From contig PAAG01000013.1 in NCBI GenBank assembly GCA_002698785.1, forward strand, positions 124,001 to 188,000: a stretch of DNA of 64,000 bases, written 5' to 3'. Position numbers and translations under genes: made by a program. The notes under the pieces were generated by a model, which saw only the letters and a list, made by a program, of their open reading frames with translations, was not told where the DNA came from and did no database searches. This stretch comes from Verrucomicrobiales bacterium. Its GTDB lineage: Bacteria > Verrucomicrobiota > Verrucomicrobiia > Verrucomicrobiales > DEV007. Positions 1 to 64,000 of this stretch are shown in pieces; within the stretch, counting starts at the first letter, position 1; the number at the start of each line of letters is the position of its first letter.

Positions 1-2
1 GA

Positions 3-131
3 ACCGTCCGGGGTATCCAGAGCACGTCACTCAAGAGAAGGGGAGCGAGAAGATTTACCATTAAGTTTTACCAGAAAATCCATTTCGGTCCGTTTGCAAC
101 CAGAGTCGTGAAGGCAACCGGTAAGAAATAG
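3..131 (+). other. possible 3' end of a gene entering from the left edge
   Basis: A frame open from base 3 ends in TAG at 129-131 and gives a basic peptide ending in VVKATGKK. A second frame, open from base 2, stops at 61-63. Either could be the tail of a plus-strand gene that starts outside the window, convergent with the endonuclease III gene. Neither tail is recognisable, so this may equally be non-coding. Confidence 0.15.
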
Positions 132-137
132 CGATCC

Positions 138-788
138 CTACTTCTTCGTTTTCACTCCACGCTTTCGATCGGGAAAAACTTCTCGGCAGATCGGGCACAC
201 TGTTCCGTCGCACCCACGGGCGGTGCAGTATTCGCGCCCGTAGTAAATGATCTGCAGGTGCAGCTTGTTCCAGCTCTCTTCGGGAAAGGCACGCTTCAAA
301 TCTTTCTCCGTCTGCACCACATTCTTTCCATTCGTCAGCTTCCATCGCTGCGCGAGGCGGTGAATGTGGGTATCCACAGGAAAGGCAGGCACCCCAAAGG
401 CCTGGCTCATCACCACGGAAGCAGTCTTGTGCCCGACTCCAGGTAGCTCTTCCAGCGCCTCCATATCGGCAGGAACTTCGCCGTCGTATTTCTCCATCAG
501 GATCTTCGATAGCTCGGAAATGGCGACCGACTTCCTTGGGGAGAGTCCACAGGGCTTGATGATCTCACGAATGTCCTCTACCGGCACTTTGGCCATGTCA
601 GCCGCTTTATCCGCGACGGCAAAGAGCAGGGGAGTGATCTTGTTTACTCTCTCATCCGTGCATTGGGCCGAGAGCAACACTGCGATGAGCAGGGTATAGG
701 GATCCTTATGATCGAGAGGGATCGGAGTCTCGGGATACAGTTCCTCCAATCGTGAGAGAATATGAGCGGCGCGTTCCGCTTTCGTCAT
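138..788 (-). CDS. nth: Endonuclease III (DNA glycosylase/AP lyase)
   Basis: Base-excision repair enzyme of the HhH-GPD superfamily, expected to remove oxidised pyrimidines and cleave at abasic sites. The 216-residue length is normal for Nth. The helix-hairpin-helix LPGVGHKTA lies at about 115-123 with the catalytic lysine at K121, and the catalytic aspartate is D139 in VDTHIHR. The C-terminus carries four cysteines (C188, C193, C198, C201), but their spacing is C-x4-C-x4-C-x2-C rather than the usual C-x6-C-x2-C-x5-C of the [4Fe-4S] loop. The cluster may therefore be altered or absent, which does not preclude activity. The 3D-domain lipoprotein gene lies 21 bases upstream on the same strand, so the two may be co-transcribed. 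Confidence 0.92.
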   Translation of the reverse strand: MTKAERAAHILSRLEELYPETPIPLDHKDPYTLLIAVLLSAQCTDERVNKITPLLFAVADKAADMAKVPVEDIREIIKPCGLSPRKSVAISELSKILMEKYDGEVPADMEALEELPGVGHKTASVVMSQAFGVPAFPVDTHIHRLAQRWKLTNGKNVVQTEKDLKRAFPEESWNKLHLQIIYYGREYCTARGCDGTVCPICREVFPDRKRGVKTKK

Positions 789-809
789 GGGAGGGGAAAA
801 GAAGCCGAA

Positions 810-1577
810 TCAGGCGTTTCCTCCAGAAGTAGGGGTCAAGTATCCGGCCTTACCCTTCTTCTCAATTTCGTAAAGCATCTTGCGAACGTGATGCGCATGC
901 TTCACGTGCTTACGAGAATCAAGAATCTTGCGGCTTTCTTCAAACGATCCCCACTCGAGAACTTTGATGGGGACGTTGCGAGCGCCCCACTGGCCGATAC
1001 CTGCAAGGTTAGGCTTATAAATGTCGATCGTCTCCGTTCCGCAAAGAGCGCTGCCGTAATCGTCGATCACATACTCGTAAGGAAGACCCTCGATCATGAA
1101 ACGGGTTCCAAGCGGATACTTCGACCAGTCTGCCGCAGCACTGCGGACGCGGGATCCATACTGGAGATCGTTACCTGCCGCACTCTTGCGACCGTAGGGA
1201 AGACTGTCTGCCTGGAGATGGCTGTATGCCGTTGTCCGAACCATCATGATCTGATTGGTTGGGCGACTCTCGACTGGCGTGCGTGGAACGGAAGCAAGAA
1301 GAATGGGAGGCTTGGACGGCGCAGGGCGCTCGATCGCTACCGGATCCGGCTGGGCCAGTGTTTCCGGAGTTCCTACGATTGTGTCGGAAGGTTCTGGAGT
1401 CGTTTCTTCCTGTGGGGCTTCCGCAGCGGGTTCCTGAGCGATGCGATTGACCGCTTGGATATTAGAGTTCGAGATAGCGGACAGGTTGGAAGTAGTTGTG
1501 CACGCCGAAAAAGGCAGAACACTAACAGTTCCCAAAACCAGCATCCATACTGTCGATGATCGATCGGACTCTCGCAT
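810..1577 (-). CDS. 3D-domain lipoprotein (RlpA/MltA-like double-psi beta-barrel)
   Basis: Predicted lipoprotein of 255 residues. I start it at the ATG at 1577 because AAGGGGAAG lies about 10 bases upstream and this places the signal peptide near the N-terminus; an earlier in-frame ATG at 1622 would add 15 residues. The signal segment ends in a lipobox-like LPFSAC, followed by a low-complexity Pro/Glu/Thr-rich linker. The C-terminal half has a 3D-domain signature: PLGTRFMIEG, then VIDDYGSAL and ETIDIYKP, with the conserved aspartates. In known families this fold occurs in lytic transglycosylases and RlpA-like septal proteins, so a cell-wall role is inferred. The exact activity is unknown. Confidence 0.7.
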   Translation of the reverse strand: MRESDRSSTVWMLVLGTVSVLPFSACTTTSNLSAISNSNIQAVNRIAQEPAAEAPQEETTPEPSDTIVGTPETLAQPDPVAIERPAPSKPPILLASVPRTPVESRPTNQIMMVRTTAYSHLQADSLPYGRKSAAGNDLQYGSRVRSAAADWSKYPLGTRFMIEGLPYEYVIDDYGSALCGTETIDIYKPNLAGIGQWGARNVPIKVLEWGSFEESRKILDSRKHVKHAHHVRKMLYEIEKKGKAGYLTPTSGGNA

Positions 1578-1639
1578 CTCGTTTGAACTTCCCCTTTGTA
1601 AATGGTTCCCTGTAAAAGTCAACGTTGCTCAAGATGAGC

Positions 1640-1672
1640 TTATAAAAAGATACACCTAAACTATCAGGTGTG
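1640..1672 (-). terminator. intrinsic terminator downstream of comEC
   Basis: On the minus strand ACACCT and AGGTGT pair around an 8-base loop (1652-1671) and are followed by ATCTTTTTATA. This fits a short rho-independent terminator between the ComEC gene and the 3D-domain lipoprotein gene. The stem is only 6 bp, so it is probably weak. Confidence 0.5.
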
Positions 1673-1757
1673 CCAAAACTTTACGGCTGGTTTGTCGAAA
1701 ACCTGCGAAGACCAGAACGGAACAGGGAAAAAGTTATTAGAAAACTTATCGTAAAAG

Positions 1758-4169
1758 TCACTCCTGTTCAGTCAGTTCTACCCCTGAATCTGGATTCGAA
1801 TACGGATTCACCACAAGACTTCCGGATTTCGCAGACAAAGTCACCATCCCTGCTTTGTCTAAGGTAAACAGGCTAGTTCCTCTCCGCTTGAGATTTTCGC
1901 GCAAAGATTCCGAAATTATTTCGCTCACAGGGTAGTCGGAATGAGAACTCACCACGATTCGCGGGTCGACTTCACTCACAAATTCCTCGAGACCGGAAGG
2001 AAGCGCATTGTGCTGTCCCCGAATCCACACGTCTGCTGAGAGGTTTCTGCCCGCCTCGATAAGTTCCTTTTCTGTATCAAAGCCAGCGTCGGAGGTGAGG
2101 AGGATCCGCCATCCCTTATATTCGACGAGTAGAACGAGCGCACGATCGTCTGCAAGCCTTCCCGTCCCAGATCCATTGGGAGAAAGCACAACAATTTTGA
2201 CTCCATCAGTCTCCAGGGGAACATCACCTGCGGATACTTGTCTTTTCTCGATATCGAATGCTTCCGCTTTTCTCAGAATGTCTGGATAGCTTCTCGCTCG
2301 ATTTTTTGCATTCGGTTCGATCAATACCTTCGGTCGCACGGTCTCAAGCAAGACAGGCATAGCACCGATGTGGCCGGAATCTCCGTGAGTAATAAACGCC
2401 CCCTCCAGTCGGTTGATTCCCTTTTTCCTGAGTAATGGAAGCAACTCGTTCTGATAGGTTCGAACTCCACCAGAATCGATGACCCAGAACTTTTCCTCCA
2501 CGCCGGGCATCGAAATCAGGATGGCCGAGTCACCATTCTGTCCCAGGATTTCCAGCCTCAGCTCTTCGACAGGTTTCTCACCTCCCGGGCCTCCCGTGTG
2601 GAAATTGGCGTTCGGCAGCGTCGAGAAATACTGGGCCATCATCGTCAGGATGATAGCGAGACCAACGTTGAGCTTGTTCATCAGGACCAGTAACCATCCC
2701 AAGTGCAGTCCCTGGCAGATGAACCCGACCATAGCCACGCAGATGATCATGGAAGCGATGGGTATCATGAACAGGTTCGCGATCACTCCGATGGGGGCGA
2801 GGCTCTGAAAGTGTGCGCTCAGTAATCCTGCAGATCCCATCCAGGCACAAATCGATAGCGCCAGTGCACCTGCGATCAGGTGTGCCAACCAATTTCCAGA
2901 CCGTTGCCTGAACGAGAGAAGACTTCTCGGTATGAACGGGTCGGTGAGGAAAGGTTTGGAGAGTAGTCCTTTCAGGCCCGGAGCCAGAACCGCGATGCAA
3001 AAGAGAACAGCAAAGGAAAGCTGGAATCCTGCGCGAAACAGATCCTGAGGGTGAATCAAGAGAATGATCAAACCCGCCAGGCCCAGGCTGTTCAGAACGC
3101 GTGCCTGTTCACTGATGGCAATTCCACCAAGGAACACCGAGAGCATGATCGCAGCCCTCACCGCAGACGGGCGCAGCCCTGTAAGAAGAGCATAAAAGAG
3201 AATGAGTGGAATCACGATCAACACCGCCCGTCGTTTCGGGAAGCGCATCCACAGCGCAGTCATGAAAAGAATGTAAGCAACTACCCCAACATGCAGCCCG
3301 GACACTGCGAAGAGATGCATTGTTCCGCTGAGGCGGAAAAGCTCCTCCAACTCTTCGGGAGAATTTTCCCTCGCCCCGAGCGTCATTGCGGCAATCAGGT
3401 GCGCATAATCTCTAACATCCTCCGGTAATCCACGTTGAAGCCCGTCTTCCAGGTGACTCCGCAATTTCAGCGCTGACGCCACGAGAGGGGAGCCAACACG
3501 CTCCTCTAATACCCGCACGGGATCTCCATGCCGAATCCGAAGAGAACCCAGCGCGCCAAGCTGTCGAAAGTAAAACGCCTTAGCGTCGAAAGCTCCGGGA
3601 GACCCCGGACCCTCCAGAGGTATCATCAAGCCTTCAAACTCAATTCGGCTTCCATACTCCAATCCTGTAACCAGCTTCTCGATTCGACAGGGGACCTTCT
3701 GTCTGCAGGAAAAGGTTTTTCCATCCATCGAGAGGGACTCCAGCATCACAGTCATCGAACTGGAGCGATGGAACTCGCGTACAGGAGAAGCAATCCAGCC
3801 TTTTCCAGTGATCTCGACTGTCTCCCCTTGAGAAAGTTCTTCCGCAATGGGAAATCGCTGCGCATGCCTAAGCTCTCCAATTTGCAGAACAAAAAACAGC
3901 AGTGTCGTCACACAGGCCCCGATGGAGACGAATCGCAGCGACCATTTCCGCAAAAAAGCGGTCACAGAGGCGAGGATCAGTATACCCAAACTCACACCGA
4001 GACCCTCGAAAGACCCCCAATCGCCAAGTAAAATACCCAGGATCGCGAACCCGAGCATCACCAGCAATGGAGCTTTTCTTATCCCATTGATCCCTTTCGG
4101 GAGAGAAATGGACGCATTTTTCACCACAAACTGAATGTTTTGTGAAAAAATGCAGTTGGCAATTCCCAA
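1758..4169 (-). CDS. comEC: ComEC/Rec2 DNA-uptake channel protein
   Basis: Inner-membrane protein of natural transformation that passes single-stranded DNA into the cytoplasm. The 803 residues match the usual three-part layout: N-terminal membrane/DUF4131 region (about 30-190), competence domain with many hydrophobic helices (about 220-500, including LFAVSGLHVGVVAYI), and a C-terminal metallo-beta-lactamase-like domain (about 540-780). The metal-binding motif reads THGDSGHIG, with H595, D597 and H600, whereas the usual HxDxDH would have Asp at the position of G599. The rest of the domain (LLLTSDAGFD, VVSSHSDYP) is intact. Other competence genes are not in the window. The start is the first ATG of the frame; the AT-rich spacer before the tRNA gene lies directly upstream. 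Confidence 0.9.
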   Translation of the reverse strand: MGIANCIFSQNIQFVVKNASISLPKGINGIRKAPLLVMLGFAILGILLGDWGSFEGLGVSLGILILASVTAFLRKWSLRFVSIGACVTTLLFFVLQIGELRHAQRFPIAEELSQGETVEITGKGWIASPVREFHRSSSMTVMLESLSMDGKTFSCRQKVPCRIEKLVTGLEYGSRIEFEGLMIPLEGPGSPGAFDAKAFYFRQLGALGSLRIRHGDPVRVLEERVGSPLVASALKLRSHLEDGLQRGLPEDVRDYAHLIAAMTLGARENSPEELEELFRLSGTMHLFAVSGLHVGVVAYILFMTALWMRFPKRRAVLIVIPLILFYALLTGLRPSAVRAAIMLSVFLGGIAISEQARVLNSLGLAGLIILLIHPQDLFRAGFQLSFAVLFCIAVLAPGLKGLLSKPFLTDPFIPRSLLSFRQRSGNWLAHLIAGALALSICAWMGSAGLLSAHFQSLAPIGVIANLFMIPIASMIICVAMVGFICQGLHLGWLLVLMNKLNVGLAIILTMMAQYFSTLPNANFHTGGPGGEKPVEELRLEILGQNGDSAILISMPGVEEKFWVIDSGGVRTYQNELLPLLRKKGINRLEGAFITHGDSGHIGAMPVLLETVRPKVLIEPNAKNRARSYPDILRKAEAFDIEKRQVSAGDVPLETDGVKIVVLSPNGSGTGRLADDRALVLLVEYKGWRILLTSDAGFDTEKELIEAGRNLSADVWIRGQHNALPSGLEEFVSEVDPRIVVSSHSDYPVSEIISESLRENLKRRGTSLFTLDKAGMVTLSAKSGSLVVNPYSNPDSGVELTEQE

Positions 4170-4290
4170 GACATCGATACATTCTCCTCCCCCGGCTTCC
4201 GGGATCCAAGTTTAATTAAAGCTTCTTTAAATTTTAATAATTTTAGAATTTCATTGAAAGTTTTATAAAATTTGGGAAGTTATTGCGAAC

Positions 4291-4364
4291 GCGGGTATAG
4301 CTTAGTGGTAAAGCTCCAGCCTTCCAAGCTGGCCACGTGAGTTCGATTCTCACTACCCGCTCCA
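4291..4364 (+). tRNA. tRNA-Gly (anticodon TCC)
   Basis: The acceptor stem GCGGGTA (4291-4297) pairs with TACCCGC (4354-4360). The anticodon stem CCAGC/GCTGG encloses the loop CTTCCAA, giving anticodon TCC. The T-loop GTTCGATTC is canonical, and the 3' CCA is encoded (4362-4364). It reads GGA and GGG codons. The roughly 80 bases upstream are strongly AT-rich and probably carry its promoter. The next coding sequence starts 17 bases downstream, so processing from a joint transcript is possible. Confidence 0.97.
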
Positions 4365-4381
4365 CTTCACCACCGTTTCTC

Positions 4382-5317
4382 ATGAAGTTCGCAACTTCCT
4401 TTCTATCAGGATTTTTGATCTGGTGTGTTCTTGCACCATCACATGCCTCCGAGTCTGCTTTGGACTGCGGAACCGCTGAAGAGACCCTCCGTGCGGGAAT
4501 CGAAGCAGATCCGGCAAATACCCTCATGTTTTTCGAGGACGCGCTGCAGACCAACCCTGGATGTCGGCGCGCCCTTACCATCGCTACCATTGAGGCTTCG
4601 AATCCGGACGCAGATCTGCTTACGCAAATCATCTACGTTGCCCGTAATGTCTTTCCCGGCGAGGAAACGCTCATTGCCGAGGCTGTCATGATCACCGCTC
4701 CCGAGTTTGGCGACATAGTACGGCAGGCATTCATGAAACCGCAGTCAGAAGTCGCTGCGGCCATCACGAAAGCGGATGCAAAATCACACTCCGAAGAAAT
4801 ACCGGAGCAGGATCAGAAAATGGACGAAGAGATTCGCGAAGCAATGGCCCGCATGTCTGCACGGATCGAAGGCCGTCCCTGGCCAGAGCAGGAAGTTTCC
4901 CACGAACCGCTTCATTTCAAAAAATCCGACGACATTCGTGTCTCCAAAGCTCGGAACGTAGACGAAACTACCCTCTACAACTCCCTGCCCGTCGACGACA
5001 ACGACGAGCAGACGATCGTCCCCGAGCCAGCGAAATTCTCCGACAAGAAAAAAGAAGACGATGATTTCCGCCTCGCTTTCGACGATTTCGGAGACAAAGG
5101 CACAACCGCTTCCACAGAACCCAAGGAAGCTCGAAAGAAAAAACTCTCCCCAGCCGGAGCCGTGGGCGTTCCCCTCCAGCCCGAGTGGAAAGGCTCCAGC
5201 GTCTACTTCATTCCACCCGAAGGATATTCCTCCACTATCGATCAGGAAGAATCACCAACCCCTCGGCCAAAGCTCATCATCCGTTCCGCTCCCGCATCCG
5301 AAACGATGCCGCATTAG
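4382..5317 (+). CDS. secreted hypothetical protein
   Basis: A 311-residue protein of unknown function. The frame is open from 4337 but that start lies inside the tRNA gene, so I use the ATG at 4382. It begins with a clear signal peptide (FLSGFLIWCVLAPSHA). A helical Ala/Glu-rich region with a conserved-looking GCRRALTIATIEASNP stretch follows, resembling a short repeat-type helical domain. The second half is acidic, Lys/Glu-rich and probably disordered, ending in a Pro-rich tail. I do not recognise a family. It is convergent with the sulfatase gene and 20 bases from its end. Confidence 0.6.
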   Translation: MKFATSFLSGFLIWCVLAPSHASESALDCGTAEETLRAGIEADPANTLMFFEDALQTNPGCRRALTIATIEASNPDADLLTQIIYVARNVFPGEETLIAEAVMITAPEFGDIVRQAFMKPQSEVAAAITKADAKSHSEEIPEQDQKMDEEIREAMARMSARIEGRPWPEQEVSHEPLHFKKSDDIRVSKARNVDETTLYNSLPVDDNDEQTIVPEPAKFSDKKKEDDDFRLAFDDFGDKGTTASTEPKEARKKKLSPAGAVGVPLQPEWKGSSVYFIPPEGYSSTIDQEESPTPRPKLIIRSAPASETMPH

Positions 5318-5337
5318 CCGTAGCGTAGATCACGCCG

Positions 5338-6795
5338 TCACAACCTCGGCGGATTGAACGGCGTCGTCGGCACCTTCCCGCTCGCCTTTGCTCGCAGCAT
5401 TGGCCGAAGCATATCCATCACCGCTTTGTTCTCTTCCGTCGGATCGATCGCCAGATTGTTGAACTCCATCGGGTCGGCGTAGTGATCGTAAAGCTCTACG
5501 CCTTCACTACCCTCCGCCCATTCCGTAAACCGCCAGCGATCTGTCCGGATGCTGCAGCCCATCACAGGATTCTCCAGTCGATCGTCTGCCGGTCTCAGGA
5601 TCTGAGTCACCGCATGGCTGTCCCATTCCGCGATGGGATCTTCTAGCAAAGGCACCAGACTCTTTCCCGCCAGTCCATCCGGAATAGCCAGCCCTGCCGC
5701 TTCTACTACCGTGGGATAAATATCCACATACTCCACGATCCGCGGACAATCCTGCCCATTTCCCGTAGCCCCCGGCACTCGCATGATCAGTGGAGCACGC
5801 GACGCCTGCTCGAACAGCGTCCGCTTCTGCCAGATCCCATTGTGCTCCCCGAGGTGATACCCATGATCACTCCAGAAAACGACGATTGTCTCCTCTGCCA
5901 GCTCAAGCTCATCCAGCGCCTCTAACAAACGCCCCACCTGCGCATCGACAAACGACACCGTCGCGTAATATGCCTGTAGTGCTTTCAGCAAAATCGGTTT
6001 CTCCAGGCTGTAGTTCGGCACTGGATTATTGTGCGCAAAAGCCGCCGTCGGTATGTCGTCCCGATCACCCTCTGGAGCATACGGCAAACGCATTTCCTCC
6101 AGCGGATACATATCGAAATACTTCTTCGGTGCCACATACGGTGTGTGCGGACGAAAAAAACCGACTCCCAGGAAAAACGGCTCGTCCTTCTTCTCCTTCA
6201 TGATCTCGATCGCCTCCGTCGTGATCATCCCGTCTGTCTGCTCCTCATCCGTTCCCTCTGCCGCCAACCAGCTCAGCGCACCACTGATCTTGCGATGAGG
6301 TTCCGCATTGAAGATCAGGTGCTCATCCCACTTGTCCCGGCCTTTCGGATTCACCGTTCGCTCCCATGAAGGAGGATCGTCAAAACCATCCGTCCCGATC
6401 GCCGCCGGCACATTGTAGTGATAGATCTTTCCCACCCGGGCTGAAAAATACCCGTTCTGTTTGAAATGCTGCGAAAGGGTCACTGCATCCGGCACCTCAT
6501 CTCGGAAATGCCGGTCCAGATCATAGACTTTAATTTCGTCCGGCCGCAGCCCCGTCATCACACTCGCCCGCGTCGGATTACACAGCGGTAACTGATTATA
6601 CGCCCGGTCGAACCGCACTCCCGTCGCTGCCAGCCGGTCGATATGCGGCGTCTTCGCCACCAGATCCCCGTAGCAACTCAAGCAAGGCGCCAGATCATCA
6701 ACCGCGATGAAGAGGACGTTGGGTTTGTCATCAGCACTGCACAAACCAGTGAGGAAAAAGGCAATCAACACGAACAAAGAGCGACAGGAAAACAT
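5338..6795 (-). CDS. type I sulfatase (iduronate-2-sulfatase-like)
   Basis: Exported sulfatase expected to remove sulfate esters from polysaccharides. I start it at the ATG at 6795 because a signal peptide follows ([16 protein letters not shown]); the frame is open to 6891. In this 485-residue form the metal-binding AVDD is at 31-34 and the formylglycine motif is C72-N-P-T-R76, so the Cys-type maturase route is expected. [12 protein letters not shown] later supplies the second metal-binding set. The order of conserved blocks ([20 protein letters not shown]) resembles iduronate-2-sulfatase-type enzymes. The substrate cannot be read from sequence. It is divergent from the antiporter gene. Confidence 0.9.
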
Positions 6796-6954
6796 GAACA
6801 GTCTGGGGTAGTTTAATGAGTCAAAACAGAAATGGGATTGTGAAGGAAGCATAGAAAATCGCAATACCCGCGAATGGCTCATTCTTCTCATCGCAGATAC
6901 GCCCCAACCTCCGCATAAATTGGCGGGAACATTGCTCTACGCAGCGGGAATCTT

Positions 6955-8565
6955 ATGGACGCCATCCTCATTGCGATCGCCTTTGTCTTCGGTTTCGTTG
7001 CCCAGCTCCTGCGCCTGCCCCCGCTCATCGGATTCCTGATCGCAGGTTTTGTCCTACAGAGCATGGGGAAAGAAGGAGGCGAAGCCCTCTCTACGCTGGC
7101 CGATCTCGGCGTGACGCTTCTTCTCTTCAGCATCGGGCTCAAGCTCCGCGTCAAAAACCTGCTGCGCCCAGAGATCTGGGGTGGCACCAGTCTCCACGCG
7201 CTACTCGTCGTTCTCCTGTTCGGACCGCTGATGTATGGCGCCTCGATATTGGTCGCCTCGGCGGCCGGAATCGATTGGAAAAGCGCCTTTCTTCTCGCCT
7301 TTGCACTCAGCTTTTCCAGTACCGTCTTCGCCGTAAAAGCCCTCGCAGAAAACGGCGACCTTGGCGCGCTTCATGGGCGCGTCGCCATCGGCATCCTCGT
7401 GATGCAGGACATCATTGCCGTCCTCTTTCTCACCTTCTCGACTGGCAAAGTGCCCTCATGGTGGGTCCTCGCGGCCATCCCGCTTCTCCTGCTCGCCCGA
7501 CCATTTTTCGGCTGGCTCATGGGCCGGTCCGGCCACGGCGAACTCCTCACCCTCTGCGGCCTTTTCCTCGCCTTGGTGGTGGGTGCGAAAGGGTTCGACA
7601 TTGTTGGTCTCAAAGCCGACCTCGGTGCCCTTTTCATCGGAGTGTTGGTGGGATGGCATCCGCGTGCCAGCGAGCTCAGAAAATCTCTCAACGCAGTCAC
7701 CGATCTTCTCCTGGTAGGCTTCTTTCTCCAGATCGGACTCGAAGGTGCACTTTCGTGGCAGTCGGTCGGGTGGGCACTTTTCATGATCGTGCTGCTCCCG
7801 ATCAAGAGCGTAGCGTTCTTTGGCCTTCTCACGCGATTCCATCTCCGCGCTCGAACGTCCTGGATGGCAGCCGCGTCGCTCAGCACCTACAGCGAATTCG
7901 GCCTCATTGTCATGGCGCTCGGAGTCAGCAAGGGTTGGATTGGTAGCGAATGGCTCGTCGCCATAGCTGTCGCTCTATCGGTTAGCATGCTCATCGCGGC
8001 TCCGCTCTACCGTCGTGCCGAAGAGCTCTACGACCCGATCAGCGACCCCCTGAAGAAATGGGAGCGGAAAGGCAATCACCCGGACGACATTCCCGCAATC
8101 GCGAACGGAGAGCGTGTCGCCATCTTTGGAATGGGCCGGGTCGGCTTGGCCGCCTATCATGCCCTCGAAGCAAGATTCCCAGGGCAGGTCATCGGCTTCG
8201 ATCGAGACCCCAAATCCGTCGAAGCCCATCAAGCGTTGGAACGAAACGTAAAGCTCGCCGACGCGACCGATTCCGACTTCTGGGAGCGAGTCTGTCCCAA
8301 AGACGCCCTCGACCTTGCCGTCCTCGCCATGCCTACACACGGGGCAAACCTCCACGCTATTGAGACCTTGCAAAGACACGACTTCCATGGCGTCGTCGCT
8401 GCGAGCGGAAGGTTCCCGGAGGAAATCAGGGAACTCCGAGCTCTCGGGGTCGACACCGCATTCAACCTCTATGCCCAGGCCGGCAATGGATTCGCCAACC
8501 ACGTCATTGAGGTATTCCGTCAGCAATTCCCCGCACTTGCCCAGTCTTGGGAAAAAGAGGAATAG
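6955..8565 (+). CDS. Kef-type cation:proton antiporter with RCK (TrkA-N) domain
   Basis: A 536-residue CPA2-family inner-membrane transporter, probably moving K+ or Na+ against H+. About 12 hydrophobic segments cover residues 1-350, starting with PPLIGFLIAGFVLQ and LADLGVTLLLFSIGLKL, as in KefB/KefC/YbaL. After a short linker a Rossmann RCK domain follows with FGMGRVG (G392, G394, G397) and an acidic residue in IGFDRD, suited to NAD(H) control of gating. The cytoplasmic C-terminus is short, so a separate RCK-C domain seems absent. The RNA ligase gene follows after 26 bases, so the three genes 6955-10444 may be one transcript. Confidence 0.88.
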   Translation: MDAILIAIAFVFGFVAQLLRLPPLIGFLIAGFVLQSMGKEGGEALSTLADLGVTLLLFSIGLKLRVKNLLRPEIWGGTSLHALLVVLLFGPLMYGASILVASAAGIDWKSAFLLAFALSFSSTVFAVKALAENGDLGALHGRVAIGILVMQDIIAVLFLTFSTGKVPSWWVLAAIPLLLLARPFFGWLMGRSGHGELLTLCGLFLALVVGAKGFDIVGLKADLGALFIGVLVGWHPRASELRKSLNAVTDLLLVGFFLQIGLEGALSWQSVGWALFMIVLLPIKSVAFFGLLTRFHLRARTSWMAAASLSTYSEFGLIVMALGVSKGWIGSEWLVAIAVALSVSMLIAAPLYRRAEELYDPISDPLKKWERKGNHPDDIPAIANGERVAIFGMGRVGLAAYHALEARFPGQVIGFDRDPKSVEAHQALERNVKLADATDSDFWERVCPKDALDLAVLAMPTHGANLHAIETLQRHDFHGVVAASGRFPEEIRELRALGVDTAFNLYAQAGNGFANHVIEVFRQQFPALAQSWEKEE

Positions 8566-8591
8566 CCACAGTCGCCATCCGTCCATCCCCC

Positions 8592-9233
8592 ATGGCCGAC
8601 TACGTTACAGATCGGGTCAAATACCCGCGTACCCCACACTTGCCTTGGTCACCCGGCGGCACGTCGGATGATTCGTACTTGGTCGACACAAAGCACTTCG
8701 AGGGAAAGGAAGTCATCGTCACCGAGAAAATGGATGGGGAAAACACCACCCTCTACAACGACGGCATGCACGCACGCTCCATCGACAGCCGCCATCATCC
8801 ATCTCGCGATTGGGTGAAAGCCTTCCATTCTGTGTTCGCCCGGGAGATCCCTGTGGGATGGCGAGTCTGCGGAGAGAACGTCTACGCCAAGCACTCCATC
8901 GAATACGACGCCCTTCCCAGTTACTTCCTTCTCTTTTCCGTCTGGAATGAAAAGAACGAGTCCCTTTCCTGGGACCAGACCGTCGAGTGGGCATCCTTGT
9001 TAGGTGTCGAAACCGTCCCCGAACTCTGGCGGGGAATCTGGGACGAAGACGCCGTTCGCTCCATCCAGATCGACGAGTCGATACAGGAAGGCTACGTCGT
9101 CCGTCTCGCCTCATCATTTTCGTACAAAGACTTTCCCCACTCCATGGGAAAATGGGTTCGCCCGCACCACGTCCAGACCGACCAGCACTGGATGAGCGCT
9201 GCAGTCGTGCCGAACGGTCTCTCCGACCAATGA
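8592..9233 (+). CDS. RNA ligase (Rnl-type nucleotidyltransferase)
   Basis: An ATP-dependent RNA ligase of the covalent nucleotidyltransferase superfamily, 213 residues. Motif I is EKMDGENT, with K46 as the expected AMP-accepting lysine. A motif Ia-like ARS is at 61-63, GENVYAKHSIEY follows at 94-105, a motif III-like hydrophobic strand YFLLFSVWNE is at 111-120, motif IV is EGYVVRL (E166) and a motif V-like KWVR has K187. The protein is little more than the catalytic domain, so substrate choice probably depends on a partner. The ATG at 8592 is chosen because an earlier start would lie within the antiporter gene. Its TGA overlaps the ATG of the HD-Pnk gene (ATGA at 9230-9233), which points to translational coupling and a joint healing-and-sealing role. 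Confidence 0.85.
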   Translation: MADYVTDRVKYPRTPHLPWSPGGTSDDSYLVDTKHFEGKEVIVTEKMDGENTTLYNDGMHARSIDSRHHPSRDWVKAFHSVFAREIPVGWRVCGENVYAKHSIEYDALPSYFLLFSVWNEKNESLSWDQTVEWASLLGVETVPELWRGIWDEDAVRSIQIDESIQEGYVVRLASSFSYKDFPHSMGKWVRPHHVQTDQHWMSAAVVPNGLSDQ

Positions 9234-10444
9234 TCAAACATGTCGAACAACTCCTCAAAAACGAGATAGGCGTTTCCGGGTTTCTGGACTGGCTCGCGCG
9301 GCAATTTCCCCTGATCGACGAACTCGAAGACACACCACAGGATCCCGAGTGGCATGGGGAGGGCAATGTCAGGATCCACACCGAAGTGGTCCTCACAGAA
9401 TTGCTCAAGGATCTTCCCAATCATGCCGATCTCTCGACAGACCATATCCACGCCCTCATCATCGGTGCCGCTCTCCACGACATCGGAAAGACTCGGGTCA
9501 CTCGCGAAAAGGAATTGGCAGGCAAAGTCCGTATTGTCTCTCCAAGGCACGCCGAAACCGGTCGCTCCTATTCCGCCTTGCCTCTCGCCGGATTCGAAGA
9601 CGTGAACGACACCGTCTACGAGTGGGCCCTTGGCATCATCGGCTACCACCATCATCCCAGAAAGCTCATTTCTGCTCGCATCTCCAAAGGCAAATTCGCC
9701 CGCATCGCTCGCAGCATTCCTCTGCGCCTGCTGGAAATCTTCGAATACGCAGACATTCGCGGGCGCATCTGTTCCGACCCAACGGAGCAACTCGAAACCG
9801 TCGATCTCTTCCGTTTGGAAGCAGAGTCCATGGGCTACTGGGAGAACGATCCCTACGCAGGATGGCTAGATCGAATCGAGAACGAATTCGAAATCACCGA
9901 TCCAGAGGAAAGCCGCTATGTCTTCGATGCTGCGAAGCACCTCTTTGAAAATGGAGAAATCCAGACTCTCGAAGAAGCCATTGGGAAAACGTGGGACACA
10001 CGTTCTTCTCACGGTCGGCTCATCATTCTCTGTGGACCGTCCGGTTCCGGCAAATCGACCTGGATTCAGAACCACGATAGCGACCGCGTAGTTTCCTTGG
10101 ACGATCTCCGCATAGAAATTTCCGGTCGGCGCGACCGCCAGGCCGACAACGGCAAAGTCGCCCAGCTCGCCAAAGAGCGATTGAAAGAAGGACTTCGTGC
10201 CAAAGAAACCATCATCTACGACGCGACAACACTCCGTACCGACGGTCGTTCGTCGCTCGTGTCACTGGCCCACCAGTATCACTCTGCATCCGAGATTGTT
10301 CGCTTCGCCGTCGACCCAGATGAGTTGAATCGCCGCAACCGAAGTCGGCAGCATCAGGTGCCGTCAAAAGTTCTCGATCGCCAACTTGATCGTTTCCAAT
10401 GGCCTGACCTTTGGGAAGCCCAGCGGGTCACTACCGACCGCTGA
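9230..10444 (+). CDS. HD-Pnk: HD phosphoesterase fused to polynucleotide 5'-kinase
   Basis: A 404-residue two-domain RNA/DNA end-healing enzyme. Residues 40-200 form an HD phosphohydrolase domain: H50 in RIHTEVV, the HD pair H83-D84 in ALHDIGKTR, H107, and H140-H142 in GYHHHP. Residues 262-400 form a P-loop kinase: GPSGSGKST (269-277, K275), the likely acceptor-activating aspartates D291/D292 in SLDDLR, and RNRSRQ near 369-374. This order matches the HD-Pnk family, whose characterised prototype from Runella slithyformis removes 2',3'-cyclic and 3' phosphates and phosphorylates 5'-OH ends. The ATG at 9230 overlaps the ligase stop; earlier in-frame starts lie inside the ligase gene. Together with the ligase it would repair RNA cut by toxin-type nucleases. 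Confidence 0.88.
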   Translation: MIKHVEQLLKNEIGVSGFLDWLARQFPLIDELEDTPQDPEWHGEGNVRIHTEVVLTELLKDLPNHADLSTDHIHALIIGAALHDIGKTRVTREKELAGKVRIVSPRHAETGRSYSALPLAGFEDVNDTVYEWALGIIGYHHHPRKLISARISKGKFARIARSIPLRLLEIFEYADIRGRICSDPTEQLETVDLFRLEAESMGYWENDPYAGWLDRIENEFEITDPEESRYVFDAAKHLFENGEIQTLEEAIGKTWDTRSSHGRLIILCGPSGSGKSTWIQNHDSDRVVSLDDLRIEISGRRDRQADNGKVAQLAKERLKEGLRAKETIIYDATTLRTDGRSSLVSLAHQYHSASEIVRFAVDPDELNRRNRSRQHQVPSKVLDRQLDRFQWPDLWEAQRVTTDR

Positions 10445-10473
10445 CGCCTCTTTCTCTTTTCGCCTGAAAACAC

Positions 10474-10504
10474 AAAAAAGGTGCCGCCGTAGCGACACCT
10501 TTTT
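10474..10504. terminator. bidirectional intrinsic terminator
   Basis: AAAAAAGGTG-c-CG pairs with CG-a-CACCTTTTT around a short loop. A-tract and T-tract sit on both sides, so it can end the HD-Pnk transcript on the plus strand and the convergent minus-strand transcript ending at 10536. Confidence 0.85.
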
Positions 10505-10535
10505 CGTTTCTTGGTATGGTGTTTGGGTATGAAAA

Positions 10536-11213
10536 TCAATTAGCGAGGAGAGAGAGCTGCTGGGTCGTTCCGTTGGTCAGGGACCCTGCACCTACCCAGC
10601 GAACTTCGCCCCAGGATGTCGTGCTTTTGCTGAACTCGTAGTAGTTCCCCTTCGTATCGCGGAACCAGAGATATCCGGCCCGAGAGTTCGCACCGCTGAA
10701 AGAAATCGAATTGCCCTGGTAGTAAAACTCGCCTTCGACGTTGCCGAGGCCGGAAATGTTTGCCCAGCGGATCGTCGCATTCACGCTGTATCCCTGACCG
10801 TCGGTCGCAGTGTAATTCCGCACGGTTACAGGATTTACCGGAGCTACCTTGACTGGCTCGGAGCTTACAAGCCATGCGTTCTCCGAATGATTTGTGAAAT
10901 GAACTTTGCCGCTCCAGGTCACGGATGCGCCACCGTTCTGCTTCCAGAGTTCGTAAACGATCCCGTTCTCAGTGCGAAGACGAAGAAATCCAGGTTGTGA
11001 ATTATTACCGGTAAAAGTCTGCTCGCCACCGGCGTATTGGAAGTCGCCCCATACGGATCCGAGACCAGAGATGTTCTGCCAGACGACTGTCGCGGGGACG
11101 CGATTGCCATCCTGGGATACCAGCTGGTAGTGACGGGTTTCGTTCCCTTCGACAGAGGAAGCAAAAACTGCAACAGCAGCGACAACAGCGGAGAGGATAG
11201 CGGTCCTTTTCAT
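10536..11213 (-). CDS. secreted protein with two tandem copies of an unrecognised domain
   Basis: A 225-residue exported protein with signal peptide (residues 1-about 23, KRTAILSAVVAAVAVFAS). The mature part consists of two homologous domains of about 80 residues (28-108 and 133-214). They share the blocks ATVVWQNISGLGSVWG / ATIRWANISGLGNVEG, the pattern FTGNNSQPG / FSGANSRAG, and YELWK / YYEFSK. They look beta-rich with regularly spaced Trp and aromatic residues, which suggests a binding module, but I cannot name a family. It lies 52 bases downstream of the selenoprotein gene on the same strand, so it may be co-transcribed. Confidence 0.6.
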   Translation of the reverse strand: MKRTAILSAVVAAVAVFASSVEGNETRHYQLVSQDGNRVPATVVWQNISGLGSVWGDFQYAGGEQTFTGNNSQPGFLRLRTENGIVYELWKQNGGASVTWSGKVHFTNHSENAWLVSSEPVKVAPVNPVTVRNYTATDGQGYSVNATIRWANISGLGNVEGEFYYQGNSISFSGANSRAGYLWFRDTKGNYYEFSKSTTSWGEVRWVGAGSLTNGTTQQLSLLAN

Positions 11214-11265
11214 ATCCGGTTGACGAAACCGCTCCGGCCACTATTCAAAAAAGAATGAACTCTTC

Positions 11266-12597
11266 TCAGCTCCTGGGAAATCCGGCTTTCAATTCCTCGA
11301 GCGTCACGGCCCCATCTTCGTTCGTGTCAAAACGATCAAAGCGTTCGACCATCGGGCCGCGTGCTTCACTTTTGGTGATCGATCCATCCTTGTCCGAGTC
11401 CATTCGTTCGAAAATCATTTCCGGATTTGGACGTCGTCGCGACGGTTCTTCGGCGCCTCTGGATCGCCCTGACATACCTCTACGATTCTGCACTCGGCCA
11501 GCATCCCGATCGACCTCCCAGTGAATAGAATATTCGTGGCTTACTGCCTTACACCACTTATCGCCGTCATCGCAGGCAAAGTAATTCACCACCAGTGTGA
11601 GCGGTTCATGATTGGTTTCCGCACTCCTATCAACCTTGATCAGGAACTCTCTTGGATCGCTGTCTGCTTCGACCTCTTCCACTTTTGCCGCCGAGCCAGA
11701 TGAGGGACTGACCTCGATTCCCTCAGAAGCCATGATCGTAAACTCCAAGGGTGGAGCCAGGTTATTCCAGTGCACATGGTGAATAGGATCGAGATGAAAA
11801 CCGATATGCAATTTTCCCTTTCCACCTTCCTTGAGTAAACCCGCCTCCGCCTCTGCCCGCAGCTTCACGTAAAGCGGATTCTCAGACTGCACTTTCAAAA
11901 CATCTATCCTCAGTGGCTGCATTCCCTGGGGGCGCGGCACACGCGGCACCACTCCACTCTCTATCTTCTTCGCAGGCTGGTCCGGTCGCTCACCCTGCAA
12001 TTCAAGGTCTTCAACCGCAGTAAGGCTCTCCGCCTTCACTGCGAACTTCTCCAGATCCTTCCGCAACGCTTCCGGGTCGCTCCACGGTCGAGCAACCAGC
12101 ACCTTGCCCTCTGGAGAAATCACAAACTCCGAATTATTTCGATCACCGAAGGCATGCTTCAGATCATTCTCCATCGAGTCCGCAATCCACGAAATCTTCG
12201 TGCCCAGCTTCTTCTTGGCTGCCGCAATATGGGACAAACGCTCTTCCAGCGTAACAGGCTGCACATACCCGTCGTTCTCGGGATGAGCGAGGGATTTGTA
12301 GACGTAGAAAAACTGAACGTCGTCTTTGTAGTCAATGTAGACCGCCTCCAGACCGGGGACGTTTCGAATGAAAGGGGGTCACGTTAGACACCCGAATATG
12401 ATCACTCCGTGTTTTCCCTTCAGTCTCTGTCGAAGCGCAAACGGCTCACCTGTTTCATCGTAAGCCGACACATCAGGAAGTTCCTTCCCAAGAAGGGGAA
12501 GTGGGCCGGTGTCCTTCGCCTTACCTCCGGGGCGCTGCGCCGAAACGCTCGCCGTCGAGAGAGCGAGTAAAGTGCACAGCGAAATCCAGAGTCTCAT
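11266..12597 (-). CDS. deiodinase-like selenoprotein with DsbD-like and EF-hand domains (TGA read as Sec)
   Basis: I read this as one 443-residue gene with an in-frame TGA at codon 73 (12379-12381), not two ORFs. A signal peptide (1-20) precedes a thioredoxin-fold domain in which VIIFGCLT is followed by the TGA and then PPFIRNVPG. This gives C70-x-x-U73 followed by PPF, as in iodothyronine deiodinases (CTUPPF-type). Downstream, AHPENDGYV, TLEERL, WIADSMEN and ISPEGKVLVARPW follow the deiodinase order. Residues around 230-380 resemble a DsbD N-terminal domain (LHIGFHLDPIHHVHW, YFACDDGDKWC). Two EF-hand loops end the protein (D400-E411 and D424-E435). No frameshift is needed, since both parts are in the same frame. 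A SECIS-like hairpin follows the TGA. Substrate unknown. It may be an exported redox enzyme rather than a thyroid-hormone enzyme. Confidence 0.85.
12343..12361 (-). promoter_or_regulatory. bacterial SECIS-like hairpin after the Sec TGA
   Basis: In mRNA sense CGUCCCC pairs with GGAGGCG (one U-G wobble, one C-A mismatch) around a GGUCU loop. The loop begins 24 nt after the TGA and starts with G, as expected for bacterial SECIS elements that recruit SelB. The stem is imperfect, so folding software should test it. Confidence 0.6.
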
Positions 12598-12638
12598 GCG
12601 GGGAATGAACCCCGTTGTAACAGGTTGGTTTCAGGAAA

Positions 12639-13286
12639 TCAACGTATCGAGATATTGTCGATCCCGCCTGTATCGTCCCCAGTGCGGAACTCACCGCGGA
12701 TCCAGAGCTTGTCGATACTATCCATCACCTTCGCTATCTCTTCCGGAGTGGCGGGCTCCTTGCTCGAAGAATTGATCCAGCCAGCATCGGCATTCAACGG
12801 AACGGTAAAGTGGGTCCAGTCGAGACCCGGAGGGTCTTCATGAGCAAAGTGGACCTCGAAATCTCCAGCACCCAAGATCACATCAGAGGCTTCGAAAGGC
12901 TTGTCGAGTGCACTCTGTTTCAAATCGAAAGAAAGCCGTGCCCGGGCAGAGCCATTAGCCTCCCAGTTCTTCGCCAGTTCCTCCATGAATGAATCCGGTG
13001 CCGACCAGTACCAGACGCCACCCACGGCATTGTCCACCGCCGACATGTGAGCACCCGGGTTTCCACCTTCCGTTTCATAGGTGGGTTTGTCAGACTCTCC
13101 CTGTGCATCGCCGACGACCAGCCAGCCCGTATCTCCGGCCTCAAAATCCTCCTCTACGATTGTCGGTGCAAGCCATCGAAACTGCCAGATACAGAAAACC
13201 AGAACGGCGATCAATGAGCACGACACGAAAAGCACAACCATCGCGCAGCTGCACCCCTTTCTCTTTTCTCCGGTGGGTTCGACCAT
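12639..13286 (-). CDS. membrane-anchored protein with laminin-B-like domain
   Basis: A 215-residue protein with one N-terminal transmembrane anchor (about 16-37, MVVLFVSCSLIAVLVFCIW), so most of it faces the periplasm or cell exterior. The remainder resembles a laminin IV/B-type beta-sandwich: VEEDFEAGDTGWLVVGD, then YWSAPDSFMEELA and ARLSFDLKQS, ending in GGIDNISIR. Such modules bind carbohydrate or protein surfaces in known families; here only the fold resemblance can be claimed. The selenoprotein gene follows after 41 bases on the same strand. With the 10536-11213 gene it may form a three-gene unit of extracytoplasmic proteins. Confidence 0.55.
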   Translation of the reverse strand: MVEPTGEKRKGCSCAMVVLFVSCSLIAVLVFCIWQFRWLAPTIVEEDFEAGDTGWLVVGDAQGESDKPTYETEGGNPGAHMSAVDNAVGGVWYWSAPDSFMEELAKNWEANGSARARLSFDLKQSALDKPFEASDVILGAGDFEVHFAHEDPPGLDWTHFTVPLNADAGWINSSSKEPATPEEIAKVMDSIDKLWIRGEFRTGDDTGGIDNISIR

Positions 13287-13346
13287 AAATCTATTCTAAA
13301 GGAATCCTGAAAGAAGGACGAGTCTCCTCCCCGATTATTCAGGAAT

Positions 13347-14153
13347 TCATGAGTTACGATGTCGAAACTCAATCGGAGTCATCCCTACATGCTTGCGAAA
13401 GTGCTGGGTAAAACGACTCGCATCCCCAAAGCCACAAGATCTCCCGATCTCCGCCGCCGTTAGGTCCGTTTCCTCCAGCAGTCGCATCGCCGCCACAATC
13501 CGCGTCTTCAACAGAAACTCCTGTGGAGTGATTCCGAAAGCCGCCCGAAACCTCCGTTGCAACTGCCGCAGCGACTGCCCACAATCCATCGCGAGATCTG
13601 CCAGCACGATCGGCTTCCCAAAATCCCGTCGTATCGTCTCCACCGCTTTGCCCACTGTCTGGAAAAGAGGGAGCTCCCGATCGGATTGGTCGGGGCGACG
13701 TAATAGACCCATCACCCCTTCGATTTCCCCTTCACGATTCCGAAGCGGTAGCTTCGTCACCATGAACCAGTCCGGCATACCCTGGCCATCCCACCACAAT
13801 TCCAGCCGCTCCAGGATTTCAACTTCACCATCAAGCAACTGCCGGTCGTCTTCGACATAAGACTGCGCCATCGGTACCGGATTCAGGTGGAAATCCGTCA
13901 TTCCCAGGATCTCTCCTTCGTCGCGAATGGAATAGCGGGCCCGCAGACCGCGACTCGCATACATCAGGTGACCCTCGCGGTTCTTTGCAAAGAAATGCAG
14001 TCCCGGAATATGATCAAACAACTGCGGGAAATGAGAGCCTGGAGCGAGCCGCTTCACCCACTCATCGCGCTCGCTCTGCCAACGACGCACCTCCACCTGT
14101 GTCCGCCGATCACGGGGCAGGGGGCGCAAAGGTGTGGCATCATGATGTCGCAT
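13347..14153 (-). CDS. AraC-family regulator with PAS sensor domain
   Basis: A transcription regulator with an N-terminal PAS-like domain (PQLFDHIPGLHFFAKNREG to about GVMGLLRRP) and a C-terminal double helix-turn-helix AraC domain (LADLAMDCGQSLRQLQRRF, then EIGRSCGFGDASRFTQHFR and GMTPIEFR). I start at the ATG at 14153 (268 residues); the frame continues to an ATG at 14189. It is divergent from the sugar cluster at 14225, with about 70 bases between the starts, so it is the likely local activator of that cluster. The PAS ligand is unknown. Confidence 0.85.
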   Translation of the reverse strand: MRHHDATPLRPLPRDRRTQVEVRRWQSERDEWVKRLAPGSHFPQLFDHIPGLHFFAKNREGHLMYASRGLRARYSIRDEGEILGMTDFHLNPVPMAQSYVEDDRQLLDGEVEILERLELWWDGQGMPDWFMVTKLPLRNREGEIEGVMGLLRRPDQSDRELPLFQTVGKAVETIRRDFGKPIVLADLAMDCGQSLRQLQRRFRAAFGITPQEFLLKTRIVAAMRLLEETDLTAAEIGRSCGFGDASRFTQHFRKHVGMTPIEFRHRNS

Positions 14154-14224
14154 TTCGCATATACTTTGTCGTGACGATGCTGCCAGCATCCGTCATCTTT
14201 GGCAAACGCCCATTTTCCCCCGTT

Positions 14225-14917
14225 ATGAAACCCATCGTCCAGATCTCCCTCGACCTCACCAATATCGACGAAGCCCTCGAAACCGCTGCCCTCGCCATGC
14301 GTGCCGGAGTCGATTGGCTTGAGGCGGGAACTCCCCTCATCCTTGCCGAAGGCCTCCACGGAGTCCGAGCCCTGCGAGAAGCCTTCCCCGACACTCCCAT
14401 CGTCGCCGACCTCAAGACCATGGACGGTGGCTACCTAGAAGCCGAAATGATGGCCAAGGCCGGAGCCACCCACGTCGTCGTCATGGCCCGCGCCCATCCC
14501 GAGACCATCAAGTGCGTTGTCCAGGCGGGCAAAGACTTCGGTGCCGAAGTCATGGGAGACAATCTCGGATGCCCCGACATGGTTTCCGGAGCTCGCGAAC
14601 TCGAAGATCTCGGCTGCGATTACATCATTCACCACATCGGCTACGACGAGCGCCGTGGCATCGCCGCCGCTGGTCACCGCATGCCCAGTCCTCTTGACCA
14701 GCTCAAAGAAGTCGTCGCTGCAGTCGACATCCCCGTCCAGGCCGTGGGCGGCCTCAGCCTCGAACAGGCCATCGAGTGTCCCAAATACGGAGCTCCTCTC
14801 GTCGTCCTTGGCGCGCCATTGACAATCGACGCTGATTCCTTCAAAACCGCCGACGGAGACCTTGAAGGTTCCCTCCGAATGATCTGCGAAGCGATCCACT
14901 CCCAGAGCGTAGACTAA
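14225..14917 (+). CDS. 3-hexulose-6-phosphate synthase/OMP-decarboxylase-superfamily protein
   Basis: A 230-residue TIM-barrel protein of the hexulose-6-phosphate synthase/3-keto-L-gulonate-6-phosphate decarboxylase branch. The signature VADLKTMDGG (Asp-x-Lys-x-x-Asp) is present, preceded by WLEAGTPLILAEG and followed by GATHVVVMARAHPE and GDNLGCPD. VQAVGGLSLEQA and LVVLGAPLT form the phosphate-binding end. In known enzymes this fold makes or breaks a C-C bond of a ketose phosphate with Mg2+. No hexulose-phosphate isomerase or sugar kinase gene is beside it, so it may act in sugar-acid or polyol breakdown instead. I use the ATG at 14225 because it starts the conserved domain; the frame is open further upstream. 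First gene of the cluster controlled from 13347-14153. Confidence 0.75.
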   Translation: MKPIVQISLDLTNIDEALETAALAMRAGVDWLEAGTPLILAEGLHGVRALREAFPDTPIVADLKTMDGGYLEAEMMAKAGATHVVVMARAHPETIKCVVQAGKDFGAEVMGDNLGCPDMVSGARELEDLGCDYIIHHIGYDERRGIAAAGHRMPSPLDQLKEVVAAVDIPVQAVGGLSLEQAIECPKYGAPLVVLGAPLTIDADSFKTADGDLEGSLRMICEAIHSQSVD

Positions 14918-15067
14918 CAAAACACAAATTTATCGACTCGATCCGTAAAATTTGATACAATCCACTATCCTCCAGACCCTTATCCGGGAAATGACAAAAA
15001 CGAAAATCCCTTCATTTCCCCTCATTTTGAAATCCACGAATTTCCCCAGCCGCTTCGACAACGCTAC

Positions 15068-15093
15068 CTGTAGCTGGCCTCTATGAGGCCGGA
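15068..15093 (+). repeat. 26-bp palindromic intergenic repeat, copy 1
   Basis: CTGTAGCTGGCCTC, then TAT, then GAGGCCGGA. CTGGCCTC pairs with GAGGCCGG (8 bp, one wobble) around a 3-base loop. A second copy with a TTT loop is at 17070-17095. It lies 63 bases before the Zn-dehydrogenase start. It may be a mobile short palindromic element or a regulatory hairpin. Confidence 0.8.
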
Positions 15094-15156
15094 CACCACG
15101 CCAGACAACCTACGAAATACAGATTTGCCGCCGCGACAACTTCCGATCCAAAAACC

Positions 15157-16182
15157 ATGTCAGCACCAGCCGTCGTAAATTACGCCCCCGAAAAAGGCTC
15201 CGTCGAAATCCGCGAAATTGAAAAACCGGAAATCGGTCCCGAAGACGTTCTCCTCGAGGTCGCCAACGTCGGCGTCTGTGGTAGTGACCTTCACCAATGG
15301 ACCGCTGACCATTCTTGGCCGGTAAATTACCCCGTCGTCCTCGGTCACGAATTCGGCGGCCACATCGTCGAAACCGGCAAAGAAGTCGAAGGTTGGAAAG
15401 AGGGCGACCGCGTTGTTTCGGAGACCGCCGCCATCATCAGCGCCGACAACCCGATGACCAAGCGTGGTCTATACAATCTCGACCCCACCCGCAAGGGCTT
15501 CGGATACGGCGTCAACGGAGCCATGACCAAATACGTCCGAGTTCCGTCGCGCATTCTTCACCACGTCCCCGATCAGCTGCCTTTCGAGCAGGCCTGCCTC
15601 ACTGAGCCCTGTTGTGTCGCTTACAACGCAGTGGTCAAAAACGCCCGCATCGAGCCAGGTGATCGTGTCGTCGTGTTAGGTCCGGGAACCATCGGAATTC
15701 TCTGCGCCGCGATGGCTCGCCTCTGCGGAGCCGAAGTCGCTATCGTCGGCCTTCAGCAGGATGAACACCGCCTCGACATCGCTGCGCAATACGGATGCGA
15801 AAAAATCATTGGCGACGCCAAAAAGTGGGCCAATGCCCGCGACGGACTCGGCTGTGACGGAGTTATCGACGCCGCTGGCGCCAGCGTCACCCTTCAGATC
15901 GCGCTCGATCTCGTTCGCCCTGCTGGATGGATCAGCAAAGTAGGCTGGGGCCCACAACCTCTCGGCTTCAATCTCGACCCTCTCGTTCAAAAGAACGTCA
16001 CCCTCCAGGGAAGCTTCAGTCACAACTGGCCCGTCTGGGAACGAGTCATCGCCCTTCTCGCCAGCGGTCAGCTCGACGTCAAACCCATCATCGGCGGCGT
16101 CTGGCCCATCACCGAATGGCACGAAGCTTTCGAAAAAATGCACCACGGCGAAGTCGTGAAAAGTGTTCTCAAACCCACCTAA
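15157..16182 (+). CDS. zinc-dependent alcohol/polyol dehydrogenase (MDR family)
   Basis: A 341-residue medium-chain dehydrogenase, probably oxidising a sugar alcohol or sugar acid with NAD(P). The catalytic zinc site is visible as C41 in GVCGSDLH and H64-E65 in VLGHEFGG, with LTEPCCVAYNAV later. The Rossmann motif VLGPGTIGILCAAMA follows. The usual four-cysteine structural-zinc loop is missing: the corresponding region (about 98-115, NPMTKRGLYNLDPTRKG) has no cysteine. Substrate is unknown; similarity of layout is to sorbitol/threonine dehydrogenases. The SDR gene follows after 4 bases, so the two are surely co-transcribed. Confidence 0.85.
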   Translation: MSAPAVVNYAPEKGSVEIREIEKPEIGPEDVLLEVANVGVCGSDLHQWTADHSWPVNYPVVLGHEFGGHIVETGKEVEGWKEGDRVVSETAAIISADNPMTKRGLYNLDPTRKGFGYGVNGAMTKYVRVPSRILHHVPDQLPFEQACLTEPCCVAYNAVVKNARIEPGDRVVVLGPGTIGILCAAMARLCGAEVAIVGLQQDEHRLDIAAQYGCEKIIGDAKKWANARDGLGCDGVIDAAGASVTLQIALDLVRPAGWISKVGWGPQPLGFNLDPLVQKNVTLQGSFSHNWPVWERVIALLASGQLDVKPIIGGVWPITEWHEAFEKMHHGEVVKSVLKPT

Positions 16183-16186
16183 TTTC

Positions 16187-16984
16187 ATGGAGAGACTCAA
16201 AGACAAATCCATCATCGTCACCGGCAGCTGCACCGGTATCGGAAAAGCCATTGCCAAGCGTTGCGTCGAAGAAGGCGCCAAGGTCGTCATCCACGGACTA
16301 GAAGAAGAGTGGGGGAAGGAACTGGTCGAAGAACTCGGTCCTGACAACGCTACCTTACTCATCGAGGATCTCGGCACCGAGGATTGCCCCAAGCATCTCG
16401 TCAATCTCGCCGTCGAGAAATTCGGCAAGCTCGATGCCATCGTGAACAATGCCGCCATTGTCGCATCCGGAAACATCTACGACACCGAGCCCGAAGACTT
16501 TCGTCGCATCTTCGAGATCAATACCCTCGCACCGTATCGACTCATTCGTGCCGCCCTACTCGAACTCGAGAAGACAATGGGCTGCGTCCTCAACATCGGC
16601 AGCGTCAACGCCTGGTGCGGCGAGCCCAATCTCATGGCCTACTCGGTTTCCAAAGGTGGGCTCATGACCATGACACGCAACCTCGGCGACACCCTCATGC
16701 GCGAGCACGGCGTTCGCGTAAACCAGATCAACCCCGGCTGGGTCCTTACCGAAAACGAAGCCGCCCGAAAAAAAGAGCACGGTCTTAAAGAAAACTGGGA
16801 CGCCGACCTCCCCAAGATGTTCGCCCCTGCCGGACGCATCCTCAAACCCGCCGAGATCGCCGCTGCCGCCGCCTATTGGCTGGCCGACGAAAGCGGCCCC
16901 ATCAGCGGCCAAGTCCTCGACCTGGAACAACACCCCTTCATCGGCCGCAATCCCCCCAAAGACGAGAGTACGATACCCACTTAG
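16187..16984 (+). CDS. short-chain dehydrogenase/reductase
   Basis: A classical SDR of 265 residues: cofactor motif TGSCTGIG (12-19), NNAA (87-90), and the catalytic triad S139, Y152 and K156 in YSVSK. PGWVLTENE follows the active site and the C-terminus PISGQVLDLEQH is typical. It probably oxidises or reduces a sugar-derived hydroxyl together with the neighbouring Zn dehydrogenase. I start at the ATG at 16187, 4 bases after the preceding stop; an earlier in-frame ATG at 16163 would overlap that gene. Confidence 0.88.
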   Translation: MERLKDKSIIVTGSCTGIGKAIAKRCVEEGAKVVIHGLEEEWGKELVEELGPDNATLLIEDLGTEDCPKHLVNLAVEKFGKLDAIVNNAAIVASGNIYDTEPEDFRRIFEINTLAPYRLIRAALLELEKTMGCVLNIGSVNAWCGEPNLMAYSVSKGGLMTMTRNLGDTLMREHGVRVNQINPGWVLTENEAARKKEHGLKENWDADLPKMFAPAGRILKPAEIAAAAAYWLADESGPISGQVLDLEQHPFIGRNPPKDESTIPT

Positions 16985-17069
16985 TCGACTTGTCAGGGTT
17001 AATCGAATAGCACAGACCCCAGGCACAGCGAGACAATCCGAAATCACCAAGCAAGCTAGAGCGCACGCC

Positions 17070-17095
17070 CTGTAGCTGGCCTCTTTGAGGCCGGA
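17070..17095 (+). repeat. 26-bp palindromic intergenic repeat, copy 2
   Basis: Identical to the copy at 15068-15093 except for one base in the loop (CTCTTTGAG in place of CTCTATGAG). It lies 48 bases before the sugar epimerase start, in the other longer intergenic gap of the same cluster. Confidence 0.8.
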
Positions 17096-17143
17096 TTTGT
17101 CCTATATCGACCGAACTCCATTCAATCATCCCCGTCCCCCAAA

Positions 17144-18028
17144 ATGCCAAAACTAGCCGCCTTCCCCAAAGCCTACATGACCGCCCTCTGCAAAGACGGC
17201 ACCATGACTGTCTCCGAATGGATCAAACTCGCCGACACCCTCGAGGTCGAAGGTCTCGAATGGTACGCCGGTTTCCTCGAAATGGAGGACGAAGCGAACT
17301 GGCCCCGATTCCGCGCCGAAGTCGAAGCCACCGGTCGCACCATCCCCATGATGTGCTGCTCCCCCGACTTCACCCATCCCGATGCAGACTTCCGCGCCAA
17401 GGAAGTGGCCAAGCAGAAGCGCTGGATCGACATGACCCATACCCTCGGGGGCTCCTACTGTCGTGTTCTCAGCGGTCAACGCCGTCCCGAGCTCAGCATT
17501 GAAGAAGGCGTCAAGCTAGCAGCCGATTCCATCATCGAGTGCCTTCCTTACGCGGAAGAAAAGGGCATCACCCTCATCCTCGAAAATCACTACAAAGACG
17601 ACTTCTGGGAATACCCCGAGTTTGCCCAACAGATGGACATTTTCTGTCTTCTCGTCGATGCCGTGCAGCACCCAAACTTCGGCGTCAACTACGACCCCAG
17701 CAACACCTACCTGGCAGGCGAAGACCCTATCGAGCTCCTCAAGCGCGTCTCCGACCGAGTCGTCACCATGCACGCCAGCGACCGCTATCTTGCCGAGGGA
17801 ACCCTCGAAGATCTTCGCAAAGAGGAAGGCGGCGCCATGGGCTACGCGAAGCGTCTCCGCCACGGCGAAATCGGCCAGGGCCTCAACGACTACGACGCCA
17901 TCTTCACTGAACTCAAAAGCAAAGGCTTCGACGGCTGGATCAGTATCGAAGACGGCGTCGACGGCATCGAGCAACTCCAGCGCAGCGTCGCCTTCCTGCA
18001 GAAAAAGATCGCCGAGTATTGGAACTAA
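17144..18028 (+). CDS. sugar phosphate isomerase/epimerase-like TIM-barrel protein
   Basis: A 294-residue member of the xylose-isomerase-like (AP endonuclease 2) superfamily. The recognisable blocks are GLEWYAGFLE, LILENHYKDDFWEYP, FGVNYDPSNTYLAGEDP, VVTMHASDRYL and WISIEDGVDG, which place the expected metal-binding Glu/Asp/His residues at strand ends. Such proteins isomerise or epimerise sugars and keto-sugars. It is the last gene of the cluster and ends 3 bases from the convergent serine hydrolase gene. The substrate cannot be read from sequence. Confidence 0.82.
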   Translation: MPKLAAFPKAYMTALCKDGTMTVSEWIKLADTLEVEGLEWYAGFLEMEDEANWPRFRAEVEATGRTIPMMCCSPDFTHPDADFRAKEVAKQKRWIDMTHTLGGSYCRVLSGQRRPELSIEEGVKLAADSIIECLPYAEEKGITLILENHYKDDFWEYPEFAQQMDIFCLLVDAVQHPNFGVNYDPSNTYLAGEDPIELLKRVSDRVVTMHASDRYLAEGTLEDLRKEEGGAMGYAKRLRHGEIGQGLNDYDAIFTELKSKGFDGWISIEDGVDGIEQLQRSVAFLQKKIAEYWN

Positions 18029-18031
18029 CAA

Positions 18032-19135
18032 TCACCGCAAATACTTCCCGATCATTTTCCCAACAAACGCGTCGCTGGGAGCAAAGCCAACACTCTGACC
18101 AATATTCGTCGACACGACGATGGCGAACTTCCTCTCGGGAGCGATCCAGATCACGGTAGTATACATCGTGTTCGATCCCACATGGGTCAGAGCTTTCCCG
18201 TTAGCCCATCCTCGTTCGGTAACCATCCACCCCAACGCATAATCCCCAATCACTGGCGTGTGCAGCATCTCGAAACTCTCCGCTTTTCCCAACACTGGCC
18301 CTGTCGCGGAATTCATGTGCATCATGCACCACTTCATCAAGTCAGGCATTGAGCAGTGAATGGCTCCTGCTGGAGCAATCGCCGGAGGGTTGTCAGCTCC
18401 GCGTCCGGGAGGGATGGGCTTTCCATTTCCATCATGTCCCCAGGGTTGATCCGGATTCCTCCCATCCTTCGCCGGTCCGTAGAACCCACCTGACTTCATC
18501 CCCAGCGGAACAAAAATCTCCCGCTCTATCAAATCCTCCCAGCTCATCCGCATTTCTCGCTCCATCATCACTCCCGCAATGGCGAAACCCGTATTGGAAT
18601 ATTCATTCTGCGTCCCCGGTACATATTTTGGCTCCAGCGCTAGCATCGCTTCAGCAAACTGCTCTCGCTGCTCTTCCAGATCACCCTTCGCACCCCATGC
18701 ATCATCGCTCCAGATTTTCGGAGGAACTTCCTTCGGGAACCCACCTGTGTTCGAGACCAGTTGCTTCAGCGTCGCTTTCTCGAATCCCTCACTTGGCTTC
18801 AGGCTGCGCAGCACCTCACCAACGGTGGTATCCCATTCCATCTCTTCTTCCTCCACCAACTTCGCCGCCAAGGTTGCCGTAAAAGCTTTTGAACAGGAAC
18901 CAATATGATACTTGTCCTGAATCGTCACCGGAGTGTCATCTCCCTTTTTCCGGACGCCCGCAGCACCTGCTCCCGCGACCTTTCCATCGACCACCACCAC
19001 GACCGACATCGAGGGAAGAGCAGGATTCTCCTTCAGGTGCTTTTCGATTTCAGGAGCGAGGTTGTCTTGTGATTGGCCAGAGAGCACTATGGTCACCAAA
19101 AGAAAAGTCAGCGTGATTCGAAAGGGGATTCTCAT
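18032..19135 (-). CDS. exported serine hydrolase (class C beta-lactamase family)
   Basis: A 367-residue penicillin-binding-protein/beta-lactamase-fold hydrolase with an N-terminal signal peptide (RITLTFLLVTIVLSGQS). The catalytic SxxK is S80-C-S-K83. YSNTGF supplies the YxN motif and HVGSN the KTG-equivalent HxG. This group includes peptidases, esterases and transpeptidase-like enzymes, and few members hydrolyse beta-lactams. It is convergent with the sugar epimerase gene and divergent from the amidotransferase-like gene at 19241. Confidence 0.88.
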   Translation of the reverse strand: MRIPFRITLTFLLVTIVLSGQSQDNLAPEIEKHLKENPALPSMSVVVVVDGKVAGAGAAGVRKKGDDTPVTIQDKYHIGSCSKAFTATLAAKLVEEEEMEWDTTVGEVLRSLKPSEGFEKATLKQLVSNTGGFPKEVPPKIWSDDAWGAKGDLEEQREQFAEAMLALEPKYVPGTQNEYSNTGFAIAGVMMEREMRMSWEDLIEREIFVPLGMKSGGFYGPAKDGRNPDQPWGHDGNGKPIPPGRGADNPPAIAPAGAIHCSMPDLMKWCMMHMNSATGPVLGKAESFEMLHTPVIGDYALGWMVTERGWANGKALTHVGSNTMYTTVIWIAPERKFAIVVSTNIGQSVGFAPSDAFVGKMIGKYLR

Positions 19136-19240
19136 ACCCGATTAGTATGACTCTTCCCGAATATCCCTACAGAAAAATCGATTCATCGTCGCGATAACGC
19201 AGTGCAATAGTTCGAGCCAACCGCGTATACTTCCCCATCC

Positions 19241-20077
19241 ATGAATTCACTCGGTAGACGTTCCTTACTCATCGCACTCGGTGTAGCGATTGCCGGGCTG
19301 GCCGGATTTCAGATTGGAAAACATACGTCAGGCACCCCTTGGAACGTCCCCGCTGACGCTCCGCTCATCGGCATCGCCTCCTTAACCAGCGAACAATATA
19401 TCAGAGCCGTACGGGAGAGCGGGGGAATACCCATCGTTCTCCCGAATGCCGATGGTAGCACCGAGAAACTCTCCGAATACCTGGCTATCCTCGACGGTCT
19501 TCTGCTCCCCGGGGGCGCGGACATTCCCCCCTCAGAGTATGGAGAGAAACCTCATGAAACCGTCGAAGTCCTGGACGACAACCGATACCTCTTCGAAAAA
19601 GCACTCTGCCGAGCCTGGATCAAAAAGACCGATAAACCGATGCTCGGCATCTGCCTCGGTGGCCAATGGATCAATGTCGCCAGCGGAGGAACCCTGATTC
19701 AGGACATACCGTCAGAAGTGGGATCCAATCACCGAATTTCCCATCCCGTTTCTGTGGAACCAGACTCTCGGCTTTTCAGCATCGTTGAGGAAAGAGACTT
19801 CGATGTGAACTCCTCCCACCATCAAGCCGTCGGCGATCTAGGAAAAAACCTCCGCATTGTTGCTCGCAGCCCCGATGGTGTTGTGGAAGCGACAGAGACC
19901 ACCGATCCAGACCGTTTCCTCATTGGTGTTCAATGGCATCCAGAGAGACTCATGTTCGACGATCAGAGGCAGATGAAACTACTTCGCGCTTTCATAGAAG
20001 CGGCCTATGAAGCGAAGAAGCAGCGGGAAGAGGCCTGGAAAGTGGAAATGGCTAAGTCTCTGGAAAAAGATACCTAG
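19241..20077 (+). CDS. gamma-glutamyl-GABA hydrolase-like class I amidotransferase
   Basis: A 278-residue protein of the PuuD-like peptidase C26 family, expected to cleave gamma-glutamyl bonds. The catalytic cysteine is C138 in LGICLGGQ, with H234 and E236 in VQWHPERL; LLLPGGADIPPSEYG is the typical N-terminal block. Unlike most family members it has an N-terminal hydrophobic segment (9-26) preceded by two arginines, so it may be exported or membrane-anchored, possibly by Tat. That location is an inference. The DUF2851 gene follows on the same strand. Confidence 0.82.
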   Translation: MNSLGRRSLLIALGVAIAGLAGFQIGKHTSGTPWNVPADAPLIGIASLTSEQYIRAVRESGGIPIVLPNADGSTEKLSEYLAILDGLLLPGGADIPPSEYGEKPHETVEVLDDNRYLFEKALCRAWIKKTDKPMLGICLGGQWINVASGGTLIQDIPSEVGSNHRISHPVSVEPDSRLFSIVEERDFDVNSSHHQAVGDLGKNLRIVARSPDGVVEATETTDPDRFLIGVQWHPERLMFDDQRQMKLLRAFIEAAYEAKKQREEAWKVEMAKSLEKDT

Positions 20078-20136
20078 GGAAAGACCAAAATATAAGTGGA
20101 TTTTTGAACAGTTGTGTTGTTTGCTCTATCCTGTTC

Positions 20137-21564
20137 ATGACCGCTTTTCCGACTGGCGCTGAAGACTACGAATCTTTCCGCACTTGGGTGTGGTCACAGG
20201 CCCGTCCCGTCGCCAGGGAATCAAAAGACAATGGCGAGACCGAAATGGAAGTTCAGGCTCGCTGGTTTGGCGGCGAGTTCGGGAGAACTTTCACTGGAAC
20301 GGACGGAGAAGCGATTCAGATCGTCCAGTTCGGGCATTGGAATCGAGGAGCTGGGCCAGATTTCACCGAATGCGCAGTTGAGATCAACGGGGAGCGGAAA
20401 ACCGGAGCGATCGAAATCGATCTCGATTCGCGAGACTGGGAAGGCCACGGACACGGAGAGAACCCCGGGTTCAACGAAGTAATTCTTCACGTGTTCACCG
20501 ATGGGCCTTCATTAAATCGAACCTACACCCGTAACTCGGATCACCGGCAGGTGACACAACTTCAACTTCCGCAGTATTCGTGGGCGCAAGGTCCGCCCGA
20601 TTTCCTTCCTGAAGCATTTCCCGGGAGATGCGTGGCTCCTCTAGCCGGAATGAGCGACGGCGAAGTGAAATCGCTGTTGGAATCAGCCGCACAATATCGC
20701 GTTCAGGCGAAAACGAATCGTCTCGAAATGATGTCGAACGCTCGAGACAACGACCAAGCGTTGTTTCAAGCCATTGCCGAGGCCCTCGGGTTCAGATACA
20801 ACAAGACCGCAATGGCAGTGCTCTCGCAGCGATGCCCGATCCGGGAACTGAAACAACTGGATGCCATTGACCGTGAAGCGAGGCTATTCGGTGCTGCTGG
20901 GTTCCTTGATCAAGAGATTTACGATGAAACGGCAGAGCCCGAGGCGAGGACTTACCTTCGAGGTCTTTGGGACCGTTGGTGGAAAATACGAGACGAGGTC
21001 GAGGCGGCTCCTGCCCGGGCAATCCGGTGGCAACTTTCGGGCTCGCGGCCTTTCAATCACCCTCAGCGCAGAGTCGCTGCTCTTGCCGAGATCTCAGGCC
21101 GATGGGAAGAGTTTTCCACATTGTGGAGATCGAATGTGAATAACCTTGAAAAGGATGTGAATAACTTGGCAAAAACCCTCTCGCATCCTTTTTGGGACCA
21201 TCACTATACCGTTCGCTCCAAAGCAGCGCCTAAGGCCATGAAACTAATCGGCAAGGACAGGGTTCGAGACATATTGGGAAATGTCTTATTCCCTTATGTT
21301 ATGGGAGTTGCAGAAGATCAATGGCGCCGTTTCGCTTGCCTGGGTGGTGTCGATACCAACCAGAAACTGAAACGGGCATCCCTGAGGCTTTTTGGAAATG
21401 ATGAAGCTCGGCAAAAGTTATTCACATCTTATTACCATCAGCAGCAGGGACTTCTTCAGATCTACAACGATTTTTGCCTGAAAGATGCGTCAGAATGCGA
21501 ACGATGCCCCTTTCCCGAGCAAGTCGCTCAGTGGCAGTCTTCTATGAATTCTGTGGTAGGGTGA
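20137..21564 (+). CDS. DUF2851 family protein
   Basis: A 475-residue protein that I assign to DUF2851 from the N-terminal blocks QARWFGGEFGRTF, GHWNRGAGPDFTECAVEING, GAIEIDLDSRDWEGHGH and NEVILHVF. The C-terminus has RCPFPEQ with cysteines at CLKDASECERCPF. The repeated Asp, Glu and Gly pattern in the first 130 residues recalls a nuclease-type core, but no activity is established. I start at the ATG at 20137; the frame extends to a TTG at 20104 that would give an implausible hydrophobic leader. Confidence 0.7.
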   Translation: MTAFPTGAEDYESFRTWVWSQARPVARESKDNGETEMEVQARWFGGEFGRTFTGTDGEAIQIVQFGHWNRGAGPDFTECAVEINGERKTGAIEIDLDSRDWEGHGHGENPGFNEVILHVFTDGPSLNRTYTRNSDHRQVTQLQLPQYSWAQGPPDFLPEAFPGRCVAPLAGMSDGEVKSLLESAAQYRVQAKTNRLEMMSNARDNDQALFQAIAEALGFRYNKTAMAVLSQRCPIRELKQLDAIDREARLFGAAGFLDQEIYDETAEPEARTYLRGLWDRWWKIRDEVEAAPARAIRWQLSGSRPFNHPQRRVAALAEISGRWEEFSTLWRSNVNNLEKDVNNLAKTLSHPFWDHHYTVRSKAAPKAMKLIGKDRVRDILGNVLFPYVMGVAEDQWRRFACLGGVDTNQKLKRASLRLFGNDEARQKLFTSYYHQQQGLLQIYNDFCLKDASECERCPFPEQVAQWQSSMNSVVG

Positions 21565-21721
21565 ATGGTATACAAACAGATTCACTTTTCCGCTTTCTCC
21601 ATTTTTTCCATGCCCGGTTTTCTCACAAAAACGTAATCCCTTTCACCCGTTCTTTAGGCCCGTATGTAAGGGGCTGAGAGTCGGGCCGTCCTAGAATCTG
21701 CTAATTAAACGCTATACCGTC

Positions 21722-22906
21722 ATGTCTGTTGCTAGCTTGGAACGCGAAATCATCCTGAACCCGGAGAAGCGGGTTTTCCCAGAATTTAGTCTCGAGCGCC
21801 TGCTCGGCACGGTTTTTGAACCCACTCAGGGAGCAAAAGTGTGTGTCCTGATCGACCTCGAAGATACGAGCCTCATGAAGGGCTACCAGTTCCTCGATGT
21901 CTCGGGCCACGAGATCCAGAGGAAGGCCTACGAAGAGTTTTACCTCGGCCTCAAGGATGGCGGAATGGAAGCGCTGGGAATGACTGGTGGAGAGATGTTC
22001 GCCATTCCTATGACGTATGGGTCGAACCTCGATTTGAAAGACGAGTGTTATGATGCAGAGGGGAACGAACTCAATCTCGATCGCGATATCTATCCGAACT
22101 ACGACATCATTCTCTGTATCTCGACTTATTCGGCTACTGCTCCGCTGACAGCGAAGTGCAAAGAATTTGGTTTCCGCGGCGCGACTCTTCACGGAGTGAA
22201 CGATGTGATCCTGAATTCTGGTCTCGCAGTCGACTACAACGAAGTGAGTGCCGATGCCGAGAAAATGCGTGCTGCCATGACCAAGGCTGACACGATCGAA
22301 ATCGATTTCGCCTTGGAAGACGGTCGGGTGCTCACAGCCTCTCTCGATCTCGATGGTCAGGAAGCTCAGAAGTCTCACGGTCTTTGTAAAGGCACGTCAC
22401 CTGATGTGGCCAACCTTCCGGCTGGCGAAGTTTACTTCGTTCCCGTCGACGCGAACGGCCAGTTCCCGATGAAATACGAAGATGGAACTTTGGGCGTCCT
22501 CGATGTAAAAGACCGCAGCATCATCAAATCCACCCTTATCGAAGGGAATCAGGAGACGATCGACGCACACAACGCCCGTCTTGCTGACGACCCTATGACA
22601 GGAACTCTCGGTGAGCTTGGTTTTGGAACACAGGTTCTGCCTGTCTCCGGTGCAGATATTCAGGACGAAAAAGTGTTGGGCACTTGCCATCTTGCTACCG
22701 GACGCGACGACCATCTCGGCGGAGACATCGTTCCCGATATGTTCAAGAAGCACGAGAACTCGACACACGACGATATCCTCTTTGCGCCTCACAAGACACC
22801 TAACTTCAACATCAAGCAGGTGCGGATGAAGCGTGGCGATCAGGAAGAGATCATTATCGAAAACTTCCGAGCCAGCGATTATATCCTCGACGCTTTGCGC
22901 GGGTAA
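21722..22906 (+). CDS. M29-like (aminopeptidase T family) metallopeptidase
   Basis: A 394-residue protein whose C-terminal half carries the full set of metal ligands expected in thermophilic M29 aminopeptidases: E236 in LPAGEVYFVP, E298 in GELGFG, H323 in GTCHLATG, and H349 with D351 in STHDDILF. These are in the usual order and spacing. The N-terminal half is divergent (LIDLEDTSLMKGYQFLDVSG, PMTYGSNLDL). A two-metal aminopeptidase is therefore likely, although the substrate could be unusual. The 157 bases upstream contain a GGCCCG/CGGGCC inverted repeat. Confidence 0.72.
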   Translation: MSVASLEREIILNPEKRVFPEFSLERLLGTVFEPTQGAKVCVLIDLEDTSLMKGYQFLDVSGHEIQRKAYEEFYLGLKDGGMEALGMTGGEMFAIPMTYGSNLDLKDECYDAEGNELNLDRDIYPNYDIILCISTYSATAPLTAKCKEFGFRGATLHGVNDVILNSGLAVDYNEVSADAEKMRAAMTKADTIEIDFALEDGRVLTASLDLDGQEAQKSHGLCKGTSPDVANLPAGEVYFVPVDANGQFPMKYEDGTLGVLDVKDRSIIKSTLIEGNQETIDAHNARLADDPMTGTLGELGFGTQVLPVSGADIQDEKVLGTCHLATGRDDHLGGDIVPDMFKKHENSTHDDILFAPHKTPNFNIKQVRMKRGDQEEIIIENFRASDYILDALRG

Positions 22907-22989
22907 TTTTCGTCCAACAATTTCTATCCCAACAACGCAGGGTCAGGTCTTTCGGCTTGGCCCTGTTCTTATTTTAGGAATACGGGGAT

Positions 22990-24690
22990 CTATCGTAAGA
23001 AAGTCAGCCCCAAAGCCAGAAGCGCAAGTCCCGCTGCGACCCAGTCCCGGCGACCAAATCGCTCGCTTGCGGCACTCACACGAATGAACTTCAGCATCGC
23101 CCCGGTAGGGCATCCGTAGCGGCAATAGGCACGTGGAACGAACAAAGCGGCTACTAAACCGATAACCGCGATGGTGATGGTCACCCAGCCGGCAATGCGA
23201 ATCACAAAAGCATCGAAAGGCTCAAGCGCCACGAGACTGAAAGGGAGGTGCGCGATCGCCACTACCACTACCCAGACAAGCAGCACGGTTGGAAGCGCCG
23301 ACAGCACTTTCTCCATTTTCCCACGGATGGCGATCTGCTTCGGGATCCGTCGACCCAGCCAGTCCTGTGCTGCACCATAGGGGCAAAGGTGAGTGCAGTA
23401 GACCTGCCGGCCGGTGATGATAGGGGCAATCAGGGCTGCCGCGGAGAGGAAGACTAGTCCGGGAGCGACTCGCCACGCCACGCCATTCTGGGCCCATCCC
23501 ACCAGCAATGCCTGGGAAAGCATATCGGCATTCACGAAACCGAGATAGCCGATCAGGACCGCCTGAAAAACGAATCTCAGCTTCCGGTTCCCTTTGAGAC
23601 CGGTAAAGGCGATTACAATTCCCATGATCGTCACCAGCATGGTTCCAACGTCTCGAATGGTCAGTGGAATCCACGGCTCTTTCGCAGGCGGCGTCCGCTC
23701 GCGAGTCAGTTCGGAGGCCGCAAGGATCAAGCTTTCGGCCGATGTGATACTGGTCTTCGTGGCTCCGGTCACTTCGTCGATTCCCGCGTCTGCCATATCA
23801 ATCTGGGCAATTTCTTTCAGGTCGAATCCCGTGAAGTTGTTGAAGAAATACTCGTCTTCTTTGACGTAGCCGACAAAAGGCTCGTTGTCGTAAGTCTCCC
23901 GAATGGCGAGTGCGATGACTCGCTCTTCCGTATCCATCACGATCAATAAGTCGGTGGGTCCCTGATATCCGAGCATGTGGTCGGCAAAGGGAGATGTCCT
24001 TGAGGCATATCCGATGAGAGTGCCTTCGCCGTCGATCACCTGTAACATCTTCGGACGCTTTTCCAAGGGAGTTAGAGTAGCGGCGTCCTCGAGGAAAACT
24101 TGTACCTCCTCGATGGATATCTCCTCGGGAAAGCGATCGGTATGTCCGTTGCCTCCCAATCGAGTGGAGATACTGTCTGCGATTGCATTGCTGGTCAGGG
24201 TGGCACCAGAGACAGCATCGACCCCGGAGACTTGCCCTGCTTCGTCACGACCGAGTCCGTTCCATTGTGCGAGGTAGCCTTCGTCTTTCAGGATCACGGC
24301 AAGGTGCTCCTTCGTATCGCCGCTACTGAGCACGAGAATTCCTCGAACGCGATTGTCCTTTCCAAGAGCGATCAGGGTGTTGGTCGGTCCGGAGAACCCA
24401 ATGACTTTGTCGGCTTCCGGCGAAGTCTGCACGACATAGCCTAGTGATTCCCCGCCCTTGTCGAACACGTTCTGCCCCCCGTGGCCCGGATCCCAATCGC
24501 TCAGGCTTTCTGCTTCGGGAAAGAAATCGCGCACCTGCTCAGCAGTAACGAGCTCTTTCCTTTCACCCTGCTTTTGCGCGACATACCAAGCATGCTGATG
24601 GCGGATCAGGAACAGGATGAAAACAAAGATTCCAACTCGATAGGCGTGGAGTAGCCAACGGCGGTAACGGTTTTTGGAAACAGGGGGCAT
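22990..24690 (-). CDS. NosR-like membrane flavoprotein (two FMN-binding domains, CxxxCP motifs)
   Basis: A 566-residue inner-membrane protein. One N-terminal helix is followed by two exported FMN-binding domains. Each has the flavinylation-type motif, DAVSGATLTSNAI in the first and DEVTGATKTSITS in the second, where the Thr would carry covalent FMN. About five membrane helices follow, and two cysteine motifs CTHLCPYGAAQDW and CRYGCPTGAMLKF, as in the NosR/NapH group. It would move electrons between the membrane and periplasmic partners. I start at the ATG at 24690 (MPPVSKNRYRRW); the frame is open to 24756. It is divergent from the FAD oxidoreductase gene, which may be its partner. Confidence 0.8.
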   Translation of the reverse strand: MPPVSKNRYRRWLLHAYRVGIFVFILFLIRHQHAWYVAQKQGERKELVTAEQVRDFFPEAESLSDWDPGHGGQNVFDKGGESLGYVVQTSPEADKVIGFSGPTNTLIALGKDNRVRGILVLSSGDTKEHLAVILKDEGYLAQWNGLGRDEAGQVSGVDAVSGATLTSNAIADSISTRLGGNGHTDRFPEEISIEEVQVFLEDAATLTPLEKRPKMLQVIDGEGTLIGYASRTSPFADHMLGYQGPTDLLIVMDTEERVIALAIRETYDNEPFVGYVKEDEYFFNNFTGFDLKEIAQIDMADAGIDEVTGATKTSITSAESLILAASELTRERTPPAKEPWIPLTIRDVGTMLVTIMGIVIAFTGLKGNRKLRFVFQAVLIGYLGFVNADMLSQALLVGWAQNGVAWRVAPGLVFLSAAALIAPIITGRQVYCTHLCPYGAAQDWLGRRIPKQIAIRGKMEKVLSALPTVLLVWVVVVAIAHLPFSLVALEPFDAFVIRIAGWVTITIAVIGLVAALFVPRAYCRYGCPTGAMLKFIRVSAASERFGRRDWVAAGLALLALGLTFLR

Positions 24691-24797
24691 CAATGAATGA
24701 TGCACTGTTTGAGAAATTTCGGACACGCGCAAATCTGTTTCCCGCCGTCTTTGCATCGACGGAGTCCAAAGTGCACGGTACCTTGCTAGAAATTCTC

Positions 24798-27700
24798 ATG
24801 AAGATCCCCCTACGTAAGAGCGGTCGCTGGACCGCTGTTTTTGCTGTCGTTTTCCTATTCGCGAACTTGCACCGTTCTACCGCGGCTGATGCTGTCGTTG
24901 AGTCCGAGCGCGAAATCCCTGTCGCCTATGATGTGGATGTCGTGGTTGTCGGCGGAACCGTCGGAGCTGTTTCTGCCGCTGTGGAAGCTGCTAACCAGGG
25001 AGCGAGCGTATTCCTGGCCGCTCCAAGACCTTATTTGGGAGAAGATGTTGCGGGCACGCTGCGCCTCTGGCTCGACGAGAATGAGAAAGCAGAATCCGAT
25101 TTTGAAAAAGCCCTCTTCGACCGCACTGCGCCCGAGTATGGATTCAAGAATACGATTGAGTTCACATACGAGGCCGACCAGCCAGCTAACCCGAAGCACA
25201 AAGATCCAAAGAACACTCTTCTATCCGACGGAACCTGGCAGACGGCGACCCACAACTCGGTTCAATATGATGCCGACACCACTCTGACGGTCGACTTTGG
25301 AGGCAGCAAGCGACTGGAGGCCCTGCATCTTCTCTCATTTGAGAGAGATAGCGATTTTGTCGTTGGAGAGATCGAGGTGCAGACATCTCCCAATGGGAAA
25401 CTCTGGCGCGACCTTGGTGCAGCCAAGAAACTCGAGACCAGCATCATGAATGGTGATGGCCTGGTGCACTGGGGTCTCGATGTGAAGCAGCCTTGCCGTT
25501 ACGTCAAGCTCACCGTTAAGAAGGGCAAAGATGTCGAGCGGATTCTTCTCGGTGAAATGGTCTTCATCGAAGACGTAGGCGGAGCGGTTGCTCCTGAAAC
25601 GGCGAAAGCTCCATCGACTCCGATGCAGGTAAAGATCGCCCTCGACGAAGCGCTCCTCGATGCGGGTGTGCAATATCTCTACGGCGCAATGACCACCGAC
25701 ATTCTCGTAGACGAGAACGGAGCGCCCGCTGGCATTGTGATGGCGAATCGCGCGGGTCGTCAGGCCGTAAAAGCAAAGGTCGTCATTGATGGCACAGGTC
25801 GTGCCATCGCAGCCCGTGAGGCGGGTGCAGAGTTCCGCCCGTATCCGGCAGGGAAGCAGGTTTTCCAGCGTATCGTGGCGGGTGGAGAACCGCAGAACGG
25901 AGAGGGGATCACGGTCGAGACGGCTGATGTGAGTTTTTACTCAGGCGAAGGCGAAGAGCCTGTCTATCTGTACGAGCTGGCGATCGATATGGCCGACGCC
26001 AGCCCGGCTTCGTTTGCCCATGCCGAAGTCGTAGCACGGGACATGACGTTCGACGTTGCTTTGGTTGATGAGTCAGACACACTCTTCCAAGTTCCACCCG
26101 ATCCTGTCGTGGCAGAACAATCCATCGAGGGGGATGATTTCTCTGTCGAAGGACTCAATCTCGATGCACTGCGTCCAAAAGGAGTCGACCGGTTCTATCT
26201 CCTCGGTGGTTGTGCCGACATTTCACGGGAAGCAGCTGGTAAGATGCTGCGTCCCCTCGAACAGATTCGTCTCGGTAGTCGTGTCGGAGCACAAGCTGCA
26301 GAAGACGCAAAAGCCACGGAACTCGCCGGTGCTGTGACCGTGAAAGCGGACGAAGCGGGAGATGCCGAGAATGTGGGAGAAATCGCTGAATTTTTACAGG
26401 GGGCTCGGCCCATCGATGAGGGACTTCCCACGGTGACTTCTCCAGAGCGTGCGCTGCCAGTTCTGGGAGAATATGATGTTGTCATTGCCGGTGGCGGAAC
26501 GGGAGGTGCTCCTGCCGGTATCGGAGCAGGACGAAAGGGAGCCACTGCTCTCGTGATCGAATACCAGGATCACCTTGGTGGGGTGGGAACGGTCGGCCTT
26601 ATTTCGACCTACTACCATGGCTATCGAGAAGGTTTCACTGCCGAAGTTGATAAGAAGATCGCCGCAATGGGAGGACCCAAGCGAAAAGGCGGATGGAACC
26701 CCGTGGCAAAGCGTGAACTCTGGCGTAGGGACATCGTCGAAAATGGTGGTGAAATCTGGTACTCGACACTCGCTTGCGGAGCAGTGGTCGAAAATGGAAA
26801 AGTAAAAGGGGTCATCGTCGCGACTCCCCAGGGACGAGGCGTTGTCCTTGCGAAGGCGGTGGTCGATTCTACCGGGAACTCCGATATCGCCGTGGCAGCT
26901 GGTGCTGATTTCATCACGACATCAGCCGAGCACGTCGCCATGCAGGGAACGGGCCTTTCTCCTCGTGTTTTGGGAACCGGATACAGGAATACCGATTACT
27001 CTTTTGCTGACGAGTCGGATCCTGTCGACCAGTGGCGTATGATCGTCGCAGCACGGAAGAAGTACCGTAACAGCTACGACCTCTCTTCCTTCATCGACAC
27101 GCGCGATCGTCGGCGAATTGTGGGAGACGCGTTTGTTAGTCCTCTCGATATCATTGCTGGCCGGACATGGAGCGATACCATTTCTCTGCACAAGAGTAAC
27201 TTCGATACCCACGGATATACTGTGCATCCGGTGTTCTTGATCAACTTCCCTGACAAGAAGGATATGATCGCTCCCGTGCCATACCGCGCTCTTTTGCCGA
27301 AGGGCATCGACGGCGTGATCGTTACTGGTCTGGGAATGAGCGCTCACCGCGATGCCATGCCGATCCTGCGGATGCAGCCCTGTATTCAAAACCAGGGATA
27401 TGCTGCCGGTATCGCTGCCGCAAAGATCGCCGAGCAGGGAATCCCAATGCGCTCTCTGGACGTTCGTGCGCTTCAGGAAGAGTTGGTCGAAATCGGTTCC
27501 CTTCCTCCAGAAATCGTCGAAGCCAAAGACTCTGAAGATCCGGCCGACGAAGTCGTTGCTGCCGCAGTGGAATCCGTTGTCGACGAGTACAAAGGGCTCG
27601 CGATTCTGCTCGACCAGAAAGAGCGTGCCGTGCCTCTCTTGCGTGAAGCTCTCGAAACGACGGATGAATCCGAGAGCAAACTGATCTACGCCAATATCCT

Positions 27701-28217
27701 CGGGATGATGGGCGACTCTGCGGGAGCTGAAATTCTTGCAGATACCGTCGGATCGAGCGAGTGGGACGAGGGCTGGAATTTCCGCGGTATGGGCCAGTTT
27801 GGTGGTAGTATTTCCCAACTCGACTCCCACATCATCGCCCTCGGAACTTCCGGCGATACGGAGCATCTCTCGGTGATCCTGGACAAGATCGGTCAGCTCG
27901 ATGCGAGCAAGGAATTCTCCCACCACCGTGCCATTGCGATGGCTTTGGAATCTCACGCTTATCCCCAGGGAGCAAAGCCGCTTGCCGATCTTCTCTCCAA
28001 GGACGGTATGACGGGTTATGCCATCACTGAAATCGAGGAAAGCGACCGTCAGGAACAGCGCTCCGAGCCATTACGGGAAATCATTCTTGCGCGTGCCCTC
28101 TATCGCTGTGGCGACTACGAAGGCATGGGGGAAAAGATTCTCCGCAACTACGAGAAAGACCTCCGTGGTCTCTTCGCGAAGCATGCCCACGCAGTTCTGG
28201 AAGAAGGGAAGCAGTAA
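24798..28217 (+). CDS. large exported FAD-dependent oxidoreductase with two Rossmann modules
   Basis: A 1139-residue protein. I start at the ATG at 24798 because a signal peptide follows (WTAVFAVVFLFANLHRSTAA); the frame is open to 24693. Two FAD-binding modules are visible: VVVVGGTVGAVSAA (about residue 50) and DVVIAGGGTGGAPAG (about 560), the second followed by LGGVGTVGLISTYYHGY, as in FAD_oxidored proteins. The first module is interrupted at about 130-260 by a beta-rich insert resembling an F5/8 type C (discoidin) domain. The last 230 residues are helical and HEAT-like. It probably oxidises a carbohydrate or related compound outside the cytoplasm. No twin-arginine motif is obvious. It ends 3 bases from the convergent glycosylase gene. 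Confidence 0.75.
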   Translation: MKIPLRKSGRWTAVFAVVFLFANLHRSTAADAVVESEREIPVAYDVDVVVVGGTVGAVSAAVEAANQGASVFLAAPRPYLGEDVAGTLRLWLDENEKAESDFEKALFDRTAPEYGFKNTIEFTYEADQPANPKHKDPKNTLLSDGTWQTATHNSVQYDADTTLTVDFGGSKRLEALHLLSFERDSDFVVGEIEVQTSPNGKLWRDLGAAKKLETSIMNGDGLVHWGLDVKQPCRYVKLTVKKGKDVERILLGEMVFIEDVGGAVAPETAKAPSTPMQVKIALDEALLDAGVQYLYGAMTTDILVDENGAPAGIVMANRAGRQAVKAKVVIDGTGRAIAAREAGAEFRPYPAGKQVFQRIVAGGEPQNGEGITVETADVSFYSGEGEEPVYLYELAIDMADASPASFAHAEVVARDMTFDVALVDESDTLFQVPPDPVVAEQSIEGDDFSVEGLNLDALRPKGVDRFYLLGGCADISREAAGKMLRPLEQIRLGSRVGAQAAEDAKATELAGAVTVKADEAGDAENVGEIAEFLQGARPIDEGLPTVTSPERALPVLGEYDVVIAGGGTGGAPAGIGAGRKGATALVIEYQDHLGGVGTVGLISTYYHGYREGFTAEVDKKIAAMGGPKRKGGWNPVAKRELWRRDIVENGGEIWYSTLACGAVVENGKVKGVIVATPQGRGVVLAKAVVDSTGNSDIAVAAGADFITTSAEHVAMQGTGLSPRVLGTGYRNTDYSFADESDPVDQWRMIVAARKKYRNSYDLSSFIDTRDRRRIVGDAFVSPLDIIAGRTWSDTISLHKSNFDTHGYTVHPVFLINFPDKKDMIAPVPYRALLPKGIDGVIVTGLGMSAHRDAMPILRMQPCIQNQGYAAGIAAAKIAEQGIPMRSLDVRALQEELVEIGSLPPEIVEAKDSEDPADEVVAAAVESVVDEYKGLAILLDQKERAVPLLREALETTDESESKLIYANILGMMGDSAGAEILADTVGSSEWDEGWNFRGMGQFGGSISQLDSHIIALGTSGDTEHLSVILDKIGQLDASKEFSHHRAIAMALESHAYPQGAKPLADLLSKDGMTGYAITEIEESDRQEQRSEPLREIILARALYRCGDYEGMGEKILRNYEKDLRGLFAKHAHAVLEEGKQ

Positions 28218-28220
28218 GGC

Positions 28221-29027
28221 TTATCCCTGACAGCGGGGGCACCAGCAGGTTGTGCGTCCCCGCAGGTCGGCTCGGAGCAATTCAGAGCGGCAATCTTTCC
28301 TGGGACAGTTGCCGCCATTTTTCCACCGGTGTTTGAAAAGCCACGACTGGGGCGGATCGCTCCAGTCGGAGCCAATCACGCGAATGGCGTCGCGTGAAAC
28401 TTTGCGAGTGGCCTTCCAGAGTGCCTCGATTTGTGGGTCCGTTAGATTGCCGGAGACTGTTTGCGGAGCGATGCCGATGCGCCAGCAGATTTCATCCGCC
28501 ATCCAATTACCGATACCGGGAAAGCCTCGCTGATCCAAGAGTAGGGTTTTGACAGGGGTTTTTGGAAAGCGACGAACAAATTGCTCGTGTCGCTTCTTTG
28601 AAAAACCGCGATCCAGAATCTGCGGAGGTAGCTCCTTCCACCAATCCGGTGCCTCGCCATCATCGGTGACATCGATGGTGAGTTTACCGAACATGCGATA
28701 ATCGCTGAAGACGAGTTGGAGATCGTCGAGCACCAGCGCGAGATGCTCACTTTTCTCGGGCTTATGATCAACTGCGGCAGTGTAGAGTTTTCCCGTCATC
28801 CCGAGATGGAGCCCGAGCCAGCCGCCGTCGGAAAACTCGAACATCATCTGTTTCCCGTGGGCGTGACTCGCGGAAAACGTGCGACCAGTTAGCGCCTTGC
28901 GAACTGCAGTAGCTGGAGCATCACGAAAGATCCGTGCATTTGGGTGAGTCAGGACTTTGTGGACGGTATGACCGAGTCCAGGGTTCCACTGCTTACGATA
29001 GTATTCGACTTCGGCGAGTTCGGGCAT
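28221..29027 (-). CDS. mutM: Fpg/Nei-family DNA glycosylase
   Basis: A 268-residue base-excision repair glycosylase. It starts MPELAEVEYY, giving the catalytic Pro and Glu after Met removal; A5 replaces the usual Pro. The conserved lysine is in SHAHGKQM (K59), the H2TH region is LLLDQRGFPGIGNWMADEI, and the C-terminus has a zinc finger with C241, C246, C263 and C266. The first pair is spaced C-x4-C rather than C-x2-C. Features fit Fpg (8-oxoguanine) somewhat better than Nei, but I cannot exclude the latter. It lies 11 bases downstream of lpxA on the same strand. Confidence 0.85.
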   Translation of the reverse strand: MPELAEVEYYRKQWNPGLGHTVHKVLTHPNARIFRDAPATAVRKALTGRTFSASHAHGKQMMFEFSDGGWLGLHLGMTGKLYTAAVDHKPEKSEHLALVLDDLQLVFSDYRMFGKLTIDVTDDGEAPDWWKELPPQILDRGFSKKRHEQFVRRFPKTPVKTLLLDQRGFPGIGNWMADEICWRIGIAPQTVSGNLTDPQIEALWKATRKVSRDAIRVIGSDWSDPPQSWLFKHRWKNGGNCPRKDCRSELLRADLRGRTTCWCPRCQG

Positions 29028-29038
29028 TTGCCGAAAGA

Positions 29039-29812
29039 TTACGCCAAGCCCCGCTCAGTGGCTGCGACAAAATCGATGATCGATTTCACTTCGGCAGTCG
29101 GATTTTCGATTTCCTTCAATGCAGCAAGAGCTTCCGACGTATTCAGTTTCTCGCGATAGAGAATGCGATGCGCCTTCTTTACCGATCGGATCGATTCTTC
29201 CGAGTATCCGCGGCGTTTCAGCCCGACGCTGTTGATCGCGCGAACCTTGGCAGGTGAACCATCAGCAGTCATGAAAGGGGGAATGTCCTGTACGACCTTG
29301 GCGCAGCCACCGATGATGGCGTGCGGTCCGATACGGCAGAACTGGTGAACCCCTGCGAGCCCTCCGAGAATGGCATAGTCACCGACGACGACGTGGCCGC
29401 CGAGCGTTCCGTTGTTGGAAAAAATTACGTGGTCTCCCACGATGGAGTCATGTCCCACATGGCTGTAGGCGAGGAAATTGCAGTGGCTGCCGATAACGGT
29501 CGCATCCCCTGGTGCGGTCGCACGGTTCATCGTGCAGAATTCGCGAAAGGTATTGTTGTCTCCAATCTTCAGGTAAGTCGGCTCAGCACTGTATTTCAGA
29601 TCCTGCGAGCGCTGACCGATCGAGGAGTAGGCGTAGAAAGTGTTACCTGTCCCGATTTCCGTTGGTCCGTCGATGGTGACATGGTTCTGCAGGCGGCAGC
29701 CGTCTCCGATTTTCACCCCGGCATAGATCACGCAGTAAGGCCCGATGACGATGTCGTCGCCAAGCTCTGCTTTGGGATCGATAATAGCTGTGGGATGGAT
29801 TTCGTTGGCCAT
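29039..29812 (-). CDS. lpxA: UDP-N-acetylglucosamine acyltransferase LpxA
   Basis: Cytoplasmic trimeric acyltransferase of the first step of lipid A synthesis. The 257 residues carry hexapeptide repeats from about residue 5 (IHPTAIIDPKAELGDDIVIG) to 190, forming a left-handed beta-helix. The catalytic histidine is H121 in SHVGHDSIVG, aligned with H125 of the E. coli enzyme. The C-terminal helical part is typical. It follows lpxC-fabZ by 34 bases on the same strand, so both belong to one lipid A operon with the glycosylase gene. Confidence 0.95.
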   Translation of the reverse strand: MANEIHPTAIIDPKAELGDDIVIGPYCVIYAGVKIGDGCRLQNHVTIDGPTEIGTGNTFYAYSSIGQRSQDLKYSAEPTYLKIGDNNTFREFCTMNRATAPGDATVIGSHCNFLAYSHVGHDSIVGDHVIFSNNGTLGGHVVVGDYAILGGLAGVHQFCRIGPHAIIGGCAKVVQDIPPFMTADGSPAKVRAINSVGLKRRGYSEESIRSVKKAHRILYREKLNTSEALAALKEIENPTAEVKSIIDFVAATERGLA

Positions 29813-29846
29813 ACTTGCCGAAGGAACGGGACCGGATTGCCGGATC

Positions 29847-31157
29847 TTAGTTCATAAGGGCAAACTTCAGTTCGCCCTCCGAAGTGGTTTCGCCATTTAC
29901 GATACAGCGGCATTTCGCGTAGCCGATGTTGCGGCGAACCTTGAGGATTTCGGTTTCGATAAAAAGAGTATCTCCGGGCATGACCGGCTTACGGAACTTC
30001 ACTTTGTCTGCGCTCATGAAGTAGCCGATTCTGCCCTGATTCTCAGGCTTGCGGAGAAGTGTGATGCTGGCGACTTGCGCCATGGCTTCCACCTGGAGCA
30101 CGCCTGGCATTACGGGATGACCGGGGAAATGTCCCTGGAAATACGGTTCGTTAATCGTGACCTGCTTCACGCCAGTGCACTTGAACTCTCCCTCGAATCC
30201 AACGATGCGGTCGACCATGAGGAAAGGATAGCGATGCGGAAGAGCTTTCTGCACCTCAACGTTGTCCATGACACCTTCTCCCGTGGGAATGTTGAGGGTG
30301 GGCACCATCGACATAGTCTGTGCGTATGTCTTGGCGATCTTTTCCGCCATCTGGGTATTCGGGCCGTGGCCCGGTTTGACGGCAATCACGTGACCCATGA
30401 TGCGCTTTCCACTCAGCATGAGATCACCGACGATGTCGAGAATCTTGTGGCGAGCGAACTCCTCTTTGTAGCGGAGTGACTCCTTGCTCATCACTGACTC
30501 GCCTTTGATGACGATGGCATTTTCCAGGCTACCGCCCTTGATGAGACCTTTCTCGAGAAGAGGTTCGACGTCCTCATAGAAAACAAACGTCCGAGCCGCT
30601 GCGATTTCCTTCTCATAAATCTCGGGGGTGATCTCTGTGGAATAATACTGAGTCATCCGGCCGTCGGGGCCAACCTGAGTGCAGGAGATGCGGAACGTCT
30701 TGTCTGGAACGATTGTGATGATGGAGCCATTTGCGGTTTCCAGATGGATTGGCTCGCGAACTTCAAAGATACTGCGATAGGCGTCCTGCTCTTCGATACC
30801 GGCTTTCTTGATGCAGTCGACGAAAGGCTTGGCCGAACCGTCTCCGATCGGAGGCTCGTTCGCATCCATCTCGATGACGGCATTATCGACATCCATTCCC
30901 ACGAGAGCAGAAATCACGTGCTCTACGGTGTGAACCTTCACGGAACCTTCTGCCAGTGTGGTTGCACGCTCGACGGTCTGAACTTTGGAAACATGCGCAT
31001 CGATAAATGGCTGATCGTCCAGATCGACCCGGCGGAACTTGATCCCGTGGTTCACAGGGGCTGGTTTCATCGTCAAAGTCACCTGCGCTCCTGTGTGGAG
31101 AGAGGTTCCTGTGATGGTAGCGGGGCCAGCGAGAGTCTGTTGTTTCGGAGCCGACAT
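29847..31157 (-). CDS. lpxC-fabZ: bifunctional LpxC deacetylase / FabZ dehydratase
   Basis: A 436-residue fusion. Residues 1-280 are LpxC, the zinc deacetylase that commits UDP-GlcNAc to lipid A: HTVEH (H80), H237 and D241 in RHKILDIVGDL, and H264 in KPGHGPN. Residues about 300-436 are FabZ, with H343 in QGHFPGHPVMPG and E357 in VEAMAQ. The fusion is known from Bacteroidetes and occurs in other Gram-negative groups, including PVC bacteria. I start at the ATG at 31157; a TTG start at 31187 would add 10 residues. Divergent from the pseudouridine synthase gene. Confidence 0.95.
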   Translation of the reverse strand: MSAPKQQTLAGPATITGTSLHTGAQVTLTMKPAPVNHGIKFRRVDLDDQPFIDAHVSKVQTVERATTLAEGSVKVHTVEHVISALVGMDVDNAVIEMDANEPPIGDGSAKPFVDCIKKAGIEEQDAYRSIFEVREPIHLETANGSIITIVPDKTFRISCTQVGPDGRMTQYYSTEITPEIYEKEIAAARTFVFYEDVEPLLEKGLIKGGSLENAIVIKGESVMSKESLRYKEEFARHKILDIVGDLMLSGKRIMGHVIAVKPGHGPNTQMAEKIAKTYAQTMSMVPTLNIPTGEGVMDNVEVQKALPHRYPFLMVDRIVGFEGEFKCTGVKQVTINEPYFQGHFPGHPVMPGVLQVEAMAQVASITLLRKPENQGRIGYFMSADKVKFRKPVMPGDTLFIETEILKVRRNIGYAKCRCIVNGETTSEGELKFALMN

Positions 31158-31335
31158 GGTTCGTGGGATTTTCTCGAAAAGGTCCAACCACTAACGCATT
31201 CGAGCAGATAGTCCAGTGGGAACGACTCATACTCTTTCTCGTAATCTTACTCCTGCTCTGGGAGTTCAAAGCGGTTTTACAGCGGAAACTGTCGATCCCG
31301 GACCGATGCTGCGGGGTAAGATTAGGATTAGGAGT

Positions 31336-32115
31336 ATGAAAAAGAGTGCGCGATATTCGCGCATAGACCTGCGCCTTTACACGCCTGAATTCGAGATTGT
31401 GGACGAAAACGACGACTTCCTACTCGTCGATAAACCTCCCCATCTCATGGTCCATCCGTCCGTGCCCGGTAACCCACCGACTCTTCTGGACGGTCTGGAA
31501 GCCCTGTGCCTCTACGAATTGACCACCGGAGGCCAACTTTCTCTTATCAATCGCCTGGATCGAGAAACGAGTGGCATTGTTCTCGTCGCGAAGCACAAAA
31601 AGGCCGCCCGAACTTTGAGTAAAGCCATGGAACGCAGGGAGTTTCGAAAATCCTACCGCACCATTGTCTGGGGATGGCCAGAGGAGGATGAATTCCTCGT
31701 CGATGCCCCGATTCTCAGGAAGGGCGAAGTGATGGAGACACCGATCTGGGTCAAACAGACGGTTCATCCGGACGGAAAGGAGTCTCGAACCAGATTCGTG
31801 GTGGAGAAGCGCTTTGAGAAGGAAACCACTAATGGAGAGCGTTTCTCGGTTCTTCGTTGTCATCCTGAAACCGGGCGTATGCACCAGATCCGAGTCCACG
31901 CCCAGTATGCGGGGCATTCCATCGTAGGGGACAAAATCTACGGGCCTGACGAGCGTTGTTACCTCGAATTCATCGAAACTGGTTGGACTCCTGAACTGGA
32001 ACGAACTCTTCTGATGAATCGACAGGCTCTCCATGCTGCGGGATTCGGCTGGAAGGAAAGAGATTGGGAATGTGGGCTCCCTGTCGATATGGAGAGCTTT
32101 GCAGACCTCGGATAA
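31336..32115 (+). CDS. RluA-family pseudouridine synthase
   Basis: A 259-residue enzyme that isomerises uridine in rRNA or tRNA. The catalytic Asp is D75 in NRLDRETSG; DDFLLVDKPP and HPETGRMHQIRVH are the other family blocks. No S4 domain is present, as in RluA and RluC-type short forms. I start at the ATG at 31336, just after TTAGGATTAGGAG; the frame is open to 31216. The target site cannot be told from sequence. Confidence 0.9.
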   Translation: MKKSARYSRIDLRLYTPEFEIVDENDDFLLVDKPPHLMVHPSVPGNPPTLLDGLEALCLYELTTGGQLSLINRLDRETSGIVLVAKHKKAARTLSKAMERREFRKSYRTIVWGWPEEDEFLVDAPILRKGEVMETPIWVKQTVHPDGKESRTRFVVEKRFEKETTNGERFSVLRCHPETGRMHQIRVHAQYAGHSIVGDKIYGPDERCYLEFIETGWTPELERTLLMNRQALHAAGFGWKERDWECGLPVDMESFADLG

Positions 32116-32134
32116 TTCCAGAAAACTCTGGAAT
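32115..32134 (+). terminator. terminator after the pseudouridine synthase gene
   Basis: ATTCCAGA pairs perfectly with TCTGGAAT around AAAC, followed only by a short T-rich stretch. It overlaps the stop codon and would separate this gene from tig. The weak U-tract makes efficiency uncertain. Confidence 0.45.
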
Positions 32135-32220
32135 TTATTGGATGCAATCCGGTTGGGGTTGATCTAGATTCCCCGCCCTCATGCCCACAGGACTAAGCCT
32201 GGGGCGAGAAAAACCTCACT

Positions 32221-33558
32221 ATGAAAATTTCTGTAGAACGTCTTCCCGAGTGCAAAGCCCGGCTTTCCGCCGAGATCCCGGCTGATACCGTGCAGAAAAC
32301 CCGGAAGGAAATTGTGTCTCTCTACGCCGCTCAGGCGAAATTGCCTGGTTTCCGTCCCGGTAAGATTCCTTCTTCCGTTATCGAGAAGAAATTCTCGGGA
32401 GCAATCCAAGACGAGCTTCGTGACCGCCTTAGTCGATCCGCTTACCAGGAAGCCAGCCAGAAGGAAGATCTCTCCATCCTCGGTGTTGCTTCTGTCGAAC
32501 GTGAACAATTCGAAGTCGACGGCTCCTTCATGCTCGCTGTGGAAGTTGTTACTGAGCCGGAAGTCGAAATCGCTGAATACAAGGGCATCCCTGTGGAGGT
32601 TCAGAAATTCGAGGTAACCGAAGACATGGTCGACGATTACCTCAACAATATGCGCAAGCAGCAGGCAACGCCTGTCGATGTTGATCGCGTAGCGGGTCCT
32701 GGAGATTTGGTGGTTATCAAATACACCGGTCTTCTTGATGGCGAATCCCTTGAGGACAAACTCGAAGAGCAGGCCGGTCCGCTGGCAAAAGGCGAAGGTC
32801 ATTGGGTCGATATGCCTGATGAAGGCCAGGAGCCTCGTGAATTCATTCCCGGCCTTTCCGAGCAGGTGAACGGGATGAGCGCAGGAGAAACCAAGACTTT
32901 CGATGCTACCTATGCAGACGATTTCCCTGTCGAAGCCGTTGCGGGTAAGACAGTTTCCTATGAAGTCACTGTGACCCAAGTGAAGGAGCGCGAGCTACCT
33001 ACTCTGGACGATGACCACGCCAAAGCGATGGGCGCCGAATCACTCGAAGATCTCCGCGAGAAAGTGCGCGGACAGTTCGAGCAGCAGCAGGAGAACGTTC
33101 GTAACCAGGTGATCGACAATCAGATCCTCGGACATCTGAACGACGAGATGACGTTTGAATTGCCTCAGCACATCGTTTTCAACGAGACCCAGCGTCAGGT
33201 AAACCAGATGGTTTCCCGTGGTTACGAGCAGGGCATGAGCGAGAACGATATTGAGGAAAACCAGGAATCTCTTCTCAAAGACGCAGAGACCCAGGCGAAG
33301 AACAACGTAAAGACGATGTTCATCCTCGAAGAAATCGCCGAAAAAGAGGGTCTGACCGTCTCCGACGACGAAATCAGTCAGCGTGTGATGATGATGGCAA
33401 TGCAGCAGCGCCGTCCGGTGAAGAAGGTGGCTCGTGAGATTCGCGATAACAACGGTTTCCCAGGTATCCGTCAGGATATTCTGATCTCCAAGACCATTGA
33501 GTTTCTTCGGGCGAATGCTACCATTACCGAAGTCGATGCCCCCGCTGAAAGCGAGTAA
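32221..33558 (+). CDS. tig: trigger factor
   Basis: Ribosome-associated chaperone, 445 residues. The N-terminal domain has the ribosome-docking loop GFRPGKIP (43-50), the middle is an FKBP-type prolyl isomerase domain (about 150-250, GDLVVIKYTGLLDGE, with some loop insertion), and the C-terminal arm region is long, helical and Gln/Glu-rich (EQQQENVRNQ). The clpP gene follows 29 bases downstream, the classical tig-clpP order. It catches nascent chains at the exit tunnel. Confidence 0.95.
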   Translation: MKISVERLPECKARLSAEIPADTVQKTRKEIVSLYAAQAKLPGFRPGKIPSSVIEKKFSGAIQDELRDRLSRSAYQEASQKEDLSILGVASVEREQFEVDGSFMLAVEVVTEPEVEIAEYKGIPVEVQKFEVTEDMVDDYLNNMRKQQATPVDVDRVAGPGDLVVIKYTGLLDGESLEDKLEEQAGPLAKGEGHWVDMPDEGQEPREFIPGLSEQVNGMSAGETKTFDATYADDFPVEAVAGKTVSYEVTVTQVKERELPTLDDDHAKAMGAESLEDLREKVRGQFEQQQENVRNQVIDNQILGHLNDEMTFELPQHIVFNETQRQVNQMVSRGYEQGMSENDIEENQESLLKDAETQAKNNVKTMFILEEIAEKEGLTVSDDEISQRVMMMAMQQRRPVKKVAREIRDNNGFPGIRQDILISKTIEFLRANATITEVDAPAESE

Positions 33559-33623
33559 GGAATTGGCTTCTCAAGCGTAGTAAATACGTGAAACCAAGCC
33601 TAACTTCTAAAAATTCACCTGCC

Positions 33624-34289
33624 ATGCTAGACGACGTTCAAGAAATTTCCCCTCTTCTGCCTCCTCATCTCCAACAGCGCATCATCAATCCGATGGAAAA
33701 CGTGAGCGTGATCGAGAAAGAAGGAAATACGATGGTCCAATTCGACCTCGTATCGCGCTTGATGAAAGATCGCATCATCTTCATCGGTGAAGCGATCAGC
33801 GACCCTCTCGCGAACTACATCATCGCCCAGATGCTCTACCTGCAGATGCAGGATCCCAACAAGGACATCAACATTTACATCAACAGCCCCGGCGGTTCTG
33901 TGACCGCTGGTCTTGCGATCTATGACACCATGCAGTTCGTCACCTGTGATGTGAACACCTACTGCATGGGTATGGCCGCCAGTATGGGTGCCGTTCTCCT
34001 CACAGCGGGAACGAAGGGCAAGCGTTACGCTCTCCCGAACTCCCACATCATGATCCACCAGGTTTCCGGTGGAGCACAGGGAACGGCTTCTGACGTCGAG
34101 CGGACTGTTGAGTTCATGTATTCCTTGAAGAAGCGCCTGAACAAGATTCTTGCTCAGCACACTGGCAAGACTGTCGAAGACATCGAGCGCGACGCCGACC
34201 GAGACAACTACATGCCCGCTGAAATGGCCGCTGAATACGGTCTCATCGACAAGGTGCTTGAGAAAACAACAGACGAGAAGAAAGACTGA
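33624..34289 (+). CDS. clpP: ClpP protease subunit
   Basis: Serine protease core of ClpAP/ClpXP, 221 residues from the ATG at 33624; the ATG at 33588 in the same frame would add 12. The triad is S120 in GMAASMGAV, H145 in SHIMIHQ and D194 in DRDNYM. The substrate-channel motif INSPGGSVTAGLAIYDTM is intact. The normal next gene, clpX, is missing here and is replaced by a terminator and the sigma factor gene. Confidence 0.96.
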   Translation: MLDDVQEISPLLPPHLQQRIINPMENVSVIEKEGNTMVQFDLVSRLMKDRIIFIGEAISDPLANYIIAQMLYLQMQDPNKDINIYINSPGGSVTAGLAIYDTMQFVTCDVNTYCMGMAASMGAVLLTAGTKGKRYALPNSHIMIHQVSGGAQGTASDVERTVEFMYSLKKRLNKILAQHTGKTVEDIERDADRDNYMPAEMAAEYGLIDKVLEKTTDEKKD

Positions 34290-34321
34290 TCGTCGTTTTC
34301 AAAACGAGATAGATTTTAAAG

Positions 34322-34350
34322 AGCCTCACCGGAAACGGTGGGGCTTTTTT
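34322..34350 (+). terminator. intrinsic terminator after clpP
   Basis: A 10-bp stem, AGCCTCACCG with CGGTGGGGCT (one T-G wobble), closed by a GAAA tetraloop and followed by TTTTT. Strong rho-independent terminator for tig-clpP. Confidence 0.92.
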
Positions 34351-34435
34351 ATTTTCCACCTCGATCGCGTGCTCCGGCAGAAGGCTCTTTTTTCGTAAGA
34401 TTCGGGAAATTTCCTGCTATCCCGGAAAACACACT

Positions 34436-34990
34436 GTGGATTTGGCCGAACATACCTCCCAGGATTCTGACGACTTTGAGCTTCTTCTTTCTTCCCACCA
34501 AGGGAGGCTCTACGGGTTTATCCGTGCCCTCGTCGGATCGAGTCCCGAGGTGGACGATCTTCTCCAGAACACCAATCGTATTCTCTGGCAGGAATCAGAG
34601 AAGTTTATTCCCGGAACGAATTTCCGCGCCTGGGCATTTCGAATTGCTCGGAATCAGGTTCTCCAGCATCGCGATCGCATGCGCCGGGAAGGGGCGACGG
34701 TCCCTTTTTCCGATGAGTTGATGGAAACACTGGCCGAGCGTTCCGAGGAAAAAGAATCGTCTATCGAGCGCCGCCAGAAATATCTGAAGCGATGCTTGGA
34801 GAAACTTCCCGATCGTCAGCGCGAGGTGGTGATGCGTCGTTATTTCTATCGGGAAAGCGTCCAGGGAATCGCTGGAGAAATCGGCATCAAGCCCAATGCA
34901 GTATCGCAATTGCTGTTTCGGAGTCGTGAGAGTTTGCTCCGCTGCATTGAGTCTCAACTCGGGAATTCATCTATCCGCTCCCTCGAATAA
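34436..34990 (+). CDS. ECF-like sigma factor
   Basis: A 184-residue sigma-70 family factor with only regions 2 and 4. Region 2 includes LYGFIRALVG, DDLLQNTNRILW and FRAWAFRIARNQ; region 4 includes LEKLPDRQREVVMRRYFYRESVQGIA with a helix-turn-helix at IKPNAVSQLLFRSR. The type is common in Planctomycetes and Verrucomicrobia. It starts with GTG at 34436. The next gene begins after 6 bases with an anti-sigma-like N-terminus, so the two probably form a sigma/anti-sigma pair controlling the locus. Confidence 0.88.
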   Translation: MDLAEHTSQDSDDFELLLSSHQGRLYGFIRALVGSSPEVDDLLQNTNRILWQESEKFIPGTNFRAWAFRIARNQVLQHRDRMRREGATVPFSDELMETLAERSEEKESSIERRQKYLKRCLEKLPDRQREVVMRRYFYRESVQGIAGEIGIKPNAVSQLLFRSRESLLRCIESQLGNSSIRSLE

Positions 34991-34996
34991 TTTTTC

Positions 34997-37900
34997 ATGA
35001 AACACGATCGACTATCACATCTCATGGCACGCCTCGAATCGGGTGAGGCTACTGATGCGGAGTTGGAAGAACTCGAAGACCTTCTCTCCAATGACTATGA
35101 GGCTCGTGAGCGTTTTCTGAATCACGCGCAGTTGGAGGGCCTACTGCATGGCGTTGGCCTGGAGGAGAAACAAGAGAACGTGATCGAATTCTCTGCGGAT
35201 AATGTGGCGCCGACTTCGCGCTTTCCTTTACGTTCACTTTTCATGGCCAGTGGAACCGCTGCTCTGGTCGTGGCAGGATTCATCTTGTGGTTGAAACGCC
35301 CGGTCGAAAAAGAGCTACCCGGCTTAGTAGTGCAGGATGAGCCGAAACGGGAAGTGGCCAAGATGTCGGCAGAGGAGCGATATGATCGATCAAAGATGGC
35401 GAACCTTGGCGGGGCTTCTCTCGCTCATCCAGAAACGGCTGGCAAAGGTTCCACTGATTCGCCCTCGAAAATCGAATTCAACCGGGACATCCGTCCTATC
35501 TTATCAGACAATTGCTTTTTCTGCCATGGGCCCGACGAAGCAGAACGGAAAGCGGATCTCCGCCTGGATACTGAGGAAGGTGCCCGTGCAGATCTCGGCG
35601 GATACTTTGCGGTAGTGTCAGGGAATCCTGACGAGAGTGAATTGATCTCGAGAATCCACGATTCCGATCCTGATTCAATAATGCCTCCTCCCGAGTCGAA
35701 ACGCGTCCTGACAGAAGAAGAGAAAGCTCTTCTTCAGCAGTGGATTGCGGAGGGGGCAGAGTGGCAGAAGCACTGGGCATTCGAGCAACCGGTGAAAAGA
35801 GAGATTCCTTCCGTGTCGGACACCGATTGGCCCATCAACGAGATAGATTATTTTGTACTTCGTCGACTGGAGCAGCAAAGCATGCAGCCGTCTCACGAAG
35901 CAGATCGCGCGACTCTGATTCGTCGGGTTTCTCTCGATCTAACCGGCCTTCCACCATCAGTGGAAGAAGTCGATGCATTCCTGATGGATGGATCGCAGAA
36001 TGCCTTTGAGAAAGTAGTCGACCGCTTGTTGGCGACGAGTGCGCACGCTGAAAAGATGGCCTGGCACTGGATGGAAGCGGCTCGTTACGCAGATACAGAT
36101 GGGTATCAGAATGATGGTCCTCGCGACATGTGGCGATGGAGAGACTGGGTCATCGACGCCTACCGGGCGAATATGCCTTTCGACCAATTTACGGTCGAGC
36201 AGTTGGCAGGGGATTTGTTAGAAAGTCCGACCCGCGATCAGATCATCGCCACCGGCTTCAACCGAAACCACCGTTACAATTCCGAGGCGGGTCTCGTCTT
36301 GGAAGAGTTTCTCCTCGAGAATGCAGTAGATCGCGTCGATACCACGATGACCGTTTGGATGGGGCTCACGATGGGGTGTGCCCGCTGTCACGATCACAAA
36401 TACGACCCGCTCACTCAGAAAGACTACTACCAGCTGGTCTCCTATTTCGATAACGTTCCGGAGTCCGGTAGAGCCATCAAATACGGAAACTCCGAACCGT
36501 GGATAAAAGCACCCACAAAGACCCAGGAGGCAGAACTCGCAGAGATTGACTACCAGCTGACCGAGGCGGAAAAAGAACTGTCGTCAGCAGAGGATGAGAT
36601 ATCGTCTGCCCAGAAGGAGTGGGAGGCAAATGGTCCTGACCTTTCTCATCCTGTAGTCTCGGATGGCCTGACACATCACTATGGGAAGGATCAAAAACTC
36701 ATGGTCGATGGGGAAACCGCAGTCGATTTGAAAGACAAGATCAATGGCCTTGTGAGCAACAATCGCTTTTCGATCACGTTCGATATGGTTCCCGACCAGG
36801 TTGACGAGGGTGTCGTCATGACAAATGAGACGGCGGGCACTACACGAAAGGGATTCTTCGTTTCTTTTCACAAAGGGCACCTCCGTTTCTCAATCAATTC
36901 GCGTTGGATCGCTGGCGTTGGAATGCTGGAGACAGTTCAAAAATTCGAGCCGGGCGAAGAGATTCATGTCGCACTGACCAACGACGGAACCCAGCGCACG
37001 CAGGGAATGGCAATCTGGATCAATGGCGAACAAGTCGAAACCCGGGCGCTCTACAACACCAATAGTAATCGAGTAAACGGAGATTCGGCAACGTCAGTGG
37101 TTCTGGGCAAAAGTAAGCACCATCCTTCTTGGAAAGGGAAAGTCGGTGACATTCGGTTTTACACCGAGCGAACCATTAAGCCCGAAGAAATCGCCATTCT
37201 TTCTGAGCCCATTGAGTTGGAGAAGCTTCTCGCGGTTGCTCCAGATAGCCGAACGGAAAACCAGTTGGAAAAGGCTCGCAGATACTTCCTGGAACATGGA
37301 GCTCCTCCAGGTATCCAGAAAAAGTTCGAGGCCATAGCAAAACTCGAGGCGCGCCGCGTAAACTACTGGGATGGGCTCCCAACTACGATGGTGATGGTGG
37401 AAGGAAAAACTGCGAAAGAAACGCACCTTCGAGTTCGGGGAGAATACCACAACAAGGGTGACATCGTTCAATCGGCGATTCCGGTCGTATTCCAGTCTTC
37501 AGAAGGAAAAGGACCGACTGATCGCCTCAAATTTGCCCAGTGGCTGATGGGGGATGAAAACCCACTCACAGCTCGAGTCGCCGTAAACCATACCTGGCAG
37601 ATGTTGTTCGGAACTGGCTTGGTCAAAACGGCAGAAGACTTCGGCACGCAGGGTAGCCTTCCTTCGCACCCAGATCTCCTGGACTGGTTGGCAGTGGAGT
37701 ACAAGGAGTCTGGTTGGAACACCCGAGAACTCATCAAGAAGATCGTGATGAGTAAAACCTACCGTCAGTCCTCCGTGATTCGTGAAGAGCACATCGCAAT
37801 CGATCCTGACAATGTCCTTCTCGCACGCGCTCCACGGAGAAAACTCTCCGGTAGCCTTCTTCGCGATCAGGCATTGTCTGTGAGTGGGCTGCTGGTCGAC

Positions 37901-38455
37901 GAGATCGGTGGGCCTTCGGTCAAACCCTATCAACCCGCCAATCTTTGGAAAGAAGCCAGCAATTTCACCTACAAGCAGGACAAAGGGGACGCACTCTACC
38001 GGCGTAGCCTTTACACCTATTGGAAACGAACGTTGGCGCCTCCATCAATGGCCGTTCTGGACGCGGCAGACCGAGAGTGGTGTTCCGTGAAACCAAAGCG
38101 GACGAATACACCGCTCCAGGCTCTGACACTATTGAACGAAACTGCCTTTTTCGAAGCGGCTCGGAAACTCGGAGAGAGAGTTGTGGAGAGCGAAGCCGCC
38201 GATGATTCCGAAAGAGTTCGCTTTGCATTCCGGAGCGTTCTTTCTCGCGAGCCTTCGCAGGAGGAGCTGAGTATCCTGACAAACGCTTACAAAAATTATC
38301 GTTCCGAGTATCAAAATGCTCCAAAAGAAGCCGAGTCCATCCTCACAGTAGGCGAGTCAAAGCCGGTAGATGATTTTGACCGCATCGAGCTGGCCGCTGC
38401 GACCGCTCTTTCCAATGTCATCTTAAATCTCGAAGAAACCTCCGTTCGTGAGTAA
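34997..38455 (+). CDS. anti-sigma-like N-terminus fused to cytochrome-like, DUF1549, LamG-like and DUF1553 domains
   Basis: A 1152-residue protein. Residues 1-50 form a helical FecR/anti-sigma-like segment ([18 protein letters not shown]); 82-100 is one membrane helix, so the rest is outside the cytoplasm. At 158-250 lies the Planctomycete cytochrome-like domain with C173-x2-C176-H177. DUF1549 follows (about 280-490), with a second CxxCH at 461-465. A laminin-G-like beta-sandwich lies at about 560-720 and DUF1553 at the C-terminus (about 820-1130). The family is tied to polysaccharide-degrading loci in PVC bacteria, with no proven activity. The sigma factor gene is 6 bases upstream and the DUF1501 gene follows. 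Confidence 0.85.
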
Positions 38456-38474
38456 ACGCCGAACCTCTATCCAA

Positions 38475-39902
38475 ATGAATTTTGATTCTCTCCAATCTCA
38501 GACAAGGCGGCATTTCCTCTCCAAGTCCGCAGGCGGCCTCGGCGGTGTTGCGCTTGGCTCTCTTCTTGGAAATCACCTTTCAGCGAAAACGGAAACGCTG
38601 GGCAGTTCCAGCTTTCCTACTCATGCGCCGAAAGCAAAGCGGGTGATCTACCTGTTTCAGTCGGGAGGACCATCTCAGATGGATCTGTTCGACTACAAGC
38701 CCCACCTGAACAAAGTCCATGGACAGGAAGTCCCCGATTCTGTCTTCAATGGGCAACGCCTTACAGGCATGACCGCAGGACAGGCGTCGTTCCCGGCAGC
38801 GCGTTCGATCTTCGACTTCAAACAGCACGGGCAGAGTGGCGCCTGGATTTCGGAGCTGATGCCAAATCTCGCTAAGGTCGCCGACGATATCTGTTTCGTG
38901 AAATCGCTCTATACCGAAGCCATCAACCACGACCCCGCGATCACCTTCCTCCTGACAGGTTTCCAAATTGCGGGTCGACCCAGCATGGGTGCGTGGCTGA
39001 GTTATGGACTCGGAAACGAAAACGAAAACCTGCCCTCCTTCGTTGCGATGCTTTCCGGTGGTGGTCAGCCGCTCTATGATCGCCTCTGGGGGCCCGGATT
39101 TCTTCCGTCCAAACACCAGGGCGTTCGTTTCCGTTCCGGGAAAGATCCGGTCCTCTACCTGAACAATCCGGCTGGAGTATCCAATGACCTTCGCCGAAAA
39201 ACGCTCGACGACATCAGTGCTCTCAATCGCCTGCGTCTGGGTGAGGTCGGAGATCCCGAGATCGAAACGCGCATTGCGCAATACGAAATGGCCTACCGCA
39301 TGCAGTCGTCCGTGCCAGACCTCACAGATCTCTCTGACGAGCCGCAAAGCACCTTCGATCTCTATGGGGAAGATGCGAAAAAGCCCGGCACCTATGCCTA
39401 CAATGTCCTCATGGCCCGTCGGCTCGCCGAGCGTGGCACCCGCTTCGTTCAGGTATTCCATCGAGGCTGGGACCAGCATGGGGGGCTTCCCGGAGGTTTA
39501 GGAAAGCAATGTAGAAACACAGACCAGGCCTCAGCCGCACTCATTCAGGATTTGAAGCTGCGTGGACTCCTCGAAGATACTCTTGTTATCTGGGGCGGTG
39601 AGTTTGGCAGAACGGTATATTGTCAGGGAGATCTCAGCCCGAAGAACTATGGTCGAGATCACCACCCGCGTTGCTTTACCGTCTGGATGGCAGGAGGCGG
39701 AATCAAGCCCGGCATCACCTACGGCGCCACGGACGACTACAGCTACAACGTCGTCGAGAAGCCCGTCAGCGTGCACGATTTCCACGCGACAATTATGCAC
39801 TTGCTAGGCGTCGATCACGAAAAGCTGACCTACAAGTTCCAGGGTCGCCATTTCCGGCTCACCGACGTGCATGGTCACATCGTGAATGACATTTTAGCCT
39901 AA
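38475..39902 (+). CDS. DUF1501 family exported protein
   Basis: A 475-residue protein of the DUF1501 family, which has an alkaline-phosphatase/sulfatase-like fold. It begins with a Tat-type signal [13 protein letters not shown]. Conserved blocks are [61 protein letters not shown] and [12 protein letters not shown]. The ATG at 38475 is chosen; a GTG at 38448 would overlap the previous gene. It is the usual partner of DUF1549/DUF1553 proteins and the two probably act together outside the cytoplasm. Confidence 0.9.
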
Positions 39903-39906
39903 AGAC

Positions 39907-40530
39907 TTATTGGAGAAAAGGATTGCTCGTTTTCTCCTGACCGATCGTCGTGGCCGGGCCGTGTCCGGGTAGAACCGTGGTCTCATCCAAAAGTGGCCAG
40001 AGCTTTTCCTTGATGCCCGATATCAGCTGTTCGTGATTTCCATTGGGAAAATCCGTTCGTCCGATGCTTCCGGCGAAAAGCACATCGCCTCCGATCACGA
40101 GAGGCTGATCCGAAATTTGAAAGCAGACGCTGTCTGGCGAATGTCCGGGAACGTGAAAGAGCTTCAATTCCAAGTTCTGGAGCGAGAGCGTTTCTTCACC
40201 AGCGATGAGGTGATCGATCGTGTATTCATCGAGGTGTGCCGAAATGCCCATCGTCTCTTCAAGCCGCTTTGCCATTGTCAGGTCCTCTGAAGGCTCGGAA
40301 TGCGCCCAGATTGGGCAATTGAAAGTTTTCTGTACTTTTCCAGCGTCGAGAACGTGGTCGTGGTGCTGGTGGGTTAGGATCAGGCCATCGAGACGGATCT
40401 CCTTGTCTGCTACCCAGCTCGCTACTCCTTCTGGGGCATCGAACAGGTAGTTGCTGTCTCCGGCCTGGACGAGATACCCATTGGTCTGGAAAAGGCCTCC
40501 ACAGAAACCCTCAATTTTCAAATCTGCCAT
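39907..40530 (-). CDS. MBL-fold metallo-hydrolase (glyoxalase II-like)
   Basis: A 207-residue cytoplasmic metallo-beta-lactamase-fold enzyme. The two-metal motif is H54-Q-H56-H-D58-H59 in LTHQHHDHV, followed by VPGHSPDS, GGDVLFAGSIGRTDFPNG and PGHGPATTIGQEK. This matches the small YcbL/glyoxalase II-like hydrolases. The likely reaction is thioester hydrolysis, but that is inferred. It is divergent from the zinc-ribbon gene. Confidence 0.9.
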   Translation of the reverse strand: MADLKIEGFCGGLFQTNGYLVQAGDSNYLFDAPEGVASWVADKEIRLDGLILTHQHHDHVLDAGKVQKTFNCPIWAHSEPSEDLTMAKRLEETMGISAHLDEYTIDHLIAGEETLSLQNLELKLFHVPGHSPDSVCFQISDQPLVIGGDVLFAGSIGRTDFPNGNHEQLISGIKEKLWPLLDETTVLPGHGPATTIGQEKTSNPFLQ

Positions 40531-40626
40531 GACCTTCCTGTAGTTTCGAAGTTTTCGGAATTCAACATTTCAGGTGATAAAGGTCCGCTTTTCGATACCT
40601 TCGAATAGAATCCAGCTTGTTCCGCT

Positions 40627-40926
40627 ATGCCTTTACGTTTCGAATGCCCTAAATGCAATACTCGGCTTTCTGCCGGGAAAGACATGTATCACGTTGTCAC
40701 GAACTGCCCGGATTGCGGAAGCGAGTTCATCGTACCCGCGCCGGAAGACATCAAGCTTCCCAGCGAGGTCGTGAAATTCGTCTGCCCCGAGTGCAAACGA
40801 AAACTGTCTGCTACACCAGAGCAAATGGGCACTGCAATGCCGTGCCCATTCTCCGATTGCGGGGCGGTTCTGCACGTTCCCGATCCCCAGTTCAAACGCA
40901 TCGATATTCCCGAGAGAGACTCGTGA
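40627..40926 (+). CDS. small double zinc-ribbon protein
   Basis: A 99-residue protein with two zinc-ribbon units: C7-x2-C10 with C27-x2-C30, and C53-x2-C56 with C73-x4-C78. The two halves look like a duplication (FECPKCNTRLSA / FVCPECKRKLSA). Such proteins commonly bind nucleic acid or other proteins, but no partner can be named. It precedes the prolyl oligopeptidase gene by 74 bases. Confidence 0.75.
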   Translation: MPLRFECPKCNTRLSAGKDMYHVVTNCPDCGSEFIVPAPEDIKLPSEVVKFVCPECKRKLSATPEQMGTAMPCPFSDCGAVLHVPDPQFKRIDIPERDS

Positions 40927-41000
40927 GTTTCCACGTGAGTGTTCCGAAATTAGGGCCTTTTTCTCGCATGTCCGGGAATTGAAGTGAAACTCTTTCCGGA

Positions 41001-43142
41001 ATGAAATACCCCCTACCCCTGCTGTTTGTAGCATCTCTGCTGATGTGCCATGCTGGACAGCTCTTTTCATCTGACATGACCGATTACGAAAAGAACGACC
41101 CGAATATCTGGCTCGAAGGTGTCGAAGATGAGAAGGCTCTCGACTGGGTCCGCAAGGAGAATCAGCGCTCGCTGGATGAACTCGAATCCGATCCCGATTT
41201 TGAATCCAATCGAGAGGCCGCCCTGAAAATCCTCACTTCAAAAGAGCGGATTCCCTACGGTCGTCTTCGCGACGGTATGGTCTACAATTTTTGGCAGGAC
41301 GAAGAAAACGTCCGCGGCATCTGGCGACGCACGACTCAAGACAGCTACGCCACAGAGGAGCCAGACTGGGAGATCATCCTCGATTTCGATAAGCTCGCAG
41401 AAGAGGAGGATAAGAACTGGGTCTTCAAAGGCGCGAACGTCCACAAAGACCCCAAGACCGGGAAATATTTCACCCTCATCTCTTTATCAGACGGAGGAAA
41501 GGACGCGGTCGTAAAACGAGAGTTCGATCTGGAAATGAAAACATTCGTCGAGGATGGCTTCGTCACTCCCGAGGCAAAGCAAAGTTCGACCTGGGTGGAC
41601 TCGGATACCTTGTTGATCGGGACCGATTGGGGCGAAGGATCGCTCACAGAGTCAGGGTATCCCCGGATCGTAAAACGATGGACGCGAGGCACCCCTCTTG
41701 AAGAGGCAGAAACGGTAATCGAGGGAAATGTGACAGACGTGTCGGTAAGCTCGTTCACCATTGAAAAAGATGATGGCAGTCATCTTGTCTGCCTGAGCGA
41801 ATCCGACACATTCTTCACATCGAAGTATTTCCTGATTCCCGAAGATGGTTCGGAGCTCGTCCGATGGCCACTCCCACCGAAGTGCGACATCAACGGAATC
41901 TACAAAGGCCGTCTCCTTGTTTCCCTGGAGCAAGAGTGGAGCCCAGACGATCAGGATACGTTTCAATCCGGTGACCTCGTGGCTTTCGATATCGAGAGCT
42001 TTCTCGACACTAAAGATTTGCCCCCCGTAGAACTGGTCTTTCGTCCTGACGAAACCCAAGCGGTGAACTATGTGGCAATTGCAAAAGGCGCTGCCATTCT
42101 ATCCATCAACGAGAACGTCGTCGGAAAACTCCTGCGGCTCGAACCCACAGACTATGGCTGGAAGACCGAGGACATTGAGCTTCCCGGCACCGGCGAGGTG
42201 AACATCGCTTTCGCTGATAAAGAAGAATCGGTGGTCTATCTTAGCTACGAAGGGTTTCTAACCCCTGACTCATTGCTAGAATACAAAGTAGATTCAGGGG
42301 AGAGTAAACCGTTGAAATCCGTTCCGGAAAAATTCGATGCAACTGGACTAACGGTGAACCAATACTTCGCAACGTCCAAAGATGGCACCGAAGTTCCCTA
42401 CTTCGTTGTCGGACCGGAGGACCTGAAGAAGGACGGAACAAATCCCACGCTTCTATACGGCTACGGAGGTTTCCAGATTTCGCTCGGGCCTTCTTACAAC
42501 GGGACTACTGGAAAACTCTGGCTCGAAAAAGGCGGCGTCTACGTTTTGGCAAACATTCGCGGAGGCGGGGAGTTCGGCCCCGAGTGGCACCAGGCGGGAT
42601 TAAAAACCGACCGCCAGCGAATCTACGACGACTTCATTGCGATTGCCGAAGACCTGGTGGCCAAAAAGATCACATCGCCCGAGCACCTCGGAATCATGGG
42701 TGGATCGAATGGTGGGCTGCTCATGGGAGTGATGCTGAATCAGCGCCCTGATCTTTGGAATGCTGTGGTCGTTCAGGTGCCGCTGCTCGATATGCTCCGT
42801 TACCACTTGCTCCTCGCTGGTGCATCGTGGGTCGACGAGTACGGATCGCCTGACGTTCCGGAAGAGCGTGAGTTTTTGAAGAATATATCACCCTACCACA
42901 ACTTCAATTCAGAGAAGGAGTATCCCGTTCCATTTTTCGTCACCTCGACCAAAGACGACCGAGTTCATCCCGGTCACGCGAGGAAACTGGCAAAACGATT
43001 TCAAGAGGCGGGACTGCCTTTCTACTACTACGAGAACATCGACGGGGGGCACTCCGCTGCTGCCAACCAGGTGGAAAGAGCGAAACGGACTGCGCTGGAA
43101 TTCACTTATCTCCAGAATCTGCTGATGTCAGGTAGCGAATGA
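41001..43142 (+). CDS. prolyl oligopeptidase (S9A) family peptidase
   Basis: A 713-residue exported serine peptidase with signal peptide (PLPLLFVASLLMCHA). The N-terminal half is a beta-propeller (from DPNIWLEGVEDEKALDW), and the C-terminal half is an alpha/beta-hydrolase with S569 in GGSNGG, D653 in KDDRVHPGH and H684 in DGGHSAA. GVYVLANIRGGGEFGPEWH is the family signature. It should cut short Pro-containing peptides outside the cytoplasm. The ATG of the sulfotransferase gene overlaps its TGA, which indicates coupling. Confidence 0.93.
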   Translation: MKYPLPLLFVASLLMCHAGQLFSSDMTDYEKNDPNIWLEGVEDEKALDWVRKENQRSLDELESDPDFESNREAALKILTSKERIPYGRLRDGMVYNFWQDEENVRGIWRRTTQDSYATEEPDWEIILDFDKLAEEEDKNWVFKGANVHKDPKTGKYFTLISLSDGGKDAVVKREFDLEMKTFVEDGFVTPEAKQSSTWVDSDTLLIGTDWGEGSLTESGYPRIVKRWTRGTPLEEAETVIEGNVTDVSVSSFTIEKDDGSHLVCLSESDTFFTSKYFLIPEDGSELVRWPLPPKCDINGIYKGRLLVSLEQEWSPDDQDTFQSGDLVAFDIESFLDTKDLPPVELVFRPDETQAVNYVAIAKGAAILSINENVVGKLLRLEPTDYGWKTEDIELPGTGEVNIAFADKEESVVYLSYEGFLTPDSLLEYKVDSGESKPLKSVPEKFDATGLTVNQYFATSKDGTEVPYFVVGPEDLKKDGTNPTLLYGYGGFQISLGPSYNGTTGKLWLEKGGVYVLANIRGGGEFGPEWHQAGLKTDRQRIYDDFIAIAEDLVAKKITSPEHLGIMGGSNGGLLMGVMLNQRPDLWNAVVVQVPLLDMLRYHLLLAGASWVDEYGSPDVPEEREFLKNISPYHNFNSEKEYPVPFFVTSTKDDRVHPGHARKLAKRFQEAGLPFYYYENIDGGHSAAANQVERAKRTALEFTYLQNLLMSGSE

Positions 43143-44005
43143 TCGTATGGCTCGCATCATATCCGAGGTCGGGAAACACGCTGCTCCGTACGGTGCTGTG
43201 CGTGACGCTGGGAGAGAAGAGCTATGCAGATCCCGGTAGCTGGTCGCGGATACTGGAGCGTGACCCTGTAAGAGTTCAGTTGGATAAGAAGCTCGATGCA
43301 ATAGTGAATTACTCCAGGATGCCAGAGGAATCTTGGGAGTCATTTTACCCGAAGGCACTGGTAGATGAGCAACTTCATCTCGTGAAGAGTCATGATTCTC
43401 CATCCGATGACTGCCGAGCGATCTACATTGTCCGTGATGGTAGGAAGAGCTGCTACAGCTATTCGCTGTTTCACAAGGATCGCCTTCCGCAGGAAAAGCG
43501 AACGCTGCTGGAAGTCGTAACGGGTGACGACTATTTCGGTGATTGGACCTCATCCTACAAAGCCTGGAACGATTTTCGTAGGCCGGATTCGAAAACGCTT
43601 CTGTTGCGTTTCGAAGAGGTAGTGAATGCATCTGGAGAAACGGTGTCGACAATCGCTGAATTTCTTGGGATATCGGGGACAGAGAAAGAAAGCCCCTGGG
43701 AAAATCCCTTTCAGGAATTGCAGAACGCGCGTCCCGATTTCTTCCGAGAAGGCCAAGTCGCCTGGACTGGAGAAGAGGGGTGGACCAACGAGGTCGAATG
43801 GACCTTTCGGCTCTTCCACGGAGAGTTGATGACAGAGCTGGGATATGAACTCGGTCCCGAACCGGAAATGACTGATAAGGAAATCGCGCGAGCTGCCTCA
43901 CAGGTTCTACACATTCTCGATCACCCGCGCGTTCCCTTCCGTGCTGTGCAGCGAGATCCGGAAGAAGAGGCTCGTATTCGGGCGGTCTGCGAGTCGGTAA
44001 AATAA
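43139..44005 (+). CDS. sulfotransferase domain protein
   Basis: A 288-residue PAPS-dependent sulfotransferase-family protein. The 5'-phosphosulfate-binding loop is SYPRSGNT (7-14) and the 3'-phosphate loop is YIVRDGRKSCYSYS. The C-terminal half is typical of the P-loop sulfotransferase fold (WRRF is not required in this branch). The acceptor is unknown; a lipid, carbohydrate or peptide is possible. It overlaps the peptidase gene by 4 bases and is followed by a terminator. Confidence 0.85.
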   Translation: MIVWLASYPRSGNTLLRTVLCVTLGEKSYADPGSWSRILERDPVRVQLDKKLDAIVNYSRMPEESWESFYPKALVDEQLHLVKSHDSPSDDCRAIYIVRDGRKSCYSYSLFHKDRLPQEKRTLLEVVTGDDYFGDWTSSYKAWNDFRRPDSKTLLLRFEEVVNASGETVSTIAEFLGISGTEKESPWENPFQELQNARPDFFREGQVAWTGEEGWTNEVEWTFRLFHGELMTELGYELGPEPEMTDKEIARAASQVLHILDHPRVPFRAVQRDPEEEARIRAVCESVK

Positions 44006-44036
44006 AACCGGCCCCCGTTTCCGAGGACCGGTTTTT
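44004..44036 (+). terminator. intrinsic terminator after the sulfotransferase gene
   Basis: AAAACCGG (44004-44011) pairs with CCGGTTTT (44028-44035) around a loop of about 16 bases and is followed by T. It overlaps the stop codon region of the sulfotransferase gene. Confidence 0.82.
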
Positions 44037-44197
44037 GAATATCTTACAGACAGGAACAGAACGATGCCGAGTCATCGATCGGAGCGGGAAGTCTTGGGAG
44101 ATCAACAGACCTATTTCTGGGATCACGAGTTCCAAGAAAGGTGGCACGCCAACCTTTCCACGGACCAGTAGAAAAACGCAGTATCCGGGTAGCTCGA

Positions 44198-45697
44198 ATG
44201 AGTGGGGGAATAAGAATCGCAAATACCACCTTACGAAATACAATCGATTCCGTGAGAACTCCATCTACCATTCTACTCCTGTCTATACTCTTGCCGATCA
44301 TAGGAGTTGCGGATGACATCCCGGATCGGTCCGCCGTCCTTGATTCAATGAAGAAAGGAGTTCTCTTCCTGCGTACGAACCTTTCTGTAGGCGGAGGGTA
44401 TGCTTCCGAATGGTCAAAGGATCGAAAGGAAGGGAGAGTTGAACATGGAAACTCCTCGACCGTTATATCCATTCAACCTCCGGGAACCACGACCCTCGGG
44501 CTGACATTTGTTGAGGCGTATCGTGCGACCGACGAGAGGTTGTTTGTGCAGGCCGCCAGAGAGGCAGCCAAAGCTCTGGTCTGGTGCCAGCTATCATCCG
44601 GAGGCTGGGAAGACGACTTCGACTTTGATATGACCTTCTCATCCAGGCGTCACTACCGTCGCGATGTGGAAGCTGGCGATGTCGATCCCGGGAAACGGGC
44701 CCACCGTTCTACCTTGGATGACAACAAGACTCAGTCGGCACTTTTGTTTCTTTTGGAGTATGCACAGACTGACGCTGGGAAAGAAGATGAAGAACTTGCC
44801 GCATGTCTCGAATTTGCCTGGAAGGGACTCCTCGCCGCCCAGTATCCGAACGGAGCATGGCCGCAGCAGTTCGACGGCCCAGCACCGCGCGACCTTCCTG
44901 TAGTAAAGGCAACGATTCCCGAAACTTGGCCCCGCGAATGGCCGCACGAAAAATACACGGGATTTTACACTTTGAACGATGGTAACCTCGAGCGAGTCAT
45001 GCACCTCCTTCTCAGGGCGTACGAGCTGACTGGCGAAGCTCGGTTCATCGACTCTGCAAAGAAGCTTGGCGATTTCCTTCTCCTTGCTCAGTTCGAGGGA
45101 AGCCAGCCTGCGTGGTCCCAACAATACGATGAAAACATGCAGCCGGTGTGGGCGAGGAAATTCGAGCCGCCTGCGCTCAGCTCAACGGAGAGCTACAGCG
45201 CGATTGTCGCTCTTTTCAGATTGTGGATCGCTACTGGTGAAGACAAATGCATCGCGACTTTGGGTCCGGCTCTCGACTGGTTGGAGAAGAGCCAGCTCGA
45301 AGATGGGAAGTGGGCGCGCTTCTACGAACTCAATACCAACAAGCCTCTCTACTGTGTCGCCGAAACCTACGAGCTGACGTACGACGACTCAAACACTCCA
45401 AGCCACTACGGTTTCAAAATATCGAGCTTGGAAAATAAAATCGAACGCATGCGCGAAGACATCGCGCGTCCTCACGAAGAAGCCGCTCGACGCATGGCTG
45501 GCCCGACTCAGAAAGAGAGTTGGGAGAAGAAAGCGAGAGGAGTTAGAGGAAAGGTGAAGGACGCCATGGAGAGTCAGAACGAGAACGGATGTTGGTATAG
45601 CAGCGACAAGATCGACGCCACCATCTTCGTTAAGAATCTCCGAGTGATGGCGGAATATCTGGATGCCCTCAACCAGGCAGAGGCAATCAAAAACTGA
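44198..45697 (+). CDS. pectate lyase, PL10-like
   Basis: A 499-residue exported polysaccharide lyase-like protein. The ATG at 44198 places a signal peptide (STILLLSILLPIIGVA) near the start; the frame continues to 44141. PL10-type blocks are STLDDNKTQSALLFLLEYA, QYPNGAWPQQFDGP, YTLNDGNLERVMHLLLRAYE and QQYDENMQPVWARKFEPP. It is expected to cleave polygalacturonate-like chains by beta-elimination in an (alpha/alpha)6-type fold. The sulfatases in the window fit a polysaccharide lifestyle. The substrate is inferred. Confidence 0.75.
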   Translation: MSGGIRIANTTLRNTIDSVRTPSTILLLSILLPIIGVADDIPDRSAVLDSMKKGVLFLRTNLSVGGGYASEWSKDRKEGRVEHGNSSTVISIQPPGTTTLGLTFVEAYRATDERLFVQAAREAAKALVWCQLSSGGWEDDFDFDMTFSSRRHYRRDVEAGDVDPGKRAHRSTLDDNKTQSALLFLLEYAQTDAGKEDEELAACLEFAWKGLLAAQYPNGAWPQQFDGPAPRDLPVVKATIPETWPREWPHEKYTGFYTLNDGNLERVMHLLLRAYELTGEARFIDSAKKLGDFLLLAQFEGSQPAWSQQYDENMQPVWARKFEPPALSSTESYSAIVALFRLWIATGEDKCIATLGPALDWLEKSQLEDGKWARFYELNTNKPLYCVAETYELTYDDSNTPSHYGFKISSLENKIERMREDIARPHEEAARRMAGPTQKESWEKKARGVRGKVKDAMESQNENGCWYSSDKIDATIFVKNLRVMAEYLDALNQAEAIKN

Positions 45698-45753
45698 ATT
45701 CCCTTCCACCCGCCGGGTTCAGTTCGTAACGTGTTGAAGAAGCACATGCCAAC

Positions 45754-47145
45754 ATGCAGACGATCGAAGAAACTGAACTGGAAAAGGAACTTGAGATACC
45801 CGAGGGAGAGGCGGACCGAACCGAATATTTTGCTAGGCTGGCCGAAAAACGGGCTTCCGGTCAGTTTGCGTTGTCGCCACTGAATCTGTCGGACGAACAA
45901 CGGAGATTGTACGTAAGGGAGACATTGCGCGAAGATCACCAGTTTCGCATACTCAACCGCCCGGAGGGTGCACAGGCGAAATTCGACAAGCTCGCAAACT
46001 CTGTCTTCAAATTCTTTCGTGGCACTGCCTTGCTATACTACCGCGACTACGCAGGAGACGATGTCGGCTTACCCGTTGTGTTCTCGATAGGGGACATTCA
46101 TCCCGAAAATTTTGGGGTAATGCCCAACGAAAGCCGCGCTCCGATATTTGGTGTGAACGACTTCGACGAAGCCTACTATGCCCCTTTCTCTTGGGATGTG
46201 AAACGCGGATCCGTCGGTTTTTGGCTCGCGGCAAAGGAGAACGGTTTCAAGAAAAAGAAGCGGAAGAAGATCGTAAAGAAGTTTGTTAAAGGCTACTTGA
46301 AAGGCCTGCGTGAATTTTCAAGAAACGACAGGGAGAAGTGGCACCAGATGCGCATGGACAACAGCCCGAAGATGATTCGCAAGTTGTTGAAGTCTGCCAT
46401 GACAGATAGAGAAGATTTTCTCGAAGAGTATGTCGACCTCGACAAAGCGAGGTTCCGCCCCACAGACGAGATTGTTCCGCTCACCAGTGATCTGGAGAAG
46501 TTTCAGGACGTCATGCGCCGGTATGAAGATGAGAACGACATTCCGGAACGAGATCACAATGGGGGAATCAAGGTAAAAGACGTGGCCATTAAGAAAGACA
46601 GTGGGACAGCCAGTCTCGGCCTCGATCGCTATTTTGTTTTGATAGAGGGGCCATCGAAGGATCCGACTGACGACATCATTCTCGAACTCAAGCAGAGCCG
46701 TCGGTCTGCATTGCATGGCCTTGTTCAGGGTGAACCCGGTTATCACGATGATGACCACGAGGCGGGTAGAATCGCTCGATCCCACGCAATCCATTTATGT
46801 GGTGGGGACCCGTATTATGGAAAAACTGAGATCGACGGGAAAAGCTTCCTCGTGCGAGAGCGCAGTCCCTACAAAGAGGGCGTCGACTTGGACGACCTCG
46901 ATTTCAAACACTTCAAAAAGTATGCGTCCATCTGCGGACTGAGCCTCGCCGTAGCTCACGCACGAAGCGACCAGGATGAGGAAGATATGGACGAGGAGGC
47001 CGAAAACTTGATTCTTGAATCCATCATTCCTGATGTATTCGTCGACGACGTCATCCGTTTCACGAAAGTCGCCGCCAAACGCATCAAGCGCGACTATGAA
47101 GCTTTTGTAGACGACCACGAACTTGGCGCGTTTCAGTTTCTCTGA
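45754..47145 (+). CDS. DUF2252 family protein
   Basis: A 463-residue protein with the DUF2252 core: FKFFRGTALLYYRDY, GDIHPENFGVMP, DFDEAYYAPFSWDVKRG and a basic stretch FKKKKRKKIVKKF. The motif GDIHPENF resembles the catalytic loop of kinase-like folds, so a phosphotransferase relationship is possible but unproven. DNA-damage or metabolic roles have not been established for it. Its TGA abuts the stop of the convergent sulfatase gene (TGATCA at 47143-47148). Confidence 0.78.
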   Translation: MQTIEETELEKELEIPEGEADRTEYFARLAEKRASGQFALSPLNLSDEQRRLYVRETLREDHQFRILNRPEGAQAKFDKLANSVFKFFRGTALLYYRDYAGDDVGLPVVFSIGDIHPENFGVMPNESRAPIFGVNDFDEAYYAPFSWDVKRGSVGFWLAAKENGFKKKKRKKIVKKFVKGYLKGLREFSRNDREKWHQMRMDNSPKMIRKLLKSAMTDREDFLEEYVDLDKARFRPTDEIVPLTSDLEKFQDVMRRYEDENDIPERDHNGGIKVKDVAIKKDSGTASLGLDRYFVLIEGPSKDPTDDIILELKQSRRSALHGLVQGEPGYHDDDHEAGRIARSHAIHLCGGDPYYGKTEIDGKSFLVRERSPYKEGVDLDDLDFKHFKKYASICGLSLAVAHARSDQDEEDMDEEAENLILESIIPDVFVDDVIRFTKVAAKRIKRDYEAFVDDHELGAFQFL

Positions 47146-48567
47146 TCACTCGTTTGGAACCAACCGCCGCGCTTTCGAGCGACCACCATTCCAAATGTCA
47201 TATTCCGGATCGGCCCACTTGTCGAAATAGGCCTCCAGCTTCCCGATCATCTCGGCTTGGATGGTCGCATGTTCGGGTTGACCGAAAAGATTGAAGCGTT
47301 CGTGCGGATCGTTCTTCATGTCGTATAGCTCGGAAGGACCATCGGGAAATTTGCGTAGCACCACTTTCCAGTCATCTGTGCGAAAAGAGCGTGTTCCTTC
47401 GAACTCGTACGCCATCTCATTCGTCCATTCAACCTCTTCGCCTTTCAGTGCGGGAGCCAGGCTGTGCCCGGGCAAAGCCGGCTTGCCGGGTAGTCGATTC
47501 GCCAATCCCATATGGTCCAGAACCGTGGGAAAGAAATCGATATTCGATACTAACAGATCATTTTTTCCCGGGACGACAGAACCGGGATGGCGAAAGATGA
47601 ATGGCACCTGCATCATCAAGTCGTGAGCAGCAATGGGGCGAGTATGGTCACCCATCCCGAAGAATCCATTCTGGCCGCCCATCCAGCCCTGATCACCGGC
47701 AAAGACGACGAGCGTGTTTTCGTCGAGTCCATTGTCCTTCAGCGATTGTAGGATCTCTCCGACACCATCGTCGACAGCGCTCACCTCAGCCGCCACTCGC
47801 CGGATGCTCACGATGTTGTTGTGATAGTCTTTATTGTTGAATTGCCACGGATGCATCGTGTCCCTCGGAAACGAAGGAATGTATTTGTCCGAGTAATATT
47901 CCGCGTGGCGGTTCTTCGCCGGTTCGAGCAAAAGAGGGCTCAGGCAATAAGGACCGTTGTAAGCGAGATAGAGGAAGAACGGTTTCTCGGAATCCGCCTG
48001 CTCTTCGATGAACTGCTTTCCTCGCCTCGTCCAGAGGTCGGTCATGTATTCCGGCGTAGGCTTCACTTCGCCGTTCTCAATAATGGGGTCGCCATAAAAG
48101 TCTCGTGTGCTCCCGCGCTCCATGGTGACCCAAGTGGAGAACCCATCCTGCGGAGTCATGTTCGCTCCAAGGTGCCATTTCCCGACAAGCCCGCAGGTGT
48201 AACCCTCCGAATGCAGGATCTCTGGAAGTGTATCAAATTCATCCAGCGTGTAGTAGGCCTCCGGCCCCATCATGTATTTCGGATCGAGAAAGCAGTGCAC
48301 GCCATGTTGGGAAGGAAGCAGGCCGGTCAGATACGTCGCGCGGGTAGGGGAGCAAACTGGATTGCTACTTAGCGCCCTTGTGAAAAGCATTCCCTCTTCC
48401 GCCATCTGGTCGAGGTGGGGAGTGCGAATGTCTTGATTGCCATAGCAGCCAAGAGTCCACGCGCCATGGTTATCGGTTAGAATGAAGACGAGGTTGGGTG
48501 GCTTTTCTGCGGATCGAACAGGCAGGGCGACGACAAGGAGCAGGAGTATCCCAAGAAGCGGCTTCAT
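47146..48567 (-). CDS. type I sulfatase (arylsulfatase A-like)
   Basis: A 473-residue exported sulfatase; the ATG at 48567 is followed by a signal peptide (LLGILLLLVVALPVRSA) and the frame extends to 48693. The formylglycine motif is C72-S-P-T-R76 and the metal block reads TDNHG where TDDxG is usual, so one aspartate is Asn. VVFAGDQGWMGGQNGFFGMGDHTRP carries the other ligands in spaced form. It should remove sulfate from a polysaccharide or glycan. The AraC regulator gene lies 55 bases upstream on the same strand. Confidence 0.88.
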   Translation of the reverse strand: MKPLLGILLLLVVALPVRSAEKPPNLVFILTDNHGAWTLGCYGNQDIRTPHLDQMAEEGMLFTRALSSNPVCSPTRATYLTGLLPSQHGVHCFLDPKYMMGPEAYYTLDEFDTLPEILHSEGYTCGLVGKWHLGANMTPQDGFSTWVTMERGSTRDFYGDPIIENGEVKPTPEYMTDLWTRRGKQFIEEQADSEKPFFLYLAYNGPYCLSPLLLEPAKNRHAEYYSDKYIPSFPRDTMHPWQFNNKDYHNNIVSIRRVAAEVSAVDDGVGEILQSLKDNGLDENTLVVFAGDQGWMGGQNGFFGMGDHTRPIAAHDLMMQVPFIFRHPGSVVPGKNDLLVSNIDFFPTVLDHMGLANRLPGKPALPGHSLAPALKGEEVEWTNEMAYEFEGTRSFRTDDWKVVLRKFPDGPSELYDMKNDPHERFNLFGQPEHATIQAEMIGKLEAYFDKWADPEYDIWNGGRSKARRLVPNE

Positions 48568-48622
48568 ATCTCTTGTGTAGGGTAGGGGACGCTTGCGGGC
48601 AAGTCCGCGAATGGGGGCGGAG

Positions 48623-49525
48623 TTACTCCACGAACTCCGGTAGCGGACGGCTCTGCTTTTCCGGGTCGATCCGTGATCGTTGGCGAAACTCACGTGGCGT
48701 TGTGGATTTCAAATTCCGGAACCGTCGATTGAAGTTCGATAGATTGTTGAAGCCACAGTCAAAAGCGATTTCGGAAATCGAGCGATCGGTTTCCAGCAAC
48801 TGCCGGCATGCTTCCCCGATTCGAAGTTCATGCAGATACTCGATTAAGGTCTTACCCGTATTCGCTTTGAAAAACCGACAGAACGACTTCGGGCTCATCT
48901 TTGCTATTGCCGCCGCCTCTTCGAGAGTCACTTCTTCGGTCCTGTTCGCCCGTAAAAAACCAAGCACCTCATCGAGTCGGGAGATATCTCGCTCGCGTAG
49001 TGACGGTGAATAGGCAGGGCTGGCCAGCGGACGCTTCTCATCACATTCCGCGAAAAACTGCAATAGCTTCAGTAACTGCAGGAGGCGTTCCAGAGGAGAT
49101 TGATTCTCCATCGCGAGGATAAGTTCTGCGGCGCTATCTGCAGCCTCTCCGTAAAATTCGAATCCAAATTTCGCCTCATCGAGGAATTCTCTCACAGCCT
49201 GCATTTCCTCTTTCTGAAACAACTCACTCCCGATGGACTCCCTCGAGAATTGAATGACCGCTAGAGAAGGTTTTGCCCAGTCCCTTTCGTCTTCCTTACC
49301 GGAGTGAAGAGCATGCGGAATGTTCGGGCCATTCATGATCAGGGTCCCTTTGGTGAGCTGCCCGACGTGGTCACCCGAGATGAATTCACCCGCATGATCC
49401 TTCAGTGAAAGCAGGATATCGTACTCCGGATGGTAGTGGTATACCGGCCACACATCCCGATCGATTTTGAAAATCAGAGCACGAGAAGCCCCGGTCGGGA
49501 CGATTTCCAGCTGAGGGCGAGCCAT
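48623..49525 (-). CDS. AraC-family regulator with cupin domain
   Basis: A 300-residue regulator. The N-terminal half is a cupin-like beta-barrel (YHYHPEYDILLSL, GDHVGQLTKGTLIMNGPNIPHAL), probably binding a sugar, and the C-terminal half is the AraC DNA-binding domain (LEEAAAIAKMSPKSFCRFF, RSISEIAFDCGFNNLSNFNRRF). The cupin is of the RhaS/RhaR kind. It is divergent from the CxxCH/DUF1549 gene at 49673 and sits upstream of the sulfatase gene, so it is a candidate controller of both. Confidence 0.87.
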   Translation of the reverse strand: MARPQLEIVPTGASRALIFKIDRDVWPVYHYHPEYDILLSLKDHAGEFISGDHVGQLTKGTLIMNGPNIPHALHSGKEDERDWAKPSLAVIQFSRESIGSELFQKEEMQAVREFLDEAKFGFEFYGEAADSAAELILAMENQSPLERLLQLLKLLQFFAECDEKRPLASPAYSPSLRERDISRLDEVLGFLRANRTEEVTLEEAAAIAKMSPKSFCRFFKANTGKTLIEYLHELRIGEACRQLLETDRSISEIAFDCGFNNLSNFNRRFRNLKSTTPREFRQRSRIDPEKQSRPLPEFVE

Positions 49526-49672
49526 GGCGAGATTGCGTGAATTAGACCAAATTCTACCACGAAATCGTCACCAGGGCCGTAAATAATGGGAAAATAGTAT
49601 CAGTAAGTGTCTCGAACCGATTTGTCGAATCGACGCCCCTGTCGGATCTTTGGTAAGATAGACACCCCCTCT

Positions 49673-52525
49673 ATGATTCGCGGATATCTCATCCTCCCAA
49701 TACTTGGACTGCTGCTTGCAGCAAATGGTGGAGTGTTTGCGGCCGCGCAGGATTCGCAGGAAGAGTTCTTCGAGAAGAAGATCCGTCCCGTCCTCGCTGA
49801 GAAGTGTTTCAAGTGTCACTCCGCTGAAGCCGAAAAGTTGAAGGGCAGTCTTCAACTCGACCATCTTCAGCATCTGCTGGAAGGCGGCGACACAGGCCCG
49901 GCCATCGTTCCGGGCAAAGTCGACGAAAGCCTCCTCATCGAATCGATCTTGTATGGAAACGAGGATCTACAGATGCCTCCCAAGGAGAAGCTCAGCGACG
50001 AGATCGTGAACGATTTCAAAACCTGGATCGCATCCGGAGCCTACTGGCCTGAGGAGAAAGTTCCCGCGCGCGGGGAAAAGGACGAGTCAGGAAAATTCGA
50101 TCTCCAGAAAAGATTCCAAGAGCATTGGTCATGGCGGCCAGTTGAAAAACCGGAGCTTCCTTCGATTGAGAAAACCGACTGGCCTGGAAATCCGATCGAT
50201 CACTTCATCCTCTCCCAAATAGAGAAAGCTGGTCTTGCACCGGCAGATGAGGCCGAAAAAGAAACGTGGCTCCGGAGAGTGAACTTCGACCTCATCGGCC
50301 TGCCTCCGACTCCAGACGAGATAGAGCAGTTTCGAAAAGACAAATCGACCGACGCTCACGCAAAGGTTGTCGATCGCCTCCTCGCGTCTCCCCATTTCGG
50401 CGAGAAGTGGGCACGGCATTGGATGGACCTCGTGCGCTACGCGGACACCTACGGACACGAGTTCGACTATCCCATCCCCCACGCCCACGAATATCGGGAT
50501 TATCTCATACGAGCCTACAATCAGGATGTTCCCTACGATCTCTTTATCAAAGAACACATCGCAGGTGATTTGTTAGACACTCCTCGTCGAAATTCGGAAA
50601 AGCATTTCGCAGAGTCTCCCATCGGTACCGGCTTTTGGTTTTTCCACGAAGCCACGCACGCCCCCACCGATGTGCTCGCGAACGAAGCCGACATCATGGA
50701 CAATCAGATCGATGTGTTCGGAAAGTCCTTTCTCGGTCTCACTGTCTCCTGTGCTCGCTGCCACGACCATAAGTTCGACGCCATCAGCACAGCCGACTAC
50801 TACGCGATGACCGCCTATCTCCAGAGCAGTGCTCGGCAGGAGGTTCTCCTCGACGAGAACGGCATTCGTGCAAAAGCAAAATCCAACCAGGAGAAGATCA
50901 AGAAAGAGGCAGACCAGAACCTGACCGGTCTCCTTCCCGCAGCATCTTCTCCCATCGAAAGTGAAACGGCTCTCTACGAAGATTTCCGTTCGGGAGAAAT
51001 CCCTGCTGGCTGGAGCACAACTGGTCTTGCGTTCACTGGGACAGGTGAAAAAGCTGGCATCCGGTTCGACAAAGACGATCCCATTTCCGTTCCCGGCACC
51101 ATAGACAGTGGTGTCTATGGTAGGAAGCGAATCGGGACCCTCCGTTCACCCACCTTCGAGATCACAGGTGACCGAATCCACATTCTGCTGAAGGCCAACA
51201 AGGGCACCGTGAAACTCGTCATCGATAACTACCAGATGAACTCGTTTCATCAGCTTCTCTTCCGGGGTTCTTACATGAAGCAAATCGAAACCGAAGGTGG
51301 TTTCAAATGGATCACGATGACCGGGAACCTCGACAAGTATATCGGACACAAAGCCTACCTTGAGTTCCGAGATGACAGTGACGGTTCCATGACGATCGAC
51401 CAGATCCGATTTTCGAATGGAGGAAATGCTCCTCCTCTTCCTGCTGAGCGAAACGAGACTCCCTCACTCCAACTCTCCGAAGAAACGCTCACTTCCATTA
51501 CCGAAGGGGAAAAGCTCACCCAGAATTGGCCTCCACTTCGCCGTGCCCTTGCCATGGGCAAAGGCACTCCAGAAAACGCCCACGTCTACATCCGAGGCAG
51601 TCACCGTTCTCTCGGTGATGAAGTCCCACGCCGTTTCCTTGAAGCACTCGGCGGGGAAGAGGGCGACCGCCTCAATCTCGCCAATCAAGTCGCCAGCTCT
51701 GCGAATCCACTTACCGCCCGAGTCATGGTGAACCGCATATGGCACCACCTCTTCGGACGGGGAATCGTCCCCACCGTCGACGACTTCGGTCCCATGGGCC
51801 AGCCCGCCAGCCACCCTGAACTCCTCGACTGGCTCGCTTCCGACTTCGTCGAAAATGGCTGGTCGGTAAAACAACAGATTCGTCAGATCGTCTTGTCATC
51901 GACCTACCGGCAGTCAGCAAAATCAAACTCGTCCGTTGACCCTGCAAAGCTGGCTACCGTCGATCCTGACAACGTGCTCCTTTCCAGCATGCCTGTTCGT
52001 CGTCTCACCGCAGAGGCAATCCGCGATTCTATTCTGTCCGTGTCAGGCCGATTCGACGATGAGATGTTCGGAAATCCCGTCCCTACCCATCGGACGGCGT
52101 TCATGACCGGTCGCGGTGCACGCGACAGTGGGCCGCTCGATGGTGCTGGCCGCCGCAGCATTTACGGAGCGGTTTATCGGAACTTTCTTTCCCCCTTCAT
52201 GCTGACCTTCGACACGCCAAGCCCATTCGGTCCAAAGGGGAGGCGCAATATCTCAAACGTCCCCGCTCAGGCCCTCGTTCTCTTGAACGATCCTTTCGTC
52301 GCCGAACAAAGCTCACTATGGGGAAAGCATGCAGTCGAGAGCAAAGAACCTGTTCCAGACAGAATTCGAAATATGTATCTGTCAGGATTAGGCCGAGAAC
52401 CATCGCAATCGGAATTGGCTTCCGTAGAAACTTTCCTGACATCCCGCGGTGTTGAAACCGAGAAAGCATGGGCAGACTTCGCTCACGTGCTTTTCAATAC
52501 CAAGGAGTTTATCTTCCTCAACTGA
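49673..52525 (+). CDS. exported cytochrome-like, DUF1549 and DUF1553 protein
   Basis: A 950-residue exported protein, second of this family in the window. The ATG at 49673 precedes a signal peptide (LILPILGLLLAANGGVFA). Residues 30-130 are the cytochrome-like domain with C45-x2-C48-H49; DUF1549 follows (about 160-390) with C360-x2-C363-H364; a beta-rich insert (about 430-590) and DUF1553 (about 640-940) complete it. Compared with 34997-38455 it lacks the anti-sigma-like N-terminus. A signal peptide rather than a membrane anchor makes it soluble. Function is unproven, but the family clusters with polysaccharide degradation. Confidence 0.88.
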   Translation: MIRGYLILPILGLLLAANGGVFAAAQDSQEEFFEKKIRPVLAEKCFKCHSAEAEKLKGSLQLDHLQHLLEGGDTGPAIVPGKVDESLLIESILYGNEDLQMPPKEKLSDEIVNDFKTWIASGAYWPEEKVPARGEKDESGKFDLQKRFQEHWSWRPVEKPELPSIEKTDWPGNPIDHFILSQIEKAGLAPADEAEKETWLRRVNFDLIGLPPTPDEIEQFRKDKSTDAHAKVVDRLLASPHFGEKWARHWMDLVRYADTYGHEFDYPIPHAHEYRDYLIRAYNQDVPYDLFIKEHIAGDLLDTPRRNSEKHFAESPIGTGFWFFHEATHAPTDVLANEADIMDNQIDVFGKSFLGLTVSCARCHDHKFDAISTADYYAMTAYLQSSARQEVLLDENGIRAKAKSNQEKIKKEADQNLTGLLPAASSPIESETALYEDFRSGEIPAGWSTTGLAFTGTGEKAGIRFDKDDPISVPGTIDSGVYGRKRIGTLRSPTFEITGDRIHILLKANKGTVKLVIDNYQMNSFHQLLFRGSYMKQIETEGGFKWITMTGNLDKYIGHKAYLEFRDDSDGSMTIDQIRFSNGGNAPPLPAERNETPSLQLSEETLTSITEGEKLTQNWPPLRRALAMGKGTPENAHVYIRGSHRSLGDEVPRRFLEALGGEEGDRLNLANQVASSANPLTARVMVNRIWHHLFGRGIVPTVDDFGPMGQPASHPELLDWLASDFVENGWSVKQQIRQIVLSSTYRQSAKSNSSVDPAKLATVDPDNVLLSSMPVRRLTAEAIRDSILSVSGRFDDEMFGNPVPTHRTAFMTGRGARDSGPLDGAGRRSIYGAVYRNFLSPFMLTFDTPSPFGPKGRRNISNVPAQALVLLNDPFVAEQSSLWGKHAVESKEPVPDRIRNMYLSGLGREPSQSELASVETFLTSRGVETEKAWADFAHVLFNTKEFIFLN

Positions 52526-52541
52526 ACCAGAACCGAACACC

Positions 52542-53975
52542 ATGCATTGCGGAAATTTCATCCATCGCCCTGCCAGTAGGAGACAACTCCTGAAAGGGTG
52601 CGCCATGGGCTTCGGTGGAGTCGCGTTAAAGGCTCTCATGGCAGAGCAGGCCAACGCCGCAATTCACAATCCGCTCGACCCGAAGATCCCGCATTTCGTC
52701 CCGAAAGCGAAAAACGTCATCTTCCTCTACATGGATGGCGGCCCCTCTCAGGTCGACACGTTCGACTACAAGCCGCACCTGGAAAAGTATCACGGTCAGG
52801 ACCCCAGGGATGCCATCGGTGAGCTGGCTCCTACGCAATTCGACAACATCGGGAAAGTCCTCAAATCCCAATGGGACTTCAAGCAGAGGGGGGAAAGCGG
52901 AAATTGGGTCAGTGATCTGTTTCCTCACCTCGCTTCCGACGACATTATCGACGAGCTCGCCTTTGTGAAGTCGATGACGTCAAAGTTCTCGGAGCACACC
53001 TTCGCAAATTACTTTCTTCATACCGGTAGTCCGTTCCAGGGGAGGCCCAGCATGGGGGCCTGGTTAGGATATGGCCTCGGTACCGAAAACGAAAATCTTC
53101 CCGGGTTTGTCGTCCTCAATGGCGGCCTCATTCCTCCCGGCGGTCTCGATTGTTTTGGTTCGGGCTTTCTTCCCGCTTCCTATCAGGGCTCCGTTTTCCT
53201 TCCCCAGGATCAGCCTATCGCCAACATCAAGCCCGGCGAGGCCACGGCGGATCTTCAGAAAGAAAAACTCGATCTCATTCGCCAGCTCGATCAACACGCG
53301 CTCGAAGCCTCCGACCAGGATCCTGCCGTCGAAGCGGCAATTCAGAACTACGAGACTGCTTTTCGCATGCAGACTTCTGTTCCGGATCTCATGGATCTCG
53401 CGGGCGAGTCCGAGGTGGTAAAGAAAATGTATGGCCTCGATGCCGATTTCAAAAATACTCGCACCTTCGGTCTTCAGTGCCTGCTTGCTCGTCGTCTCGT
53501 CCAGCGGGGTGTCCGGTTCATCGAGTTGACCTGCCCCAGCGGAAACGGCGATCGATGGGATCAGCACAAGAACCTCTTCGACGGTCACACCAAAAATTGT
53601 AAGACGGTCGACCAGCCCATCGCGGCTCTCATTCGCGACCTCCGCATCCTTGGCCTTCTCGAATCAACGCTCATTGTCTTTGCAGGGGAGTTCGGACGCA
53701 CTCCGTTTGCGCAGGGCACTGACGGTCGCGATCACAATCCTTTTGGCTTCACCATCTGGATGGCCGGAGGCGGTGTAAAGGGCGGAGCCTGTGTCGGCGA
53801 AACGGATGAGTGGGGATACAAGGCGGTGAAAGATCGCTACGAGATCCACGACCTTCACGCCACTATGCTGCACTTGTTAGGTGTGGAGCACACCAAGAGC
53901 ACTTTCCGGTTCAGTGGCCGCGACATGCGTCTCACCGATGTGCACGGTCACCTGATCGAAGGAATTCTTTCGTGA
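52542..53975 (+). CDS. DUF1501 family exported protein
   Basis: A 477-residue DUF1501 protein, partner of the gene 16 bases upstream. I use the ATG at 52542, which gives a Tat-like leader (ASRRQLLKGCAMGFGG); an earlier in-frame ATG at 52449 would overlap the preceding gene. Shared blocks with the 38475 protein are [43 protein letters not shown] and HDLHATMLHLLG. Both proteins contain the HD/GRDH metal-like residues of the alkaline-phosphatase-fold superfamily. Confidence 0.9.
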   Translation: MHCGNFIHRPASRRQLLKGCAMGFGGVALKALMAEQANAAIHNPLDPKIPHFVPKAKNVIFLYMDGGPSQVDTFDYKPHLEKYHGQDPRDAIGELAPTQFDNIGKVLKSQWDFKQRGESGNWVSDLFPHLASDDIIDELAFVKSMTSKFSEHTFANYFLHTGSPFQGRPSMGAWLGYGLGTENENLPGFVVLNGGLIPPGGLDCFGSGFLPASYQGSVFLPQDQPIANIKPGEATADLQKEKLDLIRQLDQHALEASDQDPAVEAAIQNYETAFRMQTSVPDLMDLAGESEVVKKMYGLDADFKNTRTFGLQCLLARRLVQRGVRFIELTCPSGNGDRWDQHKNLFDGHTKNCKTVDQPIAALIRDLRILGLLESTLIVFAGEFGRTPFAQGTDGRDHNPFGFTIWMAGGGVKGGACVGETDEWGYKAVKDRYEIHDLHATMLHLLGVEHTKSTFRFSGRDMRLTDVHGHLIEGILS

Positions 53976-54017
53976 CGACAGGCCATTTCCGTCCCAGAGT
54001 GTTGGGAGGACGGACAC

Positions 54018-54680
54018 ATGGTCGGGGCCATTTTCATCGGGACGTTTCTTCCGCTGGTTTTGCTGATGTTGCTATTGCGACACAGCCGCCCCGTCTTTGC
54101 CTGTTTCTGCTGGGGCATGGTCGCCTTCCTGGCCATCCATCTCGTCTCCCCGTTTCTCTATTCTCTCGCCAGTATTCCTGACGAGCTCAAGTTCCAGGCA
54201 GTCTTCATCGGGCCGCCCCTGGAAGAACTCCTGAAATCGATTCCCGTACTCGTCGCACCATTCGTGGCGCAGCGATCGTTTGTCCCATTCTTCTATATCC
54301 TTGGAATGGCCTCCGGGATAGGTTTCGCGGTGGAAGAAAACCTGAACTACCTCGTCGCCTATCACGAAGATGCGGGGAACTCCATGGGTCTCATGGTTCT
54401 GCGCTCCCTCTCCACCTGTTTGATGCATGGAATCGCGAGCGGCCTCATTGGTTTTTCATTCACCTTGGGGAGACGAGGTGGCGGCCCGTGGCTCTTGGTA
54501 TTCCCTGTTGTCGGGTGGATCCTCGCGAGCCTCTACCACGGTCTGTTCAATTGGCTCGTCCTTTCCGATCTGCTTGCTGTCGCCGTCTGCCTGGCCTTGT
54601 TGGTCTTCGTCCTTTTCCTCCACGGCATGAAAGTCCTCGAGCCCAAAGCAGCCGAGACACGGGGCACGGTCTGGGAGTAG
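54018..54680 (+). CDS. PrsW-family intramembrane metalloprotease
   Basis: A 220-residue membrane protein with about six helices. The family motifs are present: PPLEELLKS (E69, E70, K73), FAVEENLNY (E106, E107), LMHGIASG (H137) and YHGLFNW (H174), which would hold the active-site metal. PrsW of Bacillus cleaves an anti-sigma factor; here the target is unknown. GGGAGGA about 12 bases before the ATG is a good ribosome-binding site. It is 42 bases downstream of the DUF1501 gene. Confidence 0.85.
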   Translation: MVGAIFIGTFLPLVLLMLLLRHSRPVFACFCWGMVAFLAIHLVSPFLYSLASIPDELKFQAVFIGPPLEELLKSIPVLVAPFVAQRSFVPFFYILGMASGIGFAVEENLNYLVAYHEDAGNSMGLMVLRSLSTCLMHGIASGLIGFSFTLGRRGGGPWLLVFPVVGWILASLYHGLFNWLVLSDLLAVAVCLALLVFVLFLHGMKVLEPKAAETRGTVWE

Positions 54681-55022
54681 CCGTATCAGCCCATTCACTC
54701 AATAAACGACCGCCTTTGCCCTGAGTGTGTCGGATTTAGCAAGAAATGTTTCAAAATGGTTGAACAAAAAGCACTTACTATTGTCTTAAACTATACAGCG
54801 CTCCTTTAGATAGGGGCGCATGAAGAATTTAACAACCAAACAGATTATACGAAAAACCCACCTCGGTAACATGCCGCCCGCATTACGATCGAGGTCCCCA
54901 GAATACGAGATCGAGACCCTACGTTAGCTTCTCCATCCCGGTTTCCTGCCGAGAGCAGGACGGCTGAGGACACAACCCGAGACGAAAAAAGGCTGCCTGT
55001 TGCTGAGACAAGCAACACTACA
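54681..55022. other. 342-base intergenic region with two hairpins and a 35-codon ORF
   Basis: No supported gene. An AT-rich stretch (about 54740-54797, with TATACA at 54792-54797) is followed by a perfect 8-bp hairpin GCGCTCCT/AGGGGCGC (54798-54819). A 35-codon plus-strand ORF begins at the next base (54820-54927) but has no recognisable product. The nested hairpin at 54989-55033 enters the lipase start codon. The AT-rich part may hold the promoter of the lipid operon. Confidence 0.5.
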
Positions 55023-55033
55023 ATGGCAGCCTT
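54985..55033 (-). terminator. nested hairpin covering the lipase start codon (terminator-like on the minus strand)
   Basis: AAGGCTGCC (54989-54997) pairs with GGCAGCCTT (55025-55033). Inside it TGTTGCT (54998-55004) pairs with AGCAACA (55011-55017). The ATG at 55023-55025 sits at the base of the outer stem. On the minus strand the hairpin is followed by TTTTTT, like a rho-independent terminator; on the plus strand it could mask the start codon. Confidence 0.6.
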
Positions 55034-56012
55034 CTTACATATTCTCGACGCGCTACTTCCCGGGAAGTCAGTCCGTTCGGACCAACCCGAGAAGAAGCGC
55101 CCCACCATCGGACTTGCTCTCTCTTCCGGAGGAGCCAAGGGACTCGCCCACATCGGCGTAATTCAGGTTCTCGAAGAAAACGGCATCGAGGTCGAAGCAA
55201 TCGCGGGGACCAGCATGGGTGCCTACGTCGGTGGACTCTGGGCATCTGGGCTGCACGGAAAAGAGCTCGAAGGCCTCGCCGCCGCAATGACCTCTGGCCG
55301 CGAACGCTGGAGTCTGGTCGACCCAGTCCTCCCACCGCGACGTGGATTCATTCGAGGCAAAAAGATTCTCGCCCGCTTGCGCGAAACGCTTGGCGATAAA
55401 CAGTTCTCAGAACTGGAAAAACCATTCGTAGCAATTGCGACCGAGTTCGAAACACTCGAACGAGCGGTTCTCGAATCGGGCGAAGTGGCCACCGCCATTC
55501 AGGCGAGTCTGGCTGTGCCCGGAGTGGTCGTCCCTGTGATGCGCGAAGGCATCGAATACATCGACGGAGGCGTCTGTGATCCACTTCCTGTTAGAATCCT
55601 CAAGGAGAAATTCGAAGTCGATGCAGTCATCGCTGTGAATGTTCTGCCGCCGATAGGCTCTCTCCGAAACCACAAGAATAAGGAAATCCCTCGTCGATGG
55701 AAGCGGTCGATGCAGGCGGTCAATCGCCACATCAACTACTTCGCTCCGGGGAACTTGTTAGACATCCTCCGTGGTGCGGCCATGGGCTCACAGATGCGAC
55801 TTGTCTCGCGAAGTGCTCGCTCTGCCGATGTTCTCATTTCCGCGATCAGCGTGGAAACAGGCTGGCACGATTATCACCGCTTCGACCACTACATCGAAGT
55901 CGGGCGAAAAGCCGCCGAAGACGCTTTGCCGAAAATCCTGGCCTTACTCAACACCGGAGATCCCGCCCCGGACTCCGGCGACACGAAACCCGAACTCGCG
56001 AACTGCGCATGA
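55023..56012 (+). CDS. patatin-like phospholipase (RssA-type)
   Basis: A 329-residue cytoplasmic lipase-like protein with a Ser-Asp dyad: S64 in AGTSMGAYVG and D181 in YIDGGVCDPLP. The oxyanion-hole segment is SSGGAKGLAHIGV. It should release fatty acids from membrane or stored lipids. The only usable start before the catalytic region is the ATG at 55023, because no in-frame GTG or TTG lies between it and the motifs. That ATG is inside a nested hairpin. The next gene begins with ATGA overlap, so the lipase leads a fatty-acid degradation operon. Confidence 0.88.
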   Translation: MAAFLHILDALLPGKSVRSDQPEKKRPTIGLALSSGGAKGLAHIGVIQVLEENGIEVEAIAGTSMGAYVGGLWASGLHGKELEGLAAAMTSGRERWSLVDPVLPPRRGFIRGKKILARLRETLGDKQFSELEKPFVAIATEFETLERAVLESGEVATAIQASLAVPGVVVPVMREGIEYIDGGVCDPLPVRILKEKFEVDAVIAVNVLPPIGSLRNHKNKEIPRRWKRSMQAVNRHINYFAPGNLLDILRGAAMGSQMRLVSRSARSADVLISAISVETGWHDYHRFDHYIEVGRKAAEDALPKILALLNTGDPAPDSGDTKPELANCA

Positions 56013-57529
56013 AAACGAAACGACTCACAACACATTGGGACAGCCTCAGCTCGGACGAACTTCGTCACCTCCAGGCCGCTCAACTGCGATCATATCTCGC
56101 AGATCACGTCGTCTCGTTTTCGGCTTACTACCGCGAACTGTTCGATAAGGAAGGGATCGATCTAAATCGTCTTCAGACTTTGGAAGATCTATCCCGTATC
56201 CCTTTCACATCAAAGCGGATGCTCGTTTCCGACGATGGAGTAGCTCGCACACAGGACTTCGTTCTTATCCCTGATGAGAAAGTCCTTGGTCGCCGTTTCT
56301 CCACCATCGCTCGCGCTCTTTATAAGGGGCGTACAGGCGTGAAAGAAGATTTCGAAAGAGAATACCGTCCCATTCTGATGACTAGCACGACTGGCCGTTC
56401 AGCCGAGCCGGTTCCTTTCCTTTACACGCAGCACGACTTGGATCATCTCGCGACTACAGGTCGCCGCCTCATGGAGATCTGCGATTCTCGCAAAGAGTAT
56501 CGGCACATCAATCTTTTCCCTTTTGCTCCACACCTCGCCTTTTGGCAGGCACATTATGCCGGTCTCGGCTACAACACCTTCACCCTTTCCACCGGTGGAG
56601 GAAAAGTCATGGGAACAGAGGGCAATGTTAGGCTCCTCAAAAAGATCAACCCCGACGCCCTTATCGGGATGCCAACCTTCCTCTACCACGTTCTTCAAAT
56701 GGCCGTGGAAGAAGGAGTCGATGCTCCCAAAATCAAGCGCATCGTCCTTGGTGGGGAAAAAGTTCCCACCGGCCTGCGCAGAAAGCTGAAAGCACTCTGT
56801 GCGGAACTCGGTTCGGGAAATGTCGACATCATGGCGACCTACGGTTTCACAGAAGCCAAAATGGCTTGGCCGGAATGTCCGGCCCGTGGCTTCGACGAGG
56901 CGACCGGCTACCACCTCTATCCCGATTTGGGAATCGTCGAAGTCGTCGATCCCGACACCGGCGAGCAGGTCGGAGAAGGGGAACCCGGAGAGATTGTCTA
57001 CACACCACTCGATAGCCGAGGAAGTGTCGTCCTGCGATACCGCACCGGAGATCTCATCTCAGGCGGTCTCACTTACGAGCCCTGCCCGGCATGTGGCCGA
57101 AGGGTCCCTCGTCTGGTGGGAAAGATCTCCCGGGTCAGCAACGTCCGTCGCCTCAACATCGGCAAGGTGAAAGGAAACCTCGTGAATTTCAACGAACTCG
57201 AGCACGTCCTCGACGATCTCATCATGATCGGCTCCTGGCAGATCGAGCTTCGCAAGCGAAACGACGACCCGCTCGATTGCGACGAAATCATCGTTCACGT
57301 CGAAGCGCGGGACAGCTCGTCGAAAGAAGTAATCGAGCACGAGATCGAGAAGCGCTTCCTCGAAGCGACTGAGATACGGCCCAACCGCGTCGAGTTTCAC
57401 AACGCGGAAACGATGCGGAAGAAACAGGGCGTCGGCAAAGGCTTAAAAGAAGAAAAGGTCGTGGACAATAGGGAGGTGTCTTCGCGAGAAACCCCGAAAG
57501 AAACTCCTAACACCATCACCACAGCATGA
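56009..57529 (+). CDS. phenylacetate-CoA ligase-like acyl-CoA synthetase
   Basis: A 506-residue adenylate-forming enzyme of the PaaK-like branch, expected to activate a carboxylic acid to its CoA thioester with ATP. The phosphate-binding loop is MTSTTGRSAEPVPF; further blocks are GGEKVPTGLRRKL, MATYGFTEAKMAWP, GEPGEIVYTPLDSRG and RYRTGDLISGG, followed by a four-cysteine-like CPACGRRVPR. The ATG at 56009 overlaps the lipase stop; an upstream start at 55697 would lie within the lipase gene. In this operon it probably activates fatty acids released by the lipase, though its family usually takes aromatic acids. Confidence 0.8.
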   Translation: MKTKRLTTHWDSLSSDELRHLQAAQLRSYLADHVVSFSAYYRELFDKEGIDLNRLQTLEDLSRIPFTSKRMLVSDDGVARTQDFVLIPDEKVLGRRFSTIARALYKGRTGVKEDFEREYRPILMTSTTGRSAEPVPFLYTQHDLDHLATTGRRLMEICDSRKEYRHINLFPFAPHLAFWQAHYAGLGYNTFTLSTGGGKVMGTEGNVRLLKKINPDALIGMPTFLYHVLQMAVEEGVDAPKIKRIVLGGEKVPTGLRRKLKALCAELGSGNVDIMATYGFTEAKMAWPECPARGFDEATGYHLYPDLGIVEVVDPDTGEQVGEGEPGEIVYTPLDSRGSVVLRYRTGDLISGGLTYEPCPACGRRVPRLVGKISRVSNVRRLNIGKVKGNLVNFNELEHVLDDLIMIGSWQIELRKRNDDPLDCDEIIVHVEARDSSSKEVIEHEIEKRFLEATEIRPNRVEFHNAETMRKKQGVGKGLKEEKVVDNREVSSRETPKETPNTITTA

Positions 57530-58803
57530 ATAATTTGAATAACGAAAAGAAGAAGAACTCTCTCGTCATCGTAGACGGAGTGCGCACCCCGTTTCTTAAA
57601 ATGGGAAGCGAGTTTGCCGACCTCGACGCCACAGAATTGGCTCGATCGGTAGTGCAGACACTCTTGATCCGCACCGGCATCGACCCGGAGAAAATTGACG
57701 AGACAATTCTCGGTTGTGTGTCCCAGCCAGCCGACGCGGCGAACATCGCCCGCGTTGTGGCACTACGAGCTGGTATACCGGAAAGCAAGCCTGCCATGAC
57801 AGTGCATCGAAACTGCGGAAGCGGTCTTGAGGCACTGACGGTCGCATCGGAACGCGTCGCAGCTGGGAAAGGCGAGGTCTTCGTGGTTGGTGGGACGGAG
57901 AACATGTCTCGCATACCATTGATGTTTTCGGCGGCCGCGGCCACGAAGTTCGGCGCGCTTGCGCGTTCGAAAACTGCGGGCGGCAGAGTGGCCGCGGCTG
58001 CTACCTTTCGACCATCAGATTTCTCTCCGGTCGTGGGGCTCCGCCTTGGACTGACCGACCCGGTCAGCGGATTGAATATGGGAGAAACGGCAGAGATTCT
58101 TGCCCGCGATTTTGATATCAGCCGGGAGGAACAGGATCGTTTCGCTCTCAACTCGCATCTCAAAGCCGCCGCCGCCCGCGAGAAGCTAGGTAAGGAAATC
58201 GCGCCGGTATATCTGCCGGATCGAGGAACTTATGTCGATCAGGACAATGGCATTCGCGACGGACAGACCAATGAAGCGCTGGCTCGCCTTCGTCCGGTAT
58301 TCGAGAAAGGCACAGGCACCGTCACTGCAGGGAATAGTTCCCAGGTAACTGACGGAGCGGTAGCCCTCCTCGTGATGACCGAGTCGAAAGCAGAAGAACT
58401 TGGATTTGAGCCCCTCGGTCGACTAGTCGATTACGCCTTCAGCGGGTGCGACCCGAAAAGGATGGGGCTCGGTCCGGCATTCTCGATCCGCGAATTGTAC
58501 GAAAGAACCTGCCTTCGTCCGGAGGACGCCGACGTGGTGGAAGTGAATGAAGCCTTCGCCGCTCAGGTGCTTGCCGTGACGAAGTTATTCAAGACAAAAG
58601 AATTCAGTGGATTGGCGATTCCTGAGGATCGGCTCAATCCGAACGGCGGCGCAATCGCCCTCGGACACCCCGTCGGGGCGACAGGTGCACGTCTCGTGTT
58701 GACTACTTTACTGGAAATGAAACGACGGGGTGGAAAGCGCGGGCTTGTCAGCTTGTGCATCGGCGGCGGACAAGGAGGTGCCGCGTGGCTGGAAACTATC
58801 TAA
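57526..58803 (+). CDS. thiolase (acetyl-CoA C-acyltransferase)
   Basis: A 425-residue beta-oxidation thiolase that splits 3-ketoacyl-CoA with CoA. The active residues are C97 in HRNCGSGLEA, H381 in ALGHPVGATG and C411 in LCIGGGQGG. The first ten residues are a basic Asn/Lys-rich leader. Its ATG overlaps the end of the ligase gene by 4 bases. The next gene follows after 28 bases. Confidence 0.94.
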   Translation: MNNLNNEKKKNSLVIVDGVRTPFLKMGSEFADLDATELARSVVQTLLIRTGIDPEKIDETILGCVSQPADAANIARVVALRAGIPESKPAMTVHRNCGSGLEALTVASERVAAGKGEVFVVGGTENMSRIPLMFSAAAATKFGALARSKTAGGRVAAAATFRPSDFSPVVGLRLGLTDPVSGLNMGETAEILARDFDISREEQDRFALNSHLKAAAAREKLGKEIAPVYLPDRGTYVDQDNGIRDGQTNEALARLRPVFEKGTGTVTAGNSSQVTDGAVALLVMTESKAEELGFEPLGRLVDYAFSGCDPKRMGLGPAFSIRELYERTCLRPEDADVVEVNEAFAAQVLAVTKLFKTKEFSGLAIPEDRLNPNGGAIALGHPVGATGARLVLTTLLEMKRRGGKRGLVSLCIGGGQGGAAWLETI

Positions 58804-58831
58804 CACCTAAGCAAATAGAAATACCCCCCAA

Positions 58832-60886
58832 ATGATCACACCAACCCTATTCAAACAGGAAGCAGAGCGATCGGGCGGCTCCGGTGGAGCACGATCGAAG
58901 GTCGCCCTTGCTCATAACATTCACCTCGACATGCTCGAGGGCGATATCGCTCTCGTGACATTCGATCATCCGACTAAGTCGGCGAATATCTTCGATGCGA
59001 GAACGCTCGTGGAGCTGGAAGTAGCGTTGAAAGCCGTCACTCGACTCCGGGCCAAAGGTCTCGTCTTCATGAGTTCGAAGCCAACGATCTTCATCGCTGG
59101 CGCCGATCTCGAAGCACTCGCGACCTACGGCGAAGAAGAACTCGACCACCTCATTCGAAAAGGGCAGGAGATCTTCCAGAGCGTAGCGGAGTTAAAAATT
59201 CCCACTGTGGCTGCCATCAACGGAGCATGCCTCGGAGGCGGTCTCGAACTGTCTCTCGCCTGCGATGTGAGAATTGCGACGGACGACAAAAGTACGAAGG
59301 TCGGTCTCCCCGAAACCATGCTGGGAATCCTTCCCGCCTGGGGTGGCTCCACTCGCCTTCCCAGACTTGTCGGTCTACCTACAGCACTTGACCTCATTCT
59401 CGGTGGCAAACAGCTCACCGCGAAACACGCCCTCAAGCTTGGGGTCGTTGATCGAGTCGTTCCAAAAGAGCGACTGCGTGAAGTAGCTCTGGAGACAGTG
59501 GCGAAAACTCTGCCGGACAGGAAGTCGAATTTCCTGACAAACAACCCACTCAGCGCTGCTGCGATTCGCAAGATCGTCGAGAAGAAAACGCTCGACCGAT
59601 CTCGCGGAAACTACCCAGCACTTGAAGAATCGATCGAGGTCGTCACTCGGGGTGGCTTTGGAAGTATTGCCGAGTCACTCGAACGTGAGCGAGAGGCGGT
59701 TCTTCGCTTGTCTGCGACGGAAGCCGCAAAAAATCTGATGCGTGTCTTCCGCCTGCAGGAGTGGGCGAAGAAATTTCGCTATGACACTGCCGTCAATCCG
59801 AGAGAGCTGGAGCCTATCACGAGCACAGCCGTGATCGGTGCGGGAGTCATGGGATCGGGGATCGCACAGTGGTTTGCGGCTCGTGGGATGTCCGTCATCT
59901 TGCGAGATATCGACGAAGGTCGAGTCGCCGCCGGTTTTAAGTCTGTGAAGCGCCTCTTCGACAGCGCGGTGAAAAAGCGAATCTTCACCAGCCACGATGC
60001 AATGCGTCGTATGGATCTGGTAGCTCCATCCGCAACTCCTGTCTCTCTTGCGGGTTGCGACCTCGTCGTCGAGGCAGCCGTGGAAGACCTGGCGATCAAG
60101 AAAACCATTTTCGCCGACCTCTGCGAGCGAAGCAGTGAGAAAACGATCCTGGCGACCAACACATCGGCCCTTCCTATCTCGGAGCTTTGTGAAGCACCTG
60201 GAGTGACTCACCCCGAGCGTATCGTCGGGCTGCACTTCTTCAATCCAGTCAGTCGGATGAAGCTGGTGGAGATCGTCGTCACCGAGCACACTTCTCCGGA
60301 AGTTGTCGAGTCGATGCTCGCCTTTGTTCGGAAGATCGGGAAGCTGCCGGTTGTTGTGAAAGATTCACCCGGTTTCCTTGTGAACCGCATTCTCATGCCC
60401 TACCTCATTGAGGCAGGTAAGCTAGTGGATCGTGGTTACAAACCCGAGGTGATCGACGAAGCCATGCTCAACTTCGGGATGCCGATGGGGCCCGTCCGAT
60501 TGCTCGATGAAGTTGGTCTCGATGTCGCCGCCCATGTGGGCGGAACCATGCGCGAAGCATTCGGCGATCGATTCGAACTTCCATCCGTTCTGACCAGCCT
60601 TATCAAGAACGGTCGCCTCGGACGGAAGACGGGTCACGGTTTCTACGAATACGAAAAGGGCAAAGCCCTGCGTGATCGATCTTTCGCTCATCCACCTGAG
60701 CAAATGACGCGACCGGAGATTGCCAGCTATCTCGTGAATCTCATGGTCGATGAAGCCCGACTCTGTCTCAAAGAAGGAGTCGTGAAGACAGCCGACGAAA
60801 TCGATCTCGCCATGATCCTCGGCACCGGGTTCGCCCCGTTCCGAGGTGGCCCGATGGCCTTCGCTGGCGATACAAAAACAGTATGA
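58832..60886 (+). CDS. 3-hydroxyacyl-CoA dehydrogenase/enoyl-CoA hydratase (FadB/FadJ-type)
   Basis: A 684-residue bifunctional beta-oxidation enzyme. The enoyl-CoA hydratase domain (about 30-300) has E139 in GGGLELSLACD and E161 in GLPETMLGI. The dehydrogenase domain (about 330-640) has the NAD loop VIGAGVMGSG (G336, G338, G341) and GLHFFNPVSRMKLVE with the catalytic His. It forms the multienzyme set with the thiolase upstream and the acyl-CoA dehydrogenase downstream. Confidence 0.94.
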   Translation: MITPTLFKQEAERSGGSGGARSKVALAHNIHLDMLEGDIALVTFDHPTKSANIFDARTLVELEVALKAVTRLRAKGLVFMSSKPTIFIAGADLEALATYGEEELDHLIRKGQEIFQSVAELKIPTVAAINGACLGGGLELSLACDVRIATDDKSTKVGLPETMLGILPAWGGSTRLPRLVGLPTALDLILGGKQLTAKHALKLGVVDRVVPKERLREVALETVAKTLPDRKSNFLTNNPLSAAAIRKIVEKKTLDRSRGNYPALEESIEVVTRGGFGSIAESLEREREAVLRLSATEAAKNLMRVFRLQEWAKKFRYDTAVNPRELEPITSTAVIGAGVMGSGIAQWFAARGMSVILRDIDEGRVAAGFKSVKRLFDSAVKKRIFTSHDAMRRMDLVAPSATPVSLAGCDLVVEAAVEDLAIKKTIFADLCERSSEKTILATNTSALPISELCEAPGVTHPERIVGLHFFNPVSRMKLVEIVVTEHTSPEVVESMLAFVRKIGKLPVVVKDSPGFLVNRILMPYLIEAGKLVDRGYKPEVIDEAMLNFGMPMGPVRLLDEVGLDVAAHVGGTMREAFGDRFELPSVLTSLIKNGRLGRKTGHGFYEYEKGKALRDRSFAHPPEQMTRPEIASYLVNLMVDEARLCLKEGVVKTADEIDLAMILGTGFAPFRGGPMAFAGDTKTV

Positions 60887-60941
60887 ATTTGGAATCAGCG
60901 ACCGCCCCTCGCTGTTGGTCTAACATAGAAAGGAAAGAATT

Positions 60942-62804
60942 ATGAAAACCCCTGTTAAGCCCGACAAACCGGCTCCGGAAAAGCCGAGTTCGGTCATCGA
61001 TACATCCAAGATGTCACCGGAAGAAAGGGCTGCCTTGGAACTGGCAGAAGCTTCCCGCGTTGAAGCGGGACCGACAGGCAGTTTCGGGGAGTCGCTCTTC
61101 TTCGGAAAACCTCAATTCGAAACCATGTTCCCATTCCCGGCACAGTCCGTGGAAGATGAGGACCAGGGCGACGCCTTCCTCGAAAGGCTGGAAACGTTCT
61201 TGAAAGAAAACGTCGACGCCGACGAAATTGACCGCACGGGAGAAATTCCGGTCGAAGTCATCGAAGGTCTCGCCAAGCTAGGTGCCTTTGGGATCAAGAT
61301 CCCTCGCCGATACGGTGGTCTCGGACTTTCGCAGACCAACTACTCCCGTGCAGCGATGCTACTCGGTAGTTACTGCGGAAACCTCACCGCTCTATTGTCT
61401 GCCCACCAGTCGATTGGTGTGCCGCAGCCTCTCCTCGTCTTCGGAACGGAGGAGCAGAAACAGAAGTTTCTCCCTCGATGCGCCGCAGGCGAAATCTCCG
61501 CCTTTGCCCTGACAGAGCCAAATGTCGGTTCCGATCCGGCTAAGATGGAAACCACCGCCGAGCTCGACGAGCCGACCGGCGAGTATGTTCTCAACGGAGA
61601 AAAACTCTGGTGCACAAACGGAGTCAAAGCCGGAGTCATCGTCGTGATGGCGCGCATGGCAGGCTCCGATCCCGGACGCCCGAACATCAGCGCCTTCCTC
61701 GTCGAGATGGATACTCCCGGCGTCGAAGTGACTCACCGCTGTCGCTTCATGGGCTTGAAGGCTCTTTACAACGGCGTCGTCAAATTCACCGACGTGCGCA
61801 TCCCGAAAGAGAATCTCATTCTCGACGAAGGACGTGGATTGAAAGTAGCCCTTACCACCCTTAATACCGGGCGCATCACTCTTCCCGCCGCTTGTGTGGG
61901 AATGGCGAAACAGTGTCTTGACTGGTCCACTGAATGGGCCTCCCGGCGCGTCCAGTGGGGTGCTCCTGTGGGACGTCACGATGCCATCGCCCAGAAGCTC
62001 GCGAAGATGAAAGCGGACACCTTTGCCATCGAGGCAATGGTTCGATATGTGTCTTTGCTAGTCGATAGGGACAAAAAATCCGACATCCGCATCGAGGCGG
62101 CATTTGCCAAGATGTGGGGCACGGAACGCGGATGGGATATCGTAAACGATACCATGCAGATTCGAGGCGGACGCGGTTATGAAACCGCCGACTCTCTCAA
62201 GGCACGCGGGGACAATCCCGTTCCCGTCGAGCGATTCCTTCGCGACAGCCGGATCAATACGATCTTCGAAGGTTCCAGCGAGATCATGCGACTGCTCATT
62301 GCCCGCGAGGCACTCGACCCGCACCTCAAGATGGGTGGCCCCGTGCTCAACTCGACATTGCCTTTCAAAGAGCGAGCCAAGGCAGCTCTTCGATCGGCCT
62401 GGTTCTACGGACGATGGTATCCGATGCTTTGGACTCCGACACTCCACGGAACCTACGGCATCGTTCCCGAGTTTGGCAAAGAGGCACGCCAGGTTCGAGC
62501 ACTCAGCAAGAAGCTCGCTCGCAAGCTCTTTCACTCCATGCTTCGGCACGGTCCCAAGCTGGAGAAAAAGCAGGTCCTCCTCGGTCGTTACGTCGAGATC
62601 GGTGCCGAGCTCTTCGCGATAACAGCGTCCATGGCCTACGCCGGTCACCTCATTGAGAGTGGCAAGGCGGACCGCGACGATCTCATCGAGACCGTGAAAT
62701 ACTTTTGCAAATCCTCACGTGGAAAGGTGAACAACCTCTTCCGCGACCTGAGGACCAACGCCGACGCGGCTGGTTACCGCTTGGCGAAAAAGATGGTTGG
62801 TTAG
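60942..62804 (+). CDS. acyl-CoA dehydrogenase
   Basis: A 620-residue FAD enzyme for the first step of beta-oxidation, longer than the usual 380-400 residues by an N-terminal extension of about 60 residues and a C-terminal domain of about 150. The catalytic glutamate is E443 in TIFEGSSEIMR. FALTEPNVGSDPAKMET is the FAD/substrate signature. AAAGGAAAG 8 bases before the ATG is a good ribosome-binding site. It ends the operon before a strong terminator. Confidence 0.92.
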   Translation: MKTPVKPDKPAPEKPSSVIDTSKMSPEERAALELAEASRVEAGPTGSFGESLFFGKPQFETMFPFPAQSVEDEDQGDAFLERLETFLKENVDADEIDRTGEIPVEVIEGLAKLGAFGIKIPRRYGGLGLSQTNYSRAAMLLGSYCGNLTALLSAHQSIGVPQPLLVFGTEEQKQKFLPRCAAGEISAFALTEPNVGSDPAKMETTAELDEPTGEYVLNGEKLWCTNGVKAGVIVVMARMAGSDPGRPNISAFLVEMDTPGVEVTHRCRFMGLKALYNGVVKFTDVRIPKENLILDEGRGLKVALTTLNTGRITLPAACVGMAKQCLDWSTEWASRRVQWGAPVGRHDAIAQKLAKMKADTFAIEAMVRYVSLLVDRDKKSDIRIEAAFAKMWGTERGWDIVNDTMQIRGGRGYETADSLKARGDNPVPVERFLRDSRINTIFEGSSEIMRLLIAREALDPHLKMGGPVLNSTLPFKERAKAALRSAWFYGRWYPMLWTPTLHGTYGIVPEFGKEARQVRALSKKLARKLFHSMLRHGPKLEKKQVLLGRYVEIGAELFAITASMAYAGHLIESGKADRDDLIETVKYFCKSSRGKVNNLFRDLRTNADAAGYRLAKKMVG

Positions 62805-62842
62805 TGTGGTCGGTTCGGGGTTCCCCAACACCTCGAACTACC

Positions 62843-62878
62843 GGCAGCGGCGGCGAGTGCCGTCGCTGCCATTTTTTT
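62843..62878 (+). terminator. strong intrinsic terminator after the lipid operon
   Basis: GGCAGCGGCGGC pairs with GCCGTCGCTGCC (12 bp, one wobble) around GAGT and is followed by A and seven T. It closes the five-gene operon 55023-62804. Confidence 0.95.
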
Positions 62879-62942
62879 GGCTCGATGAGTTTCAATATCA
62901 ATCTCTTGCCTCAGTCCGCGGAATTCTCCAGACTCGGTCCCA

Positions 62943-64000
62943 ATGACCGATTCGTCCGCATCGAAAGTAGCGATCATATGGTCTGTGGTCGTGGTTCTAC
63001 TCTTGGGTGTCCTTATGGTCTTCACCATTGCGTTGCAGCCGAGATTCTACCGCTCCCCGGACAAAGCCGCTCCTTTAGATCAAGATTGGTATTCCAATGT
63101 ATTTGATCCAGCGAAACGTGTCGCGATTCCGGATCTGCTCTCACATCCGATTTTACCAACGAAAGTCGAGTCGGTGCCCGGATCAAGGGGAGCAGGAGAG
63201 GACACTAACGTTTCGTTCGAAGGCCGGTATCCAAAGTTTCCGTCAGAAAACCTCCTGTATGAGATTTTTCAATCCGACAGCACTGGGATAGTGACCCTCC
63301 CCGATGGCAATCGATTGAATATTTCTGCTGTTGCGATCGCGCTGCCTACAGATACCGAGTGGGAAGGGGAGGAAACACCGCCCGAAAAGATTCCGGACTG
63401 GCGGGACCCCTACACAGGTGAGTCTCTCTCATTCTCTCCAGGGGATCCCCTTTGGTCCCAGAAACGAGCTGTCTCTGCTGTGCGTCCTAAACTGCATTTT
63501 CGAGTGCAAGTCGAGGGCGATGCCCCTATTCGATGGCTCATTCCTTCGGTGCATGATGCCCAAACCAAGCGGTCTGTTGGTGCTGTTTCCGGACCAGTGT
63601 ACAAGGGAGAGGGATTCTTTTCGATGGATTTGGAAATATGGCATCAGACAGCGCTCGATGTGGGCGTTGAGTTCTATTTTGGAGATCCTGAAGTCCAGAC
63701 TCTTCCCGTTAAAAAAGGCGCGGAAATACGATTCGGCGACAACGCCATCGTACAGGTAAAAGACGTATTCCCAGATGGGTATCGATTCGTCAGTTGGGTA
63801 GGCGGAGGATCGAGATATATGTTCCATTCGAGGCCTCCGAAAGAGATTCAAATGGGTATGGCGCTGCAAGTCTGGCCACCTTGTAATACTCAGCTCATTG
63901 ATTACGAAATCGTCGGGACAAAAGAGCCGCATCGAGTCTATGGCTCATACGGACTTGTGGGATACCGTTTTCCCAAGGGGATGAAAAACGTCCCAGAGAT
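62943..64000 (+). CDS. membrane-anchored hypothetical protein, cut off by the window end
   Basis: The frame starting at ATG 62943 has no stop to the end of the window (352 full codons). It begins with one membrane helix (IIWSVVVVLLLGVLMVFTIAL) and the rest appears extracytoplasmic, beta-rich and Trp/Pro-containing, with no family I recognise. The start follows the lipid-operon terminator by 64 bases. A 3' end outside the window is needed to judge the product. Confidence 0.6.
   Translation, partial: MTDSSASKVAIIWSVVVVLLLGVLMVFTIALQPRFYRSPDKAAPLDQDWYSNVFDPAKRVAIPDLLSHPILPTKVESVPGSRGAGEDTNVSFEGRYPKFPSENLLYEIFQSDSTGIVTLPDGNRLNISAVAIALPTDTEWEGEETPPEKIPDWRDPYTGESLSFSPGDPLWSQKRAVSAVRPKLHFRVQVEGDAPIRWLIPSVHDAQTKRSVGAVSGPVYKGEGFFSMDLEIWHQTALDVGVEFYFGDPEVQTLPVKKGAEIRFGDNAIVQVKDVFPDGYRFVSWVGGGSRYMFHSRPPKEIQMGMALQVWPPCNTQLIDYEIVGTKEPHRVYGSYGLVGYRFPKGMKNVPE

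Follow-up and report, generated by a model that had tools for sequence, protein, structure and literature searches.

Deiodinase-like selenoproteins were described in bacteria by Zhang et al. in 2005 (PMC1088965). The text of a 2021 marine survey names separately a fusion of a deiodinase-like domain with an EF-hand and a fusion of a Prx-like domain with DsbC (PF11412), the Prx-like motif being U/CxxC (PMC9402790), while a "deiodinase-like protein, PF00837, UxxC" is among the 119 selenoprotein families inventoried in 2026 (PMC13188914). For the deiodinases themselves, functional roles have been assigned to an anchor Glu and a second His (PMC7506546, PMC9141512). The Glu anchors the substrate omega-loop, Dio3 mutants of Glu200 and of Thr169 are inactive (PMC7506546), and in Dio1 a Cys at position -2 relative to Sec resolves the selenenyl intermediate (PMC9141512).

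Here we describe a gene from a Verrucomicrobiales bacterium, located in a 64,000-nucleotide stretch of DNA which was analyzed as a whole (the window). An earlier note on this DNA had proposed a deiodinase-like selenoprotein hidden by an in-frame TGA and considered its combination with DsbD-like and calcium-binding parts unusual. The combination is less unprecedented than this suggests, since deiodinase-like selenoproteins and their EF-hand fusion were already known (PMC1088965, and the text of PMC9402790), although the text of the three publications above does not describe a CxxU form with all three domains. As far as can be judged from that text, the deiodinase-like/EF-hand fusion of 2021 may overlap in part with the CxxU family (PMC9402790).

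Gene structure and reading frame

Two minus-strand open reading frames share a single frame across one TGA; here the coordinates and codon numbers of the earlier note proved to be right. The upstream frame covers 12379-12597 (72 aa) and the downstream frame 11266-12264, with a possible GTG start at 12264. Read-through from 12597 to 11266, with the TGA at 12381-12379 as the sole interruption, yields a translation in which C70-L-T-U73-P-P-F is present, as had been claimed. The sequence between the two frames had been taken for good coding sequence, and conservation across this gap in related genomes confirms it; in about 80 other genomes, coding conservation extends about 370 residues past the TGA. 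With standard annotation the gene would probably be split at the UGA. Positions of the features are collected in Table 1. The downstream neighbor (window 10536-11213, minus strand) encodes an exported-looking protein of 225 aa, which contains two similar repeats and matches no family above cut-off.

Table 1. Features of the selenoprotein gene, in window coordinates
Feature	Position	Strand	Basis
Whole selenoprotein gene (443 aa, counting Sec for the UGA at codon 73)	11266..12597	(-)	Read-through kept in 79/80 homologous loci
Probable Sec-type signal peptide, residues 1-21 (MRLWISLCTLLALSTASVSAQ)	12535..12597	(-)	Charged start, hydrophobic core, -SVSA-Q end; predicted helix 2-16
Thioredoxin-fold domain, residues 31-188	12034..12507	(-)	PF00837 29.5 bits; structure closest to mouse deiodinases 2 and 3
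Cys70 codon, putative resolving partner of the CxxU motif	12388..12390	(-)	Invariant in 53 family members
In-frame TGA, read as Sec73	12379..12381	(-)	TGA in 79/80 loci; Cys in L030, L047, L048, L133, L134, L139
SECIS hairpin of bacterial type; counted from the TGA, nt 18-24 pair with nt 30-36 around an apical loop at nt 25-29	12343..12361	(-)	Pairing, covariation, frozen codons
Beta-sandwich domain, residues 214-372, DsbD N-terminal-like	11482..11958	(-)	pLDDT 94.9; PF11412 E<=0.1 in 27/53; hhalign E 0.0047
Second Cys pair, C342-x6-C349	11551..11574	(-)	Invariant in 53 members
EF-hand 1, about residues 392-413 (DSDKDGSITKSE)	11359..11424	(-)	Profile match in two stretches
EF-hand 2, residues 418-440	11278..11346	(-)	PF13202 38.4 bits, PF13405 37.3 bits
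Terminal stop TGA	11266-11268	(-)	

Evidence for selenocysteine

Scanning 84,980 species genomes yielded 80 loci; L116, whose motif was unreadable in one frame, was left out. The loci belong to Verrucomicrobiota, Kiritimatiellia, Planctomycetota, Acidobacteriota and Poribacteria (at least four phyla), and the Sec codon is TGA in 79 of them, inside G-C-L-T-TGA-P-P. The search for homologs with Cys at the Sec site that the earlier note had recommended was successful, and they occur in separate lineages: three loci are from the genus of the window itself (L030, L047, L048), two are from another family of the phylum and retain all three domains including the EF-hands (L133, L134), and L139 is a further case. 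A match in genome G222 had been flagged as having one TGA; this turned out to be the stop upstream of the Cys-form gene L139. Judged by eye, L133 and L134 are fused N-terminally to DUF1566-like repeats, and L135-L138 to a beta-helix-like region.

The genome, of about 7.0 Mb in 60 contigs, has the complete machinery that was to be looked for. Genes selA (503 bits), selB (290 bits, joined) and selD (386 bits) each score over their curated cut-offs and are located on contig C53, where selA adjoins selD, and there is one tRNA-Sec on contig C19. The selD gene has an in-frame TGA of its own. Phosphonate-type ABC transporter-like genes for an ATPase and a permease (L001, L009) are found between selD-selA and selB. 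Within the genus, nine genomes including that of the window have the gene, all nine with TGA at the Sec codon; selA is present in 9/9 of these compared to 33/57 of relatives overall, which has a chance probability of about 0.004 if relatedness is ignored.

Since an Rfam scan of 10-14 kb of the window gave just one sub-threshold match, to FsrA and elsewhere, the SECIS element was examined by alignment. A spacer of 17 nt separates the TGA from the hairpin. Of the 553 pair cells that 79 distinct sequences give for the stem, 488 are standard, compared to 177-320 with one side slid, and G26 in the apical loop is found in 81/81. The pair 18-36 occurs as C-G, U-A or G-C and the pair 21-33 as C-G or U-A, and each of them exceeds all 5000 shuffles. 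From codon 7 to codon 11 after the TGA there is practically no synonymous variation (Pro8 is CCC in 56/56, Ser9 is AGT in 43/43), while it is ordinary in codons 1-6 and ahead of the TGA. The hairpin is absent from the Cys paralogs. We also observed a bias outside the hairpin, at the 23rd codon following the Sec TGA (about 12312-12310 in the window): in those genes of the L051-L130 family that have Lys here, the codon is AAG in 34/34, compared to an AAG:AAA ratio of about 875:723 elsewhere in these genes.

A conventional annotation would see two frames here, the second with its possible GTG start, and the TGA could thus be a genuine stop marking a pseudogene, two separate genes or a sequencing error. 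We consider the chance of this to be negligible. The same codon is TGA in 79 of 80 independent assemblies, Cys replaces it in relatives, a covarying hairpin follows, sequence is conserved across the gap between the frames and the sel genes are present. The TGA is therefore far from a chance occurrence; chance stop, sequencing error and pseudogene were all rejected, and comparison of genomes confirms 12597-11266 as one selenoprotein gene. Five independent lines (sel genes, co-occurrence with selA in the genus, TGA in 79/80 loci, Cys forms and SECIS) show at the comparative level that UGA73 is decoded as selenocysteine via the downstream bacterial SECIS and resident SelA, SelB, SelD and tRNA-Sec, which bears out the reading of the earlier note.

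Domain architecture and probable export

The structure was modeled with AlphaFold2 using 53 relatives, with a mean pLDDT of 89. Judged by its signal-peptide-like N-terminus the selenoprotein is probably exported, and the earlier proposal of export is supported to this degree. The two EF-hands that had been noted were confirmed by profile matches over cut-off, with loops in two stretches of the window protein scoring 38.4 bits against a cut-off of 25.9; EF-hands are found in many, not all, relatives.

Identification of the middle domain as DsbD-like holds in part. The modeled beta-sandwich, the Cys pair and a resemblance to the DsbD N-terminal domain (DsbD-N) stand, yet the resemblance is weak and PF11412 is sub-threshold in members scored singly: 2/10 match, at 16.9 and 19.1 bits against a cut-off of 25 bits, and the window protein alone has no match. 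Across members, PF11412 is detected at E<=0.1 in 27/53, with a best E-value of 5e-6, and hhalign of the middle domain with the N-terminus of the genome's own DsbD aligns Cys on Cys. A sequence search of PDB with the middle domain alone gave no match. Foldseek returned mixed Ig-like sandwiches, including FixG-related and adaptin-ear structures, without a DsbD chain, a result that does not thereby exclude DsbD; the ScsB N-domain has a Z of 6.8, among many Ig-like folds. Together these results make it likely but not proven that the middle domain is related to DsbD-N.

Full-length DsbD in the genome is 711 aa long. A second DsbD gene (L132, contig 18) is proteobacterial-looking by eye; with contamination of the assembly rated at about 5%, contig 18 may be foreign to the organism.

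Relationship to deiodinases

The thioredoxin-type domain has mouse deiodinase 2 as its best solved match (9h48; Z 20.0, rmsd 2.4, 157 aligned), with mouse deiodinase 3 second (4tr3; Z 19.0) and SdbA/ResA next at about 17. In a sequence comparison with PDB, the family profile also retrieves Dio3 (E 7e-7) and Dio2. The T4_deiodinase profile PF00837 matches 50/53 members at E<=0.01; the window protein is barely over its cut-off of 27 bits. The fold kinship with deiodinases proposed in the earlier note is supported.

The catalytic identity is a different matter. C70-x-x-U73 had been taken as the deiodinase signature, but deiodinases have Ser-Cys-Thr-Sec with Cys at -2, a motif not present here, where Cys-Leu-Thr-Sec with Cys at -3 is invariant across the family. 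In the Dio3 alignment S167-C168-T169-U170 corresponds to C70-L71-T72-U73. Shared invariant residues are T169 (T72), Y197 (Y100), H202 (H105) and R225 (R120), and H105 corresponds to the essential His of both Dio3 (H202) and Dio1 (H158). Dio3 E200, however, is replaced by an invariant Leu103 and H219 by Pro114, and the substrate omega-loop and GGxGP motif are absent from the selenoprotein family in this alignment. Identity with deiodinases in catalysis, as far as it depends on the Glu, the second His and the omega-loop, was therefore not borne out. The change of Glu to Leu, the move of Cys to -3, which creates a thioredoxin-like CxxU, and the retention of EAH and GxGP in ordinary bacterial proteins together argue that the family is a subfamily of its own with a deiodinase fold, and the protein should, on these residues, be called a deiodinase-fold CxxU selenoprotein and not a deiodinase.

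In a maximum-likelihood tree of 53 rows the window gene is placed among Verrucomicrobiales (98/96 support, 15 rows), with bootstrap not fully settled, and the Cys paralogs L030/L047 form a long separate branch. There is no conserved gene neighborhood among Verrucomicrobiales, and the recurrent neighbors (sulfatase, DUF1501, cytochrome-type) look like abundant planctomycete families. In Rhodopirellula-like planctomycetes (L098, L099, L108, L110, L119, L121, L122) a PQQ-type beta-propeller-like gene is directly upstream on the same strand, with a product of up to about 1000 aa.

Redox pairs and possible function

All 53 members have C70, Sec or Cys at residue 73, C342 and C349. In the paralogs L135-L138, from another family, the active site is D-L-T-D and the C342/C349 pair is also gone, while EF-hands are retained in L135-L137. 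This suggests a non-catalytic paralog. The joint loss of both pairs, seen in one clade and so probably one event, points to two redox centers which work as one machine.

The reading we prefer, with a probability of roughly 0.6, is that of a selenol/thiol-disulfide enzyme of the extracytoplasmic space whose C70-U73 site would cooperate with C342/C349, a reductase on a deiodinase-like scaffold and not an iodothyronine deiodinase. Outside the cytoplasm Sec73 would attack its substrate, which could be a disulfide or an oxidized or halogenated small molecule. C70 would then resolve the selenenyl intermediate, giving a C70-U73 selenenyl-sulfide, which the middle domain could reduce with its C342/C349 dithiol in the way DsbD-N passes electrons to periplasmic clients. 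C342/C349 may in turn be recharged by a periplasmic reductant, for example DsbD, whose full-length gene in the genome provides a periplasmic electron source. The EF-hands may bind calcium for stability or attachment in calcium-rich surroundings. More tentatively, one could think of a self-contained relay, with the deiodinase-fold CxxU site and the DsbD-N-like Cys pair on one chain, gated or positioned by calcium, and of a multi-phylum subfamily with its own chemistry. The relay model can be tested directly on natural variants, namely Sec forms, Cys forms and the paralogs that have lost both redox pairs.

Two other activities were considered. A peroxiredoxin- or GPx-like selenoperoxidase, in which Sec73 reduces peroxides and C70 resolves, would agree with matches of the Redoxin and AhpC-TSA profiles to 48 and 47 of 53 members and with the Prx-like nature of many bacterial thioredoxin-fold selenoproteins (PMC13188914). 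We consider it rather unlikely, as the Prx motif PxxxTxxC/U has Thr three residues ahead of Sec (PMC13188914), where the family has Cys, and as structural Z to Prx is about 15, below both deiodinases and ResA-type reductases. Slightly less probable still is a genuine deiodinase-type reductive dehalogenase, with Sec73 attacking an iodo- or bromo-aromatic and C70 and the second domain regenerating the selenol. The closest structures, the invariant equivalents of four Dio3 residues and the passed PF00837 cut-off speak for such an activity, while the replacements of E200, H219 and S167-C168, the missing loop and GGxGP and the inactivity of the Dio3 mutants speak against it, as does the retention of EAH and GxGP, with PF00837 scores of 96-112 bits, in ordinary deiodinase-like proteins of the same order.

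Comparison with known systems

Bacterial deiodinase-like selenoproteins (PF00837) share with the family described here the thioredoxin fold, Sec followed by P/G-P-F, a bacterial SECIS and the occurrence of Sec and Cys forms. Their motif is FGSHTUGPF, with no Cys at -3, whereas the CxxU family has FGCLTUPPF, a far lower PF00837 score (29.5 bits for the window protein) and an added DsbD-N-like domain. Some likewise carry EF-hands, but at the N-terminus, while those of the CxxU family are C-terminal. Ordinary deiodinase-like selenoproteins of the same order are L031, L032, L033 and L036 (Cys form L035), L031 and L036 having N-terminal EF-hands. NF038285 (deiodinase family protein) matches all 53 members over the catalytic domain; the window protein, with 68.7 bits, stays far below the cut-off of 250 and is matched by the second half of the model alone. 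None of the NCBIfam models recognizes this protein at its cut-off.

Mammalian deiodinases (4tr3, 9h48) have in common with the CxxU family the thioredoxin-type fold and the positions of Y, H, T, R and Sec, but combine SCTU with a membrane anchor where the CxxU family has CLTU and predicted export. ResA/TlpA/CcmG and DsbD (ScsB) resemble it in a thioredoxin-like CxxC/U site outside the cytoplasm (Z 15-17) and probably also in a DsbD-N-like Cys-pair domain; the CxxU family differs in having both parts in one soluble-looking chain, Sec at the second position of the pair, additional EF-hands and no membrane domain. By its sequence features the CxxU form with DsbD-N-like domain and EF-hands is a distinct and widespread subfamily. 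It occupies an intermediate place, with deiodinases on one side and ordinary periplasmic thiol reductases on the other, and so bears on the uses to which the deiodinase fold was put.
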